From NCBI RefSeq assembly GCF_900021155.1, contig NZ_FCNT01000085.1, positions 1 through 64,000 of the forward strand: a DNA stretch of 64,000 bases, given 5' to 3'. Shown in pieces: positions 1 through 64,000 of the stretch. Position numbers and translations under genes: made by a program. Under the pieces are notes generated by a model. The model ran no database searches and was not told the origin of the DNA. It saw only the letters and a program-made list of their open reading frames with translations. This DNA is from Alistipes sp. CHKCI003 (lineage in GTDB: Bacteria; Bacteroidota; Bacteroidia; Bacteroidales; Rikenellaceae). Position 1 is the stretch's first letter. Each line of letters starts with the position of its first letter.

Positions 1-300
1 CCCGCAGCTGCCGGTCGTATGGCTTCCGCCTATGACCGGACGCCCCCCCCCCCGACCGTTCCCCGGGAAGCTGCCGGGCGGATGCCGTTCCACCCGTACC
101 GGCCCGAACCGACGGACCGGTTGCCTCGTACCGGTCCATCCGGACCGGCTTTCGGCATTCCGTCATTCGCCGGATTCCCGGTGCGGGCTGCGTCCGGAGG
201 CAAGTGTCGCCGAATTCCCCGGTGCGGACGGCCTCCGGCGGCAGGTGTCGCCGGATACCCGATCCGGAGTCTTCCCGCTCGTCGCCCTGCATACGACCCG
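1..300. other. Gene-free GC-rich spacer
   Basis: No credible gene is visible here, although several frames stay open because of the high GC content. The stretch holds an 11-base C tract (43-53) and a two-copy direct repeat (181-262, listed separately). It lies downstream of the hutH-hutI transcription unit and before that unit's terminator. Confidence 0.5.
181..262. repeat. Two-copy 41 bp direct repeat
   Basis: Bases 181-221 and 222-262 are imperfect tandem copies. Both contain a GTGCGG start, a TCCGG-GGCA centre and an AGTGTCGCCG or GGTGTCGCCG end, with several substitutions between them. No coding function is apparent. Confidence 0.6.
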
Positions 301-335
301 AAAAAAACAGGACCGCCCCTTTCGACGATCCTGTT
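301..335 (-). terminator. Rho-independent terminator of hutHI
   Basis: Read on the minus strand, AACAGGA and TCCTGTT (329-335 and 306-312) form a stem around a 16-base loop, followed at once by a run of seven T. It lies about 250 bp downstream of the hutI stop and points the same way, so it probably ends that transcript. The region 336-586 between it and hutI holds nothing recognisable. Confidence 0.7.
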
Positions 336-586
336 GCGGCATCCCTTCCGATGCCGCCCGAACATTTGTCTCGAAGATGCTCCCTCATGATCCGGGGCAT
401 TCCGTTCTCTACTGTGGCCGCAACGGCATACGCATCCGGCTCATCCGCGTCATGCTGCCGCCGCACAGCGACATACGACGTTCGACAAACCGCCTGAGCC
501 CGGCCGTCTCAGCGGTCCTGCGCCGTCCGGCAGATTCCGGCTCCCCTGCTCCCGTCGTCCGCTGCGGCGGCACAAACCCGCCGGCG

Positions 587-1837
587 TCAAACGGCGGCCT
601 GTCCGATCTCCCGCCCTTGCAGGAACACGCGCCGGACAAGGGGCGTCGTATAGGCATAGGGCAGGAACGCCACCGACGGAATCGGATCGGTGAGGAAGAA
701 ATTGGCGACCTTGCCGACCGTGATCGAACCGTAGTCGCCGCTCACGCCCATGGCGTAAGCGCTGTTGAGCGTCGCGGCGTTGATCGCTTCGGCAGGCGTC
801 ATTCGCATGCGGATCGAGGCGAGCGAGACCACCATCTTCATGTTGCCCGACGGCGACGACCCCGGGTTGTAGTCCGATGCCAGCGCTACGCCCAGTCCGG
901 CGGCGATCATCTCGCGGGCGGGCGGATAGCTCATACCGAGGAAAAAGGCGGCCCCCGGCAGCAGCGTCGGCATGGTGCGCGTACCGCGCAGCGCAGCGAT
1001 CGCCGCGGCATCCATCCGTTCGAGGTGGTCCACCGACAGCGCACCGTGCTCAACGCCGACCTGCACGCCGCCCGAAACGGCCAGTTCGTTGGCGTGGATC
1101 TTCGGTACGAGCCCGTGCTCGGCTCCCGCCCGCATGATCCGAGCGGTCTCTTCGACCGTAAAGAACCCTTCGTCGCAGAAGACGTCGACGAACTCGGCCA
1201 ATCCCTCGCGGGCTACGGCCGGAATCATCTCGCGGCAGACCAGATCGACATACTCCGACTGACGGCCGATGTAGTCGCGGGCCACGGCGTGCGCCCCGAG
1301 GAAGGTGGCGCGCACAGCGATGGGCGAGGTCTCGCGGATACGGCGGATCACGCGCAGCATCTTCAGTTCGTCTGCGGTCGCGAGGCCGTAGCCGCTCTTG
1401 ATCTCGACGCACCCCGTACCCATGCGGATGATTTCGCGGATGCGCTCCATGGCCTGCTCGTACAACTCGTCCTCCGAGGCGGCGCGGAGCCGGTCGGCGG
1501 AGTTGAGAATGCCGCCGCCCCGGCGGGCGATCTCCTCGTAGCTCAGGCCGTTGATCTTGTCCAGAAACTCCTGTTCGCGGCTGCCGGCATAGACCAGATG
1601 GGTGTGCGAATCGCAGAACGACGGGAAGAGCGTCCCTCCCTCGGCATCCACCGTTTCGTCGGCCTCGATCGGTCCGAGCTCCGACATCGGTCCGAAGGCC
1701 GCGATGCGCCCCTCTTCGGCCAGCAGCCATGCGTCGGTCAGTTCGGGCAGCTCGGCCATCCCGGCACCGCAGACGCGCTCGACGCCTGCGGGACGGATGC
1801 CGACGATCCGGGCGATATTCTTTACCAGCAGCCTCAT
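587..1837 (-). CDS. hutI: Imidazolonepropionase
   Basis: Third enzyme of histidine degradation; hydrolyses 4-imidazolone-5-propionate to N-formimino-L-glutamate in the cytoplasm. The 416-residue length and the amidohydrolase layout fit HutI: an N-terminal beta segment, the metal-binding SHTHL motif near residue 117, the EIKSGYG segment, a conserved KIHANEL motif, and a late ASDYNPGSSPSGN segment with the metal-site Asp. Its ATG overlaps the hutH stop codon by four bases, so translation is probably coupled. Family assignment is clear; substrate is inferred from family and from the adjacent hutH, hutU and ftcD. Confidence 0.97.
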   Translation of the reverse strand: MRLLVKNIARIVGIRPAGVERVCGAGMAELPELTDAWLLAEEGRIAAFGPMSELGPIEADETVDAEGGTLFPSFCDSHTHLVYAGSREQEFLDKINGLSYEEIARRGGGILNSADRLRAASEDELYEQAMERIREIIRMGTGCVEIKSGYGLATADELKMLRVIRRIRETSPIAVRATFLGAHAVARDYIGRQSEYVDLVCREMIPAVAREGLAEFVDVFCDEGFFTVEETARIMRAGAEHGLVPKIHANELAVSGGVQVGVEHGALSVDHLERMDAAAIAALRGTRTMPTLLPGAAFFLGMSYPPAREMIAAGLGVALASDYNPGSSPSGNMKMVVSLASIRMRMTPAEAINAATLNSAYAMGVSGDYGSITVGKVANFFLTDPIPSVAFLPYAYTTPLVRRVFLQGREIGQAAV

Positions 1838-3312
1838 AACGAACGAAGGAACCGGATCGAGGATTCGATATGGGGATACATCACCTCGTCGTTCTCGATG
1901 AAGGGCACCTGCTTGCGGTAGGCGGCGTGGAGCGCCTCGATGGCGGGCGACGAACGGAGCGGACGGCGGAATTCGAGCGCCTGAGCCGCGTTGAAGAGCT
2001 CGATGGCCAACACGCGCTCCGTGTTGAGCACGACGCGCCAGAGTTTCGTCGCGGCGTTCGAGCCCATGCTCACATGGTCCTCCTGCCCCTGCGACGAGGG
2101 GATCGAATCCGCCGAAGCGGGCCAGCAGAGCCCCTTGTTCTGGCTGACGATCGAAGCGGCGGCGTACTGCGGAATCATGAAGCCGCTGTTCAGGCCCGGA
2201 TTCTTCACGAGGAAGTTGGGCAGTTCGCGCGCGCCCGAAATCAGCTTATAGGTGCGGCGCTCGGAGATGTTGCCCAGCTCGGCCACGGCGATCGCCAGAA
2301 AATCCATCGCCAGCGCGATCGGCTGGCCGTGGAAGTTGCCGGCCGAAACCACGACATCCTCGTCGGGGAAGACCGTCGGGTTGTCGGTCGCAGCGTTGAT
2401 TTCGGTCGTCAGCACGCTCTCGACATAGGCGATCGTATCCTTCGACGCGCCGTGCACCTGCGGGATGCAGCGGAACGAATAGGGATCCTGCACATGCGTC
2501 TTGGGCCGGGCGATCAGTTCGCTGCCCTCCAGCAGACGGCGGAACGCACGGGCCGTCTCCAGCTGGCCCTTGTGGGCGCGGATCAGGTGCACGTTGTCGG
2601 CGAAAGGTTCGATACGGCCGTCGAAAGCGTCGAGCGACATAGCACCCACCATGTCGGCCTGTGCGCTCAGGTGCTTGGCCTTGATGAGCGACCACACGCC
2701 GAACGAAGCCATGAACTGCGTACCGTTCAACAGGGCCAACCCCTCCTTCGATTGCAGGCGGATCGGCTCCCAGCCCAGCTCTTCGAGCACCTCGGCGGCG
2801 GGACGCACGGCACCCCCGTACTCCACCTCGCCCAGACCGAGCAGCGGCAGGGTCATGTGCGCGAGCGGCGCGAGGTCGCCCGAAGCGCCCAGCGATCCCT
2901 GCTGGTAAACCACGGGGAGTATGTCGTTGTTGAAGAAATCGAGGAGACGTTCGACCGTAGCGACCTGCGCTCCCGAATAGCCGTACGAGAGCGACTGCGC
3001 CTTCAGGAAGAGCATCAGCTTCACGATCTGCGCAGGTACGCGTTCGCCCGTGCCGCACGCATGCGACATGACGAGGTTTTGCTGGAGCCGAGCCAGCTCG
3101 TCGCGGCCCACGGAGACGTTGCACAGCGAACCGAAGCCCGTCGTAACGCCGTAGATCGGCCGGTCGGTGTCCTGCGCCTTGCGGTCGAGGTAGTCGCGGC
3201 ACTTTTGGATGCGTGCGCGGGCATCGTCGCTGAGTGCGAGTTTGTAGTTTTTGGTGAGGATCTCCTCCACGCGCTCCACCGAAAGGTGGTCGGCGCTGAT
3301 GTGATGAATCAT
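1834..3312 (-). CDS. hutH: Histidine ammonia-lyase
   Basis: First enzyme of the pathway; deaminates L-histidine to trans-urocanate. The protein is 492 residues, a usual size for the family. Residues 143-145 are Ala-Ser-Gly in GSLGASGDLAPL, which cyclise autocatalytically to the MIO electrophile in this family. The YGVTTGFG segment near residue 54 and the NPTVF segment are also typical. It starts the hutH-hutI unit and overlaps hutI by four bases. Upstream lies about 980 bp without genes, so it probably has its own promoter, but I could not find a convincing TTTG/TAnnTTTG pair there. Confidence 0.97.
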   Translation of the reverse strand: MIHHISADHLSVERVEEILTKNYKLALSDDARARIQKCRDYLDRKAQDTDRPIYGVTTGFGSLCNVSVGRDELARLQQNLVMSHACGTGERVPAQIVKLMLFLKAQSLSYGYSGAQVATVERLLDFFNNDILPVVYQQGSLGASGDLAPLAHMTLPLLGLGEVEYGGAVRPAAEVLEELGWEPIRLQSKEGLALLNGTQFMASFGVWSLIKAKHLSAQADMVGAMSLDAFDGRIEPFADNVHLIRAHKGQLETARAFRRLLEGSELIARPKTHVQDPYSFRCIPQVHGASKDTIAYVESVLTTEINAATDNPTVFPDEDVVVSAGNFHGQPIALAMDFLAIAVAELGNISERRTYKLISGARELPNFLVKNPGLNSGFMIPQYAAASIVSQNKGLCWPASADSIPSSQGQEDHVSMGSNAATKLWRVVLNTERVLAIELFNAAQALEFRRPLRSSPAIEALHAAYRKQVPFIENDEVMYPHIESSIRFLRSL

Positions 3313-4291
3313 CGGTTTATTCGAATTTAAGGTTTTTCAAATCGGTTGTTTTCGTATCGTTTCATTCCGCCCTCCGTCGGAAGCGGAGAGCGATGATCCT
3401 CCGGAACCGGCCCTCCTTCAGGAGTTCGGATCATTCGCTTTCGTGCAATCCCGCTCCCGCCCCGGCACAGCCCGAACCAGCGTACGGCCCGACAAAACGG
3501 CTGAACTGCTTTCTTCCATTTTCCGCCTCGGCGCAATCCGCCCCAGAATTTGGCCCGCCATTCGGCCCGACGAAACGTCCTTCGGCTTCCCGCCGCGGCA
3601 AAGTCCGGACCGGCGTGCGGCACTCTCCCTTGCTCATCAATAGGGTCGGATCGCTTTCTTCCATTTCCCATCTCGGCACAGCTCGAACTCTCGTTCGGCT
3701 TTGCCCTCGGCTTGTCGAAACGGTCCGATTTGCCGGCTCCGCTTCACACGCCCCTGCTCGGCCGTCGGGACCGGAACCGCATTTCGAACGGGCCCGACGC
3801 GCTAACGTCCTCCCGTACCCGCGCTTCGGCCGCAATCATGCGCAATCCCTTTCCGGCGCGGCGCAACGAAGAAGAGGCAGCGATCCGCCGACCTTCGGGA
3901 ACCGGCTTTCCGCATCCGCACCGCTCTGCTTCCGCACGGAATCCGACCGACAACTATGCGCGCCCCTTTTCCGGCCAGCAAAGCAGGAAGTGGCAGCAAT
4001 CCGGCCCGGAGTTCGGAGCGATGAAACCCGTTCCGTCCATCGGTGCTCCGTGCAGAGTGAACGGCCGGAGCATTCGACCGCTCCCGCCGAACCGGGTGCG
4101 AACCGAGCCGGCGCCCGCATATTGCCGAAGCAGGGAGACGGCTGCGAAAAACATCCGGAAGAGTCGAAAAGACGGCAGCAAACAGGATCGGCCTCTCCGA
4201 AACGGCCGATAGGGTCAGTCCGCCGGTCGGGATCGGGAGAACCCGACCGACCGGGCCTCCGCCCCTCACGGTCGGCCGGAGCCCTGCGCAT
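3313..4291. other. Long gene-free spacer inside the hut cluster
   Basis: About 980 bp separate hutU from hutH although both point left. Open frames exist on both strands, but they are compositionally odd (rich in R, P, S, A), overlap one another and resemble no protein. Bases 3424-3730 consist of degenerate repeats (separate entry). A GGTCGGG/CCCGACC stem at 4225-4248, just past the hutU stop, could act as a weak transcription stop but lacks a T run. Confidence 0.5.
3424..3730 (+). repeat. Degenerate dispersed intergenic repeat, copy 1
   Basis: Diverged units of roughly 70 bp recur here. The clearest internal match is GCTTTCTTCCATTT at 3508 and again at 3653, each followed by C(C/A)(G/T)CTCGGC(G/A)CA and, about 40 bp later, CGAAACG. 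The same consensus (CCCGCCTCGGC, then AGCCCGGACCGGC, then TTCGGC, then CGAAACGGT) appears at 60554-60700 on this strand and at 51590-51735 on the other strand. It looks like a decayed interspersed element. Confidence 0.55.
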
Positions 4292-6307
4292 TTACTCCTC
4301 CAACGCCTTGCGGATCAGAGCTTCGTCGGCGAAGTTGGGCAGCGTAACCCGCAGTCCGGGCGTACGCTCCATTTCGCGCTTGATCGCCGACACGGCACCC
4401 TCGTTGCGGGCCCAGCTGCGGCGGGCGATGCCGTTGTTCACGTCCCAGAGCAGCATCTCGCGGATGTGGCGCGCCGAATCGTCCGATCCGTCGATCACCA
4501 TGCCGAAGCCGCCGTTGATCACCTCGCCCCAGCCGACGCCGCCGCCGTTGTGGATCGAAACCCACGTCGCGCCGCGGAACGCATCGCCGATGACGTTCTG
4601 CACGGCCATGTCGGCCGTGCGGTTCGAACCGTCGTAGATGTTCGACGTCTCGCGGTAGGGCGAGTCGGTGCCCGACACGTCGTGGTGGTCGCGGCCCAGC
4701 ACGACGGGACCCGACAGACGGCCGTCGCGGATGGCCTCGTTGAAGGCCAGCGCAATCTTCGTGCGGCCTTCGGAATCGGCGTAGAGGATGCGCGCCTGCG
4801 AGCCCACGACGAGTTTGTTCTTGCCGGCTTCGCGGATCCAGTGGATGTTGTCGTCGAGCTGTCCGCAGATCTCCGCGGGCGCCGTGCGGCGGATCTCCTC
4901 CAGCACCTCGGCGGCCAGACGGTCCGTGAGTTCCAGATCCTCGGGCTTGCCCGAAGCGCAGACCCAGCGGAAGGGGCCGAAGCCGTAGTCGAAGAACATC
5001 GGGCCCATGATATCCTGCACGTAGGAAGGATAGCGGAAACGCCCCCTCTCGCCCATCACCTCGGCGCCGGCACGCGACGCCTCCAAGAGGAAGGCGTTGC
5101 CGTAGTCGAAGAAGTACATCCCCCCGGCAGCCAGCTTGTTGATCGCCTTGACCTGACGGCGCAGCGACTCCTGCACGCACTCCTTGAAGCGGGCGGGCTC
5201 CTCGGCCATCATCTTGTTCGAAGCCTCGTAGCTCAGGCCCACGGGGTAGTAACCGCCGGCCCACGGGTTGTGGAGCGACGTCTGGTCCGAGCCCAGATCG
5301 ACACGGATGTTCTCTGCGGCAAGGCGCTCCCAGAGGTCCACCACATTGCCCACGTAGGCCAGCGAGACGACCTCCTTCGCCTCCACGGCCTTGCGGATGC
5401 GCGGGATCAGTTCGTCGAGCGACTCGTGCAGTTCGTCGACCCAGCCCTGATCGTAGCGTTTGCGCGCGGCCTTGGGGTTGATCTCTGCCGTAACGCTCAC
5501 CACGCCCGAAATATTGCCTGCCTTGGGCTGTGCGCCCGACATGCCGCCCAGACCCGACGTTACGAACAACATGCCGCGGGCGTCGGTCCGGCCCGGCCCG
5601 AAACGCTTGCGGGCGGCGTTCATCACCGTGATGGTCGTGCCGTGCACGATGCCTTGCGGACCTATATACATATAGGATCCCGCCGTCATCTGGCCGTACT
5701 GCGACACGCCGAGCGCATTGAAACGCTCCCAGTCGTCGGGTTTCGAATAGTTGGGGATCACCATGCCGTTCGTAACGATCACGCGCGGAGCATCCCGGTG
5801 CGACGGAAACAGTCCGAGCGGATGGCCCGAGTACATCACGAGCGTCTGTTCGTCGGTCATCTCCGAGAGGTATTTCATCGTGAGGCGGTACTGCGCCCAG
5901 TTCTGGAACACGGCGCCGTTGCCTCCGTAGGTGATCAGCTCGTGCGGATGCTGGGCCACGGCCTTGTCCAGATTGTTCTGGATCATCAGCATGATGGCCG
6001 CCGCCTGACGCGACTTGTGGGGGTACTCCTCCACCGGACGCGCGTGCATCTCGTAATCGGGACGCAGGCGGTACATGTAGATGCGGCCGTACTTGCGCAG
6101 CTCCTCCGCAAATTCGCGCGCCAGCACGGCGTGGTGCTTCGCGGGGAAGTAGCGCAGGGCGTTTTTGATCGCCAGCACGCGCTCCTCGGGCGTCAGGATC
6201 TCCTTGCGGCGCGGCGCATGGTTGATCTGCTTGTCATAGGGCTTCGCGGCAGGCAGCACATCGGGAATGCCCGCGCGGATATCGTCTTGAAACTCTTGCA
6301 GTGTCAT
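4292..6307 (-). CDS. hutU: Urocanate hydratase
   Basis: Second enzyme of histidine degradation; adds water to urocanate to give imidazolonepropionate using tightly bound NAD+. The GLGGMSGAQPKAGNISG segment is the family's NAD-binding, glycine-rich stretch, and the YMYIGPQGIVHGTT and DQTSLHNPWAGGYYP segments are also characteristic. At 671 residues it is longer than the roughly 550-residue proteobacterial enzymes; the long form is the one I associate with Bacteroidota. It lies three bases after the ftcD stop, so the two form an operon. Confidence 0.97.
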   Translation of the reverse strand: MTLQEFQDDIRAGIPDVLPAAKPYDKQINHAPRRKEILTPEERVLAIKNALRYFPAKHHAVLAREFAEELRKYGRIYMYRLRPDYEMHARPVEEYPHKSRQAAAIMLMIQNNLDKAVAQHPHELITYGGNGAVFQNWAQYRLTMKYLSEMTDEQTLVMYSGHPLGLFPSHRDAPRVIVTNGMVIPNYSKPDDWERFNALGVSQYGQMTAGSYMYIGPQGIVHGTTITVMNAARKRFGPGRTDARGMLFVTSGLGGMSGAQPKAGNISGVVSVTAEINPKAARKRYDQGWVDELHESLDELIPRIRKAVEAKEVVSLAYVGNVVDLWERLAAENIRVDLGSDQTSLHNPWAGGYYPVGLSYEASNKMMAEEPARFKECVQESLRRQVKAINKLAAGGMYFFDYGNAFLLEASRAGAEVMGERGRFRYPSYVQDIMGPMFFDYGFGPFRWVCASGKPEDLELTDRLAAEVLEEIRRTAPAEICGQLDDNIHWIREAGKNKLVVGSQARILYADSEGRTKIALAFNEAIRDGRLSGPVVLGRDHHDVSGTDSPYRETSNIYDGSNRTADMAVQNVIGDAFRGATWVSIHNGGGVGWGEVINGGFGMVIDGSDDSARHIREMLLWDVNNGIARRSWARNEGAVSAIKREMERTPGLRVTLPNFADEALIRKALEE

Positions 6308-6310
6308 AGG

Positions 6311-8011
6311 CTATTTGATTTTGTTTTCCACGATTTCCAGCACCTCGCGCTCCATGCGCTCGGCATCGGCGGCCAGCGCCACGGCGTCGGCCACCAGCTT
6401 GTCGGCCGCGGCGCGGTCCTTGAGACCCGCGGCGTTGATCTTCACGTTGAGGCAGGCGCCCAGCACGGCGCTGCGGGCCGCCAGCGCACCCACGCCCGCG
6501 TCGGAGACGGAGTTGGGGTTGCCGATTTCGGCCATCGCCTTCACGACTTCGAAAGTCCTGAATGCGGTCTGCATCGTGCGCAGCGGAACCTGCGTGGCAT
6601 AGAGTGTGGCGGCTTCGAGTGCGGCAGCACGGGCGGCCTTCTCCTCGTCGGTCGACTTGGGCATCGAGAAGACGGCCATGATGCGGTTGAAAGCCTCCGT
6701 GTCTTCGTCCACCAGATGTAGCAGTTCGCGCATCAGCGCATGGCCCTTGTCGGCCCAATCGGAGAACTCCTCCCAACGGGCGTCCCAGCCGGCCTTGTGC
6801 GACGAGAGGTTGGCGACCATCGTGCCCAGCGCAGCGGCCAGCGCACCCATGTAGGCCGAGATCGAACCGCCGCCCGGGGCCGGCGACTCGCTCGCGGTCT
6901 CCTCGGCGAAACCGTCGCACGTGAGATCGACGAGTTTCCGGGTTCCCTTGCCGGTTTCGAGCAGGTACTCGATCACCTTCTCCTCGGGGTCGAAGGGCTT
7001 GAGGTCGGCCAGCCCCATCGACTTCACGGCGATCTTGATGATCTCCGCCTCCGAAAGGCCCGTCGAGCGCTGCTGTTTCTTCAGGAAATATTTGCCCGCC
7101 TCGACGAGCGCGCGCTTGGGGATCAGACCGACGATCTCGGTGCCCGTAACGCGCAGGCCGCGGGCGCCGGCCGCACGGCACACCTCGTCGAACGCCACGT
7201 GCAACGGCGTAACGGAGATGTTCGTGATGTTCATCGACACCTGTGCGATGCCGTATTCCTCGATGAACCAGCCGATCGCCTTGGTCGCCTTGAGCGTCCC
7301 GGGCTGCATGATCGTCTTGCCGTTCTCGTCCTTGAGGGGTTTGCCCACGGGCGAACCGCCCTCGCGCACGGGGCGGCCCTTCTCGCGCACGTCGAACGCG
7401 ACGGCATTGGCGCGGCGCGTGGAGGTGGTATTGAGGTTGAAGTTCACGGCGATCAGGAAGTCGCGCGCACCCACGGCCGTGGCGCCCGTGCGGGCGATCC
7501 CCTCGTCGAACGGACGGGCGCCGAAATCGGGCGCCTCCTCCTTGCGGGTCATGCGCTCGGGCAGCGCCTCGTACTCGCCCCGGCGGCACACGGCGAGGTT
7601 GCGGCGCTCGGGCGTGAAGGCGGCGGCTTCGTAGTTGTAGGTCGGAATGCGCAGCTCCTCGGCGATGCGCTTGGCCAGCGCCCGGGCCAGCTCGGCGCAC
7701 TCTTCGAGCGTGATGCCCGCGATGGGGATCAGCGGCAGCACGTCCGTGGCGCCCATACGGGGATGCGCGCCGTGGTGCTTCGACATGTCGATCAGTTCGG
7801 CGGCCTTCTTCACCCCTTCGAAGGCGGCCTCGACGACCGCCTCGGGCTCGCCGACGAAAGTTACGACCGTACGGTTGGTCGCCTCGCCCGGGTCGACGTC
7901 GAGCAGTTTGACGCCCTCGACGGCTTCGATCGCCGACGTGATCTGCCGGATGATGTTCTTGTCGCGGCCCTCGCTGAAATTGGGCACGCATTCTACGATA
8001 CGTTTTTCCAT
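6311..8011 (-). CDS. ftcD: Glutamate formimidoyltransferase / formimidoyl-THF cyclodeaminase
   Basis: Bifunctional enzyme finishing histidine breakdown: it moves the formimino group from formiminoglutamate to tetrahydrofolate, then cyclises and deaminates the product to 5,10-methenyl-THF. The N-terminal half begins VECVPNFSEGRD, the signature of the formiminotransferase fold; the C-terminal ~200 residues carry SPAPGGGSISAYMGALAAA, the cyclodeaminase signature. The frame opens further upstream, but the ATG at 8011 places VECVPNFSEG at the N-terminus as in homologues and sits 30 bp after a good promoter box. With this enzyme no hutG or hutF is needed, and none is present. Confidence 0.96.
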   Translation of the reverse strand: MEKRIVECVPNFSEGRDKNIIRQITSAIEAVEGVKLLDVDPGEATNRTVVTFVGEPEAVVEAAFEGVKKAAELIDMSKHHGAHPRMGATDVLPLIPIAGITLEECAELARALAKRIAEELRIPTYNYEAAAFTPERRNLAVCRRGEYEALPERMTRKEEAPDFGARPFDEGIARTGATAVGARDFLIAVNFNLNTTSTRRANAVAFDVREKGRPVREGGSPVGKPLKDENGKTIMQPGTLKATKAIGWFIEEYGIAQVSMNITNISVTPLHVAFDEVCRAAGARGLRVTGTEIVGLIPKRALVEAGKYFLKKQQRSTGLSEAEIIKIAVKSMGLADLKPFDPEEKVIEYLLETGKGTRKLVDLTCDGFAEETASESPAPGGGSISAYMGALAAALGTMVANLSSHKAGWDARWEEFSDWADKGHALMRELLHLVDEDTEAFNRIMAVFSMPKSTDEEKAARAAALEAATLYATQVPLRTMQTAFRTFEVVKAMAEIGNPNSVSDAGVGALAARSAVLGACLNVKINAAGLKDRAAADKLVADAVALAADAERMEREVLEIVENKIK

Positions 8012-8041
8012 ATATTTTCGGTTGGATTTAAGTTCTGACTT

Positions 8042-8076
8042 CAAAAGTAACAAATTTTCAGGAATCGGACACCAAA
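8042..8076 (-). promoter_or_regulatory. Promoter of ftcD-hutU
   Basis: On the minus strand TACTTTTG (8042-8049) matches the Bacteroidetes -7 consensus TAnnTTTG, with a TTTG (8073-8076) 23 bp upstream, a slightly long spacer. The ftcD ATG follows about 30 bp downstream. Confidence 0.6.
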
Positions 8077-8126
8077 TATGTAACGAAAAAATCGCATTCC
8101 GGTTAAGAAATATCACCGGCCCGCGC

Positions 8127-8157
8127 AAAAAGGGCCCGCGGCATTTGCCGCAGGCCC
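8127..8157 (-). terminator. Terminator of the TonB-receptor gene
   Basis: An 11-pair stem with one G-U pair (8132-8142 with 8147-8157), a four-base loop and a following run of five T on the minus strand. It lies directly downstream of the receptor stop at 8184 and insulates the ftcD promoter. Confidence 0.85.
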
Positions 8158-8183
8158 CCGTTCGTCGCAGCCGGAAAGGAGCG

Positions 8184-10193
8184 CTACCTGCCGAGCGTAA
8201 TCACCACGCCGCCCGTCAGCCAGCGGCCCGGCAACTCCAGACCGCCGAAATCGAAATACTCCGCATCGGTGAGATTGGTCGCATCGACATAGAGCTTGCA
8301 ACATCCTTTTTCCCAAGCGATACGGGCATCCAACAGAAAGTACGGCTCGAAGTCGCGCATCTCGGTCTTCATCGCTCCCGTCTCGTCCAAACTCAGCGAT
8401 CCGTCGGGATTGCGCAGGTAGGCCGTATAAGCTCCGTTGCGGTCGTAGAACGTGCCCGTGAGCGAAAGCGTGAAGCGGCGCAGGAAACACACCTCCAGTG
8501 CGGCCGAGAGCTTATGCTTCATGTAGTCCATCGCGCTCGACGTGATGACCTCTCCGCGGCGGTCGGTCGAAAGCCAGCCGTAAGAGAGGGTCGCACGGCG
8601 CAGGAAACCTCTGCCGGAGGTATATCCGCCCGTGGCCTCGGCGCCGAACGTATCGAGACTGCTCGTCTGCTCGGAATGCCACTTGTCGCCCAGATCGGGA
8701 CGCCACACCCAGTCGATGATGTTGCGGCCGTCGCGGTAGAAAAGATTCGCCGAGATGCTCCAGCGCCCCTTCCGATAATCGGCTCCTACGCGATATGACA
8801 CAGCATGTTCCGGACCCAGATCGAGATTGTTGAGCTGGGCCGGAGAGGTGTAGTAGAGGTCGGTGAAGGTCGGCAGACGCATCGACTGCGAGACGCCCGC
8901 ATCCAGACGCAGCCCCGCCGCGGGCGCGAACCCGCCCGAGAGGCTCCAGAGCGCCGCCGTGCCGTAGGGCGAGAAACTCACGCCCGCCGAACCCGAGAGA
9001 TCGAAACGCCGCCAGCGTTTCGTGTGCCGGAGCCAGAGGTTGCCCACACGGCGTGCATCGGCGTGGGTGTACTCGCCGTACGGTTCGGCAAGCGGAAGGC
9101 CCAGATTGGTGCTGAAAATGTGGTTGTAGGTGTAGTCGCCGCCCAGCGAAGTCTCGCCCCACCGCCAGCCGTAGTCGGCCCACAGCTCCGCACCGGCATT
9201 GTCCGTATTGTGGCGGTTCATCGGCGTGCCGCGCGTCCAGTCGTAGCGGTCGAAGTTCTTGCGGTAACTTGCGGTGGCATTCAGGGTAACGTCGCCCAAC
9301 CGCTTCACCCACCGAACGGAAGCGAGCGCCGTGCGGGTCTGCTCGTACTGATCGGGATTGTAGGCGGCATAGAACCCGTTGGAGCCGAACGAACGGCTCT
9401 GCCAACCCGCCTGCACGTCGAAGAAACCGGCCCGTCCGGAGTCGTAGTTCATCCGCAGAAACCCGTTCCAGTTGTCGAAGTCGGTGTTGTGGATATACCC
9501 GTCGCTGCGGCGGTAGGAACCGGCTGCGAAGAGCGTGAACCGGCCGGCGGTCAGGGCGCCCGAAAGGTTGCCGTAGGCATAGCCGTATGCGCCGCCGGCC
9601 CCTTCGAAACGCAGATAGGTGGGCCGGAGCGGTGCGGTGCGGATATTCACGGCGCCCGCGAAGGCGCCGACGCCCGTTACCCCGTCGATGAGTTCGATAC
9701 CCGACACGCAGTCGAGATCGACGGGCAGCGCGTGGGACTGGTGCCCCGTGCGCGCATCGGTAAAGTTGATGCCGTTGAGCAGGATCATCGTCTGATCGAA
9801 GGAGCCTCCCCGTATCGAGATGTCGGCCTGCACCCCCTTGCCGCCCCGCTCTCGGACGTCGACTTCGGGCGCAAGGCGCAGGGCGGACTCCAAGGTTTGA
9901 AGCGGCCCCGCACCCCCGGCCTTCCGGTCGAAGAGCGTGGCAGGCGGCACGACGCTGCGCGTGGGCGAGGACAAATTGCCCGTGATCCCCACCTCGTCGA
10001 TCTGCAAGATCTTGCAGATTTCGAGCGAGTCGGAGACTTGCACCCGCGCGGCGGCCGCCGCCGGCAAGAGGATCGACATCGTAACGGAGAGCACCCCGAT
10101 CGTTACAGGGCGGTGGAGGCTCGCAAAGGCTGCCCAGCCCGTGCGGGTCCAACGCCTGAAGCAGGGAATACGCTTCGTTTGGATCTCTTTCAT
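8184..10193 (-). CDS. TonB-dependent outer-membrane receptor, BtuB-like
   Basis: Predicted outer-membrane beta-barrel importer powered by TonB. From the ATG at 10193 it is 669 residues with a basic N-terminus, a hydrophobic stretch and an Ala-rich cleavage region (residues ~25-50). A plug domain follows, with the typical ADISIRGGSFDQT and LLNGINFTD motifs (residues ~115-140). The rest shows alternating aromatic beta-strand residues. There is no carboxypeptidase-like N-domain and no SusD partner, so it is not a SusC-type porin; the ligand could be a cobalamin-like or metal chelate but cannot be read from sequence. The frame is open far upstream into the neighbouring gene; this start was chosen for the signal peptide. 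A terminator separates it from cysteate synthase, so its own promoter is unclear. Confidence 0.85.
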   Translation of the reverse strand: MKEIQTKRIPCFRRWTRTGWAAFASLHRPVTIGVLSVTMSILLPAAAAARVQVSDSLEICKILQIDEVGITGNLSSPTRSVVPPATLFDRKAGGAGPLQTLESALRLAPEVDVRERGGKGVQADISIRGGSFDQTMILLNGINFTDARTGHQSHALPVDLDCVSGIELIDGVTGVGAFAGAVNIRTAPLRPTYLRFEGAGGAYGYAYGNLSGALTAGRFTLFAAGSYRRSDGYIHNTDFDNWNGFLRMNYDSGRAGFFDVQAGWQSRSFGSNGFYAAYNPDQYEQTRTALASVRWVKRLGDVTLNATASYRKNFDRYDWTRGTPMNRHNTDNAGAELWADYGWRWGETSLGGDYTYNHIFSTNLGLPLAEPYGEYTHADARRVGNLWLRHTKRWRRFDLSGSAGVSFSPYGTAALWSLSGGFAPAAGLRLDAGVSQSMRLPTFTDLYYTSPAQLNNLDLGPEHAVSYRVGADYRKGRWSISANLFYRDGRNIIDWVWRPDLGDKWHSEQTSSLDTFGAEATGGYTSGRGFLRRATLSYGWLSTDRRGEVITSSAMDYMKHKLSAALEVCFLRRFTLSLTGTFYDRNGAYTAYLRNPDGSLSLDETGAMKTEMRDFEPYFLLDARIAWEKGCCKLYVDATNLTDAEYFDFGGLELPGRWLTGGVVITLGR

Positions 10194-10224
10194 CTTGTTC
10201 GTTTTTTTAATCGGATCAGTTAAT

Positions 10225-10267
10225 AAAAAAACGGCCTGCCGAGCGCTCCGGCTGCGCAGCGCTCGGC
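10225..10267 (-). terminator. Terminator after cysteate synthase
   Basis: GCCGAGCGCT (10238-10247) pairs with AGCGCTCGGC (10258-10267) in a perfect 10-bp stem, and seven T follow after a short spacer on the minus strand. It sits in the 107 bp between the cysteate synthase stop and the receptor start, so receptor expression needs read-through or a separate promoter. Confidence 0.8.
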
Positions 10268-10300
10268 GGACCGAGGATTTTCCGTCTGTCGGAGGCCGCA

Positions 10301-11593
10301 TCAGGCGAACAGGGCCTCCACCTTGGCCACGACATCCTCCACGTCGGGTTCCAGCGGGAAGATGTGGCTCGGTTTCAGGTACCAGAGCTCCTTGCCCTCC
10401 TTGAAGTGCTCTTCGCCGCCGCCCGTGATGTTGAGCATCACCACGGCATCCTTGGCGATGCGGCCGGCCTCCACGCATTTGACGAGCGACGCCAGCGCCA
10501 CGCCGGCGGCCGAATAAATATCCACGCCCTCCAGCTCCCGGAACAGGGCGCGCGCCTTGCGCGCCTGCGCATTCGTGCAGACCATCACGTCGCCGCCCGT
10601 AGCCTTCAGCGCGTCGTAGAGGCCGCCGGCGATGCCGTAAGGCGGACGGCGGTTCGAGAGCACCTTGGCGTCGATGATCTCGGCGTTGCGGCGCATCTTG
10701 TCCTCGTCGGCCGCGAGCATTTCGCGCGAATCGACCCGCCATGCGTCGTACATCGGCACGAAGGGGGCGTTCTGCGAGACGATCAGCTTCATCAGATTCG
10801 GGCCGTAACGTCCGTCTTCGATGAGCCGCAGGTTGGCCTCCCACGCCGCGATGGCGCCCGTGCCGCTGCCGACGGCCTGAAAATAGTAGTCGGGGATGCG
10901 GCCGATGGTCGTAACGGCCGAGAGCACGGTGGTCGCCATGCCGTCGCGGCGGGCGATGTTCTTGGCGCCGCCCTCGGCATAGAAGTTATCGCCCTTGAGC
11001 GCGAGGTCGCTCAGGCGGATGGCGTCGAAATAGTCGCCTCCGTATTCGCAGCAGATCAGTTTCACGCAGGGATTCAGCGGCTCCTCGAACCAGAGGGCCT
11101 GAAGGTTCTCGGCGGGCACCGCCAGCAGCAGCTTGATGCCGTTGTCGGAGCAGACCTTGGCGAAAGCGCGGGCCGTATTGCCGGCCGAAGCCACCACCAG
11201 CACCCGTTTCTCGTCCTTCGCCGCGCGGGCGCACACCGAGAAAGCTTCGGTCTCCTTGAACGAACAGGTGGTCATTCGGGCGCCGATAGCCGGGTAGTAG
11301 CCGTTGAAGGTGATGTAGAGATTCTCCAGTCCGAGGTGCTTGGCGAGCCCCTTGCTCTTATAGGTTACGGGAGCGGACGAGCCTTCCAGCATGCGGTTGA
11401 CGGGGAGCCAGTCGGCGTATTTGTAGAGCCCGAGCTCGGACGAGCGGACTTCGAGCCGTCTTGCGGCGTAACGGGCCCGAACGAGCGAGGGGGTCTTGCA
11501 GGAGCGGTCCTCCATCATCCAGCCTTCGTCTTCGAACGTGCGGCCCGTGGCAACGCATTCGAGCGTATAGGAAGTGGGTGTAAAATCTTTCAT
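10301..11593 (-). CDS. Cysteate synthase (threonine-synthase-like PLP enzyme)
   Basis: Predicted to make L-cysteate from O-phosphoserine and sulfite with pyridoxal phosphate. The 430-residue protein has the fold type II layout of threonine synthase: substrate-side APVTYKSKGLAKHLG, then the ARMTTCSFKETEA segment bearing the PLP lysine (threonine synthases usually read SFKDR here), ASAGNTARAFA for cofactor phosphate contacts, and VGSGTGAIAAWE. The SFKE variation and the length match the family named cysteate synthase in methanogens and Bacteroidota. In Bacteroidota cysteate is the headgroup precursor of capnine-type sulfonolipids. It lies 29 bp after nspC in the same operon. Threonine synthase proper is the alternative. 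Confidence 0.75.
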   Translation of the reverse strand: MKDFTPTSYTLECVATGRTFEDEGWMMEDRSCKTPSLVRARYAARRLEVRSSELGLYKYADWLPVNRMLEGSSAPVTYKSKGLAKHLGLENLYITFNGYYPAIGARMTTCSFKETEAFSVCARAAKDEKRVLVVASAGNTARAFAKVCSDNGIKLLLAVPAENLQALWFEEPLNPCVKLICCEYGGDYFDAIRLSDLALKGDNFYAEGGAKNIARRDGMATTVLSAVTTIGRIPDYYFQAVGSGTGAIAAWEANLRLIEDGRYGPNLMKLIVSQNAPFVPMYDAWRVDSREMLAADEDKMRRNAEIIDAKVLSNRRPPYGIAGGLYDALKATGGDVMVCTNAQARKARALFRELEGVDIYSAAGVALASLVKCVEAGRIAKDAVVMLNITGGGEEHFKEGKELWYLKPSHIFPLEPDVEDVVAKVEALFA

Positions 11594-11622
11594 TTATAAG
11601 CGGTTTGTAAGTTTTATCCGAA

Positions 11623-12753
11623 TCAGGACATCCGGTCGCGGAAATCCTCGTAACCGAATTCGCGGACGATCTCTACCCGGCCGTCGCGCTGCGCGATGGC
11701 GATCGCGGGATGGGCCACGCCGTTGAACATCGTGGTCTTGACCATCGTATAATGGATCATGTCCTCGAACACGATCCGGTCGCCGACCCGCAGGCTGCGG
11801 TCGAAAGCCCAGTCGCCCGCATAGTCGCCCGCCAGACAGCTGTTGCCCCCCATGCGCCAGCGCATCTCCCCCGCGGCGGGCTCGTGTGCGCCGACGATCG
11901 CCGGTTTGTAGGGCATTTCGAGACAGTCGGGCATGTGGCAGGCGAACGACACGTCGAGCATCGCCGTGCGTATGCCGCCGTTCTCGACGATGTCTTCGAC
12001 CGTCGAGACCAAAAAACCCGTACGCCACGTGAAGGCGCTGCCCGGTTCGAGAATGAGGCGCAGACGGGGATGCCGCGCCTTGAACCCGCGGAGAATGCGG
12101 ATCAGTTCGTCGCAGTCGTAATCGGCATGGGTCATCAGATGGCCGCCGCCCATGTTGAGCCACGCGATGCGATCGAGAAAACGGCCGAAATGCCGCTCGA
12201 CCGCTTCCAGCGCCAGATGCAGATGATGCGGACGCGACTCGCAGAGCACGTGGAAATGAAGCCCTTCGACACCCGCCGGCAGCTCCCGGAGTTCGCCGGC
12301 GGCGATGCCGAGGCGCGAACCGGGCACGCAAGGATTGTAGAGGTCCGTCTCGACGGGCGAATACTGCGGATTGATCCGCAGTCCGCACGAGATGCCGCGC
12401 AGAAGCGCCATCGGTCCGAAACGCTCGAACTGCGCCACGGAGTTGAACGTAATGTGGTCGCTGCACCGAAGGATCTCCCCGATGTCGCGGTCGGTGTAGA
12501 CCGGAGCATAGGTGTGGGCCGGACGGCCGTATTCCTCGAATACGAGCCGTGCTTCGGCTGCGGAACTGGCCGTGGCGCCGTCGGAATGGCGGGCCAGCTC
12601 GGGGAAAATACGCCACATCGCGCATGCCTTGAGCGCTACGATGATCTCGGCGCCGGTCGCCGCCCTCACGCTGTCGATCTTCGCCAGATTCGCGTCCAGC
12701 AACGTCTCGTCGAGAACGAAACACGGCGAAGGCAGTTTTTGAAAATCAACCAT
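11623..12753 (-). CDS. nspC: Carboxynorspermidine/carboxyspermidine decarboxylase
   Basis: PLP-dependent enzyme of the alanine-racemase fold; decarboxylates carboxyspermidine (or carboxynorspermidine) to spermidine in the alternative polyamine route of many Bacteroidota. The 376-residue protein starts with the family's LPSPCFVLDE motif. Lys42 in ALKACAMW is the expected PLP lysine; a conserved HVLCES segment, NMGGGHLMT (phosphate-binding region) and EPGSAFTW follow. The partner dehydrogenase is encoded nearby at 13935 on the other strand. First gene of a minus-strand unit with cysteate synthase. Confidence 0.95.
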   Translation of the reverse strand: MVDFQKLPSPCFVLDETLLDANLAKIDSVRAATGAEIIVALKACAMWRIFPELARHSDGATASSAAEARLVFEEYGRPAHTYAPVYTDRDIGEILRCSDHITFNSVAQFERFGPMALLRGISCGLRINPQYSPVETDLYNPCVPGSRLGIAAGELRELPAGVEGLHFHVLCESRPHHLHLALEAVERHFGRFLDRIAWLNMGGGHLMTHADYDCDELIRILRGFKARHPRLRLILEPGSAFTWRTGFLVSTVEDIVENGGIRTAMLDVSFACHMPDCLEMPYKPAIVGAHEPAAGEMRWRMGGNSCLAGDYAGDWAFDRSLRVGDRIVFEDMIHYTMVKTTMFNGVAHPAIAIAQRDGRVEIVREFGYEDFRDRMS

Positions 12754-12783
12754 CTATCGGGTCCTTGTCGTTTAGAAACGACA

Positions 12784-12791
12784 CAAAAATA
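12784..12791 (-). promoter_or_regulatory. -7 box of the nspC promoter
   Basis: TATTTTTG on the minus strand matches TAnnTTTG and lies about 30 bp upstream of the nspC ATG. No clear TTTG is present at the expected upstream distance, so only half of the promoter is supported. Confidence 0.5.
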
Positions 12792-13230
12792 TGAAATTGA
12801 TCCGATCGGGCGCATCTTGCGGGCCGGATATTTGCGGAAAATACGTATTTATACTTAACGGGCAGGGGCTCTCCGTCTCTCCGTCTCTCCGCCCATCCGC
12901 CCGCTTGCGGCAAGGCACCCCATCCCCTTCGTCCACAGCCGCGATGCGACGGGTCCGCCCGATTCGCAGCCGGGCCCCATCGTCGGACGGCAGACACGCG
13001 AAGGTCCGCAGCGGAACCGCCCTCAGAAGACGACGGTTCACGACGAATCAGTCAAGGGATAGGCACCCGAGGGCAAAGCGGCGCCTCCGGCGAGGGATTC
13101 GAGCCGCGAACGGCATCCGGCGGAACCGCACGACGCTGCGGCCCCGTCCGACGGATCGGACGGGACTCCGATTCCTGCAACGGCGCGATCAACCGATTTC
13201 CACCCGGTCCATGCGGATAATCCGCTCAAA
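12792..13230. other. Gene-free GC-rich spacer
   Basis: I see no supportable gene here; the open frames on both strands are short and arginine-rich. It includes a small (TCTCCG) repetition near 12878. Nothing else stands out. Confidence 0.4.
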
Positions 13231-13235
13231 ACCGC

Positions 13236-13243
13236 TATCTTTG
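13236..13243 (+). promoter_or_regulatory. -7 box before small ORFs
   Basis: TATCTTTG matches TAnnTTTG. It stands 28 bp before the ATG at 13271 and is the reason to suspect that the following short frames are, or were, transcribed. No upstream TTTG is seen at the right distance. Confidence 0.4.
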
Positions 13244-13270
13244 TTCTGCGACCGATAAATACGTCCGATC

Positions 13271-13538
13271 ATGGATTCGAAAGTCATGGATTTGGAAAAT
13301 TTCATCAAAGGGTGATCTCCCTGAAAAACCGGACGATCACCGACGAAATCTTTTTACTGATTCAGCACGCCGCGACCTGATGCAAAACTATTTAAGACTC
13401 GTCGAGAACGAAGGACTGAATCAGGTCAACCGGCAAATCGGGAAAGCCGTGAAGAAGGCGTACCGGCTGAACGACGACGAAATCCGCGAGGACGATCCGC
13501 ACTCCACGCTGATCCGATCCCACCAGATTTTCAAGTAA
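13271..13538 (+). pseudogene. Coupled short ORFs, possible gene remnant
   Basis: Three short frames follow a promoter-like box. The first encodes 14 residues (13271-13315). Another frame runs from a GTG at 13312 to a TGA at 13378-13380. The third begins at the overlapping ATG (13380) and encodes 52 residues, starting MQNYLRLVENEGL and ending in a charged stretch, with protein-like composition and a proper stop at 13538. This could be a frameshifted gene or a translationally coupled pair. I do not recognise the product and assign no function. Confidence 0.35.
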
Positions 13539-13598
13539 GGCGGCTCTGAAGGCAGGCCCCGCCGGCCACGGGTGTCCGCCGTCGCCGCCGCATGCGAA

Positions 13599-13711
13599 AA
13601 GGGGCTGTCGAACAAGTTTTTTTAACCCTCCGAGAATGCGTATTCGAAAAAAGTTCTCGAATAGCAGTACGAATAAAAAAGGGGTGTCTAAAACTTGTTA
13701 GACAGCCCCTT
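13599..13711. repeat. Structured intergenic element, copy 1
   Basis: About 112 bp with long terminal inverted repeats: GGGGCTGTC-AACAAGTTTT at the left and its near-complement at the right (AAAACTTGTT-GACAGCCCC). An inner hairpin, TATTCGA with TCGAATA (13641-13663), is followed by the conserved string AATAGCAGTACGAATAAAAAA. A second copy at 15151-15262 keeps the same layout with changed stem bases. The right end abuts the 3' end of tRNA-Lys. Confidence 0.75.
13675..13711 (-). terminator. Terminator downstream of tRNA-Lys
   Basis: Read on the minus strand, GGGGcTGTCTAA pairs with TTAGACACCCC with one bulge, then six T follow. It begins four bases after the tRNA 3' end and is formed by one arm of the structured element, so the element doubles as the tRNA terminator. 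Confidence 0.65.
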
Positions 13712-13714
13712 CCG

Positions 13715-13787
13715 TGATCCCGCTGGGGCTCGAACCCAGGACCCCAACATTAAAAGTGTTGTGCTCTACCAGCTGAGCTACGAGATC
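13715..13787 (-). tRNA. tRNA-Lys (anticodon TTT)
   Basis: A 73-nt cloverleaf. The acceptor stem GATCTCG pairs with CGGGATC (G-U at one step), with discriminator A. The D arm is GCTC-AGCTGGTAGA-GAGC-like, the anticodon stem CAACA/TGTTG encloses CTTTTAA with anticodon TTT, and the T arm contains GGTTCGAGCCCC. CCA is not encoded, as is common in this phylum. Confidence 0.95.
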
Positions 13788-13840
13788 TCCGTCGCCAAAT
13801 CGAAAACCGTCCGCAGACGGCATTTCCGTTTTTGGTGGTG

Positions 13841-13871
13841 CAAATGTAAGGATTATTTTTGTTTTGCCAAA
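13841..13871 (-). promoter_or_regulatory. Promoter of tRNA-Lys
   Basis: On the minus strand TTTG (13868-13871), a 19-bp spacer and TACATTTG (13841-13848) match the Bacteroidetes consensus. Transcription would begin about 45 bp before the mature tRNA. It overlaps the divergent promoter of the synthase gene. Confidence 0.75.
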
Positions 13872-13888
13872 ATAAAAAACTAATTTTG
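13858..13888 (+). promoter_or_regulatory. Promoter of carboxynorspermidine synthase
   Basis: TTTG (13858-13861), a 19-bp spacer and TAATTTTG (13881-13888) match the consensus fully. The -33 region overlaps that of the divergent tRNA-Lys promoter, so the two may compete for RNA polymerase. Confidence 0.8.
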
Positions 13889-13934
13889 TTGCGCATAACG
13901 AAGAATTCATAACACTTAAACCGGAATACCTATT

Positions 13935-15122
13935 ATGAAAGCCTTGATTATCGGCGCCGGCGGCGTCGGCACGGTGGTAACTCAGAAAATAGCCGCGAAC
14001 CCCGTATTCTCGGAGGTCATGCTGGCCAGCCGCACCAAATCCAAGTGCGACGCCGTGGCTGCCGCCATCGGCGGCGGACGTGTGCAGACCGCGCAGGTCG
14101 ACGCCGACAGCGTGCAGGAGCTGTGTACGCTGTTCCGCGCCTTCCGGCCCGACATCGTCGTGAACGTCGCCCTGCCCTATCAGGACCTCACGATCATGGA
14201 CGCCTGCCTCGAATGCGGCGCCAACTACCTCGATACGGCCAACTACGAACCCAAGGACGAGGCGCACTTCGAGTATTCGTGGCAGTGGGCCTATCAGGAC
14301 CGTTTCAAGGCCAAAGGCCTCACGGCCATCCTCGGCTGCGGCTTCGATCCGGGCGTTACGGCCATCTTCACGGCCTATGCCGCCAAGCATCACTTCGACG
14401 AAATACACTACCTCGACATCGTCGACTGCAACGCCGGCAATCACGGCATGGCCTTCGCCACCAACTTCAACCCCGAAATCAACATCCGCGAGGTAACGCA
14501 GAAAGGGCGCTACTACGAGAACGGACGCTGGGTCGTAACCGAACCCCACGAGATTCACAAACCGCTGCACTATCCGGAAATCGGCGAACGCGAATCGTAC
14601 GTCATCTACCACGAAGAGCTCGAATCGCTCGTGAAGAACTACCCCACGATCCGGCGCGCCCGCTTCTGGATGACCTTCGGACAGGAGTACCTCACCCACC
14701 TGCGCGTGATCCAGAACATCGGCATGGCCCGCATCGACCCGATCGTGTACAACGGGGTGGAGATCGTCCCGATCCAATTCCTCAAGGCGGTGCTGCCCGA
14801 TCCGAAGTCGCTCGGCGCCAACTACCACGGCCAGACGTCGATCGGCTGCCGGATCAGGGGCGTCAAGGACGGCAAGGAACGCACCTACTACATTTACAAC
14901 AACTGCGACCACGAGCAGGCTTTCCGCGAAACGGGCACACAGGCCGTGAGCTTCACGACGGGCGTTCCGGCTGCGCTGGGCGCCTCGATGTGGGCCAAAG
15001 GGCTCTGGCGCGGCGCGGGCGTGTTCAACGTCGAGGAGTTCGATCCCGATCCGTTCCTCGCCGAGCTGGGAGAGCAGGGCCTTCCGTGGGTCGAGAAGTT
15101 CGACGTCGACCTCGAAGTGTAG
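13935..15122 (+). CDS. Carboxynorspermidine/carboxyspermidine synthase
   Basis: NADPH-dependent dehydrogenase of the saccharopine dehydrogenase family; condenses aspartate semialdehyde with putrescine or diaminopropane to the carboxy-polyamine that NspC then decarboxylates. The 395-residue protein opens with the Rossmann motif IIGAGGVGTVV (residues 5-15), followed by VNVALPYQDLTIMDACLE and GCGFDPGVTAIFTAYA, both typical of this subfamily. Family members annotated as saccharopine dehydrogenase act in lysine metabolism, but the nearby nspC favours polyamine synthesis. Good promoter 46 bp upstream; the structured repeat lies 28 bp past the stop. Confidence 0.93.
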   Translation: MKALIIGAGGVGTVVTQKIAANPVFSEVMLASRTKSKCDAVAAAIGGGRVQTAQVDADSVQELCTLFRAFRPDIVVNVALPYQDLTIMDACLECGANYLDTANYEPKDEAHFEYSWQWAYQDRFKAKGLTAILGCGFDPGVTAIFTAYAAKHHFDEIHYLDIVDCNAGNHGMAFATNFNPEINIREVTQKGRYYENGRWVVTEPHEIHKPLHYPEIGERESYVIYHEELESLVKNYPTIRRARFWMTFGQEYLTHLRVIQNIGMARIDPIVYNGVEIVPIQFLKAVLPDPKSLGANYHGQTSIGCRIRGVKDGKERTYYIYNNCDHEQAFRETGTQAVSFTTGVPAALGASMWAKGLWRGAGVFNVEEFDPDPFLAELGEQGLPWVEKFDVDLEV

Positions 15123-15150
15123 CGGGTCGTAAGCCGCATGCTGTAACGGA

Positions 15151-15262
15151 CGAAGGCTGTCTGACAAGTTTTTCCACCCTTCGGAAATCGCCTGTTCGGG
15201 AAACGCCCGAATAGCAGTACGAATAAAAAAAGGGTCGTCTAAAACTTGTAAGACAGTCTTCG
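15151..15262. repeat. Structured intergenic element, copy 2
   Basis: Same architecture as copy 1. Terminal arms are CGAAGGCTGTCTGACAAG (left) and CTTGTAAGACAGTCTTCG (right); the inner hairpin is TTCGGG/CCCGAA, followed by AATAGCAGTACGAATAAAAAA. Stem bases differ from copy 1 but still pair, which suggests the folded form matters. It lies downstream of the synthase gene and may end its transcript. Confidence 0.75.
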
Positions 15263-15720
15263 TTGAGTTCATAGTATGTTACATAGAGGGGGGGGCGGAC
15301 GACCGAACCGCAATACTGCAGAATCAGGCATCCCGTCCGTCAGAAAAGGAAGGGGGCTCGTCAGGACACATCGTCGGTTCCGTCCGCAGGATCGCAATAC
15401 ATCCCGCCGGGGCTTCAGCCGTCTTCGCGCACTTCGCACTTCACGCCTCTCCGATTCGCGGATCGTACCACTCGCATCCGCCGCCCCGGTCCGATACTGT
15501 ATTTCACAACCGGAGGAGAGCGGACGCCCCCTCCTCATCCGGAATATTCGCGGGGAGGGGCCGAATCCGCACCGCCCCACCGCTGCGTGTCTTGCGACGA
15601 TTCCGGCCGTCAAATGGCGCACGCGGAACTCGAACGCCGCCGGGATGAAGGCAAAAACGACCGATCGGATCTTTCTCGAACCGAAATTAACCGCCCGAAA
15701 ATATTGCAGATCTTAAAAAA
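15263..15720. other. Gene-free spacer before the capsule locus
   Basis: It contains an eight-base G tract (15288-15295) and open but unconvincing frames on both strands. Nothing else is recognised. Confidence 0.4.
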
Positions 15721-15725
15721 TGTAT

Positions 15726-15733
15726 TATCTTTG
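15726..15733 (+). promoter_or_regulatory. Upstream -7 box of the capsule locus
   Basis: TATCTTTG matches TAnnTTTG. It is followed 14-31 bp later by two short overlapping leader frames. The upstream TTTG is imperfect (ATTGC around 15705). Confidence 0.5.
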
Positions 15734-15746
15734 CGACGGAAAACAA

Positions 15747-15823
15747 ATGGAAAGAGGCGCAAGATGAATAATCATGTGCCTTTTTTTGTTTTTTTCGAAA
15801 GGGTTCAAAAGTCAACATATTGA
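15747..15823 (+). other. Two coupled leader micro-ORFs
   Basis: A six-codon frame (15747-15767) overlaps by ATGA the start of a 19-residue frame (15764-15823) whose product contains PFFVFFERV. They directly follow a promoter-like box and end one base before a palindrome. They may be a translated leader of the capsule transcript, but a chance frame through a T-rich stretch is equally possible. Confidence 0.3.
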
Positions 15824-15824
15824 T

Positions 15825-15840
15825 TCACAATATATTGTGA
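15825..15840. promoter_or_regulatory. 16-bp perfect palindrome, operator-like
   Basis: TCACAATATATTGTGA reads the same on both strands. It lies between two promoter-like boxes, about 60 bp upstream of the second, a position where a dimeric regulator could act. The protein that might bind is unknown. Confidence 0.45.
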
Positions 15841-15898
15841 GTATGATATGAAAAACCGTCAAAACCTCGGAACTGCTTGTGGAATCGAGTTTTTTTCG

Positions 15899-15906
15899 TA
15901 CTTTTG
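15899..15906 (+). promoter_or_regulatory. Proximal -7 box of the capsule operon
   Basis: TACTTTTG matches TAnnTTTG exactly. Transcription would start near 15913, just before the tandem repeat, which would then form the 5' leader of the upxY mRNA. The -33 element is only partly matched (CTTGTG around 15875). Confidence 0.6.
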
Positions 15907-15920
15907 TCTCTAACATTCAG

Positions 15921-16036
15921 GTGAACCGTGAACCGTGAACCGTGAACCGTGAACCGTGAACCGTGAACCGTGAACCGTGAACCGTGAACCGTGAACCGTG
16001 AACCGTGAACCGTGAACCGTGAACCGTGAACCGTGA
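15921..16036 (+). repeat. (GTGAACC)n heptanucleotide tandem repeat
   Basis: About 16.6 uninterrupted copies of the 7-mer GTGAACC, all identical. The array starts about 15 bp after the -7 box and ends about 78 bp before the upxY ATG, so it lies in the presumed untranslated leader. Perfect copy identity suggests recent expansion and a likely variable copy number. It is followed by the small palindrome CCGTGA-A-TCACGG. Confidence 0.97.
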
Positions 16037-16114
16037 ATCACGGCGGGGCGGGAATGAATTTGAAAATAGAAAAACGCCGGCTGTCCTCCACAAGGCAGCC
16101 GTCCACACGAAGAT

Positions 16115-16669
16115 ATGAGCGGCGAAGAAAAACACTGGTATGGGCTGAATGTAACCTATGCCTGCGAAATAAAGGCGAAAAAACGGTTCGATGCGCAAGG
16201 CATCGAATGCTTTCTGCCGATGCGTTATGCGGAACGCAGTTTCAGGGGCCGGACCAAGCGGCTGCTCGTTCCGGCGTTCCGCAATCTGATCTTCGTCCGC
16301 ACGGACGAAAAGACGCTGCGCGCCCTCGTCCGGCAGGGAGATATTCCCGTGCGCTGCCTCATGGACCGGGCGACACGACGTCCGGCGGTCGTCTCCGACC
16401 GCGAAATGGCCGACTTCATCGCCGTGGCCGAAAGCGGTCTGCCCGATGCCGCGCCGCTCGCGGCCGATGCGCAGACCTTGCGCAGCGGCGAGCGCGTGCG
16501 CATCGCCGAGGGGCCGCTCCGCGGCGTCGAAGGGCTCCTGCTCCGCTCCGGCAACGGGGAACGGATCGCCGTGCAGGTCGCGGGCGTGGCCGTACTGACG
16601 GTTACGCTGCCCGCGCAGTCCGTCGAGAAAATCGAAAGCAACCAACCACAACCCACTACAAAACAATGA
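16115..16669 (+). CDS. UpxY-type NusG-like transcription antiterminator
   Basis: Capsule-operon-specific paralogue of NusG that in Bacteroides prevents premature termination in the polysaccharide leader. The 184-residue protein begins [29 protein letters not shown], the NGN-domain start, and continues with [17 protein letters not shown]. The C-terminal part ([18 protein letters not shown]) is the KOW domain. It is the first gene of the capsule operon and overlaps rmlA by four bases. The leader upstream contains the heptamer array, the likely region on which such a factor acts. The specific locus assignment is inference from position. Confidence 0.9.
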
Positions 16670-17550
16670 AAGGTATCGTTCTGGCAGGTGGATCGGGAAC
16701 CCGCCTCTACCCCATCACCAAAGGCGTGAGCAAACAGCTGCTCCCCATCTACGACAAACCGATGGTCTACTACCCCATCTCGGTGCTGATGCTCGCCGGC
16801 ATCCGCGACATCCTCGTCATATCGACCCCGACCGACCTGCCGGGATTCCGCCGCCTGCTGGGCGACGGATCGGACTACGGCGTGCGGTTTGAATACGCCG
16901 AGCAGCCTTCGCCCGACGGTCTGGCGCAGGCGTTCATCATCGGCGAAAAGTTCATCGGCGACGATTGCGCATGTCTGGTGTTGGGCGACAACATTTTCCA
17001 CGGAGCCGGCCTCTCGGCCCATCTGAAGGAGGCCGTGCGCAACGCCGAGCAGGACGGCAAGGCCACCGTCTTCGGCTACTGGGTGGACGATCCGGAACGC
17101 TACGGCGTGGCCGAATTCGACGGGGCGGGCAACTGCCTCTCGATCGAAGAAAAGCCCGAACATCCGAAGTCGAACTACGCCGTCGTGGGGCTCTACTTCT
17201 ACCCCAACAAAGTGGTGGATGTGGCCAAACGCATCGCCCCGTCGGCCCGCGGCGAGCTGGAGATCACGAGCGTCAACCAGCAATTCCTGCGCGACGGCGA
17301 ATTGAAGGTCAAGACGCTCGAACGCGGATTCGCATGGCTCGACACCGGCACGCACGACTCGCTGGCCGAAGCCTCGATCTTCGTGGAGGTGATCGAAAAG
17401 CGGCAGGGACTCAAGATCGCCTGTCTGGAGGGCATCGCCTACCGCAACGGCTGGATCGCCGAGGAGAAGATGCGTGCGCTGGCCCAACCGATGCTCAAGA
17501 ACCAGTACGGCCAATACCTGCTGAAGGTGATCGACGAACTGAAGCGATAG
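16666..17550 (+). CDS. rmlA: Glucose-1-phosphate thymidylyltransferase
   Basis: Makes dTDP-glucose from dTTP and glucose-1-phosphate, the first step to dTDP-L-rhamnose. The 294-residue length is standard. The N-terminus [20 protein letters not shown] with [16 protein letters not shown] is the nucleotide-binding signature, and LGDNIFHG and [20 protein letters not shown] are sugar-phosphate site motifs. The ATG overlaps the upxY stop, so translation is coupled. It is followed by rmlC, rmlD and rmlB. Confidence 0.98.
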
Positions 17551-17662
17551 ACACGCGCTCCGCGAGGCGGCGTCTGCGGGCAAACGGCCGATCCGCGGCA
17601 GCCGCGCCCGAATGCAGAGACGAACCCGGAAAAACGCGAACGATTCCAAGAGAGAACAAGCG

Positions 17663-18235
17663 ATGAAAGTGATAGAGACGGATATAGAAGGCGTAGTGAT
17701 CCTCGAACCCGATGTCTTCGGGGATGCGCGAGGATACTTCTTCGAAAGCTACTCGCAGGCCCGATTCGACGCACAGGTGCGGCCCGTGCGGTTCGTGCAG
17801 GACAACGAGTCGAAATCGAAACGCGGCGTACTGCGCGGCCTGCATTTCCAGAAGGGGCGCGACGCGCAGTCGAAACTCGTGCGCGTCGTGCAGGGCGCGG
17901 TGCTCGACGTGGCGGTCGACATCCGGCGCGGATCGCCCACGTTCGGCCGGTACGTCGCCGTCGAGCTCACCGGCGAGAACAAACGGCAGTTCTTCGTGCC
18001 GCGCGGATTCGCCCACGGCTTCTCGGTGCTGAGCGGCGAGGCCGTGTTCCAGTACAAGTGCGACAACTTCTATGCCCCGCAGTCCGAGGGGGCGATCGCA
18101 TGGGACGATCCCGATATCGGGATCGACTGGCGGCTCGCGCCGGAAGAGGTGCTCCTCTCGCCCAAGGACAGCGCCCACCCGCGACTGAAGGAGGCGCCCG
18201 AACTGTTCGACTACAATACGGATTACTATGCTTAA
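17663..18235 (+). CDS. rmlC: dTDP-4-dehydrorhamnose 3,5-epimerase
   Basis: Epimerises dTDP-4-keto-6-deoxyglucose at C3 and C5 in rhamnose synthesis. The 190-residue cupin shows GYFFESYSQ, the RGLHFQ motif with the catalytic-site His, and VPRGFAHGFSVLS. The frame is open further upstream, but the ATG at 17663 gives the usual N-terminus (MKVIETDIEGVVILEPDVFGD). It overlaps rmlD by eight bases. Confidence 0.97.
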   Translation: MKVIETDIEGVVILEPDVFGDARGYFFESYSQARFDAQVRPVRFVQDNESKSKRGVLRGLHFQKGRDAQSKLVRVVQGAVLDVAVDIRRGSPTFGRYVAVELTGENKRQFFVPRGFAHGFSVLSGEAVFQYKCDNFYAPQSEGAIAWDDPDIGIDWRLAPEEVLLSPKDSAHPRLKEAPELFDYNTDYYA

Positions 18236-19088
18236 CATACTCATCACAGGCGCCAACGGGCAGCTCGGCAGCGAATTGCGGCGGCTCGGAGCCGCATCGC
18301 GGCACCGCTATGTCTACACAGACGCGGCCGAACTCGACATCACCTCCGAAGAGGCCGTGCGCCGCACGATCCGCGACGAGCGGATCGACGCGATCGTCAA
18401 CTGCGCGGCCTACACCAACGTGGACCGGGCCGAGGAGGACGAAGCGACGGCCGATCTGCTGAACCACCGGGCGGTCGCCATTCTGGCCGGCGCCGCGAAG
18501 GAGTACGGCGCCACGCTGATCCACATCTCGACGGACTACGTGTTCCGCGGCAACGGCAACACCCCCTGCCGCGAAGAGGAGCCGACCGACCCGCTGGGCG
18601 TGTACGGGCGGACGAAGCTCGCAGGTGAAGCGGCGGTGCAGGCATCAGGATGCAAATACCTGATTTTCCGCACGGCATGGCTCTACTCCGAATTCGGCAA
18701 CAACTTCGTGAAAACCATGCTGCGCCTCACGGGCGAACGCGAGCGGCTGACGGTCGTGTTCGATCAGGTCGGCACGCCGACCTATGCGGCCGATCTGGCC
18801 GAGGCGATCTTCGGCATCCTCGAAAACGGCGCTTACGAAGGCCGCGAAGGCATCTATCACTTTTCGGACGAAGGGGTCTGCTCGTGGTACGACTTCGCCC
18901 ACGAAATCGCACGCATAGCAGGCCGCACGAACTGCGAGATCCTGCCCTGCCACTCGTCCGAATACCCCTCGAAAGTCCGGAGGCCGGCCTTCTCGGTGCT
19001 CGACAAGAGTAAAGTCAAACAGACGTTCGGCATCGCGGTCCCCCATTGGCGCGACTCGCTGATACGCTGCATGCAAAGATTGAAATAA
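18228..19088 (+). CDS. rmlD: dTDP-4-dehydrorhamnose reductase
   Basis: NAD(P)H-dependent reductase for the last step to dTDP-L-rhamnose. The 286-residue short-chain dehydrogenase has ITGANGQLGSEL at the N-terminus, STDYVFRG, and the catalytic YGRTK (YxxxK) in DPLGVYGRTKLAGE. It lies between rmlC and rmlB in the same operon. Confidence 0.97.
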   Translation: MLNILITGANGQLGSELRRLGAASRHRYVYTDAAELDITSEEAVRRTIRDERIDAIVNCAAYTNVDRAEEDEATADLLNHRAVAILAGAAKEYGATLIHISTDYVFRGNGNTPCREEEPTDPLGVYGRTKLAGEAAVQASGCKYLIFRTAWLYSEFGNNFVKTMLRLTGERERLTVVFDQVGTPTYAADLAEAIFGILENGAYEGREGIYHFSDEGVCSWYDFAHEIARIAGRTNCEILPCHSSEYPSKVRRPAFSVLDKSKVKQTFGIAVPHWRDSLIRCMQRLK

Positions 19089-19102
19089 AGACACCCAACG
19101 AT

Positions 19103-20161
19103 ATGAAACGCAATATTCTGATCACCGGCGGAGCCGGATTCATCGGGTCGCATGTCGTGCGGCTCTTCGTAACGAAATACCCCGACTATCGGATCGTCTG
19201 CCTCGACAAGCTGACCTATGCGGGCAACCTCGCCAACCTCAGCGACATCGAACAGCGCCCCAACTACGTCTTCGAGAAAGCGGACATCTGCGACTTCGAC
19301 GCCGTATGCGGCATCTTCCGCAAATACGACATCGACGGGGTGATCCACCTCGCGGCCGAGAGCCACGTGGACCGCTCGATCAAAGACCCGTTCACCTTCG
19401 CCAAGACCAACGTGCTGGGCACGCTCTCGCTCCTGCAGGCCGCACGCCTTCACTGGGACGGCCGGTGGGAGGGCAAACGCTTCTACCACATCTCGACCGA
19501 CGAAGTATACGGAGCGCTCCGGTTCGACGGTTCGTTCTTCACGGAGACGACCAAATACGATCCGCACTCGCCCTACTCGGCCTCGAAAGCTTCGTCGGAC
19601 CACTTCGTGCGGGCGTTCCACGACACGTACGGCATGCCGACGATCGTAACCAACTGCTCGAACAACTACGGACCCTACCAGTTTCCCGAGAAGCTGATCC
19701 CGCTGTTCATCAACAACATCCGCCACGGAAAGCCGCTGCCCGTCTACGGCAAGGGCGAGAACGTGCGCGACTGGCTCTACGTCGAGGATCACGCCCGCGC
19801 CATCGACCTGATCTTCCACAAGGGACGGATCGCCGACACGTACAACATCGGCGGCTTCAACGAGTGGCGCAACATCGACCTCATCCGGGTAATCATCCGG
19901 ACGGTGGACCGCCTGCTGGGCAACGCGGAGGGCGCGTCGGACCACCTGATCACCTACGTCGCGGACCGCGCCGGCCACGACCTGCGCTACGCCATCGACT
20001 CGAGCAAGCTCAAGAACGAGCTGGGCTGGGAGCCGTCGCTCCAGTTCGAAGAGGGCATCGAGAAAACCGTCCGGTGGTATCTCGACAATCAGGAGTGGAT
20101 GGACCGCATCACCTCGGGCGAATACGAGAAATACTACGAAAGCATGTACCGGAACCGGTAG
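19103..20161 (+). CDS. rmlB: dTDP-glucose 4,6-dehydratase
   Basis: Second step of dTDP-rhamnose synthesis. The 352-residue extended SDR protein has ITGGAGFIGSHV at the N-terminus, HLAAESHVDRSI, STDEVYGAL and the catalytic YSASK (YxxxK). The start at 19103 was chosen over an earlier in-frame ATG because it places the Rossmann motif at residue 6, as in homologues, and lies 14 bases after the rmlD stop. The order upxY-rmlACDB-export indicates a rhamnose-containing surface polysaccharide. Confidence 0.98.
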   Translation: MKRNILITGGAGFIGSHVVRLFVTKYPDYRIVCLDKLTYAGNLANLSDIEQRPNYVFEKADICDFDAVCGIFRKYDIDGVIHLAAESHVDRSIKDPFTFAKTNVLGTLSLLQAARLHWDGRWEGKRFYHISTDEVYGALRFDGSFFTETTKYDPHSPYSASKASSDHFVRAFHDTYGMPTIVTNCSNNYGPYQFPEKLIPLFINNIRHGKPLPVYGKGENVRDWLYVEDHARAIDLIFHKGRIADTYNIGGFNEWRNIDLIRVIIRTVDRLLGNAEGASDHLITYVADRAGHDLRYAIDSSKLKNELGWEPSLQFEEGIEKTVRWYLDNQEWMDRITSGEYEKYYESMYRNR

Positions 20162-20204
20162 CGTCCGGACGATTTTCACGACACCATAAGCAACGAAACG
20201 AAGA

Positions 20205-22673
20205 ATGAAACGATTTGTAATTTTACTGGCTGGCGCACTGCTGAGTTTCGGGTCGGTCTGCGCCCAGAAAGTGTCGGACACGCAGGCCATCGAATATGCG
20301 AAGGAGTGCTACGGTCAGGGGCTTTCGATGGAACAGGCCGTGAAGGTGCTCCAGCAGAAAGGCGTCTCGATCGAACAGATGAAACGGCTCAAGACCCAGT
20401 ATGAGAACGGCACGCTCGACATCGACCGACAGTCGGGCAAAACGTCGCGCGAACGAACGAACGCCTCCCTGACACGCACGGTGCAGCGGACGGCACAGAT
20501 GAACCAGACGGACTCGCTCGCCATGGGACTGGACAATACGCAGAGCATGCAGAATACGCCTGCCGACTCGCTCGACCGCATACAGCCTCCAAAGATGACT
20601 CGTCTGGATTCGCTGAACCGGATCTACGGACACGATCTGTTCAACAACGCCAAACTCTCGTTCGAACCCAACCTCCAGATCGCCACGCCCGACAACTACG
20701 TCATCGGCCCGGGCGACGAACTCGGCATCGCGGTCTACGGCTCCTCGGAGGCCGATCTGTCGCAGACCGTAACCCCCGAAGGGCGCATCTACATCAGCGG
20801 TCTGGGGCCCGTTTCGCTCAAGGGGCTCACCGTCGCACAAGCCCGCACGAAACTCCGCAAGGAACTGGGACGCATCTTCGGCGGACTGACCGACGGCTCG
20901 GCCTCGGTGGATGTAACGCTGAGCGGCATCCGGAGCATACAGGTCAATGTGATGGGCGAGGCGACCGTCCCGGGCACCTACACCCTGCCTTCGCTGGCGA
21001 CCGTCTTCCATGCGCTCTATGCCGCGGGCGGCGTAACGAACACCGGTACGCTGCGCGCCATCAAGGTCATACGCAACAACCGAACCGCAGGCGAGGTGGA
21101 TGTCTACCGCCTGCTGATCACCGGCGACAATTCGGGCGACATCGTGCTTCAGGACGGCGATGTGGTACTCATCCCGCCCTATGTCAATCTGGTCTCCATC
21201 CACAAGGGCGTGAAACGTCCGATGCGCTATGAACTGTTGCAGGACGAAACGGTCGCCGACGCAATCGAATATGCCGGCGGCTTCACCAACGACGCCTTCC
21301 GCAAATCGCTCAACATCATGCGGCAGGACGACAAAGGCCTCAAATCGTTCAACGTCGATTCGGCCGACTACGCCCGTTTCGTGTTGGCCGACGGCGACAA
21401 GGTGGCGATCGGCCAGCGCTACCAGCGTTCGGAAAACAAGGTGATCGTCGAGGGAGCCGTCTACAATCCGGGCACCTATGCCATCGACGACGAGGTGAAA
21501 ACGGTCAAACAGCTGATCGAAGCGGCCGACGGTCTGCGCGAAGACGCCTTCCTCGACCGCGCCCTGTTGCAGCGCGAGATGCCGGACTGGACGCTCGAAA
21601 TGGAGTCGGTCGACCTCAACCAGCTCTATGCCGGCCTCATTCCCGACATCGAACTACGCCCCAACGACGAACTCTACGTCGCGTCGAAGACCGACATGCG
21701 CGAAGAGTATATCGTGAGCATCGCAGGTCCGGTGGCTCTGCCGGGCGACTACCTCTATGCCGAGGGCATGACCGTCAAGGACCTCATCGTACGCTCGGGC
21801 GGTCTGCTCGAATCGGCGTCGCTGGTCAAAGTGGACGTTTCGCGCCGCATCAAGGACCCGCACAGCACCGATTATTCCCCCGTGCGCTCGCAGCTCTTCA
21901 CCGTAACGCTCGGCGACGGTTTGCAGACCGAGGAGGGGAAAGACCTCATTCTGGAGCCGTTCGATCAGGTCTACATCCGCAAATCGCCCTCGTACAATAT
22001 GCAGAATACGGTAACGCTTCAGGGCGAAGTGCTCTTCGCAGGCTCCTATGCGCTGGAGAACACGGGCGTGCGCGTGTCGGAGATCATCGCCAAAGCCGGC
22101 GGCGTAACGCCCGCCGGCTTCATCGAGGGAGCTTCGCTCGAACGGCAGATGACGCCCGAGGAGCAGGACAAGATGAACGAAATCATGTACATCCTCTCGC
22201 GGCAGGCGTCGCGCAAAGACTCGGTGGACACGAACCTCTTCAAACAGACCTACCGGCACTACAACGTCGGCTTCGACCTGAAGGCCGCGCTCGAAAAACC
22301 GGGCTCTCCGGCGGACATCATCCTCCAGCCCGGCGACATCATCACCGTGCCCGAGTACAACGGAACGGTGCAGATCCTCGGCTCAGTGCTCTACCCCAAT
22401 GCCATCGCCTACGAGAAGGGCAAGAAGCTCGACCAGTATGTCAAGGCGGCCGGCGGATACAGCCCGCTCGCACGACGGAACAAGGTCTTCGTGCTCTACA
22501 TGAACGGTACGGCCGCCACGGGGCGCAACGCGAAGATCGTCCCCGGATGTAAGATCGTCGTGCCGATGAAGTCGAGACAGGCGGGTGTAAGCATCAGCGA
22601 GATACTCGGCATCACCTCGACCACCGCCTCAATGGCTTCGATCGTCGCCTCGATGGCCAATATGTTCAGATAA
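20205..22673 (+). CDS. Polysaccharide export outer-membrane protein with SLBB domains
   Basis: Wza-like exporter. The 822-residue protein starts with a signal peptide (MKRFVILLAGALLSFGSVCAQ). A polysaccharide-export domain begins near residue 160 (PDNYVIGPGDELGIAVYG), followed by several SLBB repeats, each with a GEV..PG.Y pattern (for example NVMGEATVPGTYTLPS and VTLQGEVLFAGSYAL). It is much longer than E. coli Wza, which fits the large multi-SLBB form of Bacteroidota. It probably works with the chain-length protein encoded next. Confidence 0.92.
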   Translation: MKRFVILLAGALLSFGSVCAQKVSDTQAIEYAKECYGQGLSMEQAVKVLQQKGVSIEQMKRLKTQYENGTLDIDRQSGKTSRERTNASLTRTVQRTAQMNQTDSLAMGLDNTQSMQNTPADSLDRIQPPKMTRLDSLNRIYGHDLFNNAKLSFEPNLQIATPDNYVIGPGDELGIAVYGSSEADLSQTVTPEGRIYISGLGPVSLKGLTVAQARTKLRKELGRIFGGLTDGSASVDVTLSGIRSIQVNVMGEATVPGTYTLPSLATVFHALYAAGGVTNTGTLRAIKVIRNNRTAGEVDVYRLLITGDNSGDIVLQDGDVVLIPPYVNLVSIHKGVKRPMRYELLQDETVADAIEYAGGFTNDAFRKSLNIMRQDDKGLKSFNVDSADYARFVLADGDKVAIGQRYQRSENKVIVEGAVYNPGTYAIDDEVKTVKQLIEAADGLREDAFLDRALLQREMPDWTLEMESVDLNQLYAGLIPDIELRPNDELYVASKTDMREEYIVSIAGPVALPGDYLYAEGMTVKDLIVRSGGLLESASLVKVDVSRRIKDPHSTDYSPVRSQLFTVTLGDGLQTEEGKDLILEPFDQVYIRKSPSYNMQNTVTLQGEVLFAGSYALENTGVRVSEIIAKAGGVTPAGFIEGASLERQMTPEEQDKMNEIMYILSRQASRKDSVDTNLFKQTYRHYNVGFDLKAALEKPGSPADIILQPGDIITVPEYNGTVQILGSVLYPNAIAYEKGKKLDQYVKAAGGYSPLARRNKVFVLYMNGTAATGRNAKIVPGCKIVVPMKSRQAGVSISEILGITSTTASMASIVASMANMFR

Positions 22674-22696
22674 ACCGATAACGACGCGACACCAAG

Positions 22697-23854
22697 ATGC
22701 AAAAAAACAATACCGACACCACGCAGCAGCCCGAAGAACGGGAGATCGACCTGATCGACCTGATCCGCAAACTGTGGCTCGAACGCATGTTCATCCTCAA
22801 AGTAACGGGCGTATTCATCCTCTTGGGGCTGCTGACGGCCCTGACCGGATCCAAGGAGTACACGGCTTCGTGCCAGTTCGTACCCCAGACCAGCAAGAAC
22901 GCGAACAACTCCAGCATGGCGCGCCTCGCCTCGCTGGCCGGAATCAACATGGGAAGCCTCGCCACCGGCGAACAGCTGCTCTCGCCGTTGGTCTATCCCA
23001 ACGTACTGAACAGCATCGCTTTCAAGCGCGACCTGTTGCAGACGCAAATCAGAATCAATGGCGAAGAGGAACCGATCACGCTGCTTACGTATCTGAGCGA
23101 CAAGAAATATCGGAAATTCTCGCTGACGGGGACGATCCTGAAGTACACGGTCGGACTTCCGGGGCTGATCGTGCATGCGATCAAGGGGGAGCCCGAAGAG
23201 CAGGAGACGATCGCGGACGAATCGTTCGTCGTCCTGACCAAGGAGGAGTACACGGCGGTCCGCGCCCTCGAATCGGTCATCGGGATCGAGGTCGAAGAGA
23301 AGAAGGGCTACATCGCGCTCTCGGCCCAGATGCCCGAGCCATACGCCGCCGCACAGGTCGCGGAAAGCGCACTCGAACTGCTGCAAAAATACATCACCGA
23401 GTTCAAGGTCGACAAGGTGCAGAGCAACCTCGAATTCATTCAGGAACGCTACGACGAACTCAAGAAGGAGTACGAAGAGATTCAGGAGCAGAGGGCCGCC
23501 TACAAGGACGCGAATCAGGGAATCTCCACGAGCCGCGCACGCACGAACCTCGAAAAGCTCGACAACCAGTATAATCTGGCTTACAGCATCTATTCGGAGA
23601 TGGCGACCCAGCTGGAACAGGCCAAGATCCAAGTGAAGGAGACCACCCCGATCCTGACGGTGATCGATCCGGTTTCGATGCCGATCAAGCCGTCCAAACC
23701 GCGCAAGATGATGATTCTCGTGGGTTTCACCTTCCTCGGAGGCGTGGCGGCCTGCGGTTATGTGCTCATCGCCCCCACGCTGCGCGAAGCCTTCGCTTCG
23801 GCGCGCAGAAAAGACGGGGAGGAGCCGCAACCAGAAGAGTCCGCCAAGCAATAA
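22697..23854 (+). CDS. Wzz-type polysaccharide chain-length determinant
   Basis: Inner-membrane co-polymerase that sets polysaccharide chain length and bridges to the exporter. The 385-residue protein has a short cytoplasmic start (REIDLIDLIRKLW), a first membrane segment near residues 32-50, a large periplasmic part with coiled-coil character (residues ~200-300), a proline-rich IKPSKPRKMM motif and a second membrane segment near residues 340-360. It has no C-terminal tyrosine-kinase domain. 23 bp downstream of the exporter gene. Confidence 0.92.
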   Translation: MQKNNTDTTQQPEEREIDLIDLIRKLWLERMFILKVTGVFILLGLLTALTGSKEYTASCQFVPQTSKNANNSSMARLASLAGINMGSLATGEQLLSPLVYPNVLNSIAFKRDLLQTQIRINGEEEPITLLTYLSDKKYRKFSLTGTILKYTVGLPGLIVHAIKGEPEEQETIADESFVVLTKEEYTAVRALESVIGIEVEEKKGYIALSAQMPEPYAAAQVAESALELLQKYITEFKVDKVQSNLEFIQERYDELKKEYEEIQEQRAAYKDANQGISTSRARTNLEKLDNQYNLAYSIYSEMATQLEQAKIQVKETTPILTVIDPVSMPIKPSKPRKMMILVGFTFLGGVAACGYVLIAPTLREAFASARRKDGEEPQPEESAKQ

Positions 23855-23866
23855 ACCCGCAACGAA

Positions 23867-24991
23867 ATGTCGGAACGCAAGGTGCGACAGCGTAACTTAC
23901 ACGCGGAACTGCCGGACGCAGTCCTGCTGCGACTGCTGGCGGCAGGACTGCGCGGAGAGCCGCATCCCGTGCTGCCCGGGACGGTGCCCCCCGAAACGTG
24001 GCTGGAGGTTTTCCGTCTTTCCGCCGCGCAAGGGGTGCTGGCCCTTGCGTACGACGCCCTGCGCCGTCTTCCGGCCGCACAGCAGCCTCCCCGGGAGCTG
24101 ATGCTCCGCTGGGCCGTGAACACGGACCGGATCGAACGCCAATTCGCACACCGGCAGCGGGCTCTGGAGGATCTGGCGGCTTTCTACGCTTCGCACGACA
24201 TCCGCCTGATGCTGCTCAAGGGAGCCGGTCTCGCCGCGCTCTACCCCGTGCCGGCCCACCGCCCCTGCGGCGACATCGACATCTGGCTCTACGGACGCCA
24301 GCGCGAGGCCGACCGGCTCGTGCGCGAGGAGCTGCGCATAGCGGTCAGCAACGACGTGCATCACCACACGATCTTTTCCTACAAAGGCGTGATGATCGAA
24401 AACCATTTCGACTTCCTGAATCTCTGGTCGCACCGTTCGAACCGCGAACTGGAACGGCATCTGCACCGTTTCGCAGAAAAGGAGGGCGGCCGGCTCGCCG
24501 TCGGCGACCGGGAGGTCGCCCTGCCGCCGCCCGACTTCAATGCCCTGTTTCTGATGCGCCACATGGCCGTACATTTCGCGGCGGTCGAAATCGGACTGCG
24601 CCACCTCGCGGATTGGGCCATGTTCCTCGAAGCCGACGGTCGGAAGGTGGACTGGCCCACGATACGGGCCATCTACAAGGAGCAGAACATGGACCGTTTC
24701 GCCGATGCGGCGACGGCGATCTGCGTCGAACGCTTGGGCGTGTCCCCCGACCGGGCCTACGACTATACGCAGGACGAGGTCCTGCAAAACGAACTGTTGA
24801 ACGAAACGCTCCATCCGCTCTTCTCGGAGAAGCATCCCGATCGCGGCATCGCAGCCCCCGCCCTCTTCAAGCTCCGCCGCTGGTGGGCTAACCGGTGGAA
24901 ACACCGCCTCGTGTACAAGGATTCGCTCGCAGGCAGTTTCCTGTGGCTCTGCTGGGCGCATCTGATCCGTCCGCGATCCATCATCAAATAA
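23867..24991 (+). CDS. Nucleotidyltransferase-family protein of polysaccharide loci
   Basis: The 374-residue protein belongs to the family of uncharacterised nucleotidyltransferases often found in capsule clusters (NTP_transf_5 type). The core has LMLLKGAGLAALYP followed by CGDIDIWLYG, where the two aspartates of the DxD pattern would bind metal and nucleotide. Histidine-rich segments (VHHHTIF, LMRHMAVHFA) are typical of this family. It lies 12 bp after the chain-length gene. Its substrate is unknown; a role in polysaccharide modification is inferred from location only. Confidence 0.75.
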   Translation: MSERKVRQRNLHAELPDAVLLRLLAAGLRGEPHPVLPGTVPPETWLEVFRLSAAQGVLALAYDALRRLPAAQQPPRELMLRWAVNTDRIERQFAHRQRALEDLAAFYASHDIRLMLLKGAGLAALYPVPAHRPCGDIDIWLYGRQREADRLVREELRIAVSNDVHHHTIFSYKGVMIENHFDFLNLWSHRSNRELERHLHRFAEKEGGRLAVGDREVALPPPDFNALFLMRHMAVHFAAVEIGLRHLADWAMFLEADGRKVDWPTIRAIYKEQNMDRFADAATAICVERLGVSPDRAYDYTQDEVLQNELLNETLHPLFSEKHPDRGIAAPALFKLRRWWANRWKHRLVYKDSLAGSFLWLCWAHLIRPRSIIK

Positions 24992-25408
24992 CAAGCGGAG
25001 GGCACATTCGGGCAGGAAGAGGCGAATCGCGGTGCGCACTACCGGTCCGTGTGCAGAACTCCGCCTGCCGGTAGGGCTGCTGCAAAAACTTACGGGCACT
25101 GCGGCAGCCGTTCAGCAGCGAAAGACCCTGCACGACAACGACCGTACAGGCGCAGAAGCAGGGAATCCCGAATCGCCGCGACATTCGCGCAGACTACGAC
25201 AAGCAAAGCCCCCCGACCGCCGCGCGGCAGCCATACACGCAGCGACGGGAACAGAGAGCCGGTCATCTCGACAACCTACAGGCAAAGCGATCAAAGGCAT
25301 CGGCGGTTGAACCGATGCTCCGCTTCGAACGAATGGACCGTGGCGAAAATCGGTTTGCGGACACCAGTCGAAAAGCAGGATCATCATGCAGCCCGACACG
25401 CCGGATCG
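24992..25408. other. Gene-free spacer
   Basis: No supportable gene, terminator or repeat is seen between the capsule operon and the next promoter. The frames present are short and shared between strands. Confidence 0.4.
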
Positions 25409-25439
25409 TTTGCCATATTCGAAAATACGGATATTTTTG
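25409..25439 (+). promoter_or_regulatory. Promoter of the TPR regulator gene
   Basis: TTTG (25409-25412), a 19-bp spacer and TATTTTTG (25432-25439) match the Bacteroidetes consensus exactly. The predicted transcript would have a leader of about 20 bases before the ATG at 25467. Confidence 0.85.
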
Positions 25440-25466
25440 CATCATACAGAAGCGAGGCATAGCGAT

Positions 25467-27140
25467 ATGAAAGTAAGTGAAATGAAACTGTTCTATATAT
25501 TGTTTTTTTGTTTGCCGATGGTTGCTTGCCGGTATGGGGCGGATATTCGGAACGAGTTATCCCGGGCGGAAACTCTTCTGCAAGACGCTCCCGACAGCGC
25601 CTTGAACATCCTGCAAAGCATCGAGCCCGACAAGATCCGAAAAGACCGGATACGCGCGGAATACGCCTTGCTCTATTCCATGGCGCTCGACAAGAACTAT
25701 ATCATGGTCGAATCCGATTCGTTGATCCGGATCGCCCGCAATTTTTATCACGATTCCGGCGATATTCGAAGACGCTATCTGTCCGACTACTACTATGGGC
25801 TGGTCTTGTACAACCGGCAGGAACATGCCGAGGCCCTCGTGCATTTTCTCGCCGCGGAAGACGACTGTCTGAAACTCGGCGATCCGTATTTATCGGGGCT
25901 GTTATATACTCAAATCAGCAACATATACAGATCCGCATACGATTACTCCAATTCGCTCGTATATATTAAGAAAGCCTATGATAATTACCGCCGGGCCGGT
26001 AAAACCCGTCATTGCGGATATGCGTTGTCCGATATAGGAGACGCCTATGCGCAACTCGAACGCCCCGATAGCGCCGAGTTCTATTATCTGTCCTCGTTGG
26101 ATATTACCGAATCGGTGCGCGATACGGCCATGATGCGGGCGACGCTCTGCTATCTGGCTCTGGTATATATAAATAACAAGGAGCCGGAAAAGGCCGCTAC
26201 GACATTATGGAGAATCCGGCGGCAGTCGGATACCGATTGGGATGCTTGGGAATATGTCGTCATGGCGACGGCACAGCAAATGATGAACCATCTCGACAGC
26301 GCCCTCTATTATTTGAAGCAGGCAGATATTCCTTTCGACGATTCCCGGGGAAAAGCTCATTGGCGCCTTTCGGCCGCGAATATTCATATGAAAACCGGCG
26401 AATATCGAAAAGCCGCAGAGGAGTATCAATACTGTGCCGCCGTTCAAGACTCGTTGGTTCGCATTGCCCTGCAACAATCTTACGCAAGTCTGCACCGCGA
26501 TTTTATAAGCGAACGCCAACATGCGACGATGAGTGCCCTGTATGCGATGAAGCATCGGTTTCGGTTATCCGCAATGGCTGCCGCAATATTCATTCTCTTT
26601 GTAGGATATATTGCGTATATCAATTATCGCAAACGCCAACAAACTCGGGCGCAATACATCGAAGCGATCGGAGAAATCCGAAAGGCCAACCAACTCCTGT
26701 TTCGGAAACTCGAAAAGCGCAAAATGCTGGAAACACAAGAGCTGCGGCACCTCATGAAGGAGCGGTTCGGCGTAGTCAGCGAACTTGCGGCGACCTATTA
26801 CGAACGTCGGGGAACGGATGAGCAGAAAGCGATATTCGGCAAAGTGAAAGCACTGTTGGATTCCTATGCTTCGGATAAAAAGGGAAAGGAAGAGATCGAA
26901 AAAGCCGTGAATCTGTGTTACGACGACGTAATGGTGAAAATACGCCAAGAGCTCCCTTCGCTGAAAGAATCCGAACTCGATCTGCTGCGTTACATATATG
27001 CCGGATTTTCGTTACGGGTAATCAGTGTTTTTACCGGCGACAGCCTCAATTACACTGCGGTGAAAAAATCGCGTCTCAAGGCTAAAATAGCAGCATCGGA
27101 CGCTCCGTCGAAAGCCTGCTTCATAGATTTAATGTCGTAA
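25467..27140 (+). CDS. TPR membrane regulator with C-terminal HTH-like domain
   Basis: Predicted 557-residue lipoprotein-like sensor. It has a signal peptide with lipobox LPMVAC, about 330 residues of tetratricopeptide-type helices outside the cytoplasm, one membrane segment (MAAAIFILFVGYIAYINY, residue ~375), a coiled-coil stretch, and a C-terminus with ESELDLLRYIYAGFSLRVIS..TGDS...VKKSRLKAKI. That pattern resembles the HTH-like end of a common but poorly studied Bacteroidota regulator family. DNA binding is inference. The gene is visibly more AT-rich than its neighbours, suggesting separate acquisition. An in-frame ATG at 25482 is an equally possible start. Confidence 0.7.
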   Translation: MKVSEMKLFYILFFCLPMVACRYGADIRNELSRAETLLQDAPDSALNILQSIEPDKIRKDRIRAEYALLYSMALDKNYIMVESDSLIRIARNFYHDSGDIRRRYLSDYYYGLVLYNRQEHAEALVHFLAAEDDCLKLGDPYLSGLLYTQISNIYRSAYDYSNSLVYIKKAYDNYRRAGKTRHCGYALSDIGDAYAQLERPDSAEFYYLSSLDITESVRDTAMMRATLCYLALVYINNKEPEKAATTLWRIRRQSDTDWDAWEYVVMATAQQMMNHLDSALYYLKQADIPFDDSRGKAHWRLSAANIHMKTGEYRKAAEEYQYCAAVQDSLVRIALQQSYASLHRDFISERQHATMSALYAMKHRFRLSAMAAAIFILFVGYIAYINYRKRQQTRAQYIEAIGEIRKANQLLFRKLEKRKMLETQELRHLMKERFGVVSELAATYYERRGTDEQKAIFGKVKALLDSYASDKKGKEEIEKAVNLCYDDVMVKIRQELPSLKESELDLLRYIYAGFSLRVISVFTGDSLNYTAVKKSRLKAKIAASDAPSKACFIDLMS

Positions 27141-27310
27141 TTATTTGTATGTCAAAACAATACCTCCTCCCGAAAAGAACGATTAAAATATAAACCGCTG
27201 TGAATCAATTATTTATTGATATGTAATAATTATGTCCATTCCACACAACATATACTACTAATAATCAAACAATTTAACTATCGTATTGTAATCTTTTTAC
27301 GAGGCGATTT
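27141..27310. other. AT-rich spacer
   Basis: An AT-rich stretch downstream of the regulator and upstream of a strong promoter. No terminator with a clear stem and T run was found. Confidence 0.4.
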
Positions 27311-27342
27311 TTTGTTGTGTTCATACGCCGACGCTAATTTTG
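27311..27342 (+). promoter_or_regulatory. Promoter upstream of small ORF and GT-C operon
   Basis: TTTG (27311-27314), a 20-bp spacer and TAATTTTG (27335-27342) match the consensus fully. It stands 28 bp before the small frame at 27370 and about 200 bp before the glycosyltransferase ATG. Confidence 0.8.
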
Positions 27343-27369
27343 CAATACCCCAAATAACCGTTGCCGATC

Positions 27370-27492
27370 ATGAATCCTAAAATCGTATGTCCTATTGCCG
27401 CGATGTCAGCGGTCTGCGACGTTGCCCCGCTCTGCAAGAAGAGGTCTACCGGCAGCCTCCCTACGCAAAATTTCTTTTCTGAGAGAAAATAA
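27370..27492 (+). CDS. Possible 40-residue peptide
   Basis: A short frame begins 28 bp after a full-consensus promoter and encodes 40 residues with three cysteines (in IVCPIA, AVCDVA and PLCKK) and a basic C-terminus ending FFSERK. It may be a real small protein, a leader peptide for the downstream membrane operon, or chance. I recognise no family. The gap to the next gene is 51 bp. Confidence 0.3.
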   Translation: MNPKIVCPIAAMSAVCDVAPLCKKRSTGSLPTQNFFSERK

Positions 27493-27543
27493 AAACGCCT
27501 CTGCGCCCAAAATGCATTCTCCTCCCTATTACCCCGAATTCAT

Positions 27544-29127
27544 ATGAACAACCGAACTCCGAATTCCCCGGAAAGGACGCAAAGCGTCCGGCCGTACATA
27601 GCCGCGATCGCAGCCGTCTGTGCGGCGCTGTTCGCCTACACGTTCAAACCGACGCTCGACATGAACGGCGACACCAGCCAATACTATATTTATGCGACCT
27701 CGCTCGCCCAAGGGGAAGGATACACCGAATTGGGCACGCCGGGACATCCCGCGTCGAACGGCTTTCCGCCGGGCTACCCGTTGCTGATGGCTCCGCTTCG
27801 GGTATTGACCGACAGCATCGTCGCACAGAAAATATGGAACGGCCTGATGCTATTCGGTGCTGCGGCCCTATTGTTCCTGTTCCTGCGGCGCGTGGTGCCG
27901 CAATCGCTGGCGCTGACGGCCGTAATCGTGGCATCGCTCAATTACAGGGTACTGCAATTCGCCACCATCATGATGAGCGAAACTTCCTATCTGCTGTTCA
28001 CGGCTCTTGCCATCTACCTGCTTTATCTCTTCGACCGGAGCGCCGAAAACCGGAAGTGGTGGCGGAATCCCTATTTCTATCTGCTCATTCTCACGGCCGG
28101 ATACGGTTACATGATCCGCACGCAGGGCATCACGCTCATCGCCGGCATCACGCTCTGGCTGCTGTGCGTGCGTAAGTGGCGGACGGCGATCGGGTTCGTC
28201 GCCGGCTTCCTGCTCACGACCTTGCCGTGGGCCGTACGCAACCGCCTCGCCGGCTTGGGCGGGAGCCGTTACCTCGATCAGCTCTTGGCCGTCAATGTCT
28301 GGCAACCCGAACAGGGTACGGTCTCGTTGGGTGAAATGATCGACCGCGGCCTGAAAACGCTGCAAATGCTGATTACCAAAGCTATCCCGAATACCGTAAC
28401 ACCCTACTTGAAGGTCGATTACGATGCGGTTTCGACATTCGGGGAGTGGGCCGTCGGTTTGACGCTGATCGCCCTCATACTCTTCGGATTCTGGCGGATA
28501 AGACGCTACTTCTGGTTCTTCGCGGCTTATTCGGCTGCCGTATTGGGCATCATCTGCCTGTGGAGCGCTCCGAGCGGAAATCGCTATATCACCACACTGG
28601 TTCCGTTGCTGGAGATCGGCCTGACGATCGGCGTCTGCACGCTCATAGAAATGGGGTTGCGCAAACGCTTCGGCGCAAAGAGCGCATTCAGTCCGTTGTG
28701 GCTTCTGATTCCGGCGGCGCTGCTGGCCGGCCCGAGGCTCGCGGCCGTAGCCGAAGAATCTCGAAAACCTATGCCTCCGCAGTTGGCCGGTTTCATAGAC
28801 GCTGCGGAAACGGTACGCAGGCGGCTCCCGGCGCAAACGGTCGTATGCAGCCGCAAACCGTCCGTTTTCTATGTCTATGCCCAGTGCCACGTCTGCAATT
28901 TCCGCTATACCGAAGACGACGAATCGCTGATTCGCGGGCTCGTCGATTCCGAAGTCGATTACGTGGTGCTCGACCAGATGGGATATGCCGCCACAGGCCG
29001 TTATCTCTATCCTGCGATCTGCAAACACCCGGAACTATTCGAAGTCGCGGGGGCGTTTCGGGTCCCTCCCACTTATCTTTTGCGGTTCGACCGTAAGACG
29101 GCCGCCCTGAAATTCGGATCAAAATGA
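27544..29127 (+). CDS. GT-C membrane glycosyltransferase (family 39/ArnT-like)
   Basis: Predicted polyprenyl-phosphate-sugar-dependent glycosyltransferase of the inner membrane. The 527-residue protein has about ten hydrophobic segments. After the first (residues ~18-34) comes a periplasmic loop with DMNGDTSQYY, the acidic motif expected for GT-C catalysis, and later SNGFPPGYPLLMAPL. A soluble C-terminal region of ~120 residues follows. It overlaps gtrA by four bases, matching its likely use of a lipid-linked sugar flipped by a GtrA protein. Donor and acceptor are not readable. Confidence 0.8.
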   Translation: MNNRTPNSPERTQSVRPYIAAIAAVCAALFAYTFKPTLDMNGDTSQYYIYATSLAQGEGYTELGTPGHPASNGFPPGYPLLMAPLRVLTDSIVAQKIWNGLMLFGAAALLFLFLRRVVPQSLALTAVIVASLNYRVLQFATIMMSETSYLLFTALAIYLLYLFDRSAENRKWWRNPYFYLLILTAGYGYMIRTQGITLIAGITLWLLCVRKWRTAIGFVAGFLLTTLPWAVRNRLAGLGGSRYLDQLLAVNVWQPEQGTVSLGEMIDRGLKTLQMLITKAIPNTVTPYLKVDYDAVSTFGEWAVGLTLIALILFGFWRIRRYFWFFAAYSAAVLGIICLWSAPSGNRYITTLVPLLEIGLTIGVCTLIEMGLRKRFGAKSAFSPLWLLIPAALLAGPRLAAVAEESRKPMPPQLAGFIDAAETVRRRLPAQTVVCSRKPSVFYVYAQCHVCNFRYTEDDESLIRGLVDSEVDYVVLDQMGYAATGRYLYPAICKHPELFEVAGAFRVPPTYLLRFDRKTAALKFGSK

Positions 29128-29549
29128 CAGACGGTCTTCTCAAGCGGCCGGCCCGTAGCGGCTGGGTGCAGCTGTTCCGATACTTTTGGGTCGGCGGGAC
29201 GGCTTTCGCAGTCGATTTCGGACTGTTATGGTTGCTGACCGGATGGTGCGGCGTACATTATCTGCTGTCGGCGGCGATCGCATTTGCGGCCGGATTGACC
29301 GTGAATTATGCATTAAGCGTATCGTGGGTATTCAGCGAACGTACATTGCATAGCCGCATAGCCGAGTTCACGGCTTTCGTCTCGATCGGAATTGTCGGAT
29401 TGGGGCTGAACGAAGCGATCCTCTGGAGTATGACGGATTTTCTGGAACTGCATTATCTGATTTCTAAAACGGTGGCGACCGCCGCCGTGTTCTTCTGGAA
29501 CTTCACGGCTCGAAAATATTTATTGTTCAATGGAAAAAACCGAGAATAA
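29124..29549 (+). CDS. GtrA-family membrane protein
   Basis: Small inner-membrane protein of the family thought to move polyprenyl-phosphate-linked sugars across the membrane. The 141 residues contain four hydrophobic segments (near 20-38, 44-62, 83-102 and 112-130). The [21 protein letters not shown] start and the [13 protein letters not shown] end are typical. It overlaps the glycosyltransferase gene by four bases and the oxidoreductase gene by 20 bases. Confidence 0.9.
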
Positions 29550-31050
29550 AAAACGTGCGATCATCATAGGTGCAGGCCCAGCCGGTTTGACTGCCGCATG
29601 GGAGCTGCTGCATCGCAGCGACATCGACCCCATTATCGTCGAGCAGGACGAAACCGTCGGAGGCATAGCCCGAACGGTCCGCTACAAAGGCAATAGCATG
29701 GATATAGGCGGACACCGCTATTTTTCCAAGTCGGACACCGTTACGAACCGGTGGCTGGAGTGGATGCCCGCCGAGGATGGCGCGACGCATTCCGCCCGAA
29801 AGAAGGACGACGTGATGCTGGTGCGCAACCGTCTGTCGCGGATCTATTTCCTGCGCCGGTTCTTCGACTATCCGATCTCGCTCTCGTGGCAGACCATGCG
29901 CAATCTGGGGGTACGCCGCCTCGTCAAGATCGGCGCGAGTTACGCACGGATCCGCCTGTTTCCCATACGCGCAGAACGCTCGCTGGAAGATTTCTACATC
30001 AACCGATTCGGCCGCGAACTCTACAAGACGTTCTTTCGCGATTACACCCGAAAGTTATGGGGTGTGGAGTGTCGCGAGATCAGTCCGGAATGGGGCAGCC
30101 AGCGCGTCAAGGGTCTCTCCATCGGAACCGCGCTGGCGCATATGGCACGCCGGATCGGCCGCGGCAAGAATGCCGCAGCAGACCAGAAGCAGGTCGAAAC
30201 CTCGCTCATCGAACGATTCTTATATCCCAAGTTCGGTTCGGGCCACATCTGGGAGGTCGCTGCCGAGCGTATCAGGCAGGCAGGCGGCACCCTCCTGCTC
30301 GGACGGCGTGTTACGGCCGTTCACATGGAGCAAGGGCGCATTGCGGGCGTAACCGTCGCGGGCAAAGACGGCGGGGAACAGAGAATCGAAGGCGAGTGGC
30401 TGATTTCTACCATGCCGGTGCGGGATCTGATCGCCGCGATGGACGCACCCGTACCGGAGAATGTCCGCGAGGTGGCGTCGGGGCTCGTTTACCGTGATTT
30501 CATGACCGTCGGGATGCTGCTCAGACGCATGAACGTCAACTCTTCGGACGGCAGGCCCTATCCTCCCGATACGTGGATCTACATTCAGGAACCTGACGTA
30601 ACGGCCGGACGTATACAGATTTTCAACAACTGGAGTCCTTATATGGTCAAAGACAGCGGTACGGTCTGGATCGGAATCGAATATTTCGTGAACGAAGGCG
30701 ACGACTATTGGACGATGCCCGACGAACGGTTCATCGACCTTGCGGCGCGTGAAACGGAACGGATCGGAATGATCGACCGCGCCGATCTGCTCGATGCCGT
30801 CGTCGTGCGCATGCCCAAAGCATACCCAGCCTACTTCGGCTCATACGGCCGCATGGATGAGATCAGGAATTGGACGGATCGCATCGACAATCTATTTCTG
30901 GTCGGCCGCAACGGCATGCACCGCTACAACAACATCGATCACTCCATGCTCACGGCGATGACTGCCGTGGACAATATCGTGAACCGCATTCCCGACAAAG
31001 CGAATATATGGCGGGTAAACAGCGACAGCGAATACCATGAAAGCAAATAG
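29530..31050 (+). CDS. NAD(P)/FAD-dependent oxidoreductase, amine-oxidase/UGM-like
   Basis: The 506-residue flavoprotein starts with the FAD-binding Rossmann motif [16 protein letters not shown] (residues ~11-26) and continues with [14 protein letters not shown] and [13 protein letters not shown], a layout shared with UDP-galactopyranose mutase-like and protoporphyrinogen-oxidase-like proteins. The C-terminus ([21 protein letters not shown]) is the usual FAD-contact end. Overlap with gtrA suggests a joint role in modifying a lipid-linked or nucleotide sugar for the cell envelope, but the substrate is not known. Confidence 0.8.
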
Positions 31051-32291
31051 GTTTCAACCGGCACATAGCGGAGGATAGCTCCGCCCTGATAATACGACCT
31101 TTAGGCAAGCTGTGATACGGAAAGCAGGCGTTCGTTTGCTTTTCAGACTGTTTTTTTGTATTTTCCGTGTCGAAAATATTTATTCTCAATCGTTTAACGT
31201 TAAACTTGAAGTTCCGAAGCAACCGTTGTACTTTTTGCGTTATCCGAAAATCCGTTGAGATTCGAAACGCTGTTGTCCATATGAATAATAGTGTATATTC
31301 ATTTCTGTCTTAAAAAATATAATGAAGCCCCTGTCCGCTGCGATCGGGGTCTTCGTCTTTACGACGGTTTCCATACGCGACCGAAATTGATTGTCGAAAG
31401 GGATCGTATCCCTCTATAACTCACTCATTTTCCAATTTATCGACATGCCTACGGAACCTGAAACCCAAGCCGGTCTGCTCTCGCTTTTAGAAAGAGCCGC
31501 ACGACACCTCCAGTCTCGAACCACGCCGCAGGAGCGGCGGCAAGCCTATGAGGATTTTCGCATCCATCCGGAACGAATTACCTCCAACCCCAGTATTATT
31601 CCCGTCATGCGTTCGGCCGAACACCATGGTCCGCACGTTTCGAAGAATAAAACGCGACACGTTGGAATAAAAATACCTTATTCGCATCGTGCTGCCGGAC
31701 GCCCTAAATCAGACATGCCCCCATAAAGCTGCGGCACGGTTCCTCGCCGCGAGGGCCGATGCCCTCGCAGCCCTTGCCGCCCCCCCCCGGGATAGGAGCA
31801 GCGGTCGCGGACCGGCGGACGATCGAAGCCTCCGGATCGGAATCCCGATGAAGGCATGGGGAACGATTCCGGTCTGGCGGCAACACGGCAGGTCCCGTCC
31901 GGTAATACGCATGGCTTTGCCGACTTCATCCCGCATGGGCTGCGTCCGGGTCGGAAGGCACGGACAACGAGCCCGATGCGCGATACGGCCGCACAGGCGG
32001 ATGACGAGCGATAGCAATGCCCGGTAAGCCGCCGACGCTTTCATTTCGTACTTCACGGCCCCATGAATAGTATTGCTCGAACGGACAGACGGCAGGGAAA
32101 TAACAGCATCCCGGAACGAAGCGCCCTGCATGTTCCGCAAGGGACGAATAAGGATCTTCAACAGCAGGGCCGAAATCAGGAAAAACAAGGATTTACAGAT
32201 TCCGGTGAACCTTTGCATATTAGGTTGTTCGACAGGATACAGACATGATATTCGGTGATTGGGAGATCCGTTTGCGGATCATTGCCTCACT
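31051..32291. other. Long, mostly non-coding spacer
   Basis: About 1.2 kb between the envelope operon and the starch locus. Visible structures: a 14-bp palindrome GTTTAACGTTAAAC (31192-31205), a weak AAAGCA/TGCTTT stem (31121-31142) followed by a T run, and a nine-base C tract (31780-31788). A minus-strand frame (31709-32218, 169 residues) starts with a signal-like hydrophobic stretch (SLFFLISALLLKILI) but then becomes arginine/alanine-rich without a family, so it is at best a decayed gene. Confidence 0.4.
31324..31360 (+). terminator. Possible terminator of the GT-C/GtrA/FAD operon
   Basis: GAAG-CCCC (31324-31331) pairs with GGGG-T-CTTC (31346-31354) with one bulge, followed by GTCTTT. It is 270 bp past the oxidoreductase stop, so the assignment is tentative. 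Confidence 0.35.
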
Positions 32292-32329
32292 CAAAAAAAC
32301 AACGCTGCAACCTGAAAAGTTGCAGCGTT
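32292..32329 (-). terminator. Terminator of the starch utilisation operon
   Basis: AACGCTGCAAC (32301-32311) pairs perfectly with GTTGCAGCGTT (32319-32329), loop of seven, followed on the minus strand by seven T. It lies 58 bp past the GH97 stop and closes the whole leftward locus. Confidence 0.95.
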
Positions 32330-32386
32330 GATCGAATAAGAGGCCTCTGCAGGGGAAATGCCGTGATTCGCCTGTACGACAACCAG

Positions 32387-34594
<2,208 letters not shown>

Positions 34595-34599
34595 TTATT

Positions 34600-36492
34600 T
34601 CAGTTGCGTTCGAATTCTACGATCAATGCCTGCCGCGGCCCGACCGCCGTAGCGTCGCCCACCTGCACGGCTTTCCCCGTCAGGATCTCGCGGCCCTCGC
34701 CGAGCCCGGCCGTGATCTCGGCGTAATGCGCCCAAGGCACCTGCTTGCTGCCGCGCGAATTGTTGATGAAAACGAACACCGCATCGGTGTCGTCGTAGCG
34801 GAAGTAAGCGTAGGTATTGTCGCGGGAGAGGAAGTGCATCGTGCGTCCGTTGTGGATCACAGGCTTCGACTTGCGCCATTGGAAGAGCCGCTGCGTATAG
34901 TCGAAAAGATCCGTTTGCAGGGCATTGCGCTGAGCAGGGTCGAACAGATTCACCGGATCGTCCTCCCAGCCTCCCGGGAAATCCACGCGCAGTCCGCCAT
35001 GCCCCTGCGAGAGGTCTTTCGAGGTGAACATCATTTCGTCGCCCGAGAATATCTGCGGGATTCCGCGCATCGTGGCCAGCATCGCCATCGAGAGCTTCAG
35101 CCGGTCGGGATTTTTGCGCACGACATCGCCGATGCGGCCGGTATCGTGATTAGCGGCGAAGATCAGCATCTTCGACAAGTCGTGGTAAACGAAGTCATGC
35201 GACAGGCAGTCGTAGACGCGCGTCATCCCTTCGCCCCAGCGGAGCGAATCGGTGGACAGCGCACGGCAGATCGCCTCCTGCAACGGAAAATCCATGATCG
35301 AGGGCAGGTGCGAGTCGAAACCGTCCTTGTTGAGGTTGCCGCCCTGCCAGTATGCCAATTGCGGGATCGACGACGTCCAGCATTCTCCCACGATATTGAA
35401 ACCGGGATACTCTCTGCGCACGGCCGCGCACCACTCGCTCATCGGCACCTTCTCGTTGTAAGGATAGGTATCGACGCGAAATCCGTCCAAACCGGCATAT
35501 TCGACCCACCACACGGCCCACTGCTTGAAGTACTGCAGCACATAGGGATTGTCGAGGTTCATGTCGGGCATCGACGGAACGAACCAACCGCTCTCCTGCC
35601 GGTCGAGATCGTATTTCGATGCGTTGGGATCCATGTTCGTCGAGAAGCAGACGTTCGTTCCCGTGAATTCGGGGAACTGATGGATCCAGTCTTCGAAGGG
35701 CAGATCCTCCATCCACCAATGGCTCGTACCGCAATGGTTGGTTACGACATCCATAATCACCTTCAGCCCCTTTTCATGGGCCTTGCCGACGAATTCCCTG
35801 TATAGTTCGTTCGAACCGAACCGGGGGTCTATGCGATAGTAGTCGCCACAGGCGTAGCCGTGGTACGAACCCTCAGGCTCGTCGTCCAACAGCAGCGGCG
35901 TGGGCCATACGGCCGTGGCACCCAGTTCCGCGATGTAGTCCAGATGGTCGATCATCCCTTGCAGGTCGCCCCCATGACGGCCGGACAAATCGCTGCGGTC
36001 GGCTCGCTCCCGCATGCCGGGCACCGAGTCATTCGACGCATCGCCGTTGGCAAAACGGTCCGGCATCAGCAGGTAGATCATATCGGCCGTCGTGAAGCTC
36101 GTGCGCGAGGCCGAGCCTTCGCTACGCGCCGCGATTTCATAGGGGACCTTGAACGTGCGATCGCCCCGTGTGAATACGAGATAATAGGTCCCCGGTTCGG
36201 CTTCGGGGCGGATCTCCACATCCACGAAGAGATAATTGGGACTGTCGGCCCTGTGGCAGGCTGTCGCCTCGACGCCCCGTCCGCCTTCGATGCGGACTTC
36301 GTATTCTCCGATGCCGGCCCCGTTGACGAGCAACTGGAGCGGGGTTTGCATTCCTGTCCACCACGAAAGAGGTTCGATGCGCGAAACTTCGCCCGAGGCG
36401 TCTGCCACCGAAGCGGGATCGAATGCGGGCTGCCTTGCACTCGTGCAGGAGAGCAGTCCGACTGCTGCGAATGTCATGAAAAATCGGTTCAC
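34600..36492 (-). CDS. susA: GH13 neopullulanase/cyclomaltodextrinase, SusA-like
   Basis: Alpha-amylase-family enzyme that splits imported maltooligosaccharides, cyclodextrins or pullulan fragments. The 630-residue protein has a lipoprotein-type start (VGLLSC, Cys16). Next is a cyclomaltodextrinase N-domain (residues ~35-120, beginning EPLSWWTGMQTPLQLLV), then the GH13 barrel with regions DVVTNH (~248), GFRVD (nucleophile Asp341), GE (acid Glu370) and ANHD (Asp450), and a C-terminal beta domain. The lipobox would anchor it, unlike soluble SusA. It is separated from the SusG-like gene by 299 bp, so it may have its own start of transcription. Confidence 0.92.
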   Translation of the reverse strand: MNRFFMTFAAVGLLSCTSARQPAFDPASVADASGEVSRIEPLSWWTGMQTPLQLLVNGAGIGEYEVRIEGGRGVEATACHRADSPNYLFVDVEIRPEAEPGTYYLVFTRGDRTFKVPYEIAARSEGSASRTSFTTADMIYLLMPDRFANGDASNDSVPGMRERADRSDLSGRHGGDLQGMIDHLDYIAELGATAVWPTPLLLDDEPEGSYHGYACGDYYRIDPRFGSNELYREFVGKAHEKGLKVIMDVVTNHCGTSHWWMEDLPFEDWIHQFPEFTGTNVCFSTNMDPNASKYDLDRQESGWFVPSMPDMNLDNPYVLQYFKQWAVWWVEYAGLDGFRVDTYPYNEKVPMSEWCAAVRREYPGFNIVGECWTSSIPQLAYWQGGNLNKDGFDSHLPSIMDFPLQEAICRALSTDSLRWGEGMTRVYDCLSHDFVYHDLSKMLIFAANHDTGRIGDVVRKNPDRLKLSMAMLATMRGIPQIFSGDEMMFTSKDLSQGHGGLRVDFPGGWEDDPVNLFDPAQRNALQTDLFDYTQRLFQWRKSKPVIHNGRTMHFLSRDNTYAYFRYDDTDAVFVFINNSRGSKQVPWAHYAEITAGLGEGREILTGKAVQVGDATAVGPRQALIVEFERN

Positions 36493-36791
36493 AATATCGT
36501 CGTTTGTAAAGTTAGCAAAAATTCATTTCCGTACTCTCCCCTTTTTCGGCCGGGAAGAAGACCGGGCGGTCAGCATCCGCCGCTCCGTACCGCCGCTGCA
36601 CAGCCCGCATCCCGGTACGTACAGCCTGCGTCCCCGGCGGTCGTCGTGCGGAACGTGCGCCGGCGCACGTTCGTTCCGCAGACGGCCGCCGGCCGAGCAC
36701 AGCCCGGACGGGCGGCCGGATGCTGTGTCCGCAAGCCCCGAGCCGCCGCCGGTGCGGGAGACGGTGCGGGCAGGCGCTTCATCGTCCGAGG
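36493..36791. other. GC-rich spacer with a long palindrome
   Basis: It contains the perfect 20-bp palindrome AACGTGCGCCGGCGCACGTT (36652-36671), flanked by GCGG and CCGC so that a longer hairpin of up to ~34 bases is possible. No T run follows on either side. It could end or attenuate transcripts of the SusG-like gene. No gene is visible. Confidence 0.5.
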
Positions 36792-39110
36792 CTAAAGCGC
36801 GAATACCACCGACGAGCAGGCGCCCATGAACAGCTTCGACTGCGTGTCGCCGCGCTGGAGTTTCACCTCGCCCGAAACGCCCACCGCCTTGTCCAACGGA
36901 TCGGTAAGAGTCAGTATTTGCATTTCGTCGCCGAAGTTGTGCACGACGAGCATCCGTTCGCCGTCCAGTTCACGGTACCACGCCGCAATGGATTGCTGCG
37001 AGGTATTGCTGTCGTTGTAGACCGGGTGTTGGGTCATCTTGCCCTCAGCCAGCGCCGGGTACGTGTTGCGAAGCCGCGCAAAGGTACGGTAATGGTTGAG
37101 CAGCGAGTTCTCTTCGTCCTGTTGTGCCTCGACCGAAATCGCTGCGGTAAGCATCTGCATGTCGATCTTGCCCGAAAGGCTTCCCGAAGCAAGGTCGCTG
37201 CCCGCCTCATCCCACAGGATCGGAGCACGGACATATTCATCGCCGTTGGCTTTCGTCCCCCAATAGCCCAGCTCCTCGCCCTGATAGATGTAGGGCGATC
37301 CCTGCGCCGTGAGCAGTACGGCAGCCGCCACTTTCATCTTTTCGACGGACCGTCCCAGATCGGACCCCGTGCGGTCCTCGTCGTGGTTCGAAAGTTTCGT
37401 AGCTTCGATGTAGTCTTCGCGATACTGCGCGTAGAGGGACTGCGCATCGAGAATATCCTTGACGAAATAGCAGCCTATGCCGTTTTGCAGCGCCCACTTG
37501 AGCTTATACCAAAACGTGAATTCGAACAGGGCAGGGAGCCCCCGGTAGTAGGGAGCCGCATTGGCCGCTTCGTCGAGCATTTCGCCCACCATATAGAAAT
37601 CGCCCTCGCCGCCGGCGGCTTTGTAGGTCCGGTTCATGCGGTCGTAGAATTTCTTGAGAAAGGTGGGGTTCTCATCACCGGAGGCGTTGTGGTAGATGTG
37701 TTTCACGGCGTCGAGGCGGAATCCGTCCACACCCATGCGCACCCATTTGTCGGCCGCTTCCGCAACGGCTTCGAATGCCCCGGACTGCTCGGCCTCGTCG
37801 GCTTTGCCATAGTTGAGGTCGGCGAATGCCGCCGTCCAAAAGTGCGAATGGTACATCGTCGGCAACGAGAACTGCACGTTCGCAGGCTCGGCCGAACGGT
37901 TCGACATCAGCGTGAAAGGGTCGCCGAACCGGATGATCGTCCGGTTGTCCGGAGCACCGTACTTGGTACCGGCAGCCCACGAGGAGGTCGAAGTGCGGAT
38001 GAGGAAGCCCCAGTCGGAATCGAAGTCGAGCGTCAGCTCGTAACGACCGTCCCCTTTGGGATAGAAGCGTTTGCTCGTGTTGTCGCCGTAATAGAGGTAC
38101 TTGTCATCCGCCCCACTCTGCGTATTGTCCGCATCCGCCGCATCGGTCGTTTCGGACACCGTTACGGTCGGGGAATCGGCATCCGTCCAATCGAGCACGA
38201 ACTTGAAGCGTCCCGAGGCCCCGCTTCCCGTATCGGTCGAGAACCACTGACCGGAATCGTATCCCGAAGCGCCTTCCGTGGCGATCTGAGCGATCCGGCC
38301 GGCCGCAATATCGGCCTGCGGGTCTTCCGAGAAAACATAGTAGTCCCGATAAGGGCTATCTTCGGACGCAATCGCCGACCGGAACCACGGGTGATCCTTG
38401 GCCGTGTGGTTGAGCACATAGTCCAGATAGACCCGGATACCGCGAGCGTGCGCAGCATCGATGAAAGCCTGCAAGTCGGCGTCCGTCCCGAAATCGGGAT
38501 TGACTGCCGCGTAATCGAGCACATCGTAGCCGTGGTACGAAGCGGCCGGATGAATCGGCGAGAGCCACACGGCCGAAACGCCGAGCGCATCTATGTAGTC
38601 GAGCTTGCGGATCAACCCCTGAAGGTCGCCCACCTTGTCGCCGTCGCCGTCGGCGAAACTGTAGACCAACAACTGATAGCTTATGTCGGCACGTTTGCGG
38701 TCGTCCCACGCATCGGGTTCGGCGACGACCTCCTCGCCTTCGAAATCCAAGGCGGGATCGCCGCTCTGCGTAACGCTGACGACGACCGGCTCACACCCCG
38801 GAGCGGTGAAGGTGAGCGTCGCCTCGCGTTTCGACGATTCGTTCGCCTCAACGGTGATAACGAACGACGTGGAGATTTTGCCCGACGTGAGCGCCGGCAC
38901 GCACCACGCGGAATTTTCGCTTTGGGTCAACGACCATGACTTCGCATCGGTCCGCAGATCGAGCACCCGGCTGCCGCCGGCCGCTTCGAATACGAGTTCC
39001 GCGGGAGACACGGAGAGCAAACCGCCGCCGATCTCGTCGGCTTTGTCGTCGCCGCACGATACGAACGCGGAAAACGCGAACGCCAGCAGCGCGAATAGAT
39101 ATTTTCTCAT
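36792..39110 (-). CDS. susG: Surface GH13 alpha-amylase, SusG-like
   Basis: Outer-membrane lipoprotein amylase that cuts starch at the cell surface before SusCD import. Of 772 residues, Cys19 follows a lipobox (FVSC) and the next residues are GDDKADE, an acidic lipoprotein export signal for surface exposure. A BACON-type Ig-like domain spans ~30-115. The GH13 barrel has region I YLDYVLNHT (~231), nucleophile Asp467, acid Glu510 and Asp577 in SNHDED. Residues ~300-400 interrupt domain B, as CBM58 does in B. thetaiotaomicron SusG. A terminator-like hairpin precedes the gene. Confidence 0.94.
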   Translation of the reverse strand: MRKYLFALLAFAFSAFVSCGDDKADEIGGGLLSVSPAELVFEAAGGSRVLDLRTDAKSWSLTQSENSAWCVPALTSGKISTSFVITVEANESSKREATLTFTAPGCEPVVVSVTQSGDPALDFEGEEVVAEPDAWDDRKRADISYQLLVYSFADGDGDKVGDLQGLIRKLDYIDALGVSAVWLSPIHPAASYHGYDVLDYAAVNPDFGTDADLQAFIDAAHARGIRVYLDYVLNHTAKDHPWFRSAIASEDSPYRDYYVFSEDPQADIAAGRIAQIATEGASGYDSGQWFSTDTGSGASGRFKFVLDWTDADSPTVTVSETTDAADADNTQSGADDKYLYYGDNTSKRFYPKGDGRYELTLDFDSDWGFLIRTSTSSWAAGTKYGAPDNRTIIRFGDPFTLMSNRSAEPANVQFSLPTMYHSHFWTAAFADLNYGKADEAEQSGAFEAVAEAADKWVRMGVDGFRLDAVKHIYHNASGDENPTFLKKFYDRMNRTYKAAGGEGDFYMVGEMLDEAANAAPYYRGLPALFEFTFWYKLKWALQNGIGCYFVKDILDAQSLYAQYREDYIEATKLSNHDEDRTGSDLGRSVEKMKVAAAVLLTAQGSPYIYQGEELGYWGTKANGDEYVRAPILWDEAGSDLASGSLSGKIDMQMLTAAISVEAQQDEENSLLNHYRTFARLRNTYPALAEGKMTQHPVYNDSNTSQQSIAAWYRELDGERMLVVHNFGDEMQILTLTDPLDKAVGVSGEVKLQRGDTQSKLFMGACSSVVFAL

Positions 39111-39169
39111 AACGATAATTCGGTTAATATTCGTTTCGGGGCCTATCGGCCGGTCAGAGCCGACAGGCT

Positions 39170-39202
39170 AAAAACAGGGCGGCGCACGATGCGCCGTCCT
39201 GT
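39170..39202 (-). terminator. Intra-operon terminator between susE and susG
   Basis: ACAGG-CGGCGCA pairs with TGCGCCG-CCTGT (39174-39202), with one mismatch, and five T follow on the minus strand. It lies within the 105 bp between the SusE-like stop and the SusG-like start, so it should reduce expression of the downstream hydrolases relative to SusCDE. Confidence 0.75.
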
Positions 39203-39215
39203 AAAACAGCGGCCG

Positions 39216-41027
39216 TTATTCGGCCTCAGCCGGGGTTTTGCCCTCGGACATGATGTATACGTTCGAATTCGCAAGGTCGAAATAGATGTCGTAGGTACCG
39301 TCGAGCTGTACCTTCATGTTTTGCGACCCTCCGCCGGTAATGACCCCGACCGCCTTGTTGATGTCAACCGTGCCGCCCGAAACCGTGCCATAGTTCTTGG
39401 CATCGTCCCAAACGTTGTTGAAGCGGATTTTGAATTCGCTGGCGGTAGTGAGCGCTACGCCCTTGCGGACGAAGTATTCGCCCTGCTCGCTCATCGAGAA
39501 GTCGCCCAGATCGCCCCAGCCGGTAATGTTTCCGACCACACCCCACGTATCGGGCACCAGCTCGGGTTTGGCACCGGCCGCCATGACATAGGCGCGTCCC
39601 GCCTCGGGCAGCAGCCAATAATCGTAGGTGCCGGCGTCGGCGATCAGGGCATTGACCTTATCGGCCGAAACCTTGAAGGCCGAGCCGATCGTGCGGGTGT
39701 ACGGACTACTCCCCGCAAACGCGGCATCGGCACCGATCCACTGCGTTTCGTCGCCGTTCCTGAAGAGAAATTCCGAGTTGGCGGCCACCTCGACTCCTGC
39801 GGCTTTGTAGGCCACGATGTTCGTGCTGGCGCTCTCCATGGCCGTCGGCCCCCAGTCGGGAGTGGCTACGGTCTGTCCGTGGACATACCAGTCGGCCGTC
39901 TCGGGATCCGGCTCGGGCTCTTCGCCGCCTGCACCGTAGTCGTCGGCGCTCAGTTCGTAAGTCTGCTCGGCCGAGTTGTTCAGATCGACATAGATACGGT
40001 ACTTGCCCGCCGAGACCCCGATGTTGCCTTCGCCGTCGAGCATCCCCTCGGTCGCCGAACCGAACGAAGTGTCCCATTTGCCGTCGAGCCGGAATTTGAT
40101 TTCACCGGACGAGAGCTCCGCGTCGGCCCAGAAACGTTGTTTCGCAGCATCGAACTCCATCACGATGTCCGGTCCGTCCCAACCTTCGGCTCCGTCGCCC
40201 ACGATGCCAATTTGGTCGAAGGCGAGCTCCTTGGTCAGCGTCAGCGACGAACGGTCGAACGCAAACCGATAGAAGCGTTTCGAATAAGCCGTGATGTTGC
40301 CCGATCCGCCGCTGGAAATCAGCGTGATGGAAGCGGCTTCGGAATCGGGCGCCGCAGCATCGCCGTCGGTACCCCAGTTGCATGCGTCGTTCCAGCCCGC
40401 TTCACCGCTCAGCTTGAATCCGTTGGCAGCCTTATCGCCGAAATCCACGACACCCTCGTAAGCGATCTCGTCGCCCGAGAAGCTGAACAGTTTTTGCGCA
40501 CTGTCGAAGCTCCAGCCGCAGTAGTCGCCGATCACCCAAACTTCAGGGTAGGTGGGATCGGCAGACGTTACCGTCATGCGGACGGTAACGGGCTCCGAGT
40601 AGTATTTCTCGAAGTCGGTTCCGATCGTGGCGCTGACGTAGAATTTCACCTCCGCAGGTTCTTCCGACGGAAGTCCCAGCCCTCCGTTCTCGACCGGCAG
40701 GGCCAGAAGGTTGTTGAGGCTTTCGTAGGTCTGTTCCGACGAGGTGCCGGAGATTCCCGTGAAGAGCACCTGCTTCGCATCGTCCCGGTACGAGGCTTCG
40801 ATCGAATAGTTGATCTGGGTGCGGACGCCGAAATCGGCACCGTCCCACGTAAAGACCTGCGTCGTACTCATATTATCGGACGTGATGACGATCTCCTCGG
40901 GCAACGCATGCAGCACGGGAGGCACGACCTTGTCGGGGTCGTAAGCCCGCGTCTCGTCGAGTTTCTGGCAGGCGGAGAGAAGTGTCCCCGCGGCCGCCAG
41001 CATCATCGCATATCGTGTAATTTTCAT
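39216..41027 (-). CDS. SusE/SusF-like starch-binding lipoprotein with four modules
   Basis: Outer-membrane lipoprotein expected to hold starch at the surface. The 603 residues contain a signal with lipobox LLSAC (Cys20) followed by acidic residues, a SusE-type Ig-like N-domain (~35-155), then four similar modules starting near 162 (VWVIGDYCGW), 272 (IGIVGDGAEGW), 379 (DWYVHGQTV..DWG) and 494 (TWGVVGNITGW). Each ends in a strand with Y/F-rich pattern. B. thetaiotaomicron SusE and SusF are described with two and three such modules; here a single protein has four and no SusF follows. Ligand is inferred from context. Confidence 0.88.
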   Translation of the reverse strand: MKITRYAMMLAAAGTLLSACQKLDETRAYDPDKVVPPVLHALPEEIVITSDNMSTTQVFTWDGADFGVRTQINYSIEASYRDDAKQVLFTGISGTSSEQTYESLNNLLALPVENGGLGLPSEEPAEVKFYVSATIGTDFEKYYSEPVTVRMTVTSADPTYPEVWVIGDYCGWSFDSAQKLFSFSGDEIAYEGVVDFGDKAANGFKLSGEAGWNDACNWGTDGDAAAPDSEAASITLISSGGSGNITAYSKRFYRFAFDRSSLTLTKELAFDQIGIVGDGAEGWDGPDIVMEFDAAKQRFWADAELSSGEIKFRLDGKWDTSFGSATEGMLDGEGNIGVSAGKYRIYVDLNNSAEQTYELSADDYGAGGEEPEPDPETADWYVHGQTVATPDWGPTAMESASTNIVAYKAAGVEVAANSEFLFRNGDETQWIGADAAFAGSSPYTRTIGSAFKVSADKVNALIADAGTYDYWLLPEAGRAYVMAAGAKPELVPDTWGVVGNITGWGDLGDFSMSEQGEYFVRKGVALTTASEFKIRFNNVWDDAKNYGTVSGGTVDINKAVGVITGGGSQNMKVQLDGTYDIYFDLANSNVYIMSEGKTPAEAE

Positions 41028-41050
41028 GGTCGTACGGTTTTTATGATTGA

Positions 41051-42709
41051 TTACTTATCGGTTGCGGTTCCGTAACCGGGATTCTGCTTCAACTCGGGGT
41101 TGGAAGCGAGCTCCGACGAGGGAATAGCGAAGATCTTCATATAGTCTTGGAACCCCTGTCCGGTGAACGTCCCTCCCTTGTAGGTCCAGAGGAAAGACGA
41201 AGTGGTGAACAAACCGTAGCGGATCAGGTCCGTGCGGCGGTGTCCTTCCCACATCAGCTCGCGGGCACGCTCTTCGAGCAGCCAGTCGGCCGTAACCGTC
41301 GACGGTGCGGAAACCCCGGCACGGTCGGCCAGCTCCGCGAGCTTCGGCAGTGCGGTGTTGGCCTGTCCCAGATTCATGCAGGCTTCGGCGTAAATCAGGT
41401 AGATTTCGCCCAAGCGGATCATCGGGAAGTCGATGTCGCTGTACGCCTTCGTGGCAGCCGTGGCGAGGAATTCGTCGTTGGTCATATCGTGGGGGATGTT
41501 ATTGAACTTGATGCAAGACCAGCCGTTGAGGAAAACGTAGAGCGCATCGTTCATCGACTCCTGACGTCCTTTGATGTAGAACATTTCGCCGCGCTTGTCG
41601 TCGACCTCATATGTACCCGCCGAATAGTCGGGATTACGCACGTCGAAGTATTTTTGCACGTATTCGTAGGGCACGCGGATACCGGCCCAGCCGTTGTTCA
41701 CTCCGTTGATCTTCTGATCGGCCGTTACGTCGGTGGCGGCAATGGCCGCCAGAGTAAGGTACGACGTGCCGCCGTTAGACTGCGTCCGTTCGGCGTTGTA
41801 GTCCACGCCGAAGATGATCTCCTGCCGTGCGTCGGGATTCTCGCCGTTGTCGCCGCGGAAGAGGTCGGAATACTCCGGACAGAGCGAATAGCCCATGCCG
41901 AAGACGGCTTCGCACGCCGATTTGGCCTCCGTCCACATGGGAGTGCCGGTATAGACTTCGGCATTGAGGTACATGCGGGCCAGCAGGCCGTTGACGGCGC
42001 CCTTGTCCGCACGCGGGTAGTTCGAGCGGGCGGCCGGCATGGCGCTGCCGTCGGCGGCCAGCTCCTTCAGCTCCGTAATGCAGAAATCGAACACCTCCGC
42101 ACGGGTAGCCTGCGTGGGATTCACGCCGCCGCCGAAAGGCGAGGACTCGGTCGTGAAAGGCACATCCCCGAACACGTCGAGGGCGATCCAGTAGAAATAA
42201 GCGCGCAGAAAACGGGCTTCGGCACGGAAGCTCTCGATCTTGGCGGCCAGCTCGCTGCTCACGCCGCGGTCGGAGAGCTTGTCCGGAGCGGTCTGGCGCA
42301 GGTATTCGTTCACGAAGGCGATACCCTGCAACGTGCGCACGTAGACCGCATAGGTCGCATCGTTGTCGGCATCCGACCACGTGTTGGTGTTCATGGCGCG
42401 CACCCAAGCATCGTTCTCCCAAGCGCATTTGCAGGCGTCGGCCGTAACTTCCTGAATGGTCCAGAAGGCGCGGATGAGCTCCGAGGAGCCGCCGTCGCTC
42501 ACGAGCAGATCGGTCGTATCGTTCGACACGAACTGGAAATAGAGCTTGGTCAGTCCGGCGAGGTAGCCGTATTCATCCGTACCGTAAACCGTCTCCGAAG
42601 TGGAATCGGAAGGGTTGAGCGGCAAGGTATCGAGGTCGCTGATGCACGACGTGATGAGCGTCGCCGCGCCCGCCGCAGCCAAAGCGATGTATTTCAGATT
42701 CATTTTCAT
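41051..42709 (-). CDS. susD: SusD-like starch-binding outer-membrane lipoprotein
   Basis: Substrate-binding lid of the SusCD import complex. The 552-residue protein has a lipobox LITSC (Cys22), the typical N-terminus CISDLDTLPLNPSD, a helical TPR-like scaffold (EVTADACKCAWEND, FRAEARFLRAYFYWIALDVFGDVPF), and a C-terminal LLEERARELMWEGHRRTDLIRYG stretch diagnostic for the family. It lies 12 bp after SusC. An internal ATG two codons later could be the start instead. Confidence 0.95.
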   Translation of the reverse strand: MKMNLKYIALAAAGAATLITSCISDLDTLPLNPSDSTSETVYGTDEYGYLAGLTKLYFQFVSNDTTDLLVSDGGSSELIRAFWTIQEVTADACKCAWENDAWVRAMNTNTWSDADNDATYAVYVRTLQGIAFVNEYLRQTAPDKLSDRGVSSELAAKIESFRAEARFLRAYFYWIALDVFGDVPFTTESSPFGGGVNPTQATRAEVFDFCITELKELAADGSAMPAARSNYPRADKGAVNGLLARMYLNAEVYTGTPMWTEAKSACEAVFGMGYSLCPEYSDLFRGDNGENPDARQEIIFGVDYNAERTQSNGGTSYLTLAAIAATDVTADQKINGVNNGWAGIRVPYEYVQKYFDVRNPDYSAGTYEVDDKRGEMFYIKGRQESMNDALYVFLNGWSCIKFNNIPHDMTNDEFLATAATKAYSDIDFPMIRLGEIYLIYAEACMNLGQANTALPKLAELADRAGVSAPSTVTADWLLEERARELMWEGHRRTDLIRYGLFTTSSFLWTYKGGTFTGQGFQDYMKIFAIPSSELASNPELKQNPGYGTATDK

Positions 42710-42721
42710 GGTTCTTGGATT

Positions 42722-45700
42722 TTAGAAGTTTACATTCAGACGCAGCGAATAGGTGCGCGGACGGGGCCAGATCGAACCGTCGATGCCGTTCACGCCCGGA
42801 ATTTCGGGATCCACGCCGCTGTATCCGGTGATGACGAAGACGTTCTGCACGCCGAACGCCAGACGCAGCGTACCCTTCCAACTTCCCAACTCACGGAACG
42901 TATACCCAAGATTGATGTCGTCCATGCGGAAGAACGAGGCATTTTCGAGGAACATGTCCGAATACCACTGTTCGCCGCTGTTGGCCTCGGTGAAGCCGGT
43001 CTTCTTGACCAGACGGGCGAAGTTCGGCAGATTGCCGGCATTGATATCTATGTTCGACGTCGAATTGGCCGAAGCGAAATCGTTGAAGACCCAGTTGCCC
43101 GCCGAACCGTGGCCGTTGAAGCCGAAGTCCCAATTCTTCCAGCTCAGCTTGAGGCTGATGCCGTAGAAGAAGTCGGGGTTGGGGCTCTTGTCGGTGATGT
43201 AGCGGTCGGCCTGCGTGATCTGTCCGTCGCCGTCGCGGTCGACGAGCGCGTTCTGGATGGGATGTCCGTCGGCGTCGTACACCTGCTGGAAGCAATAGTA
43301 GGTGTAGGGCGCATATCCCACCTTGTGGATCTGGAGCTGGTTGCCCGTACCCTTGGTGATGTTTCCCGTCTGGATGTTGTAGTCGGGATCGTTCGTATTG
43401 TTGAGCTTCGTGAACTCCGTGTGCTGGAACGTACCGTTCAGACCGATCGTCAGGTTCCAGTCCTTCGTGCTCACGGGGATGAGGTTCAGCGAGAATTCGA
43501 CGCCCCGGTTTTCCATCGAACCGATGTTCGTCAGCACGTTGTTGCCGAAGTTCGACCCCATCGGCGTGAGGACGTTGTTCAGCAAGTCGTCCGTCTGGCG
43601 CAGATACCAGTCGACGTTGCCGCTGATGCGGCCGTCGAGGAATCCGAAGTCGAGGCCGACGTTATAGGTCGTCGTGGTCTCCCACTTGATATTGGGATCG
43701 TAAGCCGCCGGCGTCAGGTAGAACATGTAGCCGTTGGAGCCCATGTTGTATTGTTTGTAGACGTCGGTCGACATCGAATAGCGCGCCAGATAGGGATAGT
43801 TCGACCCGATCTCCTGCTGGCCGGTCTGACCGGCGCCGAGACGGAGTTTGAGAGTCGACAACACGCGCTGGTTCTTCAGGAAGTTCTCTTCGGCGATGTT
43901 CCATGCGAAGGCGGCCGAAGGGAAGAGGCCCCAGCGCGTGTCTTTCGAGAAGCGCGACGAGGCGTCGTCCCGCAACGTGAAGGTAAAGAGGTATTTCGAA
44001 GCGATCGAATAGTTCACGCGGCCGTAGAACGAAATCAGGTAGTTCTCCTGCCGGTTGAACGGATAGCGCGAATCCTCGCCCTTCTGTTCGTGCGTCTCGT
44101 TGAAATACGACACCGAGCGATCGGAACTGTAAAAATGCTGCCACGAATAACCGCCCATCACATCGAGGTGGTGGATCCCCCACTCCTTGTCGAAGTCGGC
44201 GTAGAATTCGAGCAACTGGTTGCGGCGGAAATTCGTCGTCCGCGAATACTGCCCCCAGCCGCGGGCTTCGGTGTCGGCATACGCCTGAAACGAACCGGGA
44301 TTCACGCCGTCATAGGTCTTGGCTTTCGATATGTCGAGACCGAGATTGAGGTTAAAACGCAGCGCCTCGAAACCGTGGACCTTATAGTCGATCTGGGCGT
44401 TGCCGATGAACCGTCGGGCACGCGCCGTATTGTCGCGGTCGTAGAGCTGCGAAAGCGGTCCCGCGCCGAGCAGGGTGTTGGGCGTGAAGTCTTCGCCGCG
44501 ACCCGAACCGTAGTTCCAATAGCCGTTGGTAGTCGTGTAGTCGATCGAACCGTCCTCGTTGCGGAAGTAGGGGTCGATCGTGGGATTGAAGAAAGCCGCC
44601 ACCCCCACCACTCCGCTCGAAGCGTACCGCTGCGAAGTGATGACGCCCTTGGCGTTGAGATTGACGGTGAGATGTTTGTCGAAGAAGTTGGGCGAAAGGC
44701 TCAGGTCGAGCGTTCCGCGCTCGTATTTCGACGTTTCGAGCGTACCCTGCTGATTGGTGTAGCCCACCGACGCGCGATAGGGCATGCGGTCGTTGACATT
44801 GCCGATCAGGCTGACGTTGTGGTCGTGCGAAATGGCGGTGCGGAAAACCAAATCCTGCCAGTCGGTATTCTGATCGCCGAGCATCGACTGCACCTTGTCG
44901 CCGGTCGTCGTCCCTGCGGGGTAGACCTGATTGATGTAGTCGCGGAACTCGCCGGGAGACATGACGGGCAGCTCGTCGGAATTGGTCTGTACGCTCACGC
45001 TGCCGCTGTACGATACACGGGGCGTATTGCCGTACCCCTTCTTGGTGGTAACGAGGATGACGCCGTTCGAAGCACGCGAACCGTAGATGGCCGCCGCCGA
45101 AGCGTCCTTGAGCACGGTGAACGATTCGATGTCGTTGGGGTTGATCGTCTCCAGCGGATTCCCCATACCCTTGCCGCCGTCTACCGCAATGGGCACTCCG
45201 TCGATCACGATCAACGGGTCGTTCGACGCATTGAGCGAAGCCGCACCGCGCACGCGGATCGTGGAACTCGAACCGGGACCGCCGTCGCCCGGGATGATGT
45301 GCACGCCGGGGATCTTGCCCTTGAGCATGTCCTGCGCGGAGACTACGGCGCCGCGGTTGAACTCCTCGGCCTTGATCGCCACGACCGAACCGGTCATGTC
45401 GTTCTTTTTGACCGTGCCGTAACCGATCACCACCACGTCGTCGATACCCATGGCATCCACCTCAAGCGAAACGTGCGCCAGCGACGACGAACTGGCGACC
45501 AAGCTGACGGTCTTGTATCCGACGTAACTGATCTCGACGACCGACTCCGGGCCGGCCGTACGGATGACATAGCTACCGTCGACGTCCGTCGAGACCCCGT
45601 TGGCCGTGCCCCGTTCGATTACGGTAGCTCCCAGAACCGGCATCCCCGAATCGTCGACAACCACGCCTTTGACCTCATAACCGGCATTCTGCGCCCGCAC

Positions 45701-45766
45701 GAGGAGGGGGGGGGAAATGATACATATGAGCAAACTGCTCATACACATAGTTAAAATCCGTTTCAT
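42722..45766 (-). CDS. susC: SusC-like TonB-dependent starch-oligosaccharide transporter
   Basis: Outer-membrane beta-barrel partner of SusD. Of 1014 residues, the signal peptide (1-26) is followed by a carboxypeptidase-regulatory-like domain (~31-110, GVVVDDSGMPVLGATVIERGT), a plug (~120-230) with VRGAASLNASNDPLIVIDGVP and a barrel ending in the phylum-typical PRPRTYSLRLNVNF. Part of the signal peptide (Ser-Pro-Pro-Leu) is encoded by a C9 tract, prone to slippage. It starts 43 bp after the MFS gene and is probably co-transcribed with it. Confidence 0.96.
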   Translation of the reverse strand: MKRILTMCMSSLLICIISPPLLVRAQNAGYEVKGVVVDDSGMPVLGATVIERGTANGVSTDVDGSYVIRTAGPESVVEISYVGYKTVSLVASSSSLAHVSLEVDAMGIDDVVVIGYGTVKKNDMTGSVVAIKAEEFNRGAVVSAQDMLKGKIPGVHIIPGDGGPGSSSTIRVRGAASLNASNDPLIVIDGVPIAVDGGKGMGNPLETINPNDIESFTVLKDASAAAIYGSRASNGVILVTTKKGYGNTPRVSYSGSVSVQTNSDELPVMSPGEFRDYINQVYPAGTTTGDKVQSMLGDQNTDWQDLVFRTAISHDHNVSLIGNVNDRMPYRASVGYTNQQGTLETSKYERGTLDLSLSPNFFDKHLTVNLNAKGVITSQRYASSGVVGVAAFFNPTIDPYFRNEDGSIDYTTTNGYWNYGSGRGEDFTPNTLLGAGPLSQLYDRDNTARARRFIGNAQIDYKVHGFEALRFNLNLGLDISKAKTYDGVNPGSFQAYADTEARGWGQYSRTTNFRRNQLLEFYADFDKEWGIHHLDVMGGYSWQHFYSSDRSVSYFNETHEQKGEDSRYPFNRQENYLISFYGRVNYSIASKYLFTFTLRDDASSRFSKDTRWGLFPSAAFAWNIAEENFLKNQRVLSTLKLRLGAGQTGQQEIGSNYPYLARYSMSTDVYKQYNMGSNGYMFYLTPAAYDPNIKWETTTTYNVGLDFGFLDGRISGNVDWYLRQTDDLLNNVLTPMGSNFGNNVLTNIGSMENRGVEFSLNLIPVSTKDWNLTIGLNGTFQHTEFTKLNNTNDPDYNIQTGNITKGTGNQLQIHKVGYAPYTYYCFQQVYDADGHPIQNALVDRDGDGQITQADRYITDKSPNPDFFYGISLKLSWKNWDFGFNGHGSAGNWVFNDFASANSTSNIDINAGNLPNFARLVKKTGFTEANSGEQWYSDMFLENASFFRMDDINLGYTFRELGSWKGTLRLAFGVQNVFVITGYSGVDPEIPGVNGIDGSIWPRPRTYSLRLNVNF
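45706..45714 (-). repeat. C9 homopolymer in the SusC signal-peptide codons
   Basis: Nine consecutive C on the coding strand span the codons for Ser-Pro-Pro-Leu around residues 18-21. Gain or loss of one base would shift the frame before the mature protein begins. The current length keeps susC in frame. Confidence 0.9.
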
Positions 45767-45809
45767 AAGCTTTTTGGTTAGTTGTGAATTGATTTTACGA
45801 TGCAGGCCG

Positions 45810-47117
45810 TTATCCGGCCTTGTGTTCTTTCACCAGAAAAACCGACAGCGCCGCCAACAGCATGAATACCCCGGCCAGAGCCAGCATGTCCGCCGCCTCA
45901 CGGTCGAAGCAGTACTCGACGACGGCACCGCCGGCCAGTCCGACGACGATTTGAGGAAGCGTGATCGTGAAGTTGAAGATACCCATGTATATACCCATGC
46001 GGCGCGGTTCGACGGCACGCGACAGGATGGCGTAGGGCATGGCGAGGATGCCCGCCCACGCGATGCCGATCCCCGCCATCGGAAGCATCAGAGCATACTG
46101 GTCGTGCAGCAGGTACACTCCCGCGAAGCCCAGCGCCCCGGCCAGCAGGCAACCCGCATAGACGGGCTTGTTGCCGCAGCGTGCGGCAATGCGTCCGAGG
46201 AACAGCGCAACGATGCAGGCGGGGATGGGATAGATGCCGTTGAGTACGCCGACCCATGTTTGCGTGGCACCGTCCGAGAGCACCTCGCCCGTGGTGTGGT
46301 CGGTAACTACGCCGGTAATGGCAGGCTTGAGGTAAGTCCACATCAGGAAGAGTGCCGCCCACGAGAAAAACTGCGTGATGCCCAGCTGCACCATCACGCG
46401 GGGAGCGCTGCGCACGAGCCCCACGAAACTCTCGGACCCGGCCTTCTCTTCGGAAAGATCGTTGTAGCGGGCGAACTCCTCGGGCGGGTATTCCTTCGTT
46501 TTGAACGAGGTAACGAGCACCGTAAGCAGCAGGATCGCTCCTCCGACATAATAGGAATAGGCGATGTGGGGCGAAACGCCCCCCGGAGCGGCCTCGTCGG
46601 ATACGCCGAGCCATGTCATGACGAGTGGCAGGACAGCACCCGCGACGGCACCGAGGTTTATCAGAAAGGTCTGCACCACGTACCCCTGCGTCTTCTGCGA
46701 ATCGTCGAGCATGTCGGCCACCAGCGCCCGGAAAGGCTGCATCGTAACGTTGAAAGACAGATCCATGAACAACAGGATGAAAACGCCCATGGCGAGCGGA
46801 GCGAACGCGAGCAGTCGGGGACAGTTGGGCATGAGTTCGAGCGCCAGAGCGGAGACCAGAGAACCGCCGAGAATATAGGGAATACGGCGGCCGAAGCGCG
46901 TCCATGTACCGTCGGAAAAGAGCCCTACGATAGGCTGGACGATCATACCGGCCAGCGGTGCCGCCAGCCAAAAATAGCTCAAATGACTGACATCGGCCCC
47001 CAGCGATTCGAAGATGCTCGACGTATTGGAATTCTGGAGCGAATATCCGACCTGCACGCCGAGGAATCCGAAGCTGAGATTCCAAATCTGCCAAAATGAG
47101 AGTTTAGGTTTGTTCAT
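45810..47117 (-). CDS. MFS sugar transporter
   Basis: Inner-membrane major facilitator, probably importing maltose or maltooligosaccharides released by the locus. From the ATG at 47117 it has 435 residues and about twelve hydrophobic segments. The start KPKLSFWQIWNLSFGFLGVQVGYSLQNSN and GLFSDGTWTRFGRRIPYILGG (loop 2-3 motif) match the sugar-transporter branch with sucrose/maltose carriers. It is first in the leftward locus and divergent from the sensor kinase gene. Substrate is inferred from context. An upstream ATG (47150) is less likely because it adds a charged tail. Confidence 0.88.
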   Translation of the reverse strand: MNKPKLSFWQIWNLSFGFLGVQVGYSLQNSNTSSIFESLGADVSHLSYFWLAAPLAGMIVQPIVGLFSDGTWTRFGRRIPYILGGSLVSALALELMPNCPRLLAFAPLAMGVFILLFMDLSFNVTMQPFRALVADMLDDSQKTQGYVVQTFLINLGAVAGAVLPLVMTWLGVSDEAAPGGVSPHIAYSYYVGGAILLLTVLVTSFKTKEYPPEEFARYNDLSEEKAGSESFVGLVRSAPRVMVQLGITQFFSWAALFLMWTYLKPAITGVVTDHTTGEVLSDGATQTWVGVLNGIYPIPACIVALFLGRIAARCGNKPVYAGCLLAGALGFAGVYLLHDQYALMLPMAGIGIAWAGILAMPYAILSRAVEPRRMGIYMGIFNFTITLPQIVVGLAGGAVVEYCFDREAADMLALAGVFMLLAALSVFLVKEHKAG

Positions 47118-47257
47118 TCCGACTCTTCGGTTAGTTTTTAGGCGATGCAAATTTTAATAAAAAAATCGGGTCGCGCTTTTTCCGGACGATGAACGGAACG
47201 TTCGGACAGATGAACGGTCGGAATTTCACGACGAATGGTTAAGCAGAACTACCCGAA

Positions 47258-47287
47258 TTTGGAATTTCCGGAGGGAATGTATATTTT
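47258..47287 (+). promoter_or_regulatory. Promoter of the two-component genes
   Basis: TTTG (47258-47261), an 18-bp spacer and TATATTTT (47280-47287), one base off the TAnnTTTG consensus. The kinase ATG follows 42 bp downstream. Confidence 0.5.
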
Positions 47288-47329
47288 AGTCGTAAAAACA
47301 GCCGAAATTATAAATCTGCGGGTCTGCAA

Positions 47330-48721
47330 ATGGGTTCGATGCGATTGCTTAAAGTTTCCGGAACGATTCATCTTTTCGCCTTTCTACATGCGGCGGTAGC
47401 GTTTCTGTGCCGCACGGCAGGCATTAACGACGAATTGGTGCTCACGCTACTGACGATCGTACTGATCGTTCTGATCTGCCTGAAACGGGGTCTGAATGCG
47501 GAATTCACCGCCGCGAGCGTGATCGTCGTCAACGTGGTCGGCTATCTGTTGGGTACGGGCGGAGCGCAACTGATCGAAACCGTGCTGCATTCTCCGCCCG
47601 CGGTACATGCCCTATCGACCTTCGTTACCACCGAACTGCTGGGCTGGGGCGTCGTATGGTTCACCAGATTGTTCCGCCGCGGCGACGAAGCGCCCGCTCA
47701 GCCTACGGTCTGGACTCCCCGCATAGGATTGCTGCTGCTGGCCGTGGGCGTGATCTTCGCGCTCCGGCTGGCCTATGCGGAGATTTTCTCTTCGCCCTCC
47801 TTTTCCGCGGACCGCCTCTACCGCATCGCCGACTTGCTGGCATCCAACTCCGTGGTACTGATTATCCTACTGTGTGTCAATATCATCTATGTTCGGCATA
47901 CGCACAGGCGTGAAACCCGGCACGGTCTCATCGCCGAAATCGCGGCTTTCCTCCTGTTCGTACTGTGCACGTCGGCCTGCGCGGCGCTCGTCACGGGATT
48001 GCATCTGCCGTTCGCAGTCGACCGCTCGTTCACGGCCCGGGAGTTCCTGCAACTGTGGATCGTTACTCTGCTGGTCGAGGCGACCCTCTATTCGGTCGTA
48101 TTCATAATAAATTACGCCATGGTCGCACGCGCCGTACTGCGTGCCGAACGCGGCAAGGCGCACCAAGCGCAGTTCCGTTACATGAAGCTCAAACAGCAGG
48201 TCAACCCCCATTTCCTGTTCAACTCGCTCAATATCCTCGACTGCTTAGTCTGCGAGCAGCGCACGGAGCAGGCGAGCGCCTACATACACAAGCTGGCGGG
48301 CATGTACCGTTACATGCTCCAAAACGAGGAGAAGACACTCGTGCGTCTGCGCGAGGAGATGGCCTTCGTGGGGATGTACGTCGACCTGTTGCAGGTGCGC
48401 TTCCCCGAAGGGTTCCGGGTGGAGACCGACATATCGGACGAGGCCATGAACCGCCATGTCGTGCCTTGTTCGGTACAATTGCTGATCGAGAACGCCATCA
48501 AACACAATACGGTGGGAGCGGACCGGCCGCTCGTGATACGCATTGCGGCTGCGGGCGAAGCCGTAACGGTGTCGAACAACCTCCGGATGAAAGTTTCCGA
48601 GCCCCCCTCGACCCGTGTGGGGCTGAACTATATCCGTCAGCAGTACCTCGACCTGTCGGGCATACAGATCGGGGTGCGCTGCACGAATACCGAATATCGC
48701 ATTACCTTACCTTTGCTATAA
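47330..48721 (+). CDS. LytS/YesM-type sensor histidine kinase
   Basis: Membrane sensor of 463 residues. The first ~265 residues hold about seven hydrophobic segments with little extracytoplasmic sequence, so the signal is probably sensed in or near the membrane. The kinase core has the HisKA-7TM/LytS-like QVNPHFLFNSLNILD with phosphoacceptor His294, and an ATP-lid region with LIENAIKHN. It is followed one base later by the LytTR response regulator gene. Divergence from the MFS-Sus locus suggests it controls that locus; B. thetaiotaomicron uses an unrelated regulator, SusR, so this is inference. Confidence 0.92.
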   Translation: MGSMRLLKVSGTIHLFAFLHAAVAFLCRTAGINDELVLTLLTIVLIVLICLKRGLNAEFTAASVIVVNVVGYLLGTGGAQLIETVLHSPPAVHALSTFVTTELLGWGVVWFTRLFRRGDEAPAQPTVWTPRIGLLLLAVGVIFALRLAYAEIFSSPSFSADRLYRIADLLASNSVVLIILLCVNIIYVRHTHRRETRHGLIAEIAAFLLFVLCTSACAALVTGLHLPFAVDRSFTAREFLQLWIVTLLVEATLYSVVFIINYAMVARAVLRAERGKAHQAQFRYMKLKQQVNPHFLFNSLNILDCLVCEQRTEQASAYIHKLAGMYRYMLQNEEKTLVRLREEMAFVGMYVDLLQVRFPEGFRVETDISDEAMNRHVVPCSVQLLIENAIKHNTVGADRPLVIRIAAAGEAVTVSNNLRMKVSEPPSTRVGLNYIRQQYLDLSGIQIGVRCTNTEYRITLPLL

Positions 48722-48722
48722 T

Positions 48723-49475
48723 ATGGACGTACTGATCGTAGAAGACGAAACGATGGCCCAAGTCAATCTGGCGCGGGTTCTGACCCGACATTTCCCCGAC
48801 GTGCGGATCGTCGGCACCACCGGCTCGGTCAGAGATACGGTGCTTTGGCTGCGAACGCCGGGAAACAATGCCGACGTGATTTTCATGGACGTGGAACTCT
48901 CCGACGGAGACTGTTTCGAGATATTCCGGCAAATCGACGTAACGGCGCGGGTCATCATGACCACCGCCTATGACAATTACGCCGTACGGGCATTCGAAGT
49001 CAACAGCATCGACTACCTGCTCAAGCCGATCGAACTGCAAGCGCTCAAGCGCGCCGTGGAACGCTGCCGCATACGCGGCAACGGCATCGACACCGACGTA
49101 TTGCTGAATGCGATCCGCCGCCCGCGCGAATACAAACAGCGTTTCATCGTGCGTTTCAACGACCGGATCGTGCCGGTACAAGCCTCCGACATCGCTTATT
49201 TCTACTCGGAAGAGAAAAATACCTACCTCGTTACCAACGACAACAACCGCTATATCATGGACCAGTCGCTCGAAGTCCTCTCGGACGAACTGGATCCCGA
49301 ACGGTTTTTCCGGATCTCGCGCAGCTGCATCATCGCCATGCCGGCGATCGTCAGCATCGTGAAATACATGGGCAACCGACTGAAAATCACGGCACGACCG
49401 AGCCACGAATTCAAGATGGTCGTAAGTCGCTCGCGTGTCGACGATTTTCTGAAATGGCTCGAAGGGAGCAACTGA
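48723..49475 (+). CDS. LytTR-family response regulator
   Basis: DNA-binding partner of the preceding kinase. The 250 residues comprise a receiver domain (1-120) with acidic VEDE at 7-10, phosphoacceptor Asp56 in IFMDVELSDG, a conserved MTTAYD and LKPIE, and a LytTR domain (~140-245) with RFIVRFNDRIVPVQASDIAYFYSEEK and FFRISRSCIIAM. The adjacent kinase and the same operon make the pairing secure; the target promoters are unproven. Confidence 0.95.
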   Translation: MDVLIVEDETMAQVNLARVLTRHFPDVRIVGTTGSVRDTVLWLRTPGNNADVIFMDVELSDGDCFEIFRQIDVTARVIMTTAYDNYAVRAFEVNSIDYLLKPIELQALKRAVERCRIRGNGIDTDVLLNAIRRPREYKQRFIVRFNDRIVPVQASDIAYFYSEEKNTYLVTNDNNRYIMDQSLEVLSDELDPERFFRISRSCIIAMPAIVSIVKYMGNRLKITARPSHEFKMVVSRSRVDDFLKWLEGSN

Positions 49476-49672
49476 CACGGCGAGGGTGAGGGCGCACCTG
49501 CGATTCCCGCCGCTTCCGATGTCGGGAAAAGCATATGCGCAACCGCCCCCCGACGCGGGCGCGACGCCTCACAGCTGCACATTGCGGCCGCAGGAGAAAC
49601 GAATGGACCGTGAAATACATTGTTGCATCCGTTTTCGAAATCCGGCACCGGCATGGAGTTCCCGCTAAAATT

Positions 49673-50194
49673 TCAGGTCTCAACGTCAACGGGCGGGGAC
49701 TGTTTCGGCCGTGCGATGTCGGCCGTCCGGGCTCCGAGGAATGCGATAAGGTCCGAAGGGTCCAACTTCATCTGCAAACCGCGCACCCCCGCACTGACGT
49801 AGACGGCCTCGTGCTCCAGCGCCGAACCGTGGACGAAAGTCGGAAAGCGCCTCTTCATCCCCACGGGCGAACAGCCGCCGCGAACGTATCCCGTTACCGG
49901 CAGCAGCTCCTTCATCGGAATCAGTTCCGCCTTCTTGTTTCCCGAGATCTTCGCCGCCGTCTTGAGGTCCACCTCGCAATCGGCCGGAACGACACAGACG
50001 AAACAGCCCGTCCGGTCGCCTCTCAGCACGAGCGTCTTGAAGACCGTGCCGACCGCTTCGCCCAACTGTTCCGCGACATGCACCGCATCCAGATGCTCCT
50101 CGTCCACCGCATACGGGACCAGCTCGCAGGCGATCTTCGCCTTGTCGAGCAGGCGCGCCGCATTGGTCTTCTCCGTTTTCGTGTGCGTCGTCAT
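49673..50194 (-). CDS. ybaK: YbaK-type Cys-tRNA(Pro)/aminoacyl-tRNA deacylase
   Basis: Trans-editing enzyme that clears mischarged tRNA, classically Cys-tRNA(Pro). The 173-residue protein has the family's FKTLVLRGD, AKISGNKKAELIPMKE with the conserved Lys, and GYVRGGCSPVGMKRRFPTFVH. The ATG at 50194 (MTTHTKTEKTNAARLLDKAKI) matches homologues; an ATG five codons upstream (50209) is possible. It converges with the response regulator gene. Confidence 0.92.
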   Translation of the reverse strand: MTTHTKTEKTNAARLLDKAKIACELVPYAVDEEHLDAVHVAEQLGEAVGTVFKTLVLRGDRTGCFVCVVPADCEVDLKTAAKISGNKKAELIPMKELLPVTGYVRGGCSPVGMKRRFPTFVHGSALEHEAVYVSAGVRGLQMKLDPSDLIAFLGARTADIARPKQSPPVDVET

Positions 50195-50228
50195 GCGTTC
50201 CCGCTTCATTCGTGTCCGATTCGTCCTG

Positions 50229-50246
50229 CAAATTTAATCGATTAAA
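50229..50246 (-). promoter_or_regulatory. ybaK -7 box with overlapping palindrome
   Basis: TAAATTTG (50229-50236, minus strand) matches TAnnTTTG. A perfect 14-bp palindrome TTTAATCGATTAAA (50233-50246) overlaps it and could be an operator. No TTTG at -33 is evident. Confidence 0.5.
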
Positions 50247-50502
50247 ATCCATAATCGCCCCCGACGGCCGCATTTTCTCCGTTTTTGCAAGCACGGTCGT
50301 CATGCGCGCCTTCCGTATGCGGCTCCTCCCGCGGGCATGTCGTCCGTGCGACACTCCCGCGTCGAGACGGGATTCGGCCCGAAAATATCTTCCGCCCCAT
50401 CCGTGCGGACTTCATCCGGCAACTCACCCGAGGCGAACGGAAACGGGGCGCGAAAATTCAGAATTTTGCGGTCGATTTCAGCCTGCGGCTCGATTTTTAA
50501 CC

Positions 50503-50510
50503 TATCTTTG
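50503..50510 (+). promoter_or_regulatory. -7 box abutting the HAD gene start
   Basis: TATCTTTG ends only four bases before the ATG of the HAD gene. If it is used, the mRNA would have almost no leader. No clear -33 TTTG is present. Confidence 0.45.
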
Positions 50511-50514
50511 CGCC

Positions 50515-51189
50515 ATGATTCGAGGCATACTGTTCGATATGGACGGCGTACTGGTGGACAACACCCGCGTACACGTCGATGCGTTCGGCATCTTCTGCCG
50601 GCGCTACGGGGTCGAAGACTGGGAGCGGAAACTCTCCGCGGCCTTCGGGATGGGTAACGACGACATCATGCGGCTCATACTGCCCGAGAACATCCTCCGC
50701 GAAAAGGGACTGCCGGCCCTCGCCGCCGAGAAGGAGGCGATCTACCGCGAGATCTATGCCCCCGCGATCCGGCCCGTCGCCGGTCTCGCGGAGCTGCTCG
50801 CACGGCTCCGTGCGGCGGACATTCCGTGCGCCGTCGGCTCGTCGGGTCCGCGTGCGAACGTCGATTTCGTACTCGATACGTGCGGCATCCGCACATACTT
50901 CGCGGCCATCGTCGACAGCGATCAGGTGAAGCGCTGCAAACCCGATCCGGAAATCTACCGCACGGCCGCGGCGAAACTCGGGCTCGACCCGGCCGAGTGT
51001 CTCGTGTTCGAGGATGCCGAAGCGGGCATCGAATCCGCACGCCGCGCCGGAGCCGGACGCATCTTCGCACTGGCGACGACGCTCTCCCGCGAAAAGCTGC
51101 GAACGACCGCTGCCGACCGGGTCATCGGAGACTTCACCGAAATCACCGACCTGAGCTTTCTCGGCAGACCGCACGCAATCCGGACATAG
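50515..51189 (+). CDS. HAD-family sugar-phosphatase/phosphoglucomutase-like hydrolase
   Basis: Cytoplasmic haloacid-dehalogenase phosphatase of 224 residues. Motif I is ILFDMDGVLVDN near residue 5, with nucleophile Asp8 and acid Asp10. A four-helix cap follows, then motif II (VGSSGPRANVD), motif III Lys in KRCKPDPEIY and motif IV VFEDAEAGIESA. This is the beta-phosphoglucomutase/phosphoglycolate phosphatase branch; the substrate is unknown. The frame extends 300 bp further upstream, but only this start gives the standard N-terminus. Confidence 0.9.
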   Translation: MIRGILFDMDGVLVDNTRVHVDAFGIFCRRYGVEDWERKLSAAFGMGNDDIMRLILPENILREKGLPALAAEKEAIYREIYAPAIRPVAGLAELLARLRAADIPCAVGSSGPRANVDFVLDTCGIRTYFAAIVDSDQVKRCKPDPEIYRTAAAKLGLDPAECLVFEDAEAGIESARRAGAGRIFALATTLSREKLRTTAADRVIGDFTEITDLSFLGRPHAIRT

Positions 51190-51755
51190 GCCGGCAGTTG
51201 CCGGACAGGGAGAGCATCCCCGCAAACGGGAGGGGGAGCGGTCCCGGCAGACCGCGTGCAACCCGGGTAAAATCCGGAGTTCGACGCGGCCCCCCCCGCC
51301 TCGGCAAAGGGAGCGATTCCGACCGACAGGACGCGAGTACGGTCTTCGTCCAAACCCTGCCGAGACGGGAAGAGAGGGGGGAGGGCATTTTTTACAGTCG
51401 GTCGCGGAGCGTGATCGACGTTCGTCGCCGGCGGCAGGAATACGCGGGCGACAACGAGTGCAGTCCGCTGCCGAGGAGCCGACGGCGAACGGCCGACTTT
51501 GTCGGGGGGGGGCAATGTCGGAGGGCCCCGCACTCGACAACCCAAGGCGCACACAGCGCTGTCGAAACTTTCGGAGAAGACGGAAGACGATCGACCGTTT
51601 CGTCAGGCCAAGTGCGATCCTGCCTCGCCCGATGATTGCCCGGACGAAAAAACAACTGCAAGAAAGCGAACCGTTTCGCAGAACCGAACGCCGGCCGGGC
51701 TCCGGCAAGGCGGGAAACGGACGGAAAAAGCATTCAACCGTTTATTAAAACAACT
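51190..51755. other. Gene-free GC-rich spacer
   Basis: It contains C8 (51290-51297) and G9 (51504-51512) tracts and, at 51590-51735, an inverted copy of the dispersed repeat. No gene is seen. Confidence 0.45.
51590..51735 (-). repeat. Degenerate dispersed intergenic repeat, copy 2 (inverted)
   Basis: Read on the minus strand, bases 51718-51656 give TTTCCCGCCTTGCCGGAGCC, then CGGCCGGCGTTCGG, then GAAACGGTTCGCTTTCTTGCAG. This matches 60554-60640 at about six of every seven positions. A second, weaker unit with TGACGAAACGGTCG follows. Confidence 0.6.
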
Positions 51756-52121
51756 ATGCTCAGAGGACTGCTGACCATCGGATTGCTGATCGTGTCGAAT
51801 ACCTTCATGACGCTCGCGTGGTACGGACACATCGCCTTCAAATCGAAACTCGAACGTTTCGGCCTCGCGGCCATCGTCGTCGTCAGCTGGGGCATCGCCC
51901 TGTTCGAATACTGTTTTCAGGTCCCCGCCAACCGTATGGGCAGCCTCGAATTCGGCGGTCCCTTCACGCTCTGGGAGCTGAAGGTGATTCAGGAGGTCGT
52001 CTCGCTGCTGGTCTTCACGCTCTTCGCCGTGGCTTTCATGAAGTCCGAACCGCTGCGCTGGAACCATCTCGCAGGTTTCTGCTGTCTGGTACTGGCCGTC
52101 TACTTCGTCTTCCGAAAATAA
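51756..52121 (+). CDS. DMT-superfamily small membrane protein (DUF486)
   Basis: A 121-residue inner-membrane protein with four hydrophobic segments (about 3-20, 33-50, 70-90 and 98-118). The sequence TFMTLAWYGH, NRMGSLEFGGPFTLWELKVIQEV and the FVFRK end match the DUF486/DMT family. Its function is unknown; distant similarity to small drug/metabolite exporters is the only clue. The ATG at 51756 was chosen because the upstream in-frame part is repeat-derived and polar. Confidence 0.85.
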   Translation: MLRGLLTIGLLIVSNTFMTLAWYGHIAFKSKLERFGLAAIVVVSWGIALFEYCFQVPANRMGSLEFGGPFTLWELKVIQEVVSLLVFTLFAVAFMKSEPLRWNHLAGFCCLVLAVYFVFRK

Positions 52122-52138
52122 GAGGTCCGACCTCTTTT
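52120..52138 (+). terminator. Terminator after the DUF486 gene
   Basis: AAGAGGT (52120-52126) pairs with ACCTCTT (52130-52136) around a three-base loop, followed by TT. The stem overlaps the stop codon. Short T run, so moderate confidence. Confidence 0.55.
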
Positions 52139-52215
52139 CCGGCGCATCGGCAAGGAGGCGGAGAGTGCGGCATCCAATTTGAATCTCTCCCGACAACGTC
52201 AAATTCACAGTTGTT

Positions 52216-52926
52216 ATGGAGATGGAAAATCAAACCGCCGCCATGCCGCGCATCGGCGATCCGGCGCCCGCATTCGAGGCCGCGACCACGCAGGGGAAGA
52301 TCGACTTTCCCGCAGATTTCAAAGGGAAATGGGTGATTCTGTTCAGTCATCCGAGCGACTTCACGCCCGTATGTACGTCGGAATTCATGCTCTTCGGCAA
52401 AATGGAAGACGAATTCGCGGCCCTCGGCTGCCGGCTTGTAGGGCTTTCGGTGGGCACCGTGAGCAGCCACATCGCATGGCTCCGGGCCATACGGGAAAAG
52501 ATCGAATACAAAGGGATCAGAAACCTCGACATCCGTTTCCCGCTGATCGCCGACATGACGATGGAGGTCGCCAAAAAGTACGGCATGATCCATCCGGGCG
52601 AAAGCGACACGGCCGCCGTGCGGGCCGTCTTCTTCATCGACCCCCGGGGCATCATCCGCGCCATCCTCTACTATCCGCTCGTGCTGGGCCGCGACTTCGC
52701 CGAAATCAAACGTATTCTCATCGGTTTGCAGACCATCGACGCTTTCGGCGTCGCCCTTCCGGCCGACTGGCGCCCGGGCGACGACGTGATCGCTCCGGCC
52801 GGGAGCACGAAGAGTGCCGCGGACGAACGGATGGAGCGGCCTGCGGAGGGCGTGCGCTGCTACGATTGGTATTTTTGCACCAAGCCGCTCCCCGAAGAGG
52901 AGGTGATGTCCCGAGGCGGGAAGTGA
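52216..52926 (+). CDS. Peroxiredoxin, Prx6-like
   Basis: Thiol peroxidase of 236 residues that reduces hydrogen peroxide and organic peroxides. The peroxidatic Cys53 is in HPSDFTPVCTSE; the conserved Arg lies in the AAVRAVFFIDP segment. Two C-terminal cysteines, Cys215 and Cys221 (VRCYDWYFC), match the longer archaeal-type Prx6 enzymes, in which they act as resolving cysteines. The gene stands alone between a terminator and a gene-free spacer. Confidence 0.94.
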   Translation: MEMENQTAAMPRIGDPAPAFEAATTQGKIDFPADFKGKWVILFSHPSDFTPVCTSEFMLFGKMEDEFAALGCRLVGLSVGTVSSHIAWLRAIREKIEYKGIRNLDIRFPLIADMTMEVAKKYGMIHPGESDTAAVRAVFFIDPRGIIRAILYYPLVLGRDFAEIKRILIGLQTIDAFGVALPADWRPGDDVIAPAGSTKSAADERMERPAEGVRCYDWYFCTKPLPEEEVMSRGGK

Positions 52927-53667
52927 ATCCGAAGCATCCGGGGGGGGGCGGCTCCGACCTTCCGGACGAACCCGGTCGCGCGGAAATTCCGTGTCGTAAC
53001 GAGCGGTCCGCTGCGTCCTTAACGGTGTCGCCGCCCGTTCATATGCTTACGCAGACTCCTTGCTCCGCACACTTCGGCACATCGTATTCATTCGTCCGGG
53101 CAAATCGGAAAGGGCTATCCGACAAGCCGCCTCCGGGAATAGCCTGCTCGAAAAGACATCGTATGACGGTACGAACCAAGAGGCTGTCCGAAATTCGTCG
53201 GACAGCCTCTTCGATCACAAGGGAAGGCTTCCGGCCGCAGATGCCGGAAAAGTACCCGCCGGTCTCGGCGAAAGAAGTTCGCCGAAGGAAGAACCTGCAC
53301 CGGACAAAGGCGGCACTCCGCCCGCAACGCCTGTCCGCAAAAATATCCAGTCCGTCCCTCAATCCGTTCTCAAAGTCCGCTCGAACCGCAGTCTGCACCG
53401 GCACGGCATGCGGCTCGTCGAAATATACCCGCGCATGAGACGGAGCGGGACGACCCGCCGGATCGAGGGGAGGCCACGCCTAAAAGCCCCTTCGACAAGG
53501 CGGACACGGAAACGAAGGACGGCGGCAAAGACGGGGGATGAAGGCGAAAACGAAAACAGTGTCAGGGACGGGAGCGAACACGAAACCGAACGGGCATCCC
53601 GCGTATTCCGCGCGGCCGTCGGGCACGGGAACGACATGCCGACGGTCGGACCGCATGCTCCCGACAC
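52927..53667. other. Gene-free spacer
   Basis: It holds a G9 tract (52940-52948) and a strong hairpin (53178-53211). The remaining frames on both strands are arginine-rich and unlike proteins. Confidence 0.45.
53178..53211. repeat. Perfect 14-bp-stem hairpin
   Basis: AAGAGGCTGTCCGA pairs perfectly with TCGGACAGCCTCTT around the loop AATTCG. The GGCTGTC arm and the nearby GTACGAA resemble the terminal arm and inner string of the structured elements at 13.6 and 15.2 kb, so this could be a shortened relative. Little or no T run follows on either strand. Confidence 0.6.
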
Positions 53668-54183
53668 TTACAACTCCTCGATGTCGATCCGATAGTCGCT
53701 TTCTATTAAAACGTATCGGTAGTTCCGCGCCATACACTGCTCCAGATTATACCGGTTGGTACGGCTCATCCGTTCGAGAACCGCTTCCGACGAGCCTCTC
53801 CTTTCGATCACACACTCATGGAGCAGTATATCCCGAAAATTCCGTTCGAGATAGGCTTGGCTGAACACGAGGCAGACGTAACGGATCCTCGCAAGGTATT
53901 CATCTGCGAAATCCGCCTCCCAGCCGAAAGGAATATAACACCCTTCGACGATCAGATTCTGCGAATTTTCGATGCATGTCTTGATCATCTCACGCACGAT
54001 CGGCCACAGACACTCCGTCAGTTCGGCATCGCTGCCGTCGGCCGGCACAGGGCATCGGCCGCTTCGAATCAACCCCATCTTCAAGTGGTCGATCGACAGG
54101 TAGGGATAATGATACCTCTCCAGCAGTCTTTGCGCCAACAAGGTTTTGCCCGTATGCGTATCCCCCGCAATCAGAATAATCAT
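53668..54183 (-). CDS. Small P-loop kinase-like protein
   Basis: A 171-residue protein with a Walker A motif GDTHTGKT at residues ~6-13 (GxxxxGKT), then SIDHLKMGLIRSG and NLIVEGCYIPF, resembling the zeta-toxin/2-phosphoglycerate kinase/adenylylsulfate kinase-like group. It probably phosphorylates a small molecule, but nothing fixes the substrate. Its ATG at 54183 overlaps the GNAT stop (ATGA), so both are translated from one mRNA. No antitoxin-like neighbour is seen, so a toxin role is not supported. Confidence 0.7.
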   Translation of the reverse strand: MIILIAGDTHTGKTLLAQRLLERYHYPYLSIDHLKMGLIRSGRCPVPADGSDAELTECLWPIVREMIKTCIENSQNLIVEGCYIPFGWEADFADEYLARIRYVCLVFSQAYLERNFRDILLHECVIERRGSSEAVLERMSRTNRYNLEQCMARNYRYVLIESDYRIDIEEL

Positions 54184-54815
54184 ACACATTCCGGATTTTG
54201 GGATTCCGTACCGCACGATGCCCGGCCGCCCGATCGTCCGAACGGCTGCTCCTCGATAAAATGAACGGGATAGCGATTCCAGTATTTTTCGTAAACTCCG
54301 TGCTCCTTCCCGTCGAGATCGAGCTGATACATCCGGAACGTAACCCGAAAATTCTTAGGCTGCCACAGCTCCTCGTAGGAATAGCGGTAGGTCATGCCTA
54401 TGGCTCGCATCACACGTCCGCTTCGCGGGTTGTTCACATCGTGCGTGGCCGTCAGATAAGGGATACCCGACCGTTTCGCCATCCCGACCACGGACCGGCA
54501 CGCCTCGGTGCAAATTCCCCGATGCCAATACTCCTTGCGGACAGCGTACCCCAAATCGCGGCTGTCGTCCGCGCTTACATGCACGCAGCCGATCGGCCGG
54601 TCGTCTTCCTTCAGACAGATCGCATAATAGAATCCGCCCTCACGTATACGATCCCCTATGTACGAAAGATACGCTTCCGCCTCCCCGATCTCTTCGAGAG
54701 GAAACATCGGCAGAAATGCGTTGACCTCCCGATCGCTCAGGAGCGCAAACAAAGCGGCGATGTCTTTTTCCGTGAAATGCCGCAAAATCAATCTCTCCGT
54801 CTCCAGACCATCCAT
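54180..54815 (-). CDS. GNAT N-acetyltransferase
   Basis: A 211-residue acetyltransferase. It begins LETERLILRHFTEKD, the RimJ/RimL-like start, and has PIGCVHVSADDSRDLGYAVRKEYWHRGICTEACRSVV, where the GY..R...HRGI.TEA pattern is the acetyl-CoA binding site. The C-terminus (~25 residues past WNRYPVHFIEE) is a non-conserved tail. It is co-transcribed with the P-loop protein gene. The acceptor is unknown; such proteins acetylate proteins, antibiotics or metabolites. Confidence 0.88.
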   Translation of the reverse strand: MDGLETERLILRHFTEKDIAALFALLSDREVNAFLPMFPLEEIGEAEAYLSYIGDRIREGGFYYAICLKEDDRPIGCVHVSADDSRDLGYAVRKEYWHRGICTEACRSVVGMAKRSGIPYLTATHDVNNPRSGRVMRAIGMTYRYSYEELWQPKNFRVTFRMYQLDLDGKEHGVYEKYWNRYPVHFIEEQPFGRSGGRASCGTESQNPECV

Positions 54816-54853
54816 AATATTCCGAATCTTTACATTCGTTCCCCGACGATTCG

Positions 54854-54886
54854 CAAAGATACGAATAAGCCGAGTGCAAAAGCAAA
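54854..54886 (-). promoter_or_regulatory. Promoter of the GNAT-kinase operon
   Basis: On the minus strand TTTG (54883-54886), a 21-bp spacer and TATCTTTG (54854-54861) fit the consensus. The GNAT ATG follows 38 bp downstream. Confidence 0.7.
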
Positions 54887-55064
54887 TCTATTCGCTTTTG
54901 CAAAGCAGGAGTATCTAAAACGAAGTCGAAAATACGTAAATCCCCGAATTCGCGCCGCAAAAAAACAAACCGTCCCGCAGTCCACTCGAATTTCCGGACG
55001 GTCGATCGTGTACCGCACGTTCCCGTCCGTAAGTCGGAAATAATCCGCTCCGAATAGTCGTAAA

Positions 55065-55087
55065 AACGATTAGAATCGTTAATTTTG
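55065..55087 (+). promoter_or_regulatory. ogt -7 box with adjoining inverted repeat
   Basis: TAATTTTG (55080-55087) matches TAnnTTTG; AACGATT-AG-AATCGTT (55065-55080) is a perfect 7-bp inverted repeat directly upstream, a possible operator. The ogt ATG lies ~98 bp downstream after an A-rich leader. Confidence 0.5.
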
Positions 55088-55184
55088 TACGATTCGCCGT
55101 CCGGCACGTCGCTCCGGTCCGGTCCGACGGCAAAAAAAGGTCGAAAGCAACGGCCACCGAAAAAACGAACGAAAAAGAAAAAAG

Positions 55185-55718
55185 ATGCAACGGAACGACC
55201 GAAACGTCATTTTGACGACACGTTACGAATCGCCGTGCGGCGCTTTGCTGCTCGGATCGCTCGGCGAGCGGCTCTGCCTGTGCGACTGGCAGGCGGCGAA
55301 AGACCGCAGTCGCGTGAGCCGGCGGCTGCAACGGCTCCTGCACGCCGAATTCGAAGAGGGCGCGTCGGAGGTGATCGACGAGGCCGTGCGGCAGCTCGAC
55401 GAATATTTTGCCCGGAAACGCCGCGAGTTCGACGTGCCGCTCCTTTTCGCCGGCACGGAGTTTCAGACGAGGGTATGGAACGAACTGCTGCACATCCCGT
55501 TCGGCTCGACCGTCTCCTACGGCGAACTGGCACGCCGCATCGGCGTTCCCCGCGCCGTCCGGGCCGTGGCCAACGCCAACGGTGCGAATGCGCTGTCGGT
55601 ATTCGCACCCTGCCACCGAATCGTCGGCAGCGACCGTTCGCTGACCGGGTATGCCGGAGGGCTGGAGGCGAAAAAATATTTGCTGGAATTGGAGGCGGCC
55701 TCGCAGCTTCCCCGATGA
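55185..55718 (+). CDS. ogt: Methylated-DNA-[protein]-cysteine S-methyltransferase
   Basis: Suicidal DNA-repair protein that takes alkyl groups from O6-alkylguanine. The 177 residues include the HTH region (TEFQTRVWNELLHIPFGSTVSYGELARRIG) and the active site PCHRIV with Cys143, followed by TGYAGGLEAKKYLLELE. It has no Ada DNA-binding N-domain. The MFS gene follows 75 bp later on the same strand. Confidence 0.96.
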   Translation: MQRNDRNVILTTRYESPCGALLLGSLGERLCLCDWQAAKDRSRVSRRLQRLLHAEFEEGASEVIDEAVRQLDEYFARKRREFDVPLLFAGTEFQTRVWNELLHIPFGSTVSYGELARRIGVPRAVRAVANANGANALSVFAPCHRIVGSDRSLTGYAGGLEAKKYLLELEAASQLPR

Positions 55719-55792
55719 AAGGCTTGCGCCCGCACCACGCCCCACCGCCCTGCGCCCGCGAGCCCCGTTCGAACAAAGATGCGACAGCAACG

Positions 55793-57010
55793 ATGACAAC
55801 ACCCCGAAACCTCCGATCCGACCGCCGCAAAACCGTCTACTCGGTTTTGTTCGCCATCGGATTCGCCCATCTGCTCAACGACATGATGCAGTCGGTCATT
55901 CCGGCCGTCTACCCGCTGCTGAAGGAAAAATTCGGCTTCTCATTCGCCCAGATCGGAGCCATCACGCTGGTATTCCAGCTCACCTCCTCGCTTTTGCAGC
56001 CCGTCGCGGGCCGGCTCGCCGACCGCCATCCGAGGCCCTACTCGCTCGCAGCGGGCATGTGTTTCACGCTCGTCGGCCTGCTGGCGCTCGCAACGGCCCC
56101 GGCCTTAGGGTGGATCATGGCGGCCGTGGGGCTGATCGGATGCGGCTCTTCGGTCTTCCATCCCGAATCTTCGCGCGTGGCACAGCTCGCCTCGGGCGGC
56201 CGCAAGGGACTCGCACAGTCGATCTTTCAGGTCGGCGGCAACGCCGGCAGCGCCGTCGGGCCGCTGCTTGCGGCGCTGATCGTCATTCCGTTCGGGCAAG
56301 GCTCGATCGGGTGGTTCGCACTGACCGCGCTGCTCGCGATCTTCATCCTCGTGCGCATAGGACGCTGGTACGAATGCCGTCTGCTCGTCGCGGCCCGCCG
56401 GACCGCACAACCCGAAGCGGTGCGCACGCATACGCTTTCGAAACGGCAGGTCCGCACGGCACTCGGCATTCTGGGCGTGCTGGTCTTCTCGAAGTATTTC
56501 TACATCGCTTCGATGACCGACTACTTCACGTTCTACCTGATGGACAAATTCTCGGTGTCGATGCAGGGGGCGCAGTACTGCCTTTTCGCATTCCTCGCGG
56601 CTTCGGCCGCAGGAACGTTCTTCGGCGGTCCGCTCGGCGACCGCATCGGCCGCAAATACGTCATCTGGGGTTCGATCCTCGGTGCGGCGCCCTTCACGCT
56701 GCTGCTGCCCTACGTAGGACTGACCTCAGCGGTCGCACTGGCCGTCGTCATCGGTCTCGTGATCTCGTCGGCCTTTTCGGCGATCCTCGTCTATGCGACG
56801 GATCTGATGCCGGCCAAGGTCGGCATGATTTCCGGCGTTTTCTTCGGACTGATGTTCGGACTGGGCGGGCTCGGATCGGCTTTTTTCGGGTGGCTCGCCG
56901 ACCGGACGAGCATCGAATTCATCTTCCGGATCAGTACGCTCCTGCCTCTATTGGGCATCGTTGCGGGCTTTCTGCCCAATGTCGAAGTCCGGGACGGCGG
57001 CCGGCGATAA
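55793..57010 (+). CDS. MFS transporter, fosmidomycin-resistance (Fsr)-like
   Basis: Inner-membrane exporter of 405 residues with about twelve hydrophobic segments. FAHLLNDMMQSVIPAVYPLLKEKFGFS at the first helix, GRLADRHPRP (loop 2-3) and GCGSSVFHPESSRVAQLASGGRKGLAQSIFQVGGNAG are the typical Fsr-family segments. Its substrate is not known. The ATG at 55793 was chosen; an in-frame ATG at 55715, overlapping the ogt stop, would add 26 proline-rich residues. Confidence 0.9.
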   Translation: MTTPRNLRSDRRKTVYSVLFAIGFAHLLNDMMQSVIPAVYPLLKEKFGFSFAQIGAITLVFQLTSSLLQPVAGRLADRHPRPYSLAAGMCFTLVGLLALATAPALGWIMAAVGLIGCGSSVFHPESSRVAQLASGGRKGLAQSIFQVGGNAGSAVGPLLAALIVIPFGQGSIGWFALTALLAIFILVRIGRWYECRLLVAARRTAQPEAVRTHTLSKRQVRTALGILGVLVFSKYFYIASMTDYFTFYLMDKFSVSMQGAQYCLFAFLAASAAGTFFGGPLGDRIGRKYVIWGSILGAAPFTLLLPYVGLTSAVALAVVIGLVISSAFSAILVYATDLMPAKVGMISGVFFGLMFGLGGLGSAFFGWLADRTSIEFIFRISTLLPLLGIVAGFLPNVEVRDGGRR

Positions 57011-57092
57011 AGGACACATCCTGCAGCCGGCACTCTACTCTACTCCGCCTCCCCTATCCGCCCACGGCACGAAGAGCGCCCCGTGCGGCCGT

Positions 57093-57152
57093 TCACTGCG
57101 CTCCGCCGTTGTCCTTCCTCCAGATCTGATAAGAGTTCACGAAGTTCTGCCA
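57093..57152 (-). pseudogene. Displaced original 3' end of the symporter gene
   Basis: On the minus strand these bases read WQNFVNSYQIWRKDNGGAQ and a stop in host-like GC-rich codons. The same WQNFVNSYQI is repeated in the intact symporter gene 1.72 kb away. This is the old gene tail cut off by insertion of the ApeA island. The upstream bases (57153 onward) belong to the island. Confidence 0.85.
57135..57152. repeat. Left 18-bp direct repeat (att-like)
   Basis: GTTCACGAAGTTCTGCCA is identical to 58855-58872. A weaker match continues outward (AGATnTGATA), where synonymous differences occur. Confidence 0.9.
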
Positions 57153-57272
57153 CATATTATTTACTCTCGTTTGTATTCATCTGATTATTAATAAATAGAA
57201 TAAAGCCTTTCTTGCGACAAGTAACAAAATAGCAACAAAAATATGTTCAAAAAGCGCATTTAGGAATGTGCT

Positions 57273-58559
57273 CTATGCACTGAAATTATAAGTGCTTTTC
57301 GATAGCAATTTATTGATGTTTTCATGCGAGAAGCCTATAAAGGTCAGCATACAACATATCAATAAATTTCTCAGCTTCCTTGTCATATAGTATAATTCTG
57401 CGCCATCAAGTGTTTTCGGTTTCTTTGATTTATTCATGAAATGCGAGTAATAGTTGCGAGAATCAATAGCTGCCGCAATATCTATTTCATCGCACTTGAG
57501 CTTTGTAATACCGTTGAAATCTCGAATTAAAGAAGTTAATAGAACTTTAGGCCCCTTATCTCCATAAAGGAATCGAATGGCAAAGCCTTCAATAGCCTGA
57601 AATACAATCAAGAAATCAAGACTACTAAAACTATTTTTCTGCTTAATGCTTTCTATAAGATGAGTACGAATCGGTGCAATATCATACGATTCTAAATACC
57701 ACTTCTTAATAATATTGGGATAATTTTCTTTGATAGCATTGTATTCGAATAGAAAATTTACATTTTTATCATTCCATTTCGAACGGTCTTTTCGGCCATA
57801 ATGCAACTGAATCTTTGTATATATTTTCCTTCCATTATTTAATTCTTGGTATAGATCATCGTCTTGGAGCCAAATATCTGAAGCAGACGCATCCGAAAGA
57901 GCTGCAAATGACAAAAACTGTTCATAGACATGTATATCGTGCAGGAAAGAGCCTAAATGATCTTTTTGTGGCTTTTTAATTACCAAAGAGGTTGATTGTT
58001 CTATTTTAGGACATCTCAAATCCCCGCAATAAGTTACAGTTCGATGCAACTCTATTGTCGTACCTTCTACATCCACAGAAACAATAGGATGCTCTATTTG
58101 TTCCGTATCAATAATCAATGACAATCTTTTTATTGTTGTCTTATCATCTTTGAATAATTGGGTTTGTTGAATTGCCGCGGGAAAACACCATTGTGTCAAT
58201 GCCGGAATTTTAACATGGCAACTGTTAAAAGCTAATTCATCATACGACCGCACATATTTTCCTGTGATAACAAATTGCACAGAATACCGCATTATCGGGA
58301 AATGACAGCTCAAATTAAGATGTTTCCCAATAAGGTGGCAGTTGAGCAATGTTATTCTTTTCGCATCTGAATTTACACCCCAAATTACAGTATGTGATTT
58401 TTGTTCGAATATAGCCATCAACGGCTCGTCATGAGCGTCAATATCACCGATCAATTCGAGTATTGCTGAATCATTAGCTTTGAAAGTTAAAATTCCAGCA
58501 ACTTGATGATCTTCGCAATCTGGCAAATACCAATATCCTTTATATTCAAAATCATCCAT
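57273..58559 (-). CDS. ApeA-like HEPN anti-phage protein
   Basis: Predicted single-gene abortive-infection defence protein. The N-terminal half begins YKGYWYLPDCEDHQVAGILTF, the pattern of the ApeA N-terminal domain (GxW.LP....GxLxF), a beta-rich sensor-like part. The C-terminal ~150 residues are helical and contain SRNYYSHF, a HEPN RNase motif (Arg368-x4-His373). In known ApeA proteins this domain is required for defence and is thought to cut RNA after phage sensing. Codons are AT-rich, unlike all neighbours. ATG at 58559 chosen; TTG at 58565 is the longer alternative. Assignment is by motif recall, without a search. Confidence 0.8.
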   Translation of the reverse strand: MDDFEYKGYWYLPDCEDHQVAGILTFKANDSAILELIGDIDAHDEPLMAIFEQKSHTVIWGVNSDAKRITLLNCHLIGKHLNLSCHFPIMRYSVQFVITGKYVRSYDELAFNSCHVKIPALTQWCFPAAIQQTQLFKDDKTTIKRLSLIIDTEQIEHPIVSVDVEGTTIELHRTVTYCGDLRCPKIEQSTSLVIKKPQKDHLGSFLHDIHVYEQFLSFAALSDASASDIWLQDDDLYQELNNGRKIYTKIQLHYGRKDRSKWNDKNVNFLFEYNAIKENYPNIIKKWYLESYDIAPIRTHLIESIKQKNSFSSLDFLIVFQAIEGFAIRFLYGDKGPKVLLTSLIRDFNGITKLKCDEIDIAAAIDSRNYYSHFMNKSKKPKTLDGAELYYMTRKLRNLLICCMLTFIGFSHENINKLLSKSTYNFSA

Positions 58560-58854
58560 TATCAAATCTATTTTATCATAACGGTAATGATAATTGGCAA
58601 ACTTACCCTATCACTTGTCGAGTTACAGTTTTATTCCGATTCTACGATTCCAGAAACTCGTATTTCCGTTTACCACCGACGTAATTCTCCTTGCGGATCA
58701 CATCGCCCATATTATTTTCGGGTAACAAATGGTAATTATCGGCTTTATTGAGAAACTTACTAAAACAACCGAAAAATCTACAATCAAATATAAAATACTG
58801 TGTCTATATTCAATTTTTCGTTATTTCTCTATCTTTTTTGTAGATTTGATAGCT
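58560..58854. other. Upstream region of the ApeA gene
   Basis: TAGATTTG (58563-58570, minus strand) ends four bases before the ATG, and TAAGTTTG (58597-58604 region) lies further up; either could be the -7 element. A minus-strand frame of 22 codons (58642-58710, starting MGDVIRKENYVGGK) has protein-like composition and may be a remnant of a second cargo gene. No other feature is seen. Confidence 0.4.
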
Positions 58855-59718
58855 GTTCACGAAGTTCTGCCAGACGATGTATGCCGTCGGGGCGATCGAC
58901 GAAACGGGGTCGAGAAACGACTGCGCCATCCACACCGCCAGCACCGTATTCTTCTGTCCGAGCGACTGCCCGCCCGCCACGACATCTCCGTAGCGGCGTC
59001 CGAGCATGCGGCCCGCCTTGAACTGTATGAGGCAGATCGCAAGCGCCACGAGAGCCAGCCCCGCTTCGAGCCGGAAATCGGCGTCGTGCAGATCGAGGAT
59101 GAAAGCCGTCGTGCGGGCGATCACCACCGTGAGCGACACGAGCCACAGGTAGAACGAGATCTGGCTGTGGTCGCCGATCCAGCGCGACGCCTTCGGCGCG
59201 AGAAACCGGCACACCTGCGCCGCGGCGAAAGGCATAACGAGCAGCGGTGCGACCCGGGCGAGAATCTGCGCGAACGTGCAGGATCCGTTGCCCGTGAACG
59301 ACAAAACGACGGGGGCCGCTATGGCAATGGTCATGTTGCACAGCAGGCTGTAAGTGGCCATCGTAGGCACGTCGGCCCCGAGCATGCCGCCGATCACGAC
59401 GGCGGCCATGGCGATCGGCGCCAGCACGCAAATCATGCCTCCCTGCGCCAGAACTCCGTTCAGCGGACTCAGTGCGAAGAAGACCGCCACACTACCCACG
59501 ATCTGAAAGAGCAGCATCCACAGATGGAGCATACTCGGCCGCATCTGTTTGGGTTTCACGCGGCAGAAGGTGAAGAAGAGCATCAGAAAGATCAGCGTCG
59601 GCGTGATCATCTGGTGCGACCACGCTTCGAGCGCCGAGATCGGACGGCACAACAGGGCTCCGACCACCATCCCCAGCGGCATCGCAACGGTCTTGACGTT
59701 GCGATGCAGGTTCTCCAT
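58810..59718 (-). CDS. Bile acid:sodium symporter-family transporter with exchanged C-terminus
   Basis: Inner-membrane carrier of 302 residues with about nine to ten hydrophobic segments (BASS/SBF family). LIFLMLFFTFCRVKP and GQSLGQKNTVLAVWMAQSFLDPVSSIAPTAYIVWQN match the family core. The last residues after NSYQI (YKKDREITKN) come from the inserted island; the original ending was WRKDNGGAQ. The exchange leaves the membrane core intact, so the protein is probably still functional. Alternative starts exist at 59727 and 59784. The solute is unknown. Confidence 0.88.
   Translation of the reverse strand: MENLHRNVKTVAMPLGMVVGALLCRPISALEAWSHQMITPTLIFLMLFFTFCRVKPKQMRPSMLHLWMLLFQIVGSVAVFFALSPLNGVLAQGGMICVLAPIAMAAVVIGGMLGADVPTMATYSLLCNMTIAIAAPVVLSFTGNGSCTFAQILARVAPLLVMPFAAAQVCRFLAPKASRWIGDHSQISFYLWLVSLTVVIARTTAFILDLHDADFRLEAGLALVALAICLIQFKAGRMLGRRYGDVVAGGQSLGQKNTVLAVWMAQSFLDPVSSIAPTAYIVWQNFVNSYQIYKKDREITKN
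58855..58872. repeat. Right 18-bp direct repeat (att-like)
   Basis: Second copy of GTTCACGAAGTTCTGCCA, inside the symporter coding sequence, encoding WQNFVN on the minus strand. Confidence 0.9.
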
Positions 59719-59878
59719 TACGTGCATTTCATTCCGAAATTCAGACAGTAAGCCTCGCGCCGGCCGCCGGCGGACATTCCGCACCCCGACATTCCGGCCC
59801 AGAACCGCGGATGCGAGTTTCCCGGCACCGGAACGCTCTTCCGCACCGGCCGCGAGGCAAAACGACCGCCTCCTACGC

Positions 59879-60328
59879 TCACGAGAGCAATTCGCGCACT
59901 TTGTCCGAAATCTCCCGGCCGTCGGCCTGCCCGGCCAGTCGCTTCGAGGCGACGCCCATCACGCGCCCCATCTCCTTGACCGACACGGCACCGACTTCGG
60001 CGATGATCGACCTCAGGGCCTCGGTCAGCTCGTCGGGCGTAAGTCGCTTGGGCAGAAACTCCTGCATGACGGCCACCTGCGCCAGCTCTTCGGCGGCGAG
60101 GTCTTCGCGGTGCTGCTCCCGATAGACGGCCGCGGAATCCGTCCCCTGCTTGGCGAGTTTCGAAATGATCTTCACCACATCCGTATCGGACAGCTCGGCG
60201 ATCTCAGGTCCCGCGGTTTTGGCTTCGATGATGTACTTCTTGATGTTGCGCAGCGTCGTCAGACGCACCGGATCCTTGGCCTTCATGGCCTCCATGATCC
60301 CTTTCGAAATGGTTTGTTCCAATGACAT
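59879..60328 (-). CDS. GatB/YqeY domain protein
   Basis: A 149-residue cytoplasmic protein consisting only of the YqeY domain also found at the C-terminus of GatB, probably tRNA-binding. It opens MSLEQTISKGIMEAMKAKD and contains ELAQVAVMQEFLPKRLTPDELTEALRSII and MGRVMGVASKRLAGQADGREIS, all typical. No partner is encoded nearby. Confidence 0.94.
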   Translation of the reverse strand: MSLEQTISKGIMEAMKAKDPVRLTTLRNIKKYIIEAKTAGPEIAELSDTDVVKIISKLAKQGTDSAAVYREQHREDLAAEELAQVAVMQEFLPKRLTPDELTEALRSIIAEVGAVSVKEMGRVMGVASKRLAGQADGREISDKVRELLS

Positions 60329-60704
60329 GATTCGTTATTTTTAAAATATAGTTTTACACATCGACATGCCGGACTTCCGGCATTGCCTTTCCGACATCGC
60401 CTCCGCAAAACGGCCGTTCGCCGCCTCCCCTCCCTCTGCGGCGAACCGCTTCCCGACGAAGGTTCGGCCTCTGCCGCCCGCACCGAACGGCCTGTCCTCA
60501 GCACAAGGCCCGTAAAAAGACGTCGGCCCTTTTCCTCGGTACTCATTCCTTCGTTTTCCCGCCTCGCCGAAGCCCGGACCGGCATTCGGCTCTGGACCCG
60601 GCACGACGAAACGGTTCGCTTTTTTTTCGCAGACGTTTTCCGCTTCGGCAAAACTCGGCCTGCACTCGACCCCACGAACCGTCGGCTCTCAGGCAGCCGT
60701 TCTC
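60329..60704. other. Gene-free spacer made of degenerate repeat
   Basis: About 376 bp between the exported amidase gene and YqeY. From about 60415 it consists of diverged repeat units (see next entry). No gene or promoter is clear. Confidence 0.5.
60415..60700 (+). repeat. Degenerate dispersed intergenic repeat, copy 3
   Basis: The best unit (60554-60635) reads TTTTCCCGCCTCGCCGAAGC, then CCGGACCGGCATTCGG and CGACGAAACGGTTCGCTTT. A second unit with TTTTCCGCTTCGGCAAAACT follows, and a weaker one (CGAAGGTTCGG...GCACCGAACGG) precedes. Similar units are found at 3.4-3.7 kb and, inverted, at 51.6 kb. Confidence 0.6.
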
Positions 60705-63700
60705 TTATCTCGCAACCTCCTTCCCTTCCGGTTCGAGGAACCGCAGGATCTCCCCCATCAGCCGGCTGCGGGCCCGCGCATCGTCCACCGCCTCGAACGG
60801 AAATCCCAATACGACGCTCCGTCCTCCCCCGCTGCCGATCCACGCCACGCCCGCCGGCTGCCGATCGGAGGCATAGCGGCAGACGACGAAAGCTCCGTCG
60901 CCCGCCGGCCGCAGCACGTCGGTCGATTCGACGGCATAGCCGTCGGCACGCAGCGAGGTGCCGAAACGATACTCTCCGCCCGCCATTCCCGCCTCGGACG
61001 GTACGAGCGTTACCCGTCCGTCCGGCTCCGGACAGCGGCCGCCGAGCGCACAATGGAGCACCTCCTCGGCGAAGGCGCGGTCCGGCTCCGCCGCATCGGC
61101 GCCTTCCCAGAGGTCCGACACCGCATAGCAGCCCGACACGAGAAGCGCACCGCCCGCCCCGGCATAACGGCGCAGAATCCGTTGTAGCGCCTGCGGGAAG
61201 GTGCGGAATTCGGCTCCCCGTATTCCGCGTCCCACGCTCACGGCGCGCTGCTTGCCCAGCACGACATCCACGACATCGTACTCCCCGAGCGCCCCGAAAT
61301 CCTGTGCCGCAGCCTCGGCCGACGCCGAGACGAACGACCAGCCCGCCGCCGCAGCGGCACGGCCGTGCACGAAGGGGTAATCGAACGTATTGCCGCCGAC
61401 GATCTGGGTCTCGAAATCGTCCGCACAGGCCCCGAGGGCACACGAGTCCGCGGCGCGCAACCGCTCACGGTCGAAAACGCGCTGCGCCCCGCAGAAGGCG
61501 ATGTCGTACAGATAGGGCACGCCGCTGTCCGAGCGGTCGAGGAATCCGGCCAGCGAATCGCACCGGAAAGCCGGCGGGCCGCTCACGCGATCGAAGGCAT
61601 TGACCACGAGCAAACGCCCCCGCTCGTCGGGCATCCGGCAGACGGAGAGCGTCTCGCCCGGCAAGCTCTCGCCGCCGGCATTCGCCGCCGTAACCTTATA
61701 GCTGTACAGTTCGCCCGTCTCGATCGGCAGGACGATGCGGGGCTCCTCCGTGTAACGGCCGTTGTCGAAACCGCCGTCGCCGCGCCGCGTGTAGACCACG
61801 TAGCCCGTCGGCACGGCCGTCGGTTCGAGCGGATCGACCGCAGGACGCCATGTCAGCTCCACGCCGCCCTCGTCCGTGAATCGGGCGGCGAACGCCCTCA
61901 CGGGAAGCGGCTGCACGACATAAGGCCGGTCGTACTGCGCCGCGAGGTGGCGGAGGATCGCCTTGTAGACGGCCCGGCTCACCACGAAGCGGAATCGCGG
62001 ATCGCTGCCGTAGCGCATGTCGGCGAAATTCCGGTGCGAAAGCAGTTCGAGAATCGCCGACGGGACGCACGGTACGCGCGCTTCGTAGTAGGAACGGTCC
62101 CACAGCTCGCGCCGCGTCCACCGGGGTTCGAACGTGCGGCGAATATCCCCGACCACCTGCGTCATCACGAGATCCGCGAGGTCGCGCGAGAGGATACGGT
62201 CGGCACCTCCCTCGAAACGGCCGCCGCCGTCCGACGTGCAGCAGATGCCGAGCGTTCCGACGGTCTCGTCGCCCGCACGCACGCCCGAGTCGGAGTGGAA
62301 CGCCAGAGCCATATCCACCGGAATGCGCAGGCCGGTGCTGTCGGGCAGCCGTTCGGAGCCGCCCATCAGCGCGTTGACCCACAGCGCGCGGCACATGTAG
62401 TCGTCCTTGTAATCGTCCGCATGGCGCTTCGGCGTATAGACCTCCTCGCCGAAGCCCGCCCACTGAAGCCAGTAGCGCGCCCCTTCGACGAAACGCGGAT
62501 AGCCGCTCGGCTCTTCGGCATAGACCGCCCCCGCCGTGCGGAGCGAATCGCACACCGTGCGGGCGATATTGCCGAAGCCGCCGCCGATCTTCACCGCATC
62601 GGCCGTTACGATCCGTCCGGCCCGCGCCGAACGGTTGGAGAGCCGCACGAGGGCGCCGCTCTCCGCCGTAAAACGGAATCGGCCCAGATAGATCCATGTG
62701 CCGCCGCCCATCGTCTGATTCACCGCGAAACGGCTCTCGCCGCCGGCGTGCCGCACCGTGTAGCGCGCATCGTCCGCACTCCCGGGCTCGGTCCGATAGG
62801 CGACATAGACCGCATAATCGCCCGTCTCGGGCACCTCGGCCGTCCACACGGCTTCGCTCGGCGCACCGCCCTGCGCGACGGTCCGCACACGGCGCACCGT
62901 GCCGCTCTCGAACGGATTCTCTCCGGCGCCGTAAAGGGGCTTCCGGTCGGCGAATCCCGCGCCGCCCGTCGTCCACGGCTCGTCGCCGGAGCGCTCCTCG
63001 TATTGGGCGCCCGGCCCATTGCGGTCGTTGTCGACGATCCGCTCGTGTTTCTGCACGTCCCGCTCGCGCGGCAGCAGCACGTTCGCCCCTGCGTTTTCGA
63101 GCATCGGGACCAAGTATTGCAGCACGTAGCTCTGCGTGTAGAGGTCTTCGCACGTCCGCCAGAACGGCGTGCGCTGCCAGCGCCAGCGGTTCTGCGTCTG
63201 GTCGAAGTAACGGCCGTGGCTCTGCCACAGGGCGATATGACGGTCCTGCAACCCCGCATCGGGCCGCACGGGCGCATCGAGCCGCTCGACCAGCGGCCGC
63301 GCCGAGCGATTGACGAAGCGCACGACGCGGCGCCGTGCGGCAGCGCTCCGTTCCGCCAGCGGGATCAGCTCCTCGACGGCCCGGCCCTCGGTGAAGAGTT
63401 CGATCCTCGCCTTGCGGTACTCCGCCGGCAGGCAGCGCCGCACCGAGTCGTACATCGCACGCAGATTCTCCTCGCGGAACGGGTAATACGAAAGACCGAC
63501 GGAGGCATGGATGCGCACCCGGGCGCGCGACGCCTCGATCCGGCTCACGCGCACCCAAGCGCAGGCGATCTCGCGGTCCGCGATCCGCGTCAGCGTGCGG
63601 GCGATCTCCCGCCGGGCGGCGGGCGGCACCCCCTTGTCCGCGGCGGAGAGGTCCGCAGCGGCGATCGGCGCGAGTGCGACGAAGAGGCAGAGAAGAACTC

Positions 63701-63710
63701 TATTTTTCAT
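60705..63710 (-). CDS. Exported amidase-fold protein with golvesin-type and FN3 domains
   Basis: A 1001-residue secreted protein with a signal peptide (VLLCLFVALAPIAAADLSA). Residues ~155-230 (HIALWQSHGRYFDQ, MLENAGANVLLPRERD) and ~455-475 (IPVDMALAFHSDSG) resemble the zinc-binding parts of N-acetylmuramoyl-L-alanine amidase-3. Between them lies a golvesin C-terminal-type module (~265-375: ETGDYAVYVAYR, VNQTMGGGTWIYLGRFRF, VTADAVKIGGG). An FN3-like domain follows (~600-690). Homologues are often labelled putative xanthan lyases, without evidence for that activity. A role in cell-wall or glycan cleavage is inference. It overlaps the symporter gene by 11 bases. Confidence 0.7.
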   Translation of the reverse strand: MKNRVLLCLFVALAPIAAADLSAADKGVPPAARREIARTLTRIADREIACAWVRVSRIEASRARVRIHASVGLSYYPFREENLRAMYDSVRRCLPAEYRKARIELFTEGRAVEELIPLAERSAAARRRVVRFVNRSARPLVERLDAPVRPDAGLQDRHIALWQSHGRYFDQTQNRWRWQRTPFWRTCEDLYTQSYVLQYLVPMLENAGANVLLPRERDVQKHERIVDNDRNGPGAQYEERSGDEPWTTGGAGFADRKPLYGAGENPFESGTVRRVRTVAQGGAPSEAVWTAEVPETGDYAVYVAYRTEPGSADDARYTVRHAGGESRFAVNQTMGGGTWIYLGRFRFTAESGALVRLSNRSARAGRIVTADAVKIGGGFGNIARTVCDSLRTAGAVYAEEPSGYPRFVEGARYWLQWAGFGEEVYTPKRHADDYKDDYMCRALWVNALMGGSERLPDSTGLRIPVDMALAFHSDSGVRAGDETVGTLGICCTSDGGGRFEGGADRILSRDLADLVMTQVVGDIRRTFEPRWTRRELWDRSYYEARVPCVPSAILELLSHRNFADMRYGSDPRFRFVVSRAVYKAILRHLAAQYDRPYVVQPLPVRAFAARFTDEGGVELTWRPAVDPLEPTAVPTGYVVYTRRGDGGFDNGRYTEEPRIVLPIETGELYSYKVTAANAGGESLPGETLSVCRMPDERGRLLVVNAFDRVSGPPAFRCDSLAGFLDRSDSGVPYLYDIAFCGAQRVFDRERLRAADSCALGACADDFETQIVGGNTFDYPFVHGRAAAAAGWSFVSASAEAAAQDFGALGEYDVVDVVLGKQRAVSVGRGIRGAEFRTFPQALQRILRRYAGAGGALLVSGCYAVSDLWEGADAAEPDRAFAEEVLHCALGGRCPEPDGRVTLVPSEAGMAGGEYRFGTSLRADGYAVESTDVLRPAGDGAFVVCRYASDRQPAGVAWIGSGGGRSVVLGFPFEAVDDARARSRLMGEILRFLEPEGKEVAR

Positions 63711-64000
63711 GGCGTTTCACGATGAGCAGCATCCCCGCGACGGTAAACAGCGCGTTGTAGATCAGCAGTTCGAATCCGATCCGATAGCCGAACCAGCGCA
63801 GCGCCGCCGCCTGCACGAGCGCGCTCAGCACGGGCGCGGCCACGGCGACCGGCGGCACCCAGCGGTCGCGGACCGCGAAGCGGGTGAACATGCCGAAGAC
63901 GAACATACCCAAAATCGGGCCGTAGGTGTAGCTCGCCACCTTGTAGACGAGATTGATGACGCTGTCGTCGCCGAAAAAGCCGAAACCGAGGATCACGACG
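63700..64000 (-). CDS. Sodium:solute symporter, C-terminal part (cut by window edge)
   Basis: Only the last ~100 residues are present; the gene continues beyond base 64000. The segment shows two to three hydrophobic stretches, with VASYTYGPILGMFVFGMFTRFAVRDRWV typical of the last helices of SSS-family carriers. It overlaps the amidase-fold gene by 11 bases and precedes it in transcription, suggesting joint scavenging of a released product, possibly a sugar acid or amino sugar. Confidence 0.75.
   Translation of the reverse strand, partial: VVILGFGFFGDDSVINLVYKVASYTYGPILGMFVFGMFTRFAVRDRWVPPVAVAAPVLSALVQAAALRWFGYRIGFELLIYNALFTVAGMLLIVKRHEK

Follow-up and report, generated by a model that had tools for sequence, protein, structure and literature searches.

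CIMEs, in the part of the review drawn on here (PMC5704250), are decayed ICEs or IMEs that keep attL and attR and have lost their transfer and integration genes. Concerning defence genes, some hotspots show no visible means of movement; at one such hotspot in E. coli 68% of the cases, by the excerpted account (PMC10121019), are without a detectable mobile element. ApeA figures as a HEPN-family defence protein in the section used of PMC3710099. Here we describe a small apeA-bearing island in the window, i.e. the whole stretch of 64,000 nucleotides that was analysed (Alistipes sp. CHKCI003, contig NZ_FCNT01000085.1; genome handle G000, other genomes of the genus being numbered likewise). The comparisons presented below make it very probable that the island is the leftover (a CIME, a deletion derivative) of an IME whose intact relatives occupy the same site.

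The island and the exchanged gene tail

The island, 1.72 kb long and AT-rich, is flanked by two identical copies of an 18-bp direct repeat (57135-57152 and 58855-58872), between which the GC content falls from about 0.60-0.68 outside to about 0.33-0.41. Allowing for up to 2 mismatches, the window contains no other match to the repeat, and since 0 matches are expected (100 shuffles) a chance repeat is ruled out; the rest of the genome holds a sole further match to this core, with 2 mismatches. The features of the locus are as follows.

57093-57152, minus strand: orphaned original 3' end of the transporter gene, 60 bp, beginning with the distal core and reading WQNFVNSYQIWRKDNGGAQ*
57135-57152, minus strand: distal 18-bp core (attR side), exact repeat
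57153-57243, minus strand: element right end, matching G060, G111 and G195 at about 79-83% and G114 at 75%, over 85-93 bp
57221-57239, minus strand: TTTGTT(A/G)C motif pair, putative arm sites, 87 and 76 bp from the distal core
57273-58559, minus strand: apeA, 428 aa, HEPN motif RNYYSH at residues 368-373
58639-58652, minus strand: deletion joint, which connects integrase codon ~54 to the final codons of a gene for a UvrD-type helicase
58651-58712, minus strand: scrap of the IME integrase gene, 62 bp (90% at the DNA level, E 3e-19), from the arm-binding domain region
58722-58729, minus strand: remaining left TTTGTTAC motif, putative integrase arm site
58722-58872, minus strand: element left end including the core, 74% to G060 and 78% to G013
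58810-58854, minus strand: element-borne replacement gene tail (SYQIYKKDREITKN), with similar tails on other element ends
58855-58872, minus strand: transporter-side 18-bp core (attL side), at the equivalent position in G060, G111 and G195
58810-59784, minus strand: target gene, an ORF for a conserved transporter-like protein, upstream start uncertain, last codons element-derived

The target gene is called transporter for short. Its product matched no Pfam or NCBIfam family, and no chain in a PDB sequence search, hence the first-pass annotation's identification of a symporter is not borne out; a homologue on one plasmid record, at 34% identity, is annotated 'transporter'. Relatives at E<=1e-60 were found in 153 of the 180 genus genomes; in a set of 101 genomes the gene is present in 72 (relatives and own), and the surroundings of its 3' end were inspected in 40 stretches. 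The transporter-side core keeps the reading frame, and the present end of the gene is YQIYKKDREITKN, its AT-rich tail reading YKKDREITKN, and the GC-rich tail WRKDNGGAQ sits past the distal core. Joining the flanks by script gives a 323-codon frame that ends in the original tail. These readings support integration at the 3' end of a protein-coding gene with exchange of its tail: such integration would swap the last codons of the gene for a protein-compatible tail borne by the element, and the old tail would be left as an orphan past the distal core. The repeat with its coordinates, identity and GC drop, the position of the right copy within the coding region, the 3'-end exchange with its 60-bp orphan and the synonymous codon differences outside the core had all been described in the first-pass annotation, and all were confirmed.

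The one long gene of the island belongs to the ApeA family, as that annotation had also called it, with Pfam matches to ApeA_NTD1 (the PF18862/PF18739 pair with HEPN_Apea; 4.6e-43) and HEPN_Apea (9.7e-13), both above the curated cut-offs, and PADLOC matches to PDC-S58 and Cas13-ApeA. Its start is likely the ATG at 58559, which gives the 428 aa. The HEPN R-x4-6-H motif, which has a catalytic role, is present as RNYYSH in the window and as RHYYSH in G114 (Alistipes sp. isolate MAG_RACS_018). By family membership apeA is a probable virus-defence gene, whose product would presumably act as a HEPN ribonuclease in phage defence; no PDB chain was matched by a sequence search with it. Relatives at E<=1e-5 occur in 3 of the 180 genus genomes, namely the window's own, G114 (80% identical) and G025 (44%, not beside the transporter contig), and G114 is the only one besides the window with a close apeA. 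A family-level genome scan with ApeA returned MAG_RACS_018 only, the window's own genome records being possibly left out there. Between the window and G114 apeA shows a dN/dS of 0.16 at a dS of 0.66, so purifying selection has acted on the gene, perhaps for some of the time while it sat on the intact element.

Other repeats of the window comprise a 28-nt repeat (96%) at 13658-13685 and 15208-15235, with one copy beside tRNA-Lys (13714-13787) and a dehydrogenase-like ORF between the copies, and a tandem array of the heptamer GTGAACC at about 15921-16038.

Complete elements and the remains of deleted genes

At the same site G060 carries two cores 12,132 bp apart and G111 two cores with 11,408 bp between them. 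The window island aligns to both ends of the G060 element, with element end sequence on the inner side of each of its two retained cores. Directly beside the transporter G060 encodes a tyrosine integrase (Phage_integrase, Phage_int_SAM_5 and Arm-DNA-bind_5 domains), i.e. a site-specific integrase of its own as defines an IME, together with an AbiLi-like ATPase and an RloB protein, an HTH protein, an AAA ATPase, a primase-like protein, a MobV relaxase, a DUF2971 protein and an HNH protein. The relaxase, tested in G060, scores 197 bits against an NCBIfam cut-off of 100, and no T4SS-type family was found among the 11 element proteins scanned in Pfam (short ORFs lay outside the scan); the element thus has the other mark of an IME, its own relaxase without a conjugation apparatus in the scanned proteins. 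In complete members the integrase adjoins the transporter and is followed by the HTH protein, the AAA ATPase, the primase and the MobV relaxase; cargo lies close to the integrase and also close to the distal end.

The cargo varies, and by family match it appears defence-like. It consists of the AbiLi-like ATPase and the RloB/AbiLii-like protein in G060, and of an AAA protein in G111, whose PADLOC matches are of AriA, RT-Toprim, Old and GajA types, none decisive. In G195 (L179, G195:C18:24000-36500) an island of 5.5 kb with both cores (11077-11094 and 5540-5557) holds a ResIII-type helicase gene, with weak PADLOC matches, and an HNH gene; its integrase is deleted, which makes it the second island of this kind. 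The HNH gene adjoins the distal end in G060 (Pfam-tested there only), G111 and G195 (88% DNA identity), and apeA takes this place in G114 and in the window. Other cargo between the same repeats, which the first-pass annotation had proposed to look for, is hence present in G060, G111 and G195.

The cargo of G114 is a UvrD-type helicase and ApeA. Its apeA follows the helicase gene and ends about 120 bp before the distal core, with a similar right end, and an 8.3-kb contig holds the integrase-to-relaxase block at 93% DNA identity to G060. G114 is split over three contigs, the first ~10 integrase codons being replaced by other sequence at a contig start, so an intact apeA-bearing IME was not seen as one piece.

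The first-pass annotation stated that no recombinase is encoded on the island. This holds for an intact gene; however, an in-frame tyrosine-integrase fragment lies at 58648-58712, with codons 35-54 (58648-58707) matching G060 at 19 of 20 amino acids (tblastn E 1e-8). The integration gene has been lost down to 62 bp, and this scrap means that the missing recombinase was deleted and rules out a cassette that never had one. The relaxase gene has been lost as well, no relaxase ORF being present in the 1.72 kb, and the deletion crosses the relaxase block that G114 and G060 retain. Its joint was placed by comparison with the integrases of G060 and G013 and with the helicase end of G114. From the last helicase codons through the distal core the window aligns to G114 at 82%, so the large deletion spans integrase codon ~54 to the end of the helicase gene. 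A smaller deletion took away a single 11-bp motif repeat, the region upstream of the integrase and ~34 codons. The window lineage would then, presumably after a complete member had occupied the site, have undergone both deletions, the smaller (a) and the larger (b), and be left with attL, the 62-bp integrase scrap, apeA and attR, a residue presumably immobile at present.

The first-pass reading of a minimal, swappable, recombinase-free cassette is at odds with a family that has its own integrase and relaxase, and with a window copy that is a two-deletion derivative keeping a scrap. A naturally recombinase-free minimal cassette, moved between genomes here by integrases acting in trans, would fit the intact cores and right-end motif pair of the window, and G195 is a further integrase-deleted island with both cores; yet deleted genes have left their traces in the integrase scrap and the helicase-gene end, the short form occurs in no second genome among the 180, the window genome has no close integrase (best 46%) and one left motif is lost, all of which leaves this account very improbable. 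G114, with the only other close apeA, lacks the deletion joint, so movement of the short form itself is not in evidence here. Even harder to credit is an assembly artefact that collapsed or broke up a complete IME actually present: the window genome is in 105 contigs and the related assemblies G032, G209 and G114 break near the site, but none of its contigs carries the family integrase (again 46% at best), the joints lie inside genes and completeness is 99.94%.

Arrival of an already stripped island by homologous recombination through the flanking transporter, instead of by an integrase, is the third alternative. To G114 the transporter has a near-saturated dS of 2.34, as compared with the 0.66 of apeA, so the island is younger here than its target gene, and the chromosome around the site varies between species. 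A donor with the same joint was, however, not found, and we consider this route improbable. No empty site with the window's MFS neighbour next to it turned up in another species, the best relatives of that gene being located elsewhere or in a different gene order.

Concerning the chemistry of integration, base 9 of the core is T on the transporter side and C on the distal side in G060 and G111, and base 18 differs between the cores of G060 and likewise between an occupied and an empty allele in G013. These differences place the crossover probably in TTCGTGAA, and TGGCAGAACTTCGTGAAC would be the integration and excision site, presumably recognized by the family integrase. At the left end the TTTGTTAC motif is present twice, 11 bp apart, in G060, G111, G013 and G191; the window and G110 have 1, G113 and G190 have 0 in the 400 bp scanned, and G195 lacks the left motif and has one near its right end. 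The right-end pair has the same 87/76-bp spacing in G060, G111, G114 and the window. These motif pairs resemble arm sites for the integrase, in which an arm-binding domain is present.

Occupancy of the site and transfer between species

The two G013 alleles belong to one MAG: contig C58 is occupied (L114), and contig C115 (L036) starts with exactly 81 bp identical to C58, splits from it at the core and continues with a host-type tail, i.e. a precise empty site. The sampled population hence held both states, by excision or in mixed strains, and the alleles could be mixed strains. Single-copy sites, which the first-pass annotation had proposed to look for in relatives, are many besides this one; relatives do not all carry both copies, and the two tails do occur as alternative endings of the gene.

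An element end at this gene was detected in 14 of the 180 genus genomes, 13 by the left end and G114 by the distal end. By the state of the integrase they divide as follows.

Full-length (3): G060, G111, G013
Nearly full, start not seen (1): G114
Damaged (5): G000 (the window), G195 (~6 codons), G191, G190 (47 bp from the C-terminal region), G113 (stop-containing fragment)
Left end only (4): G110 (165 bp), G012, G205, G213
Contig ends too soon (1): G209

G012, G205 and G213 are weaker calls, their matches of 59-79 bp being mostly the gene tail itself. In G191 (L111, G191:C12:1-5651) the integrase is cut at 182 aa and fused to the relaxase gene over a 7-kb deletion. The joint falls on a short direct repeat, ATTGAAAACCG, which occurs at both positions in G060, and the G191 contig ends there. 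Both cores were seen in G000, G060, G111 and G195, and elsewhere the contig ends or splits, or no second core lies in the stretch. The core was read in 71 genomes: of the 32 in which it has <=1 mismatch 13 are occupied, and of the 39 with more mismatches none is. Occupied cores stem in part from the element, which biases this count. Two genomes with weak element-like tails, G054 and G210, were counted as unoccupied, and beyond these 71 the census rests on DNA searches, the 3' end having been read in part of the 153 genomes. In G012 (contig C66, L042) a RibD_C/DHFR-like gene (18276-18806) follows the element-like tail; no second core is present in the 19 kb read.

For the pairs G060-G013, G060-G114, G060-G191 and G013-G114 the integrase dS is 0.25-0.31 and that of the transporter 0.88-2.58, so the element family moves between species. 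The pair G060-G111, with an integrase dS of 1.42 above the transporter's 1.02, shows no recent transfer, and the G111 element is an older branch.

Wider searches with the integrase gave, in an order sample of 393 genomes including the window's, a single relative at E<=1e-120, which is fragmentary (71%) and interrupted by a stop; a PDB sequence search returned distant recombinases only. A plasmid origin was rejected, all 596 plasmid records matched by tblastn being below 60% identity, as was a phage origin; of the 584 phage records with a match, one reached 80-90% and another 60-80%. A scan of viral contigs gave six integrase relatives at 37-65% identity, and the exact right-end/core 23-mer was found in none of the viral contigs scanned. 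The phage record at 80-90%, MT838894.1 (L201), bears the name Bacteriophage sp. and comes from human faeces; it is chromosome-like DNA with transporter, attL and an integrase 88.5% identical, and its exchanged tail has an early stop.

Comparison with known systems

A limited literature search, in which sources were drawn on in part, found neither this IME family nor its integration site in Alistipes. Judged from sequence, the island fits the CIME definition as worded in the excerpt of PMC5704250: integration and transfer genes are lost, both cores are kept and the parents are known at the same site, the difference being its very small size (1.72 kb) and single defence-type gene. The complete members resemble NBU1, NBU2, Tn4555 and Tn5520, as outlined in that same excerpt (PMC5704250), in having a tyrosine integrase and their own relaxase with no conjugation apparatus seen. 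Tn5520 has a MobV relaxase as in the Alistipes family, whereas NBU1 and NBU2 are there given tRNA 3' ends and MobP, in contrast to a transporter-gene 3' end and defence-like cargo here. In the portions used of PMC5704250 and PMC8409611, SGI1 at thdF/trmE likewise has a protein-gene tail in its att site and leaves the gene undisrupted, but its hosts and target gene are others and its transfer strategy is unrelated. ApeA itself shares with the proteins of PMC3710099 the fusion of ApeA_NTD1 to a HEPN domain with R-x4-H; the excerpt of that paper mentions restriction-modification operons in epsilonproteobacteria, whereas the context in the window is an IME remnant.

It is conceivable, if rather doubtful, that such loci pass through a cycle in which IMEs bring defence genes and lose their integrase and mobilization genes, the cores and cargo staying (as in G000 and G195) as substrates for the integrase of the next IME. 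If so, integrase-less defence islands would be a selected, re-mobilizable stage and not debris. Integration at gene 3' ends, decay to a CIME and defence cargo are each already known singly. What is unusual is the completeness of the series at one locus, from an intact IME to a stranded defence gene with a precise empty site. Since one place shows the parent element together with the empty site and several stages of decay, this locus offers a testable route from a mobilizable element to a stranded defence gene.
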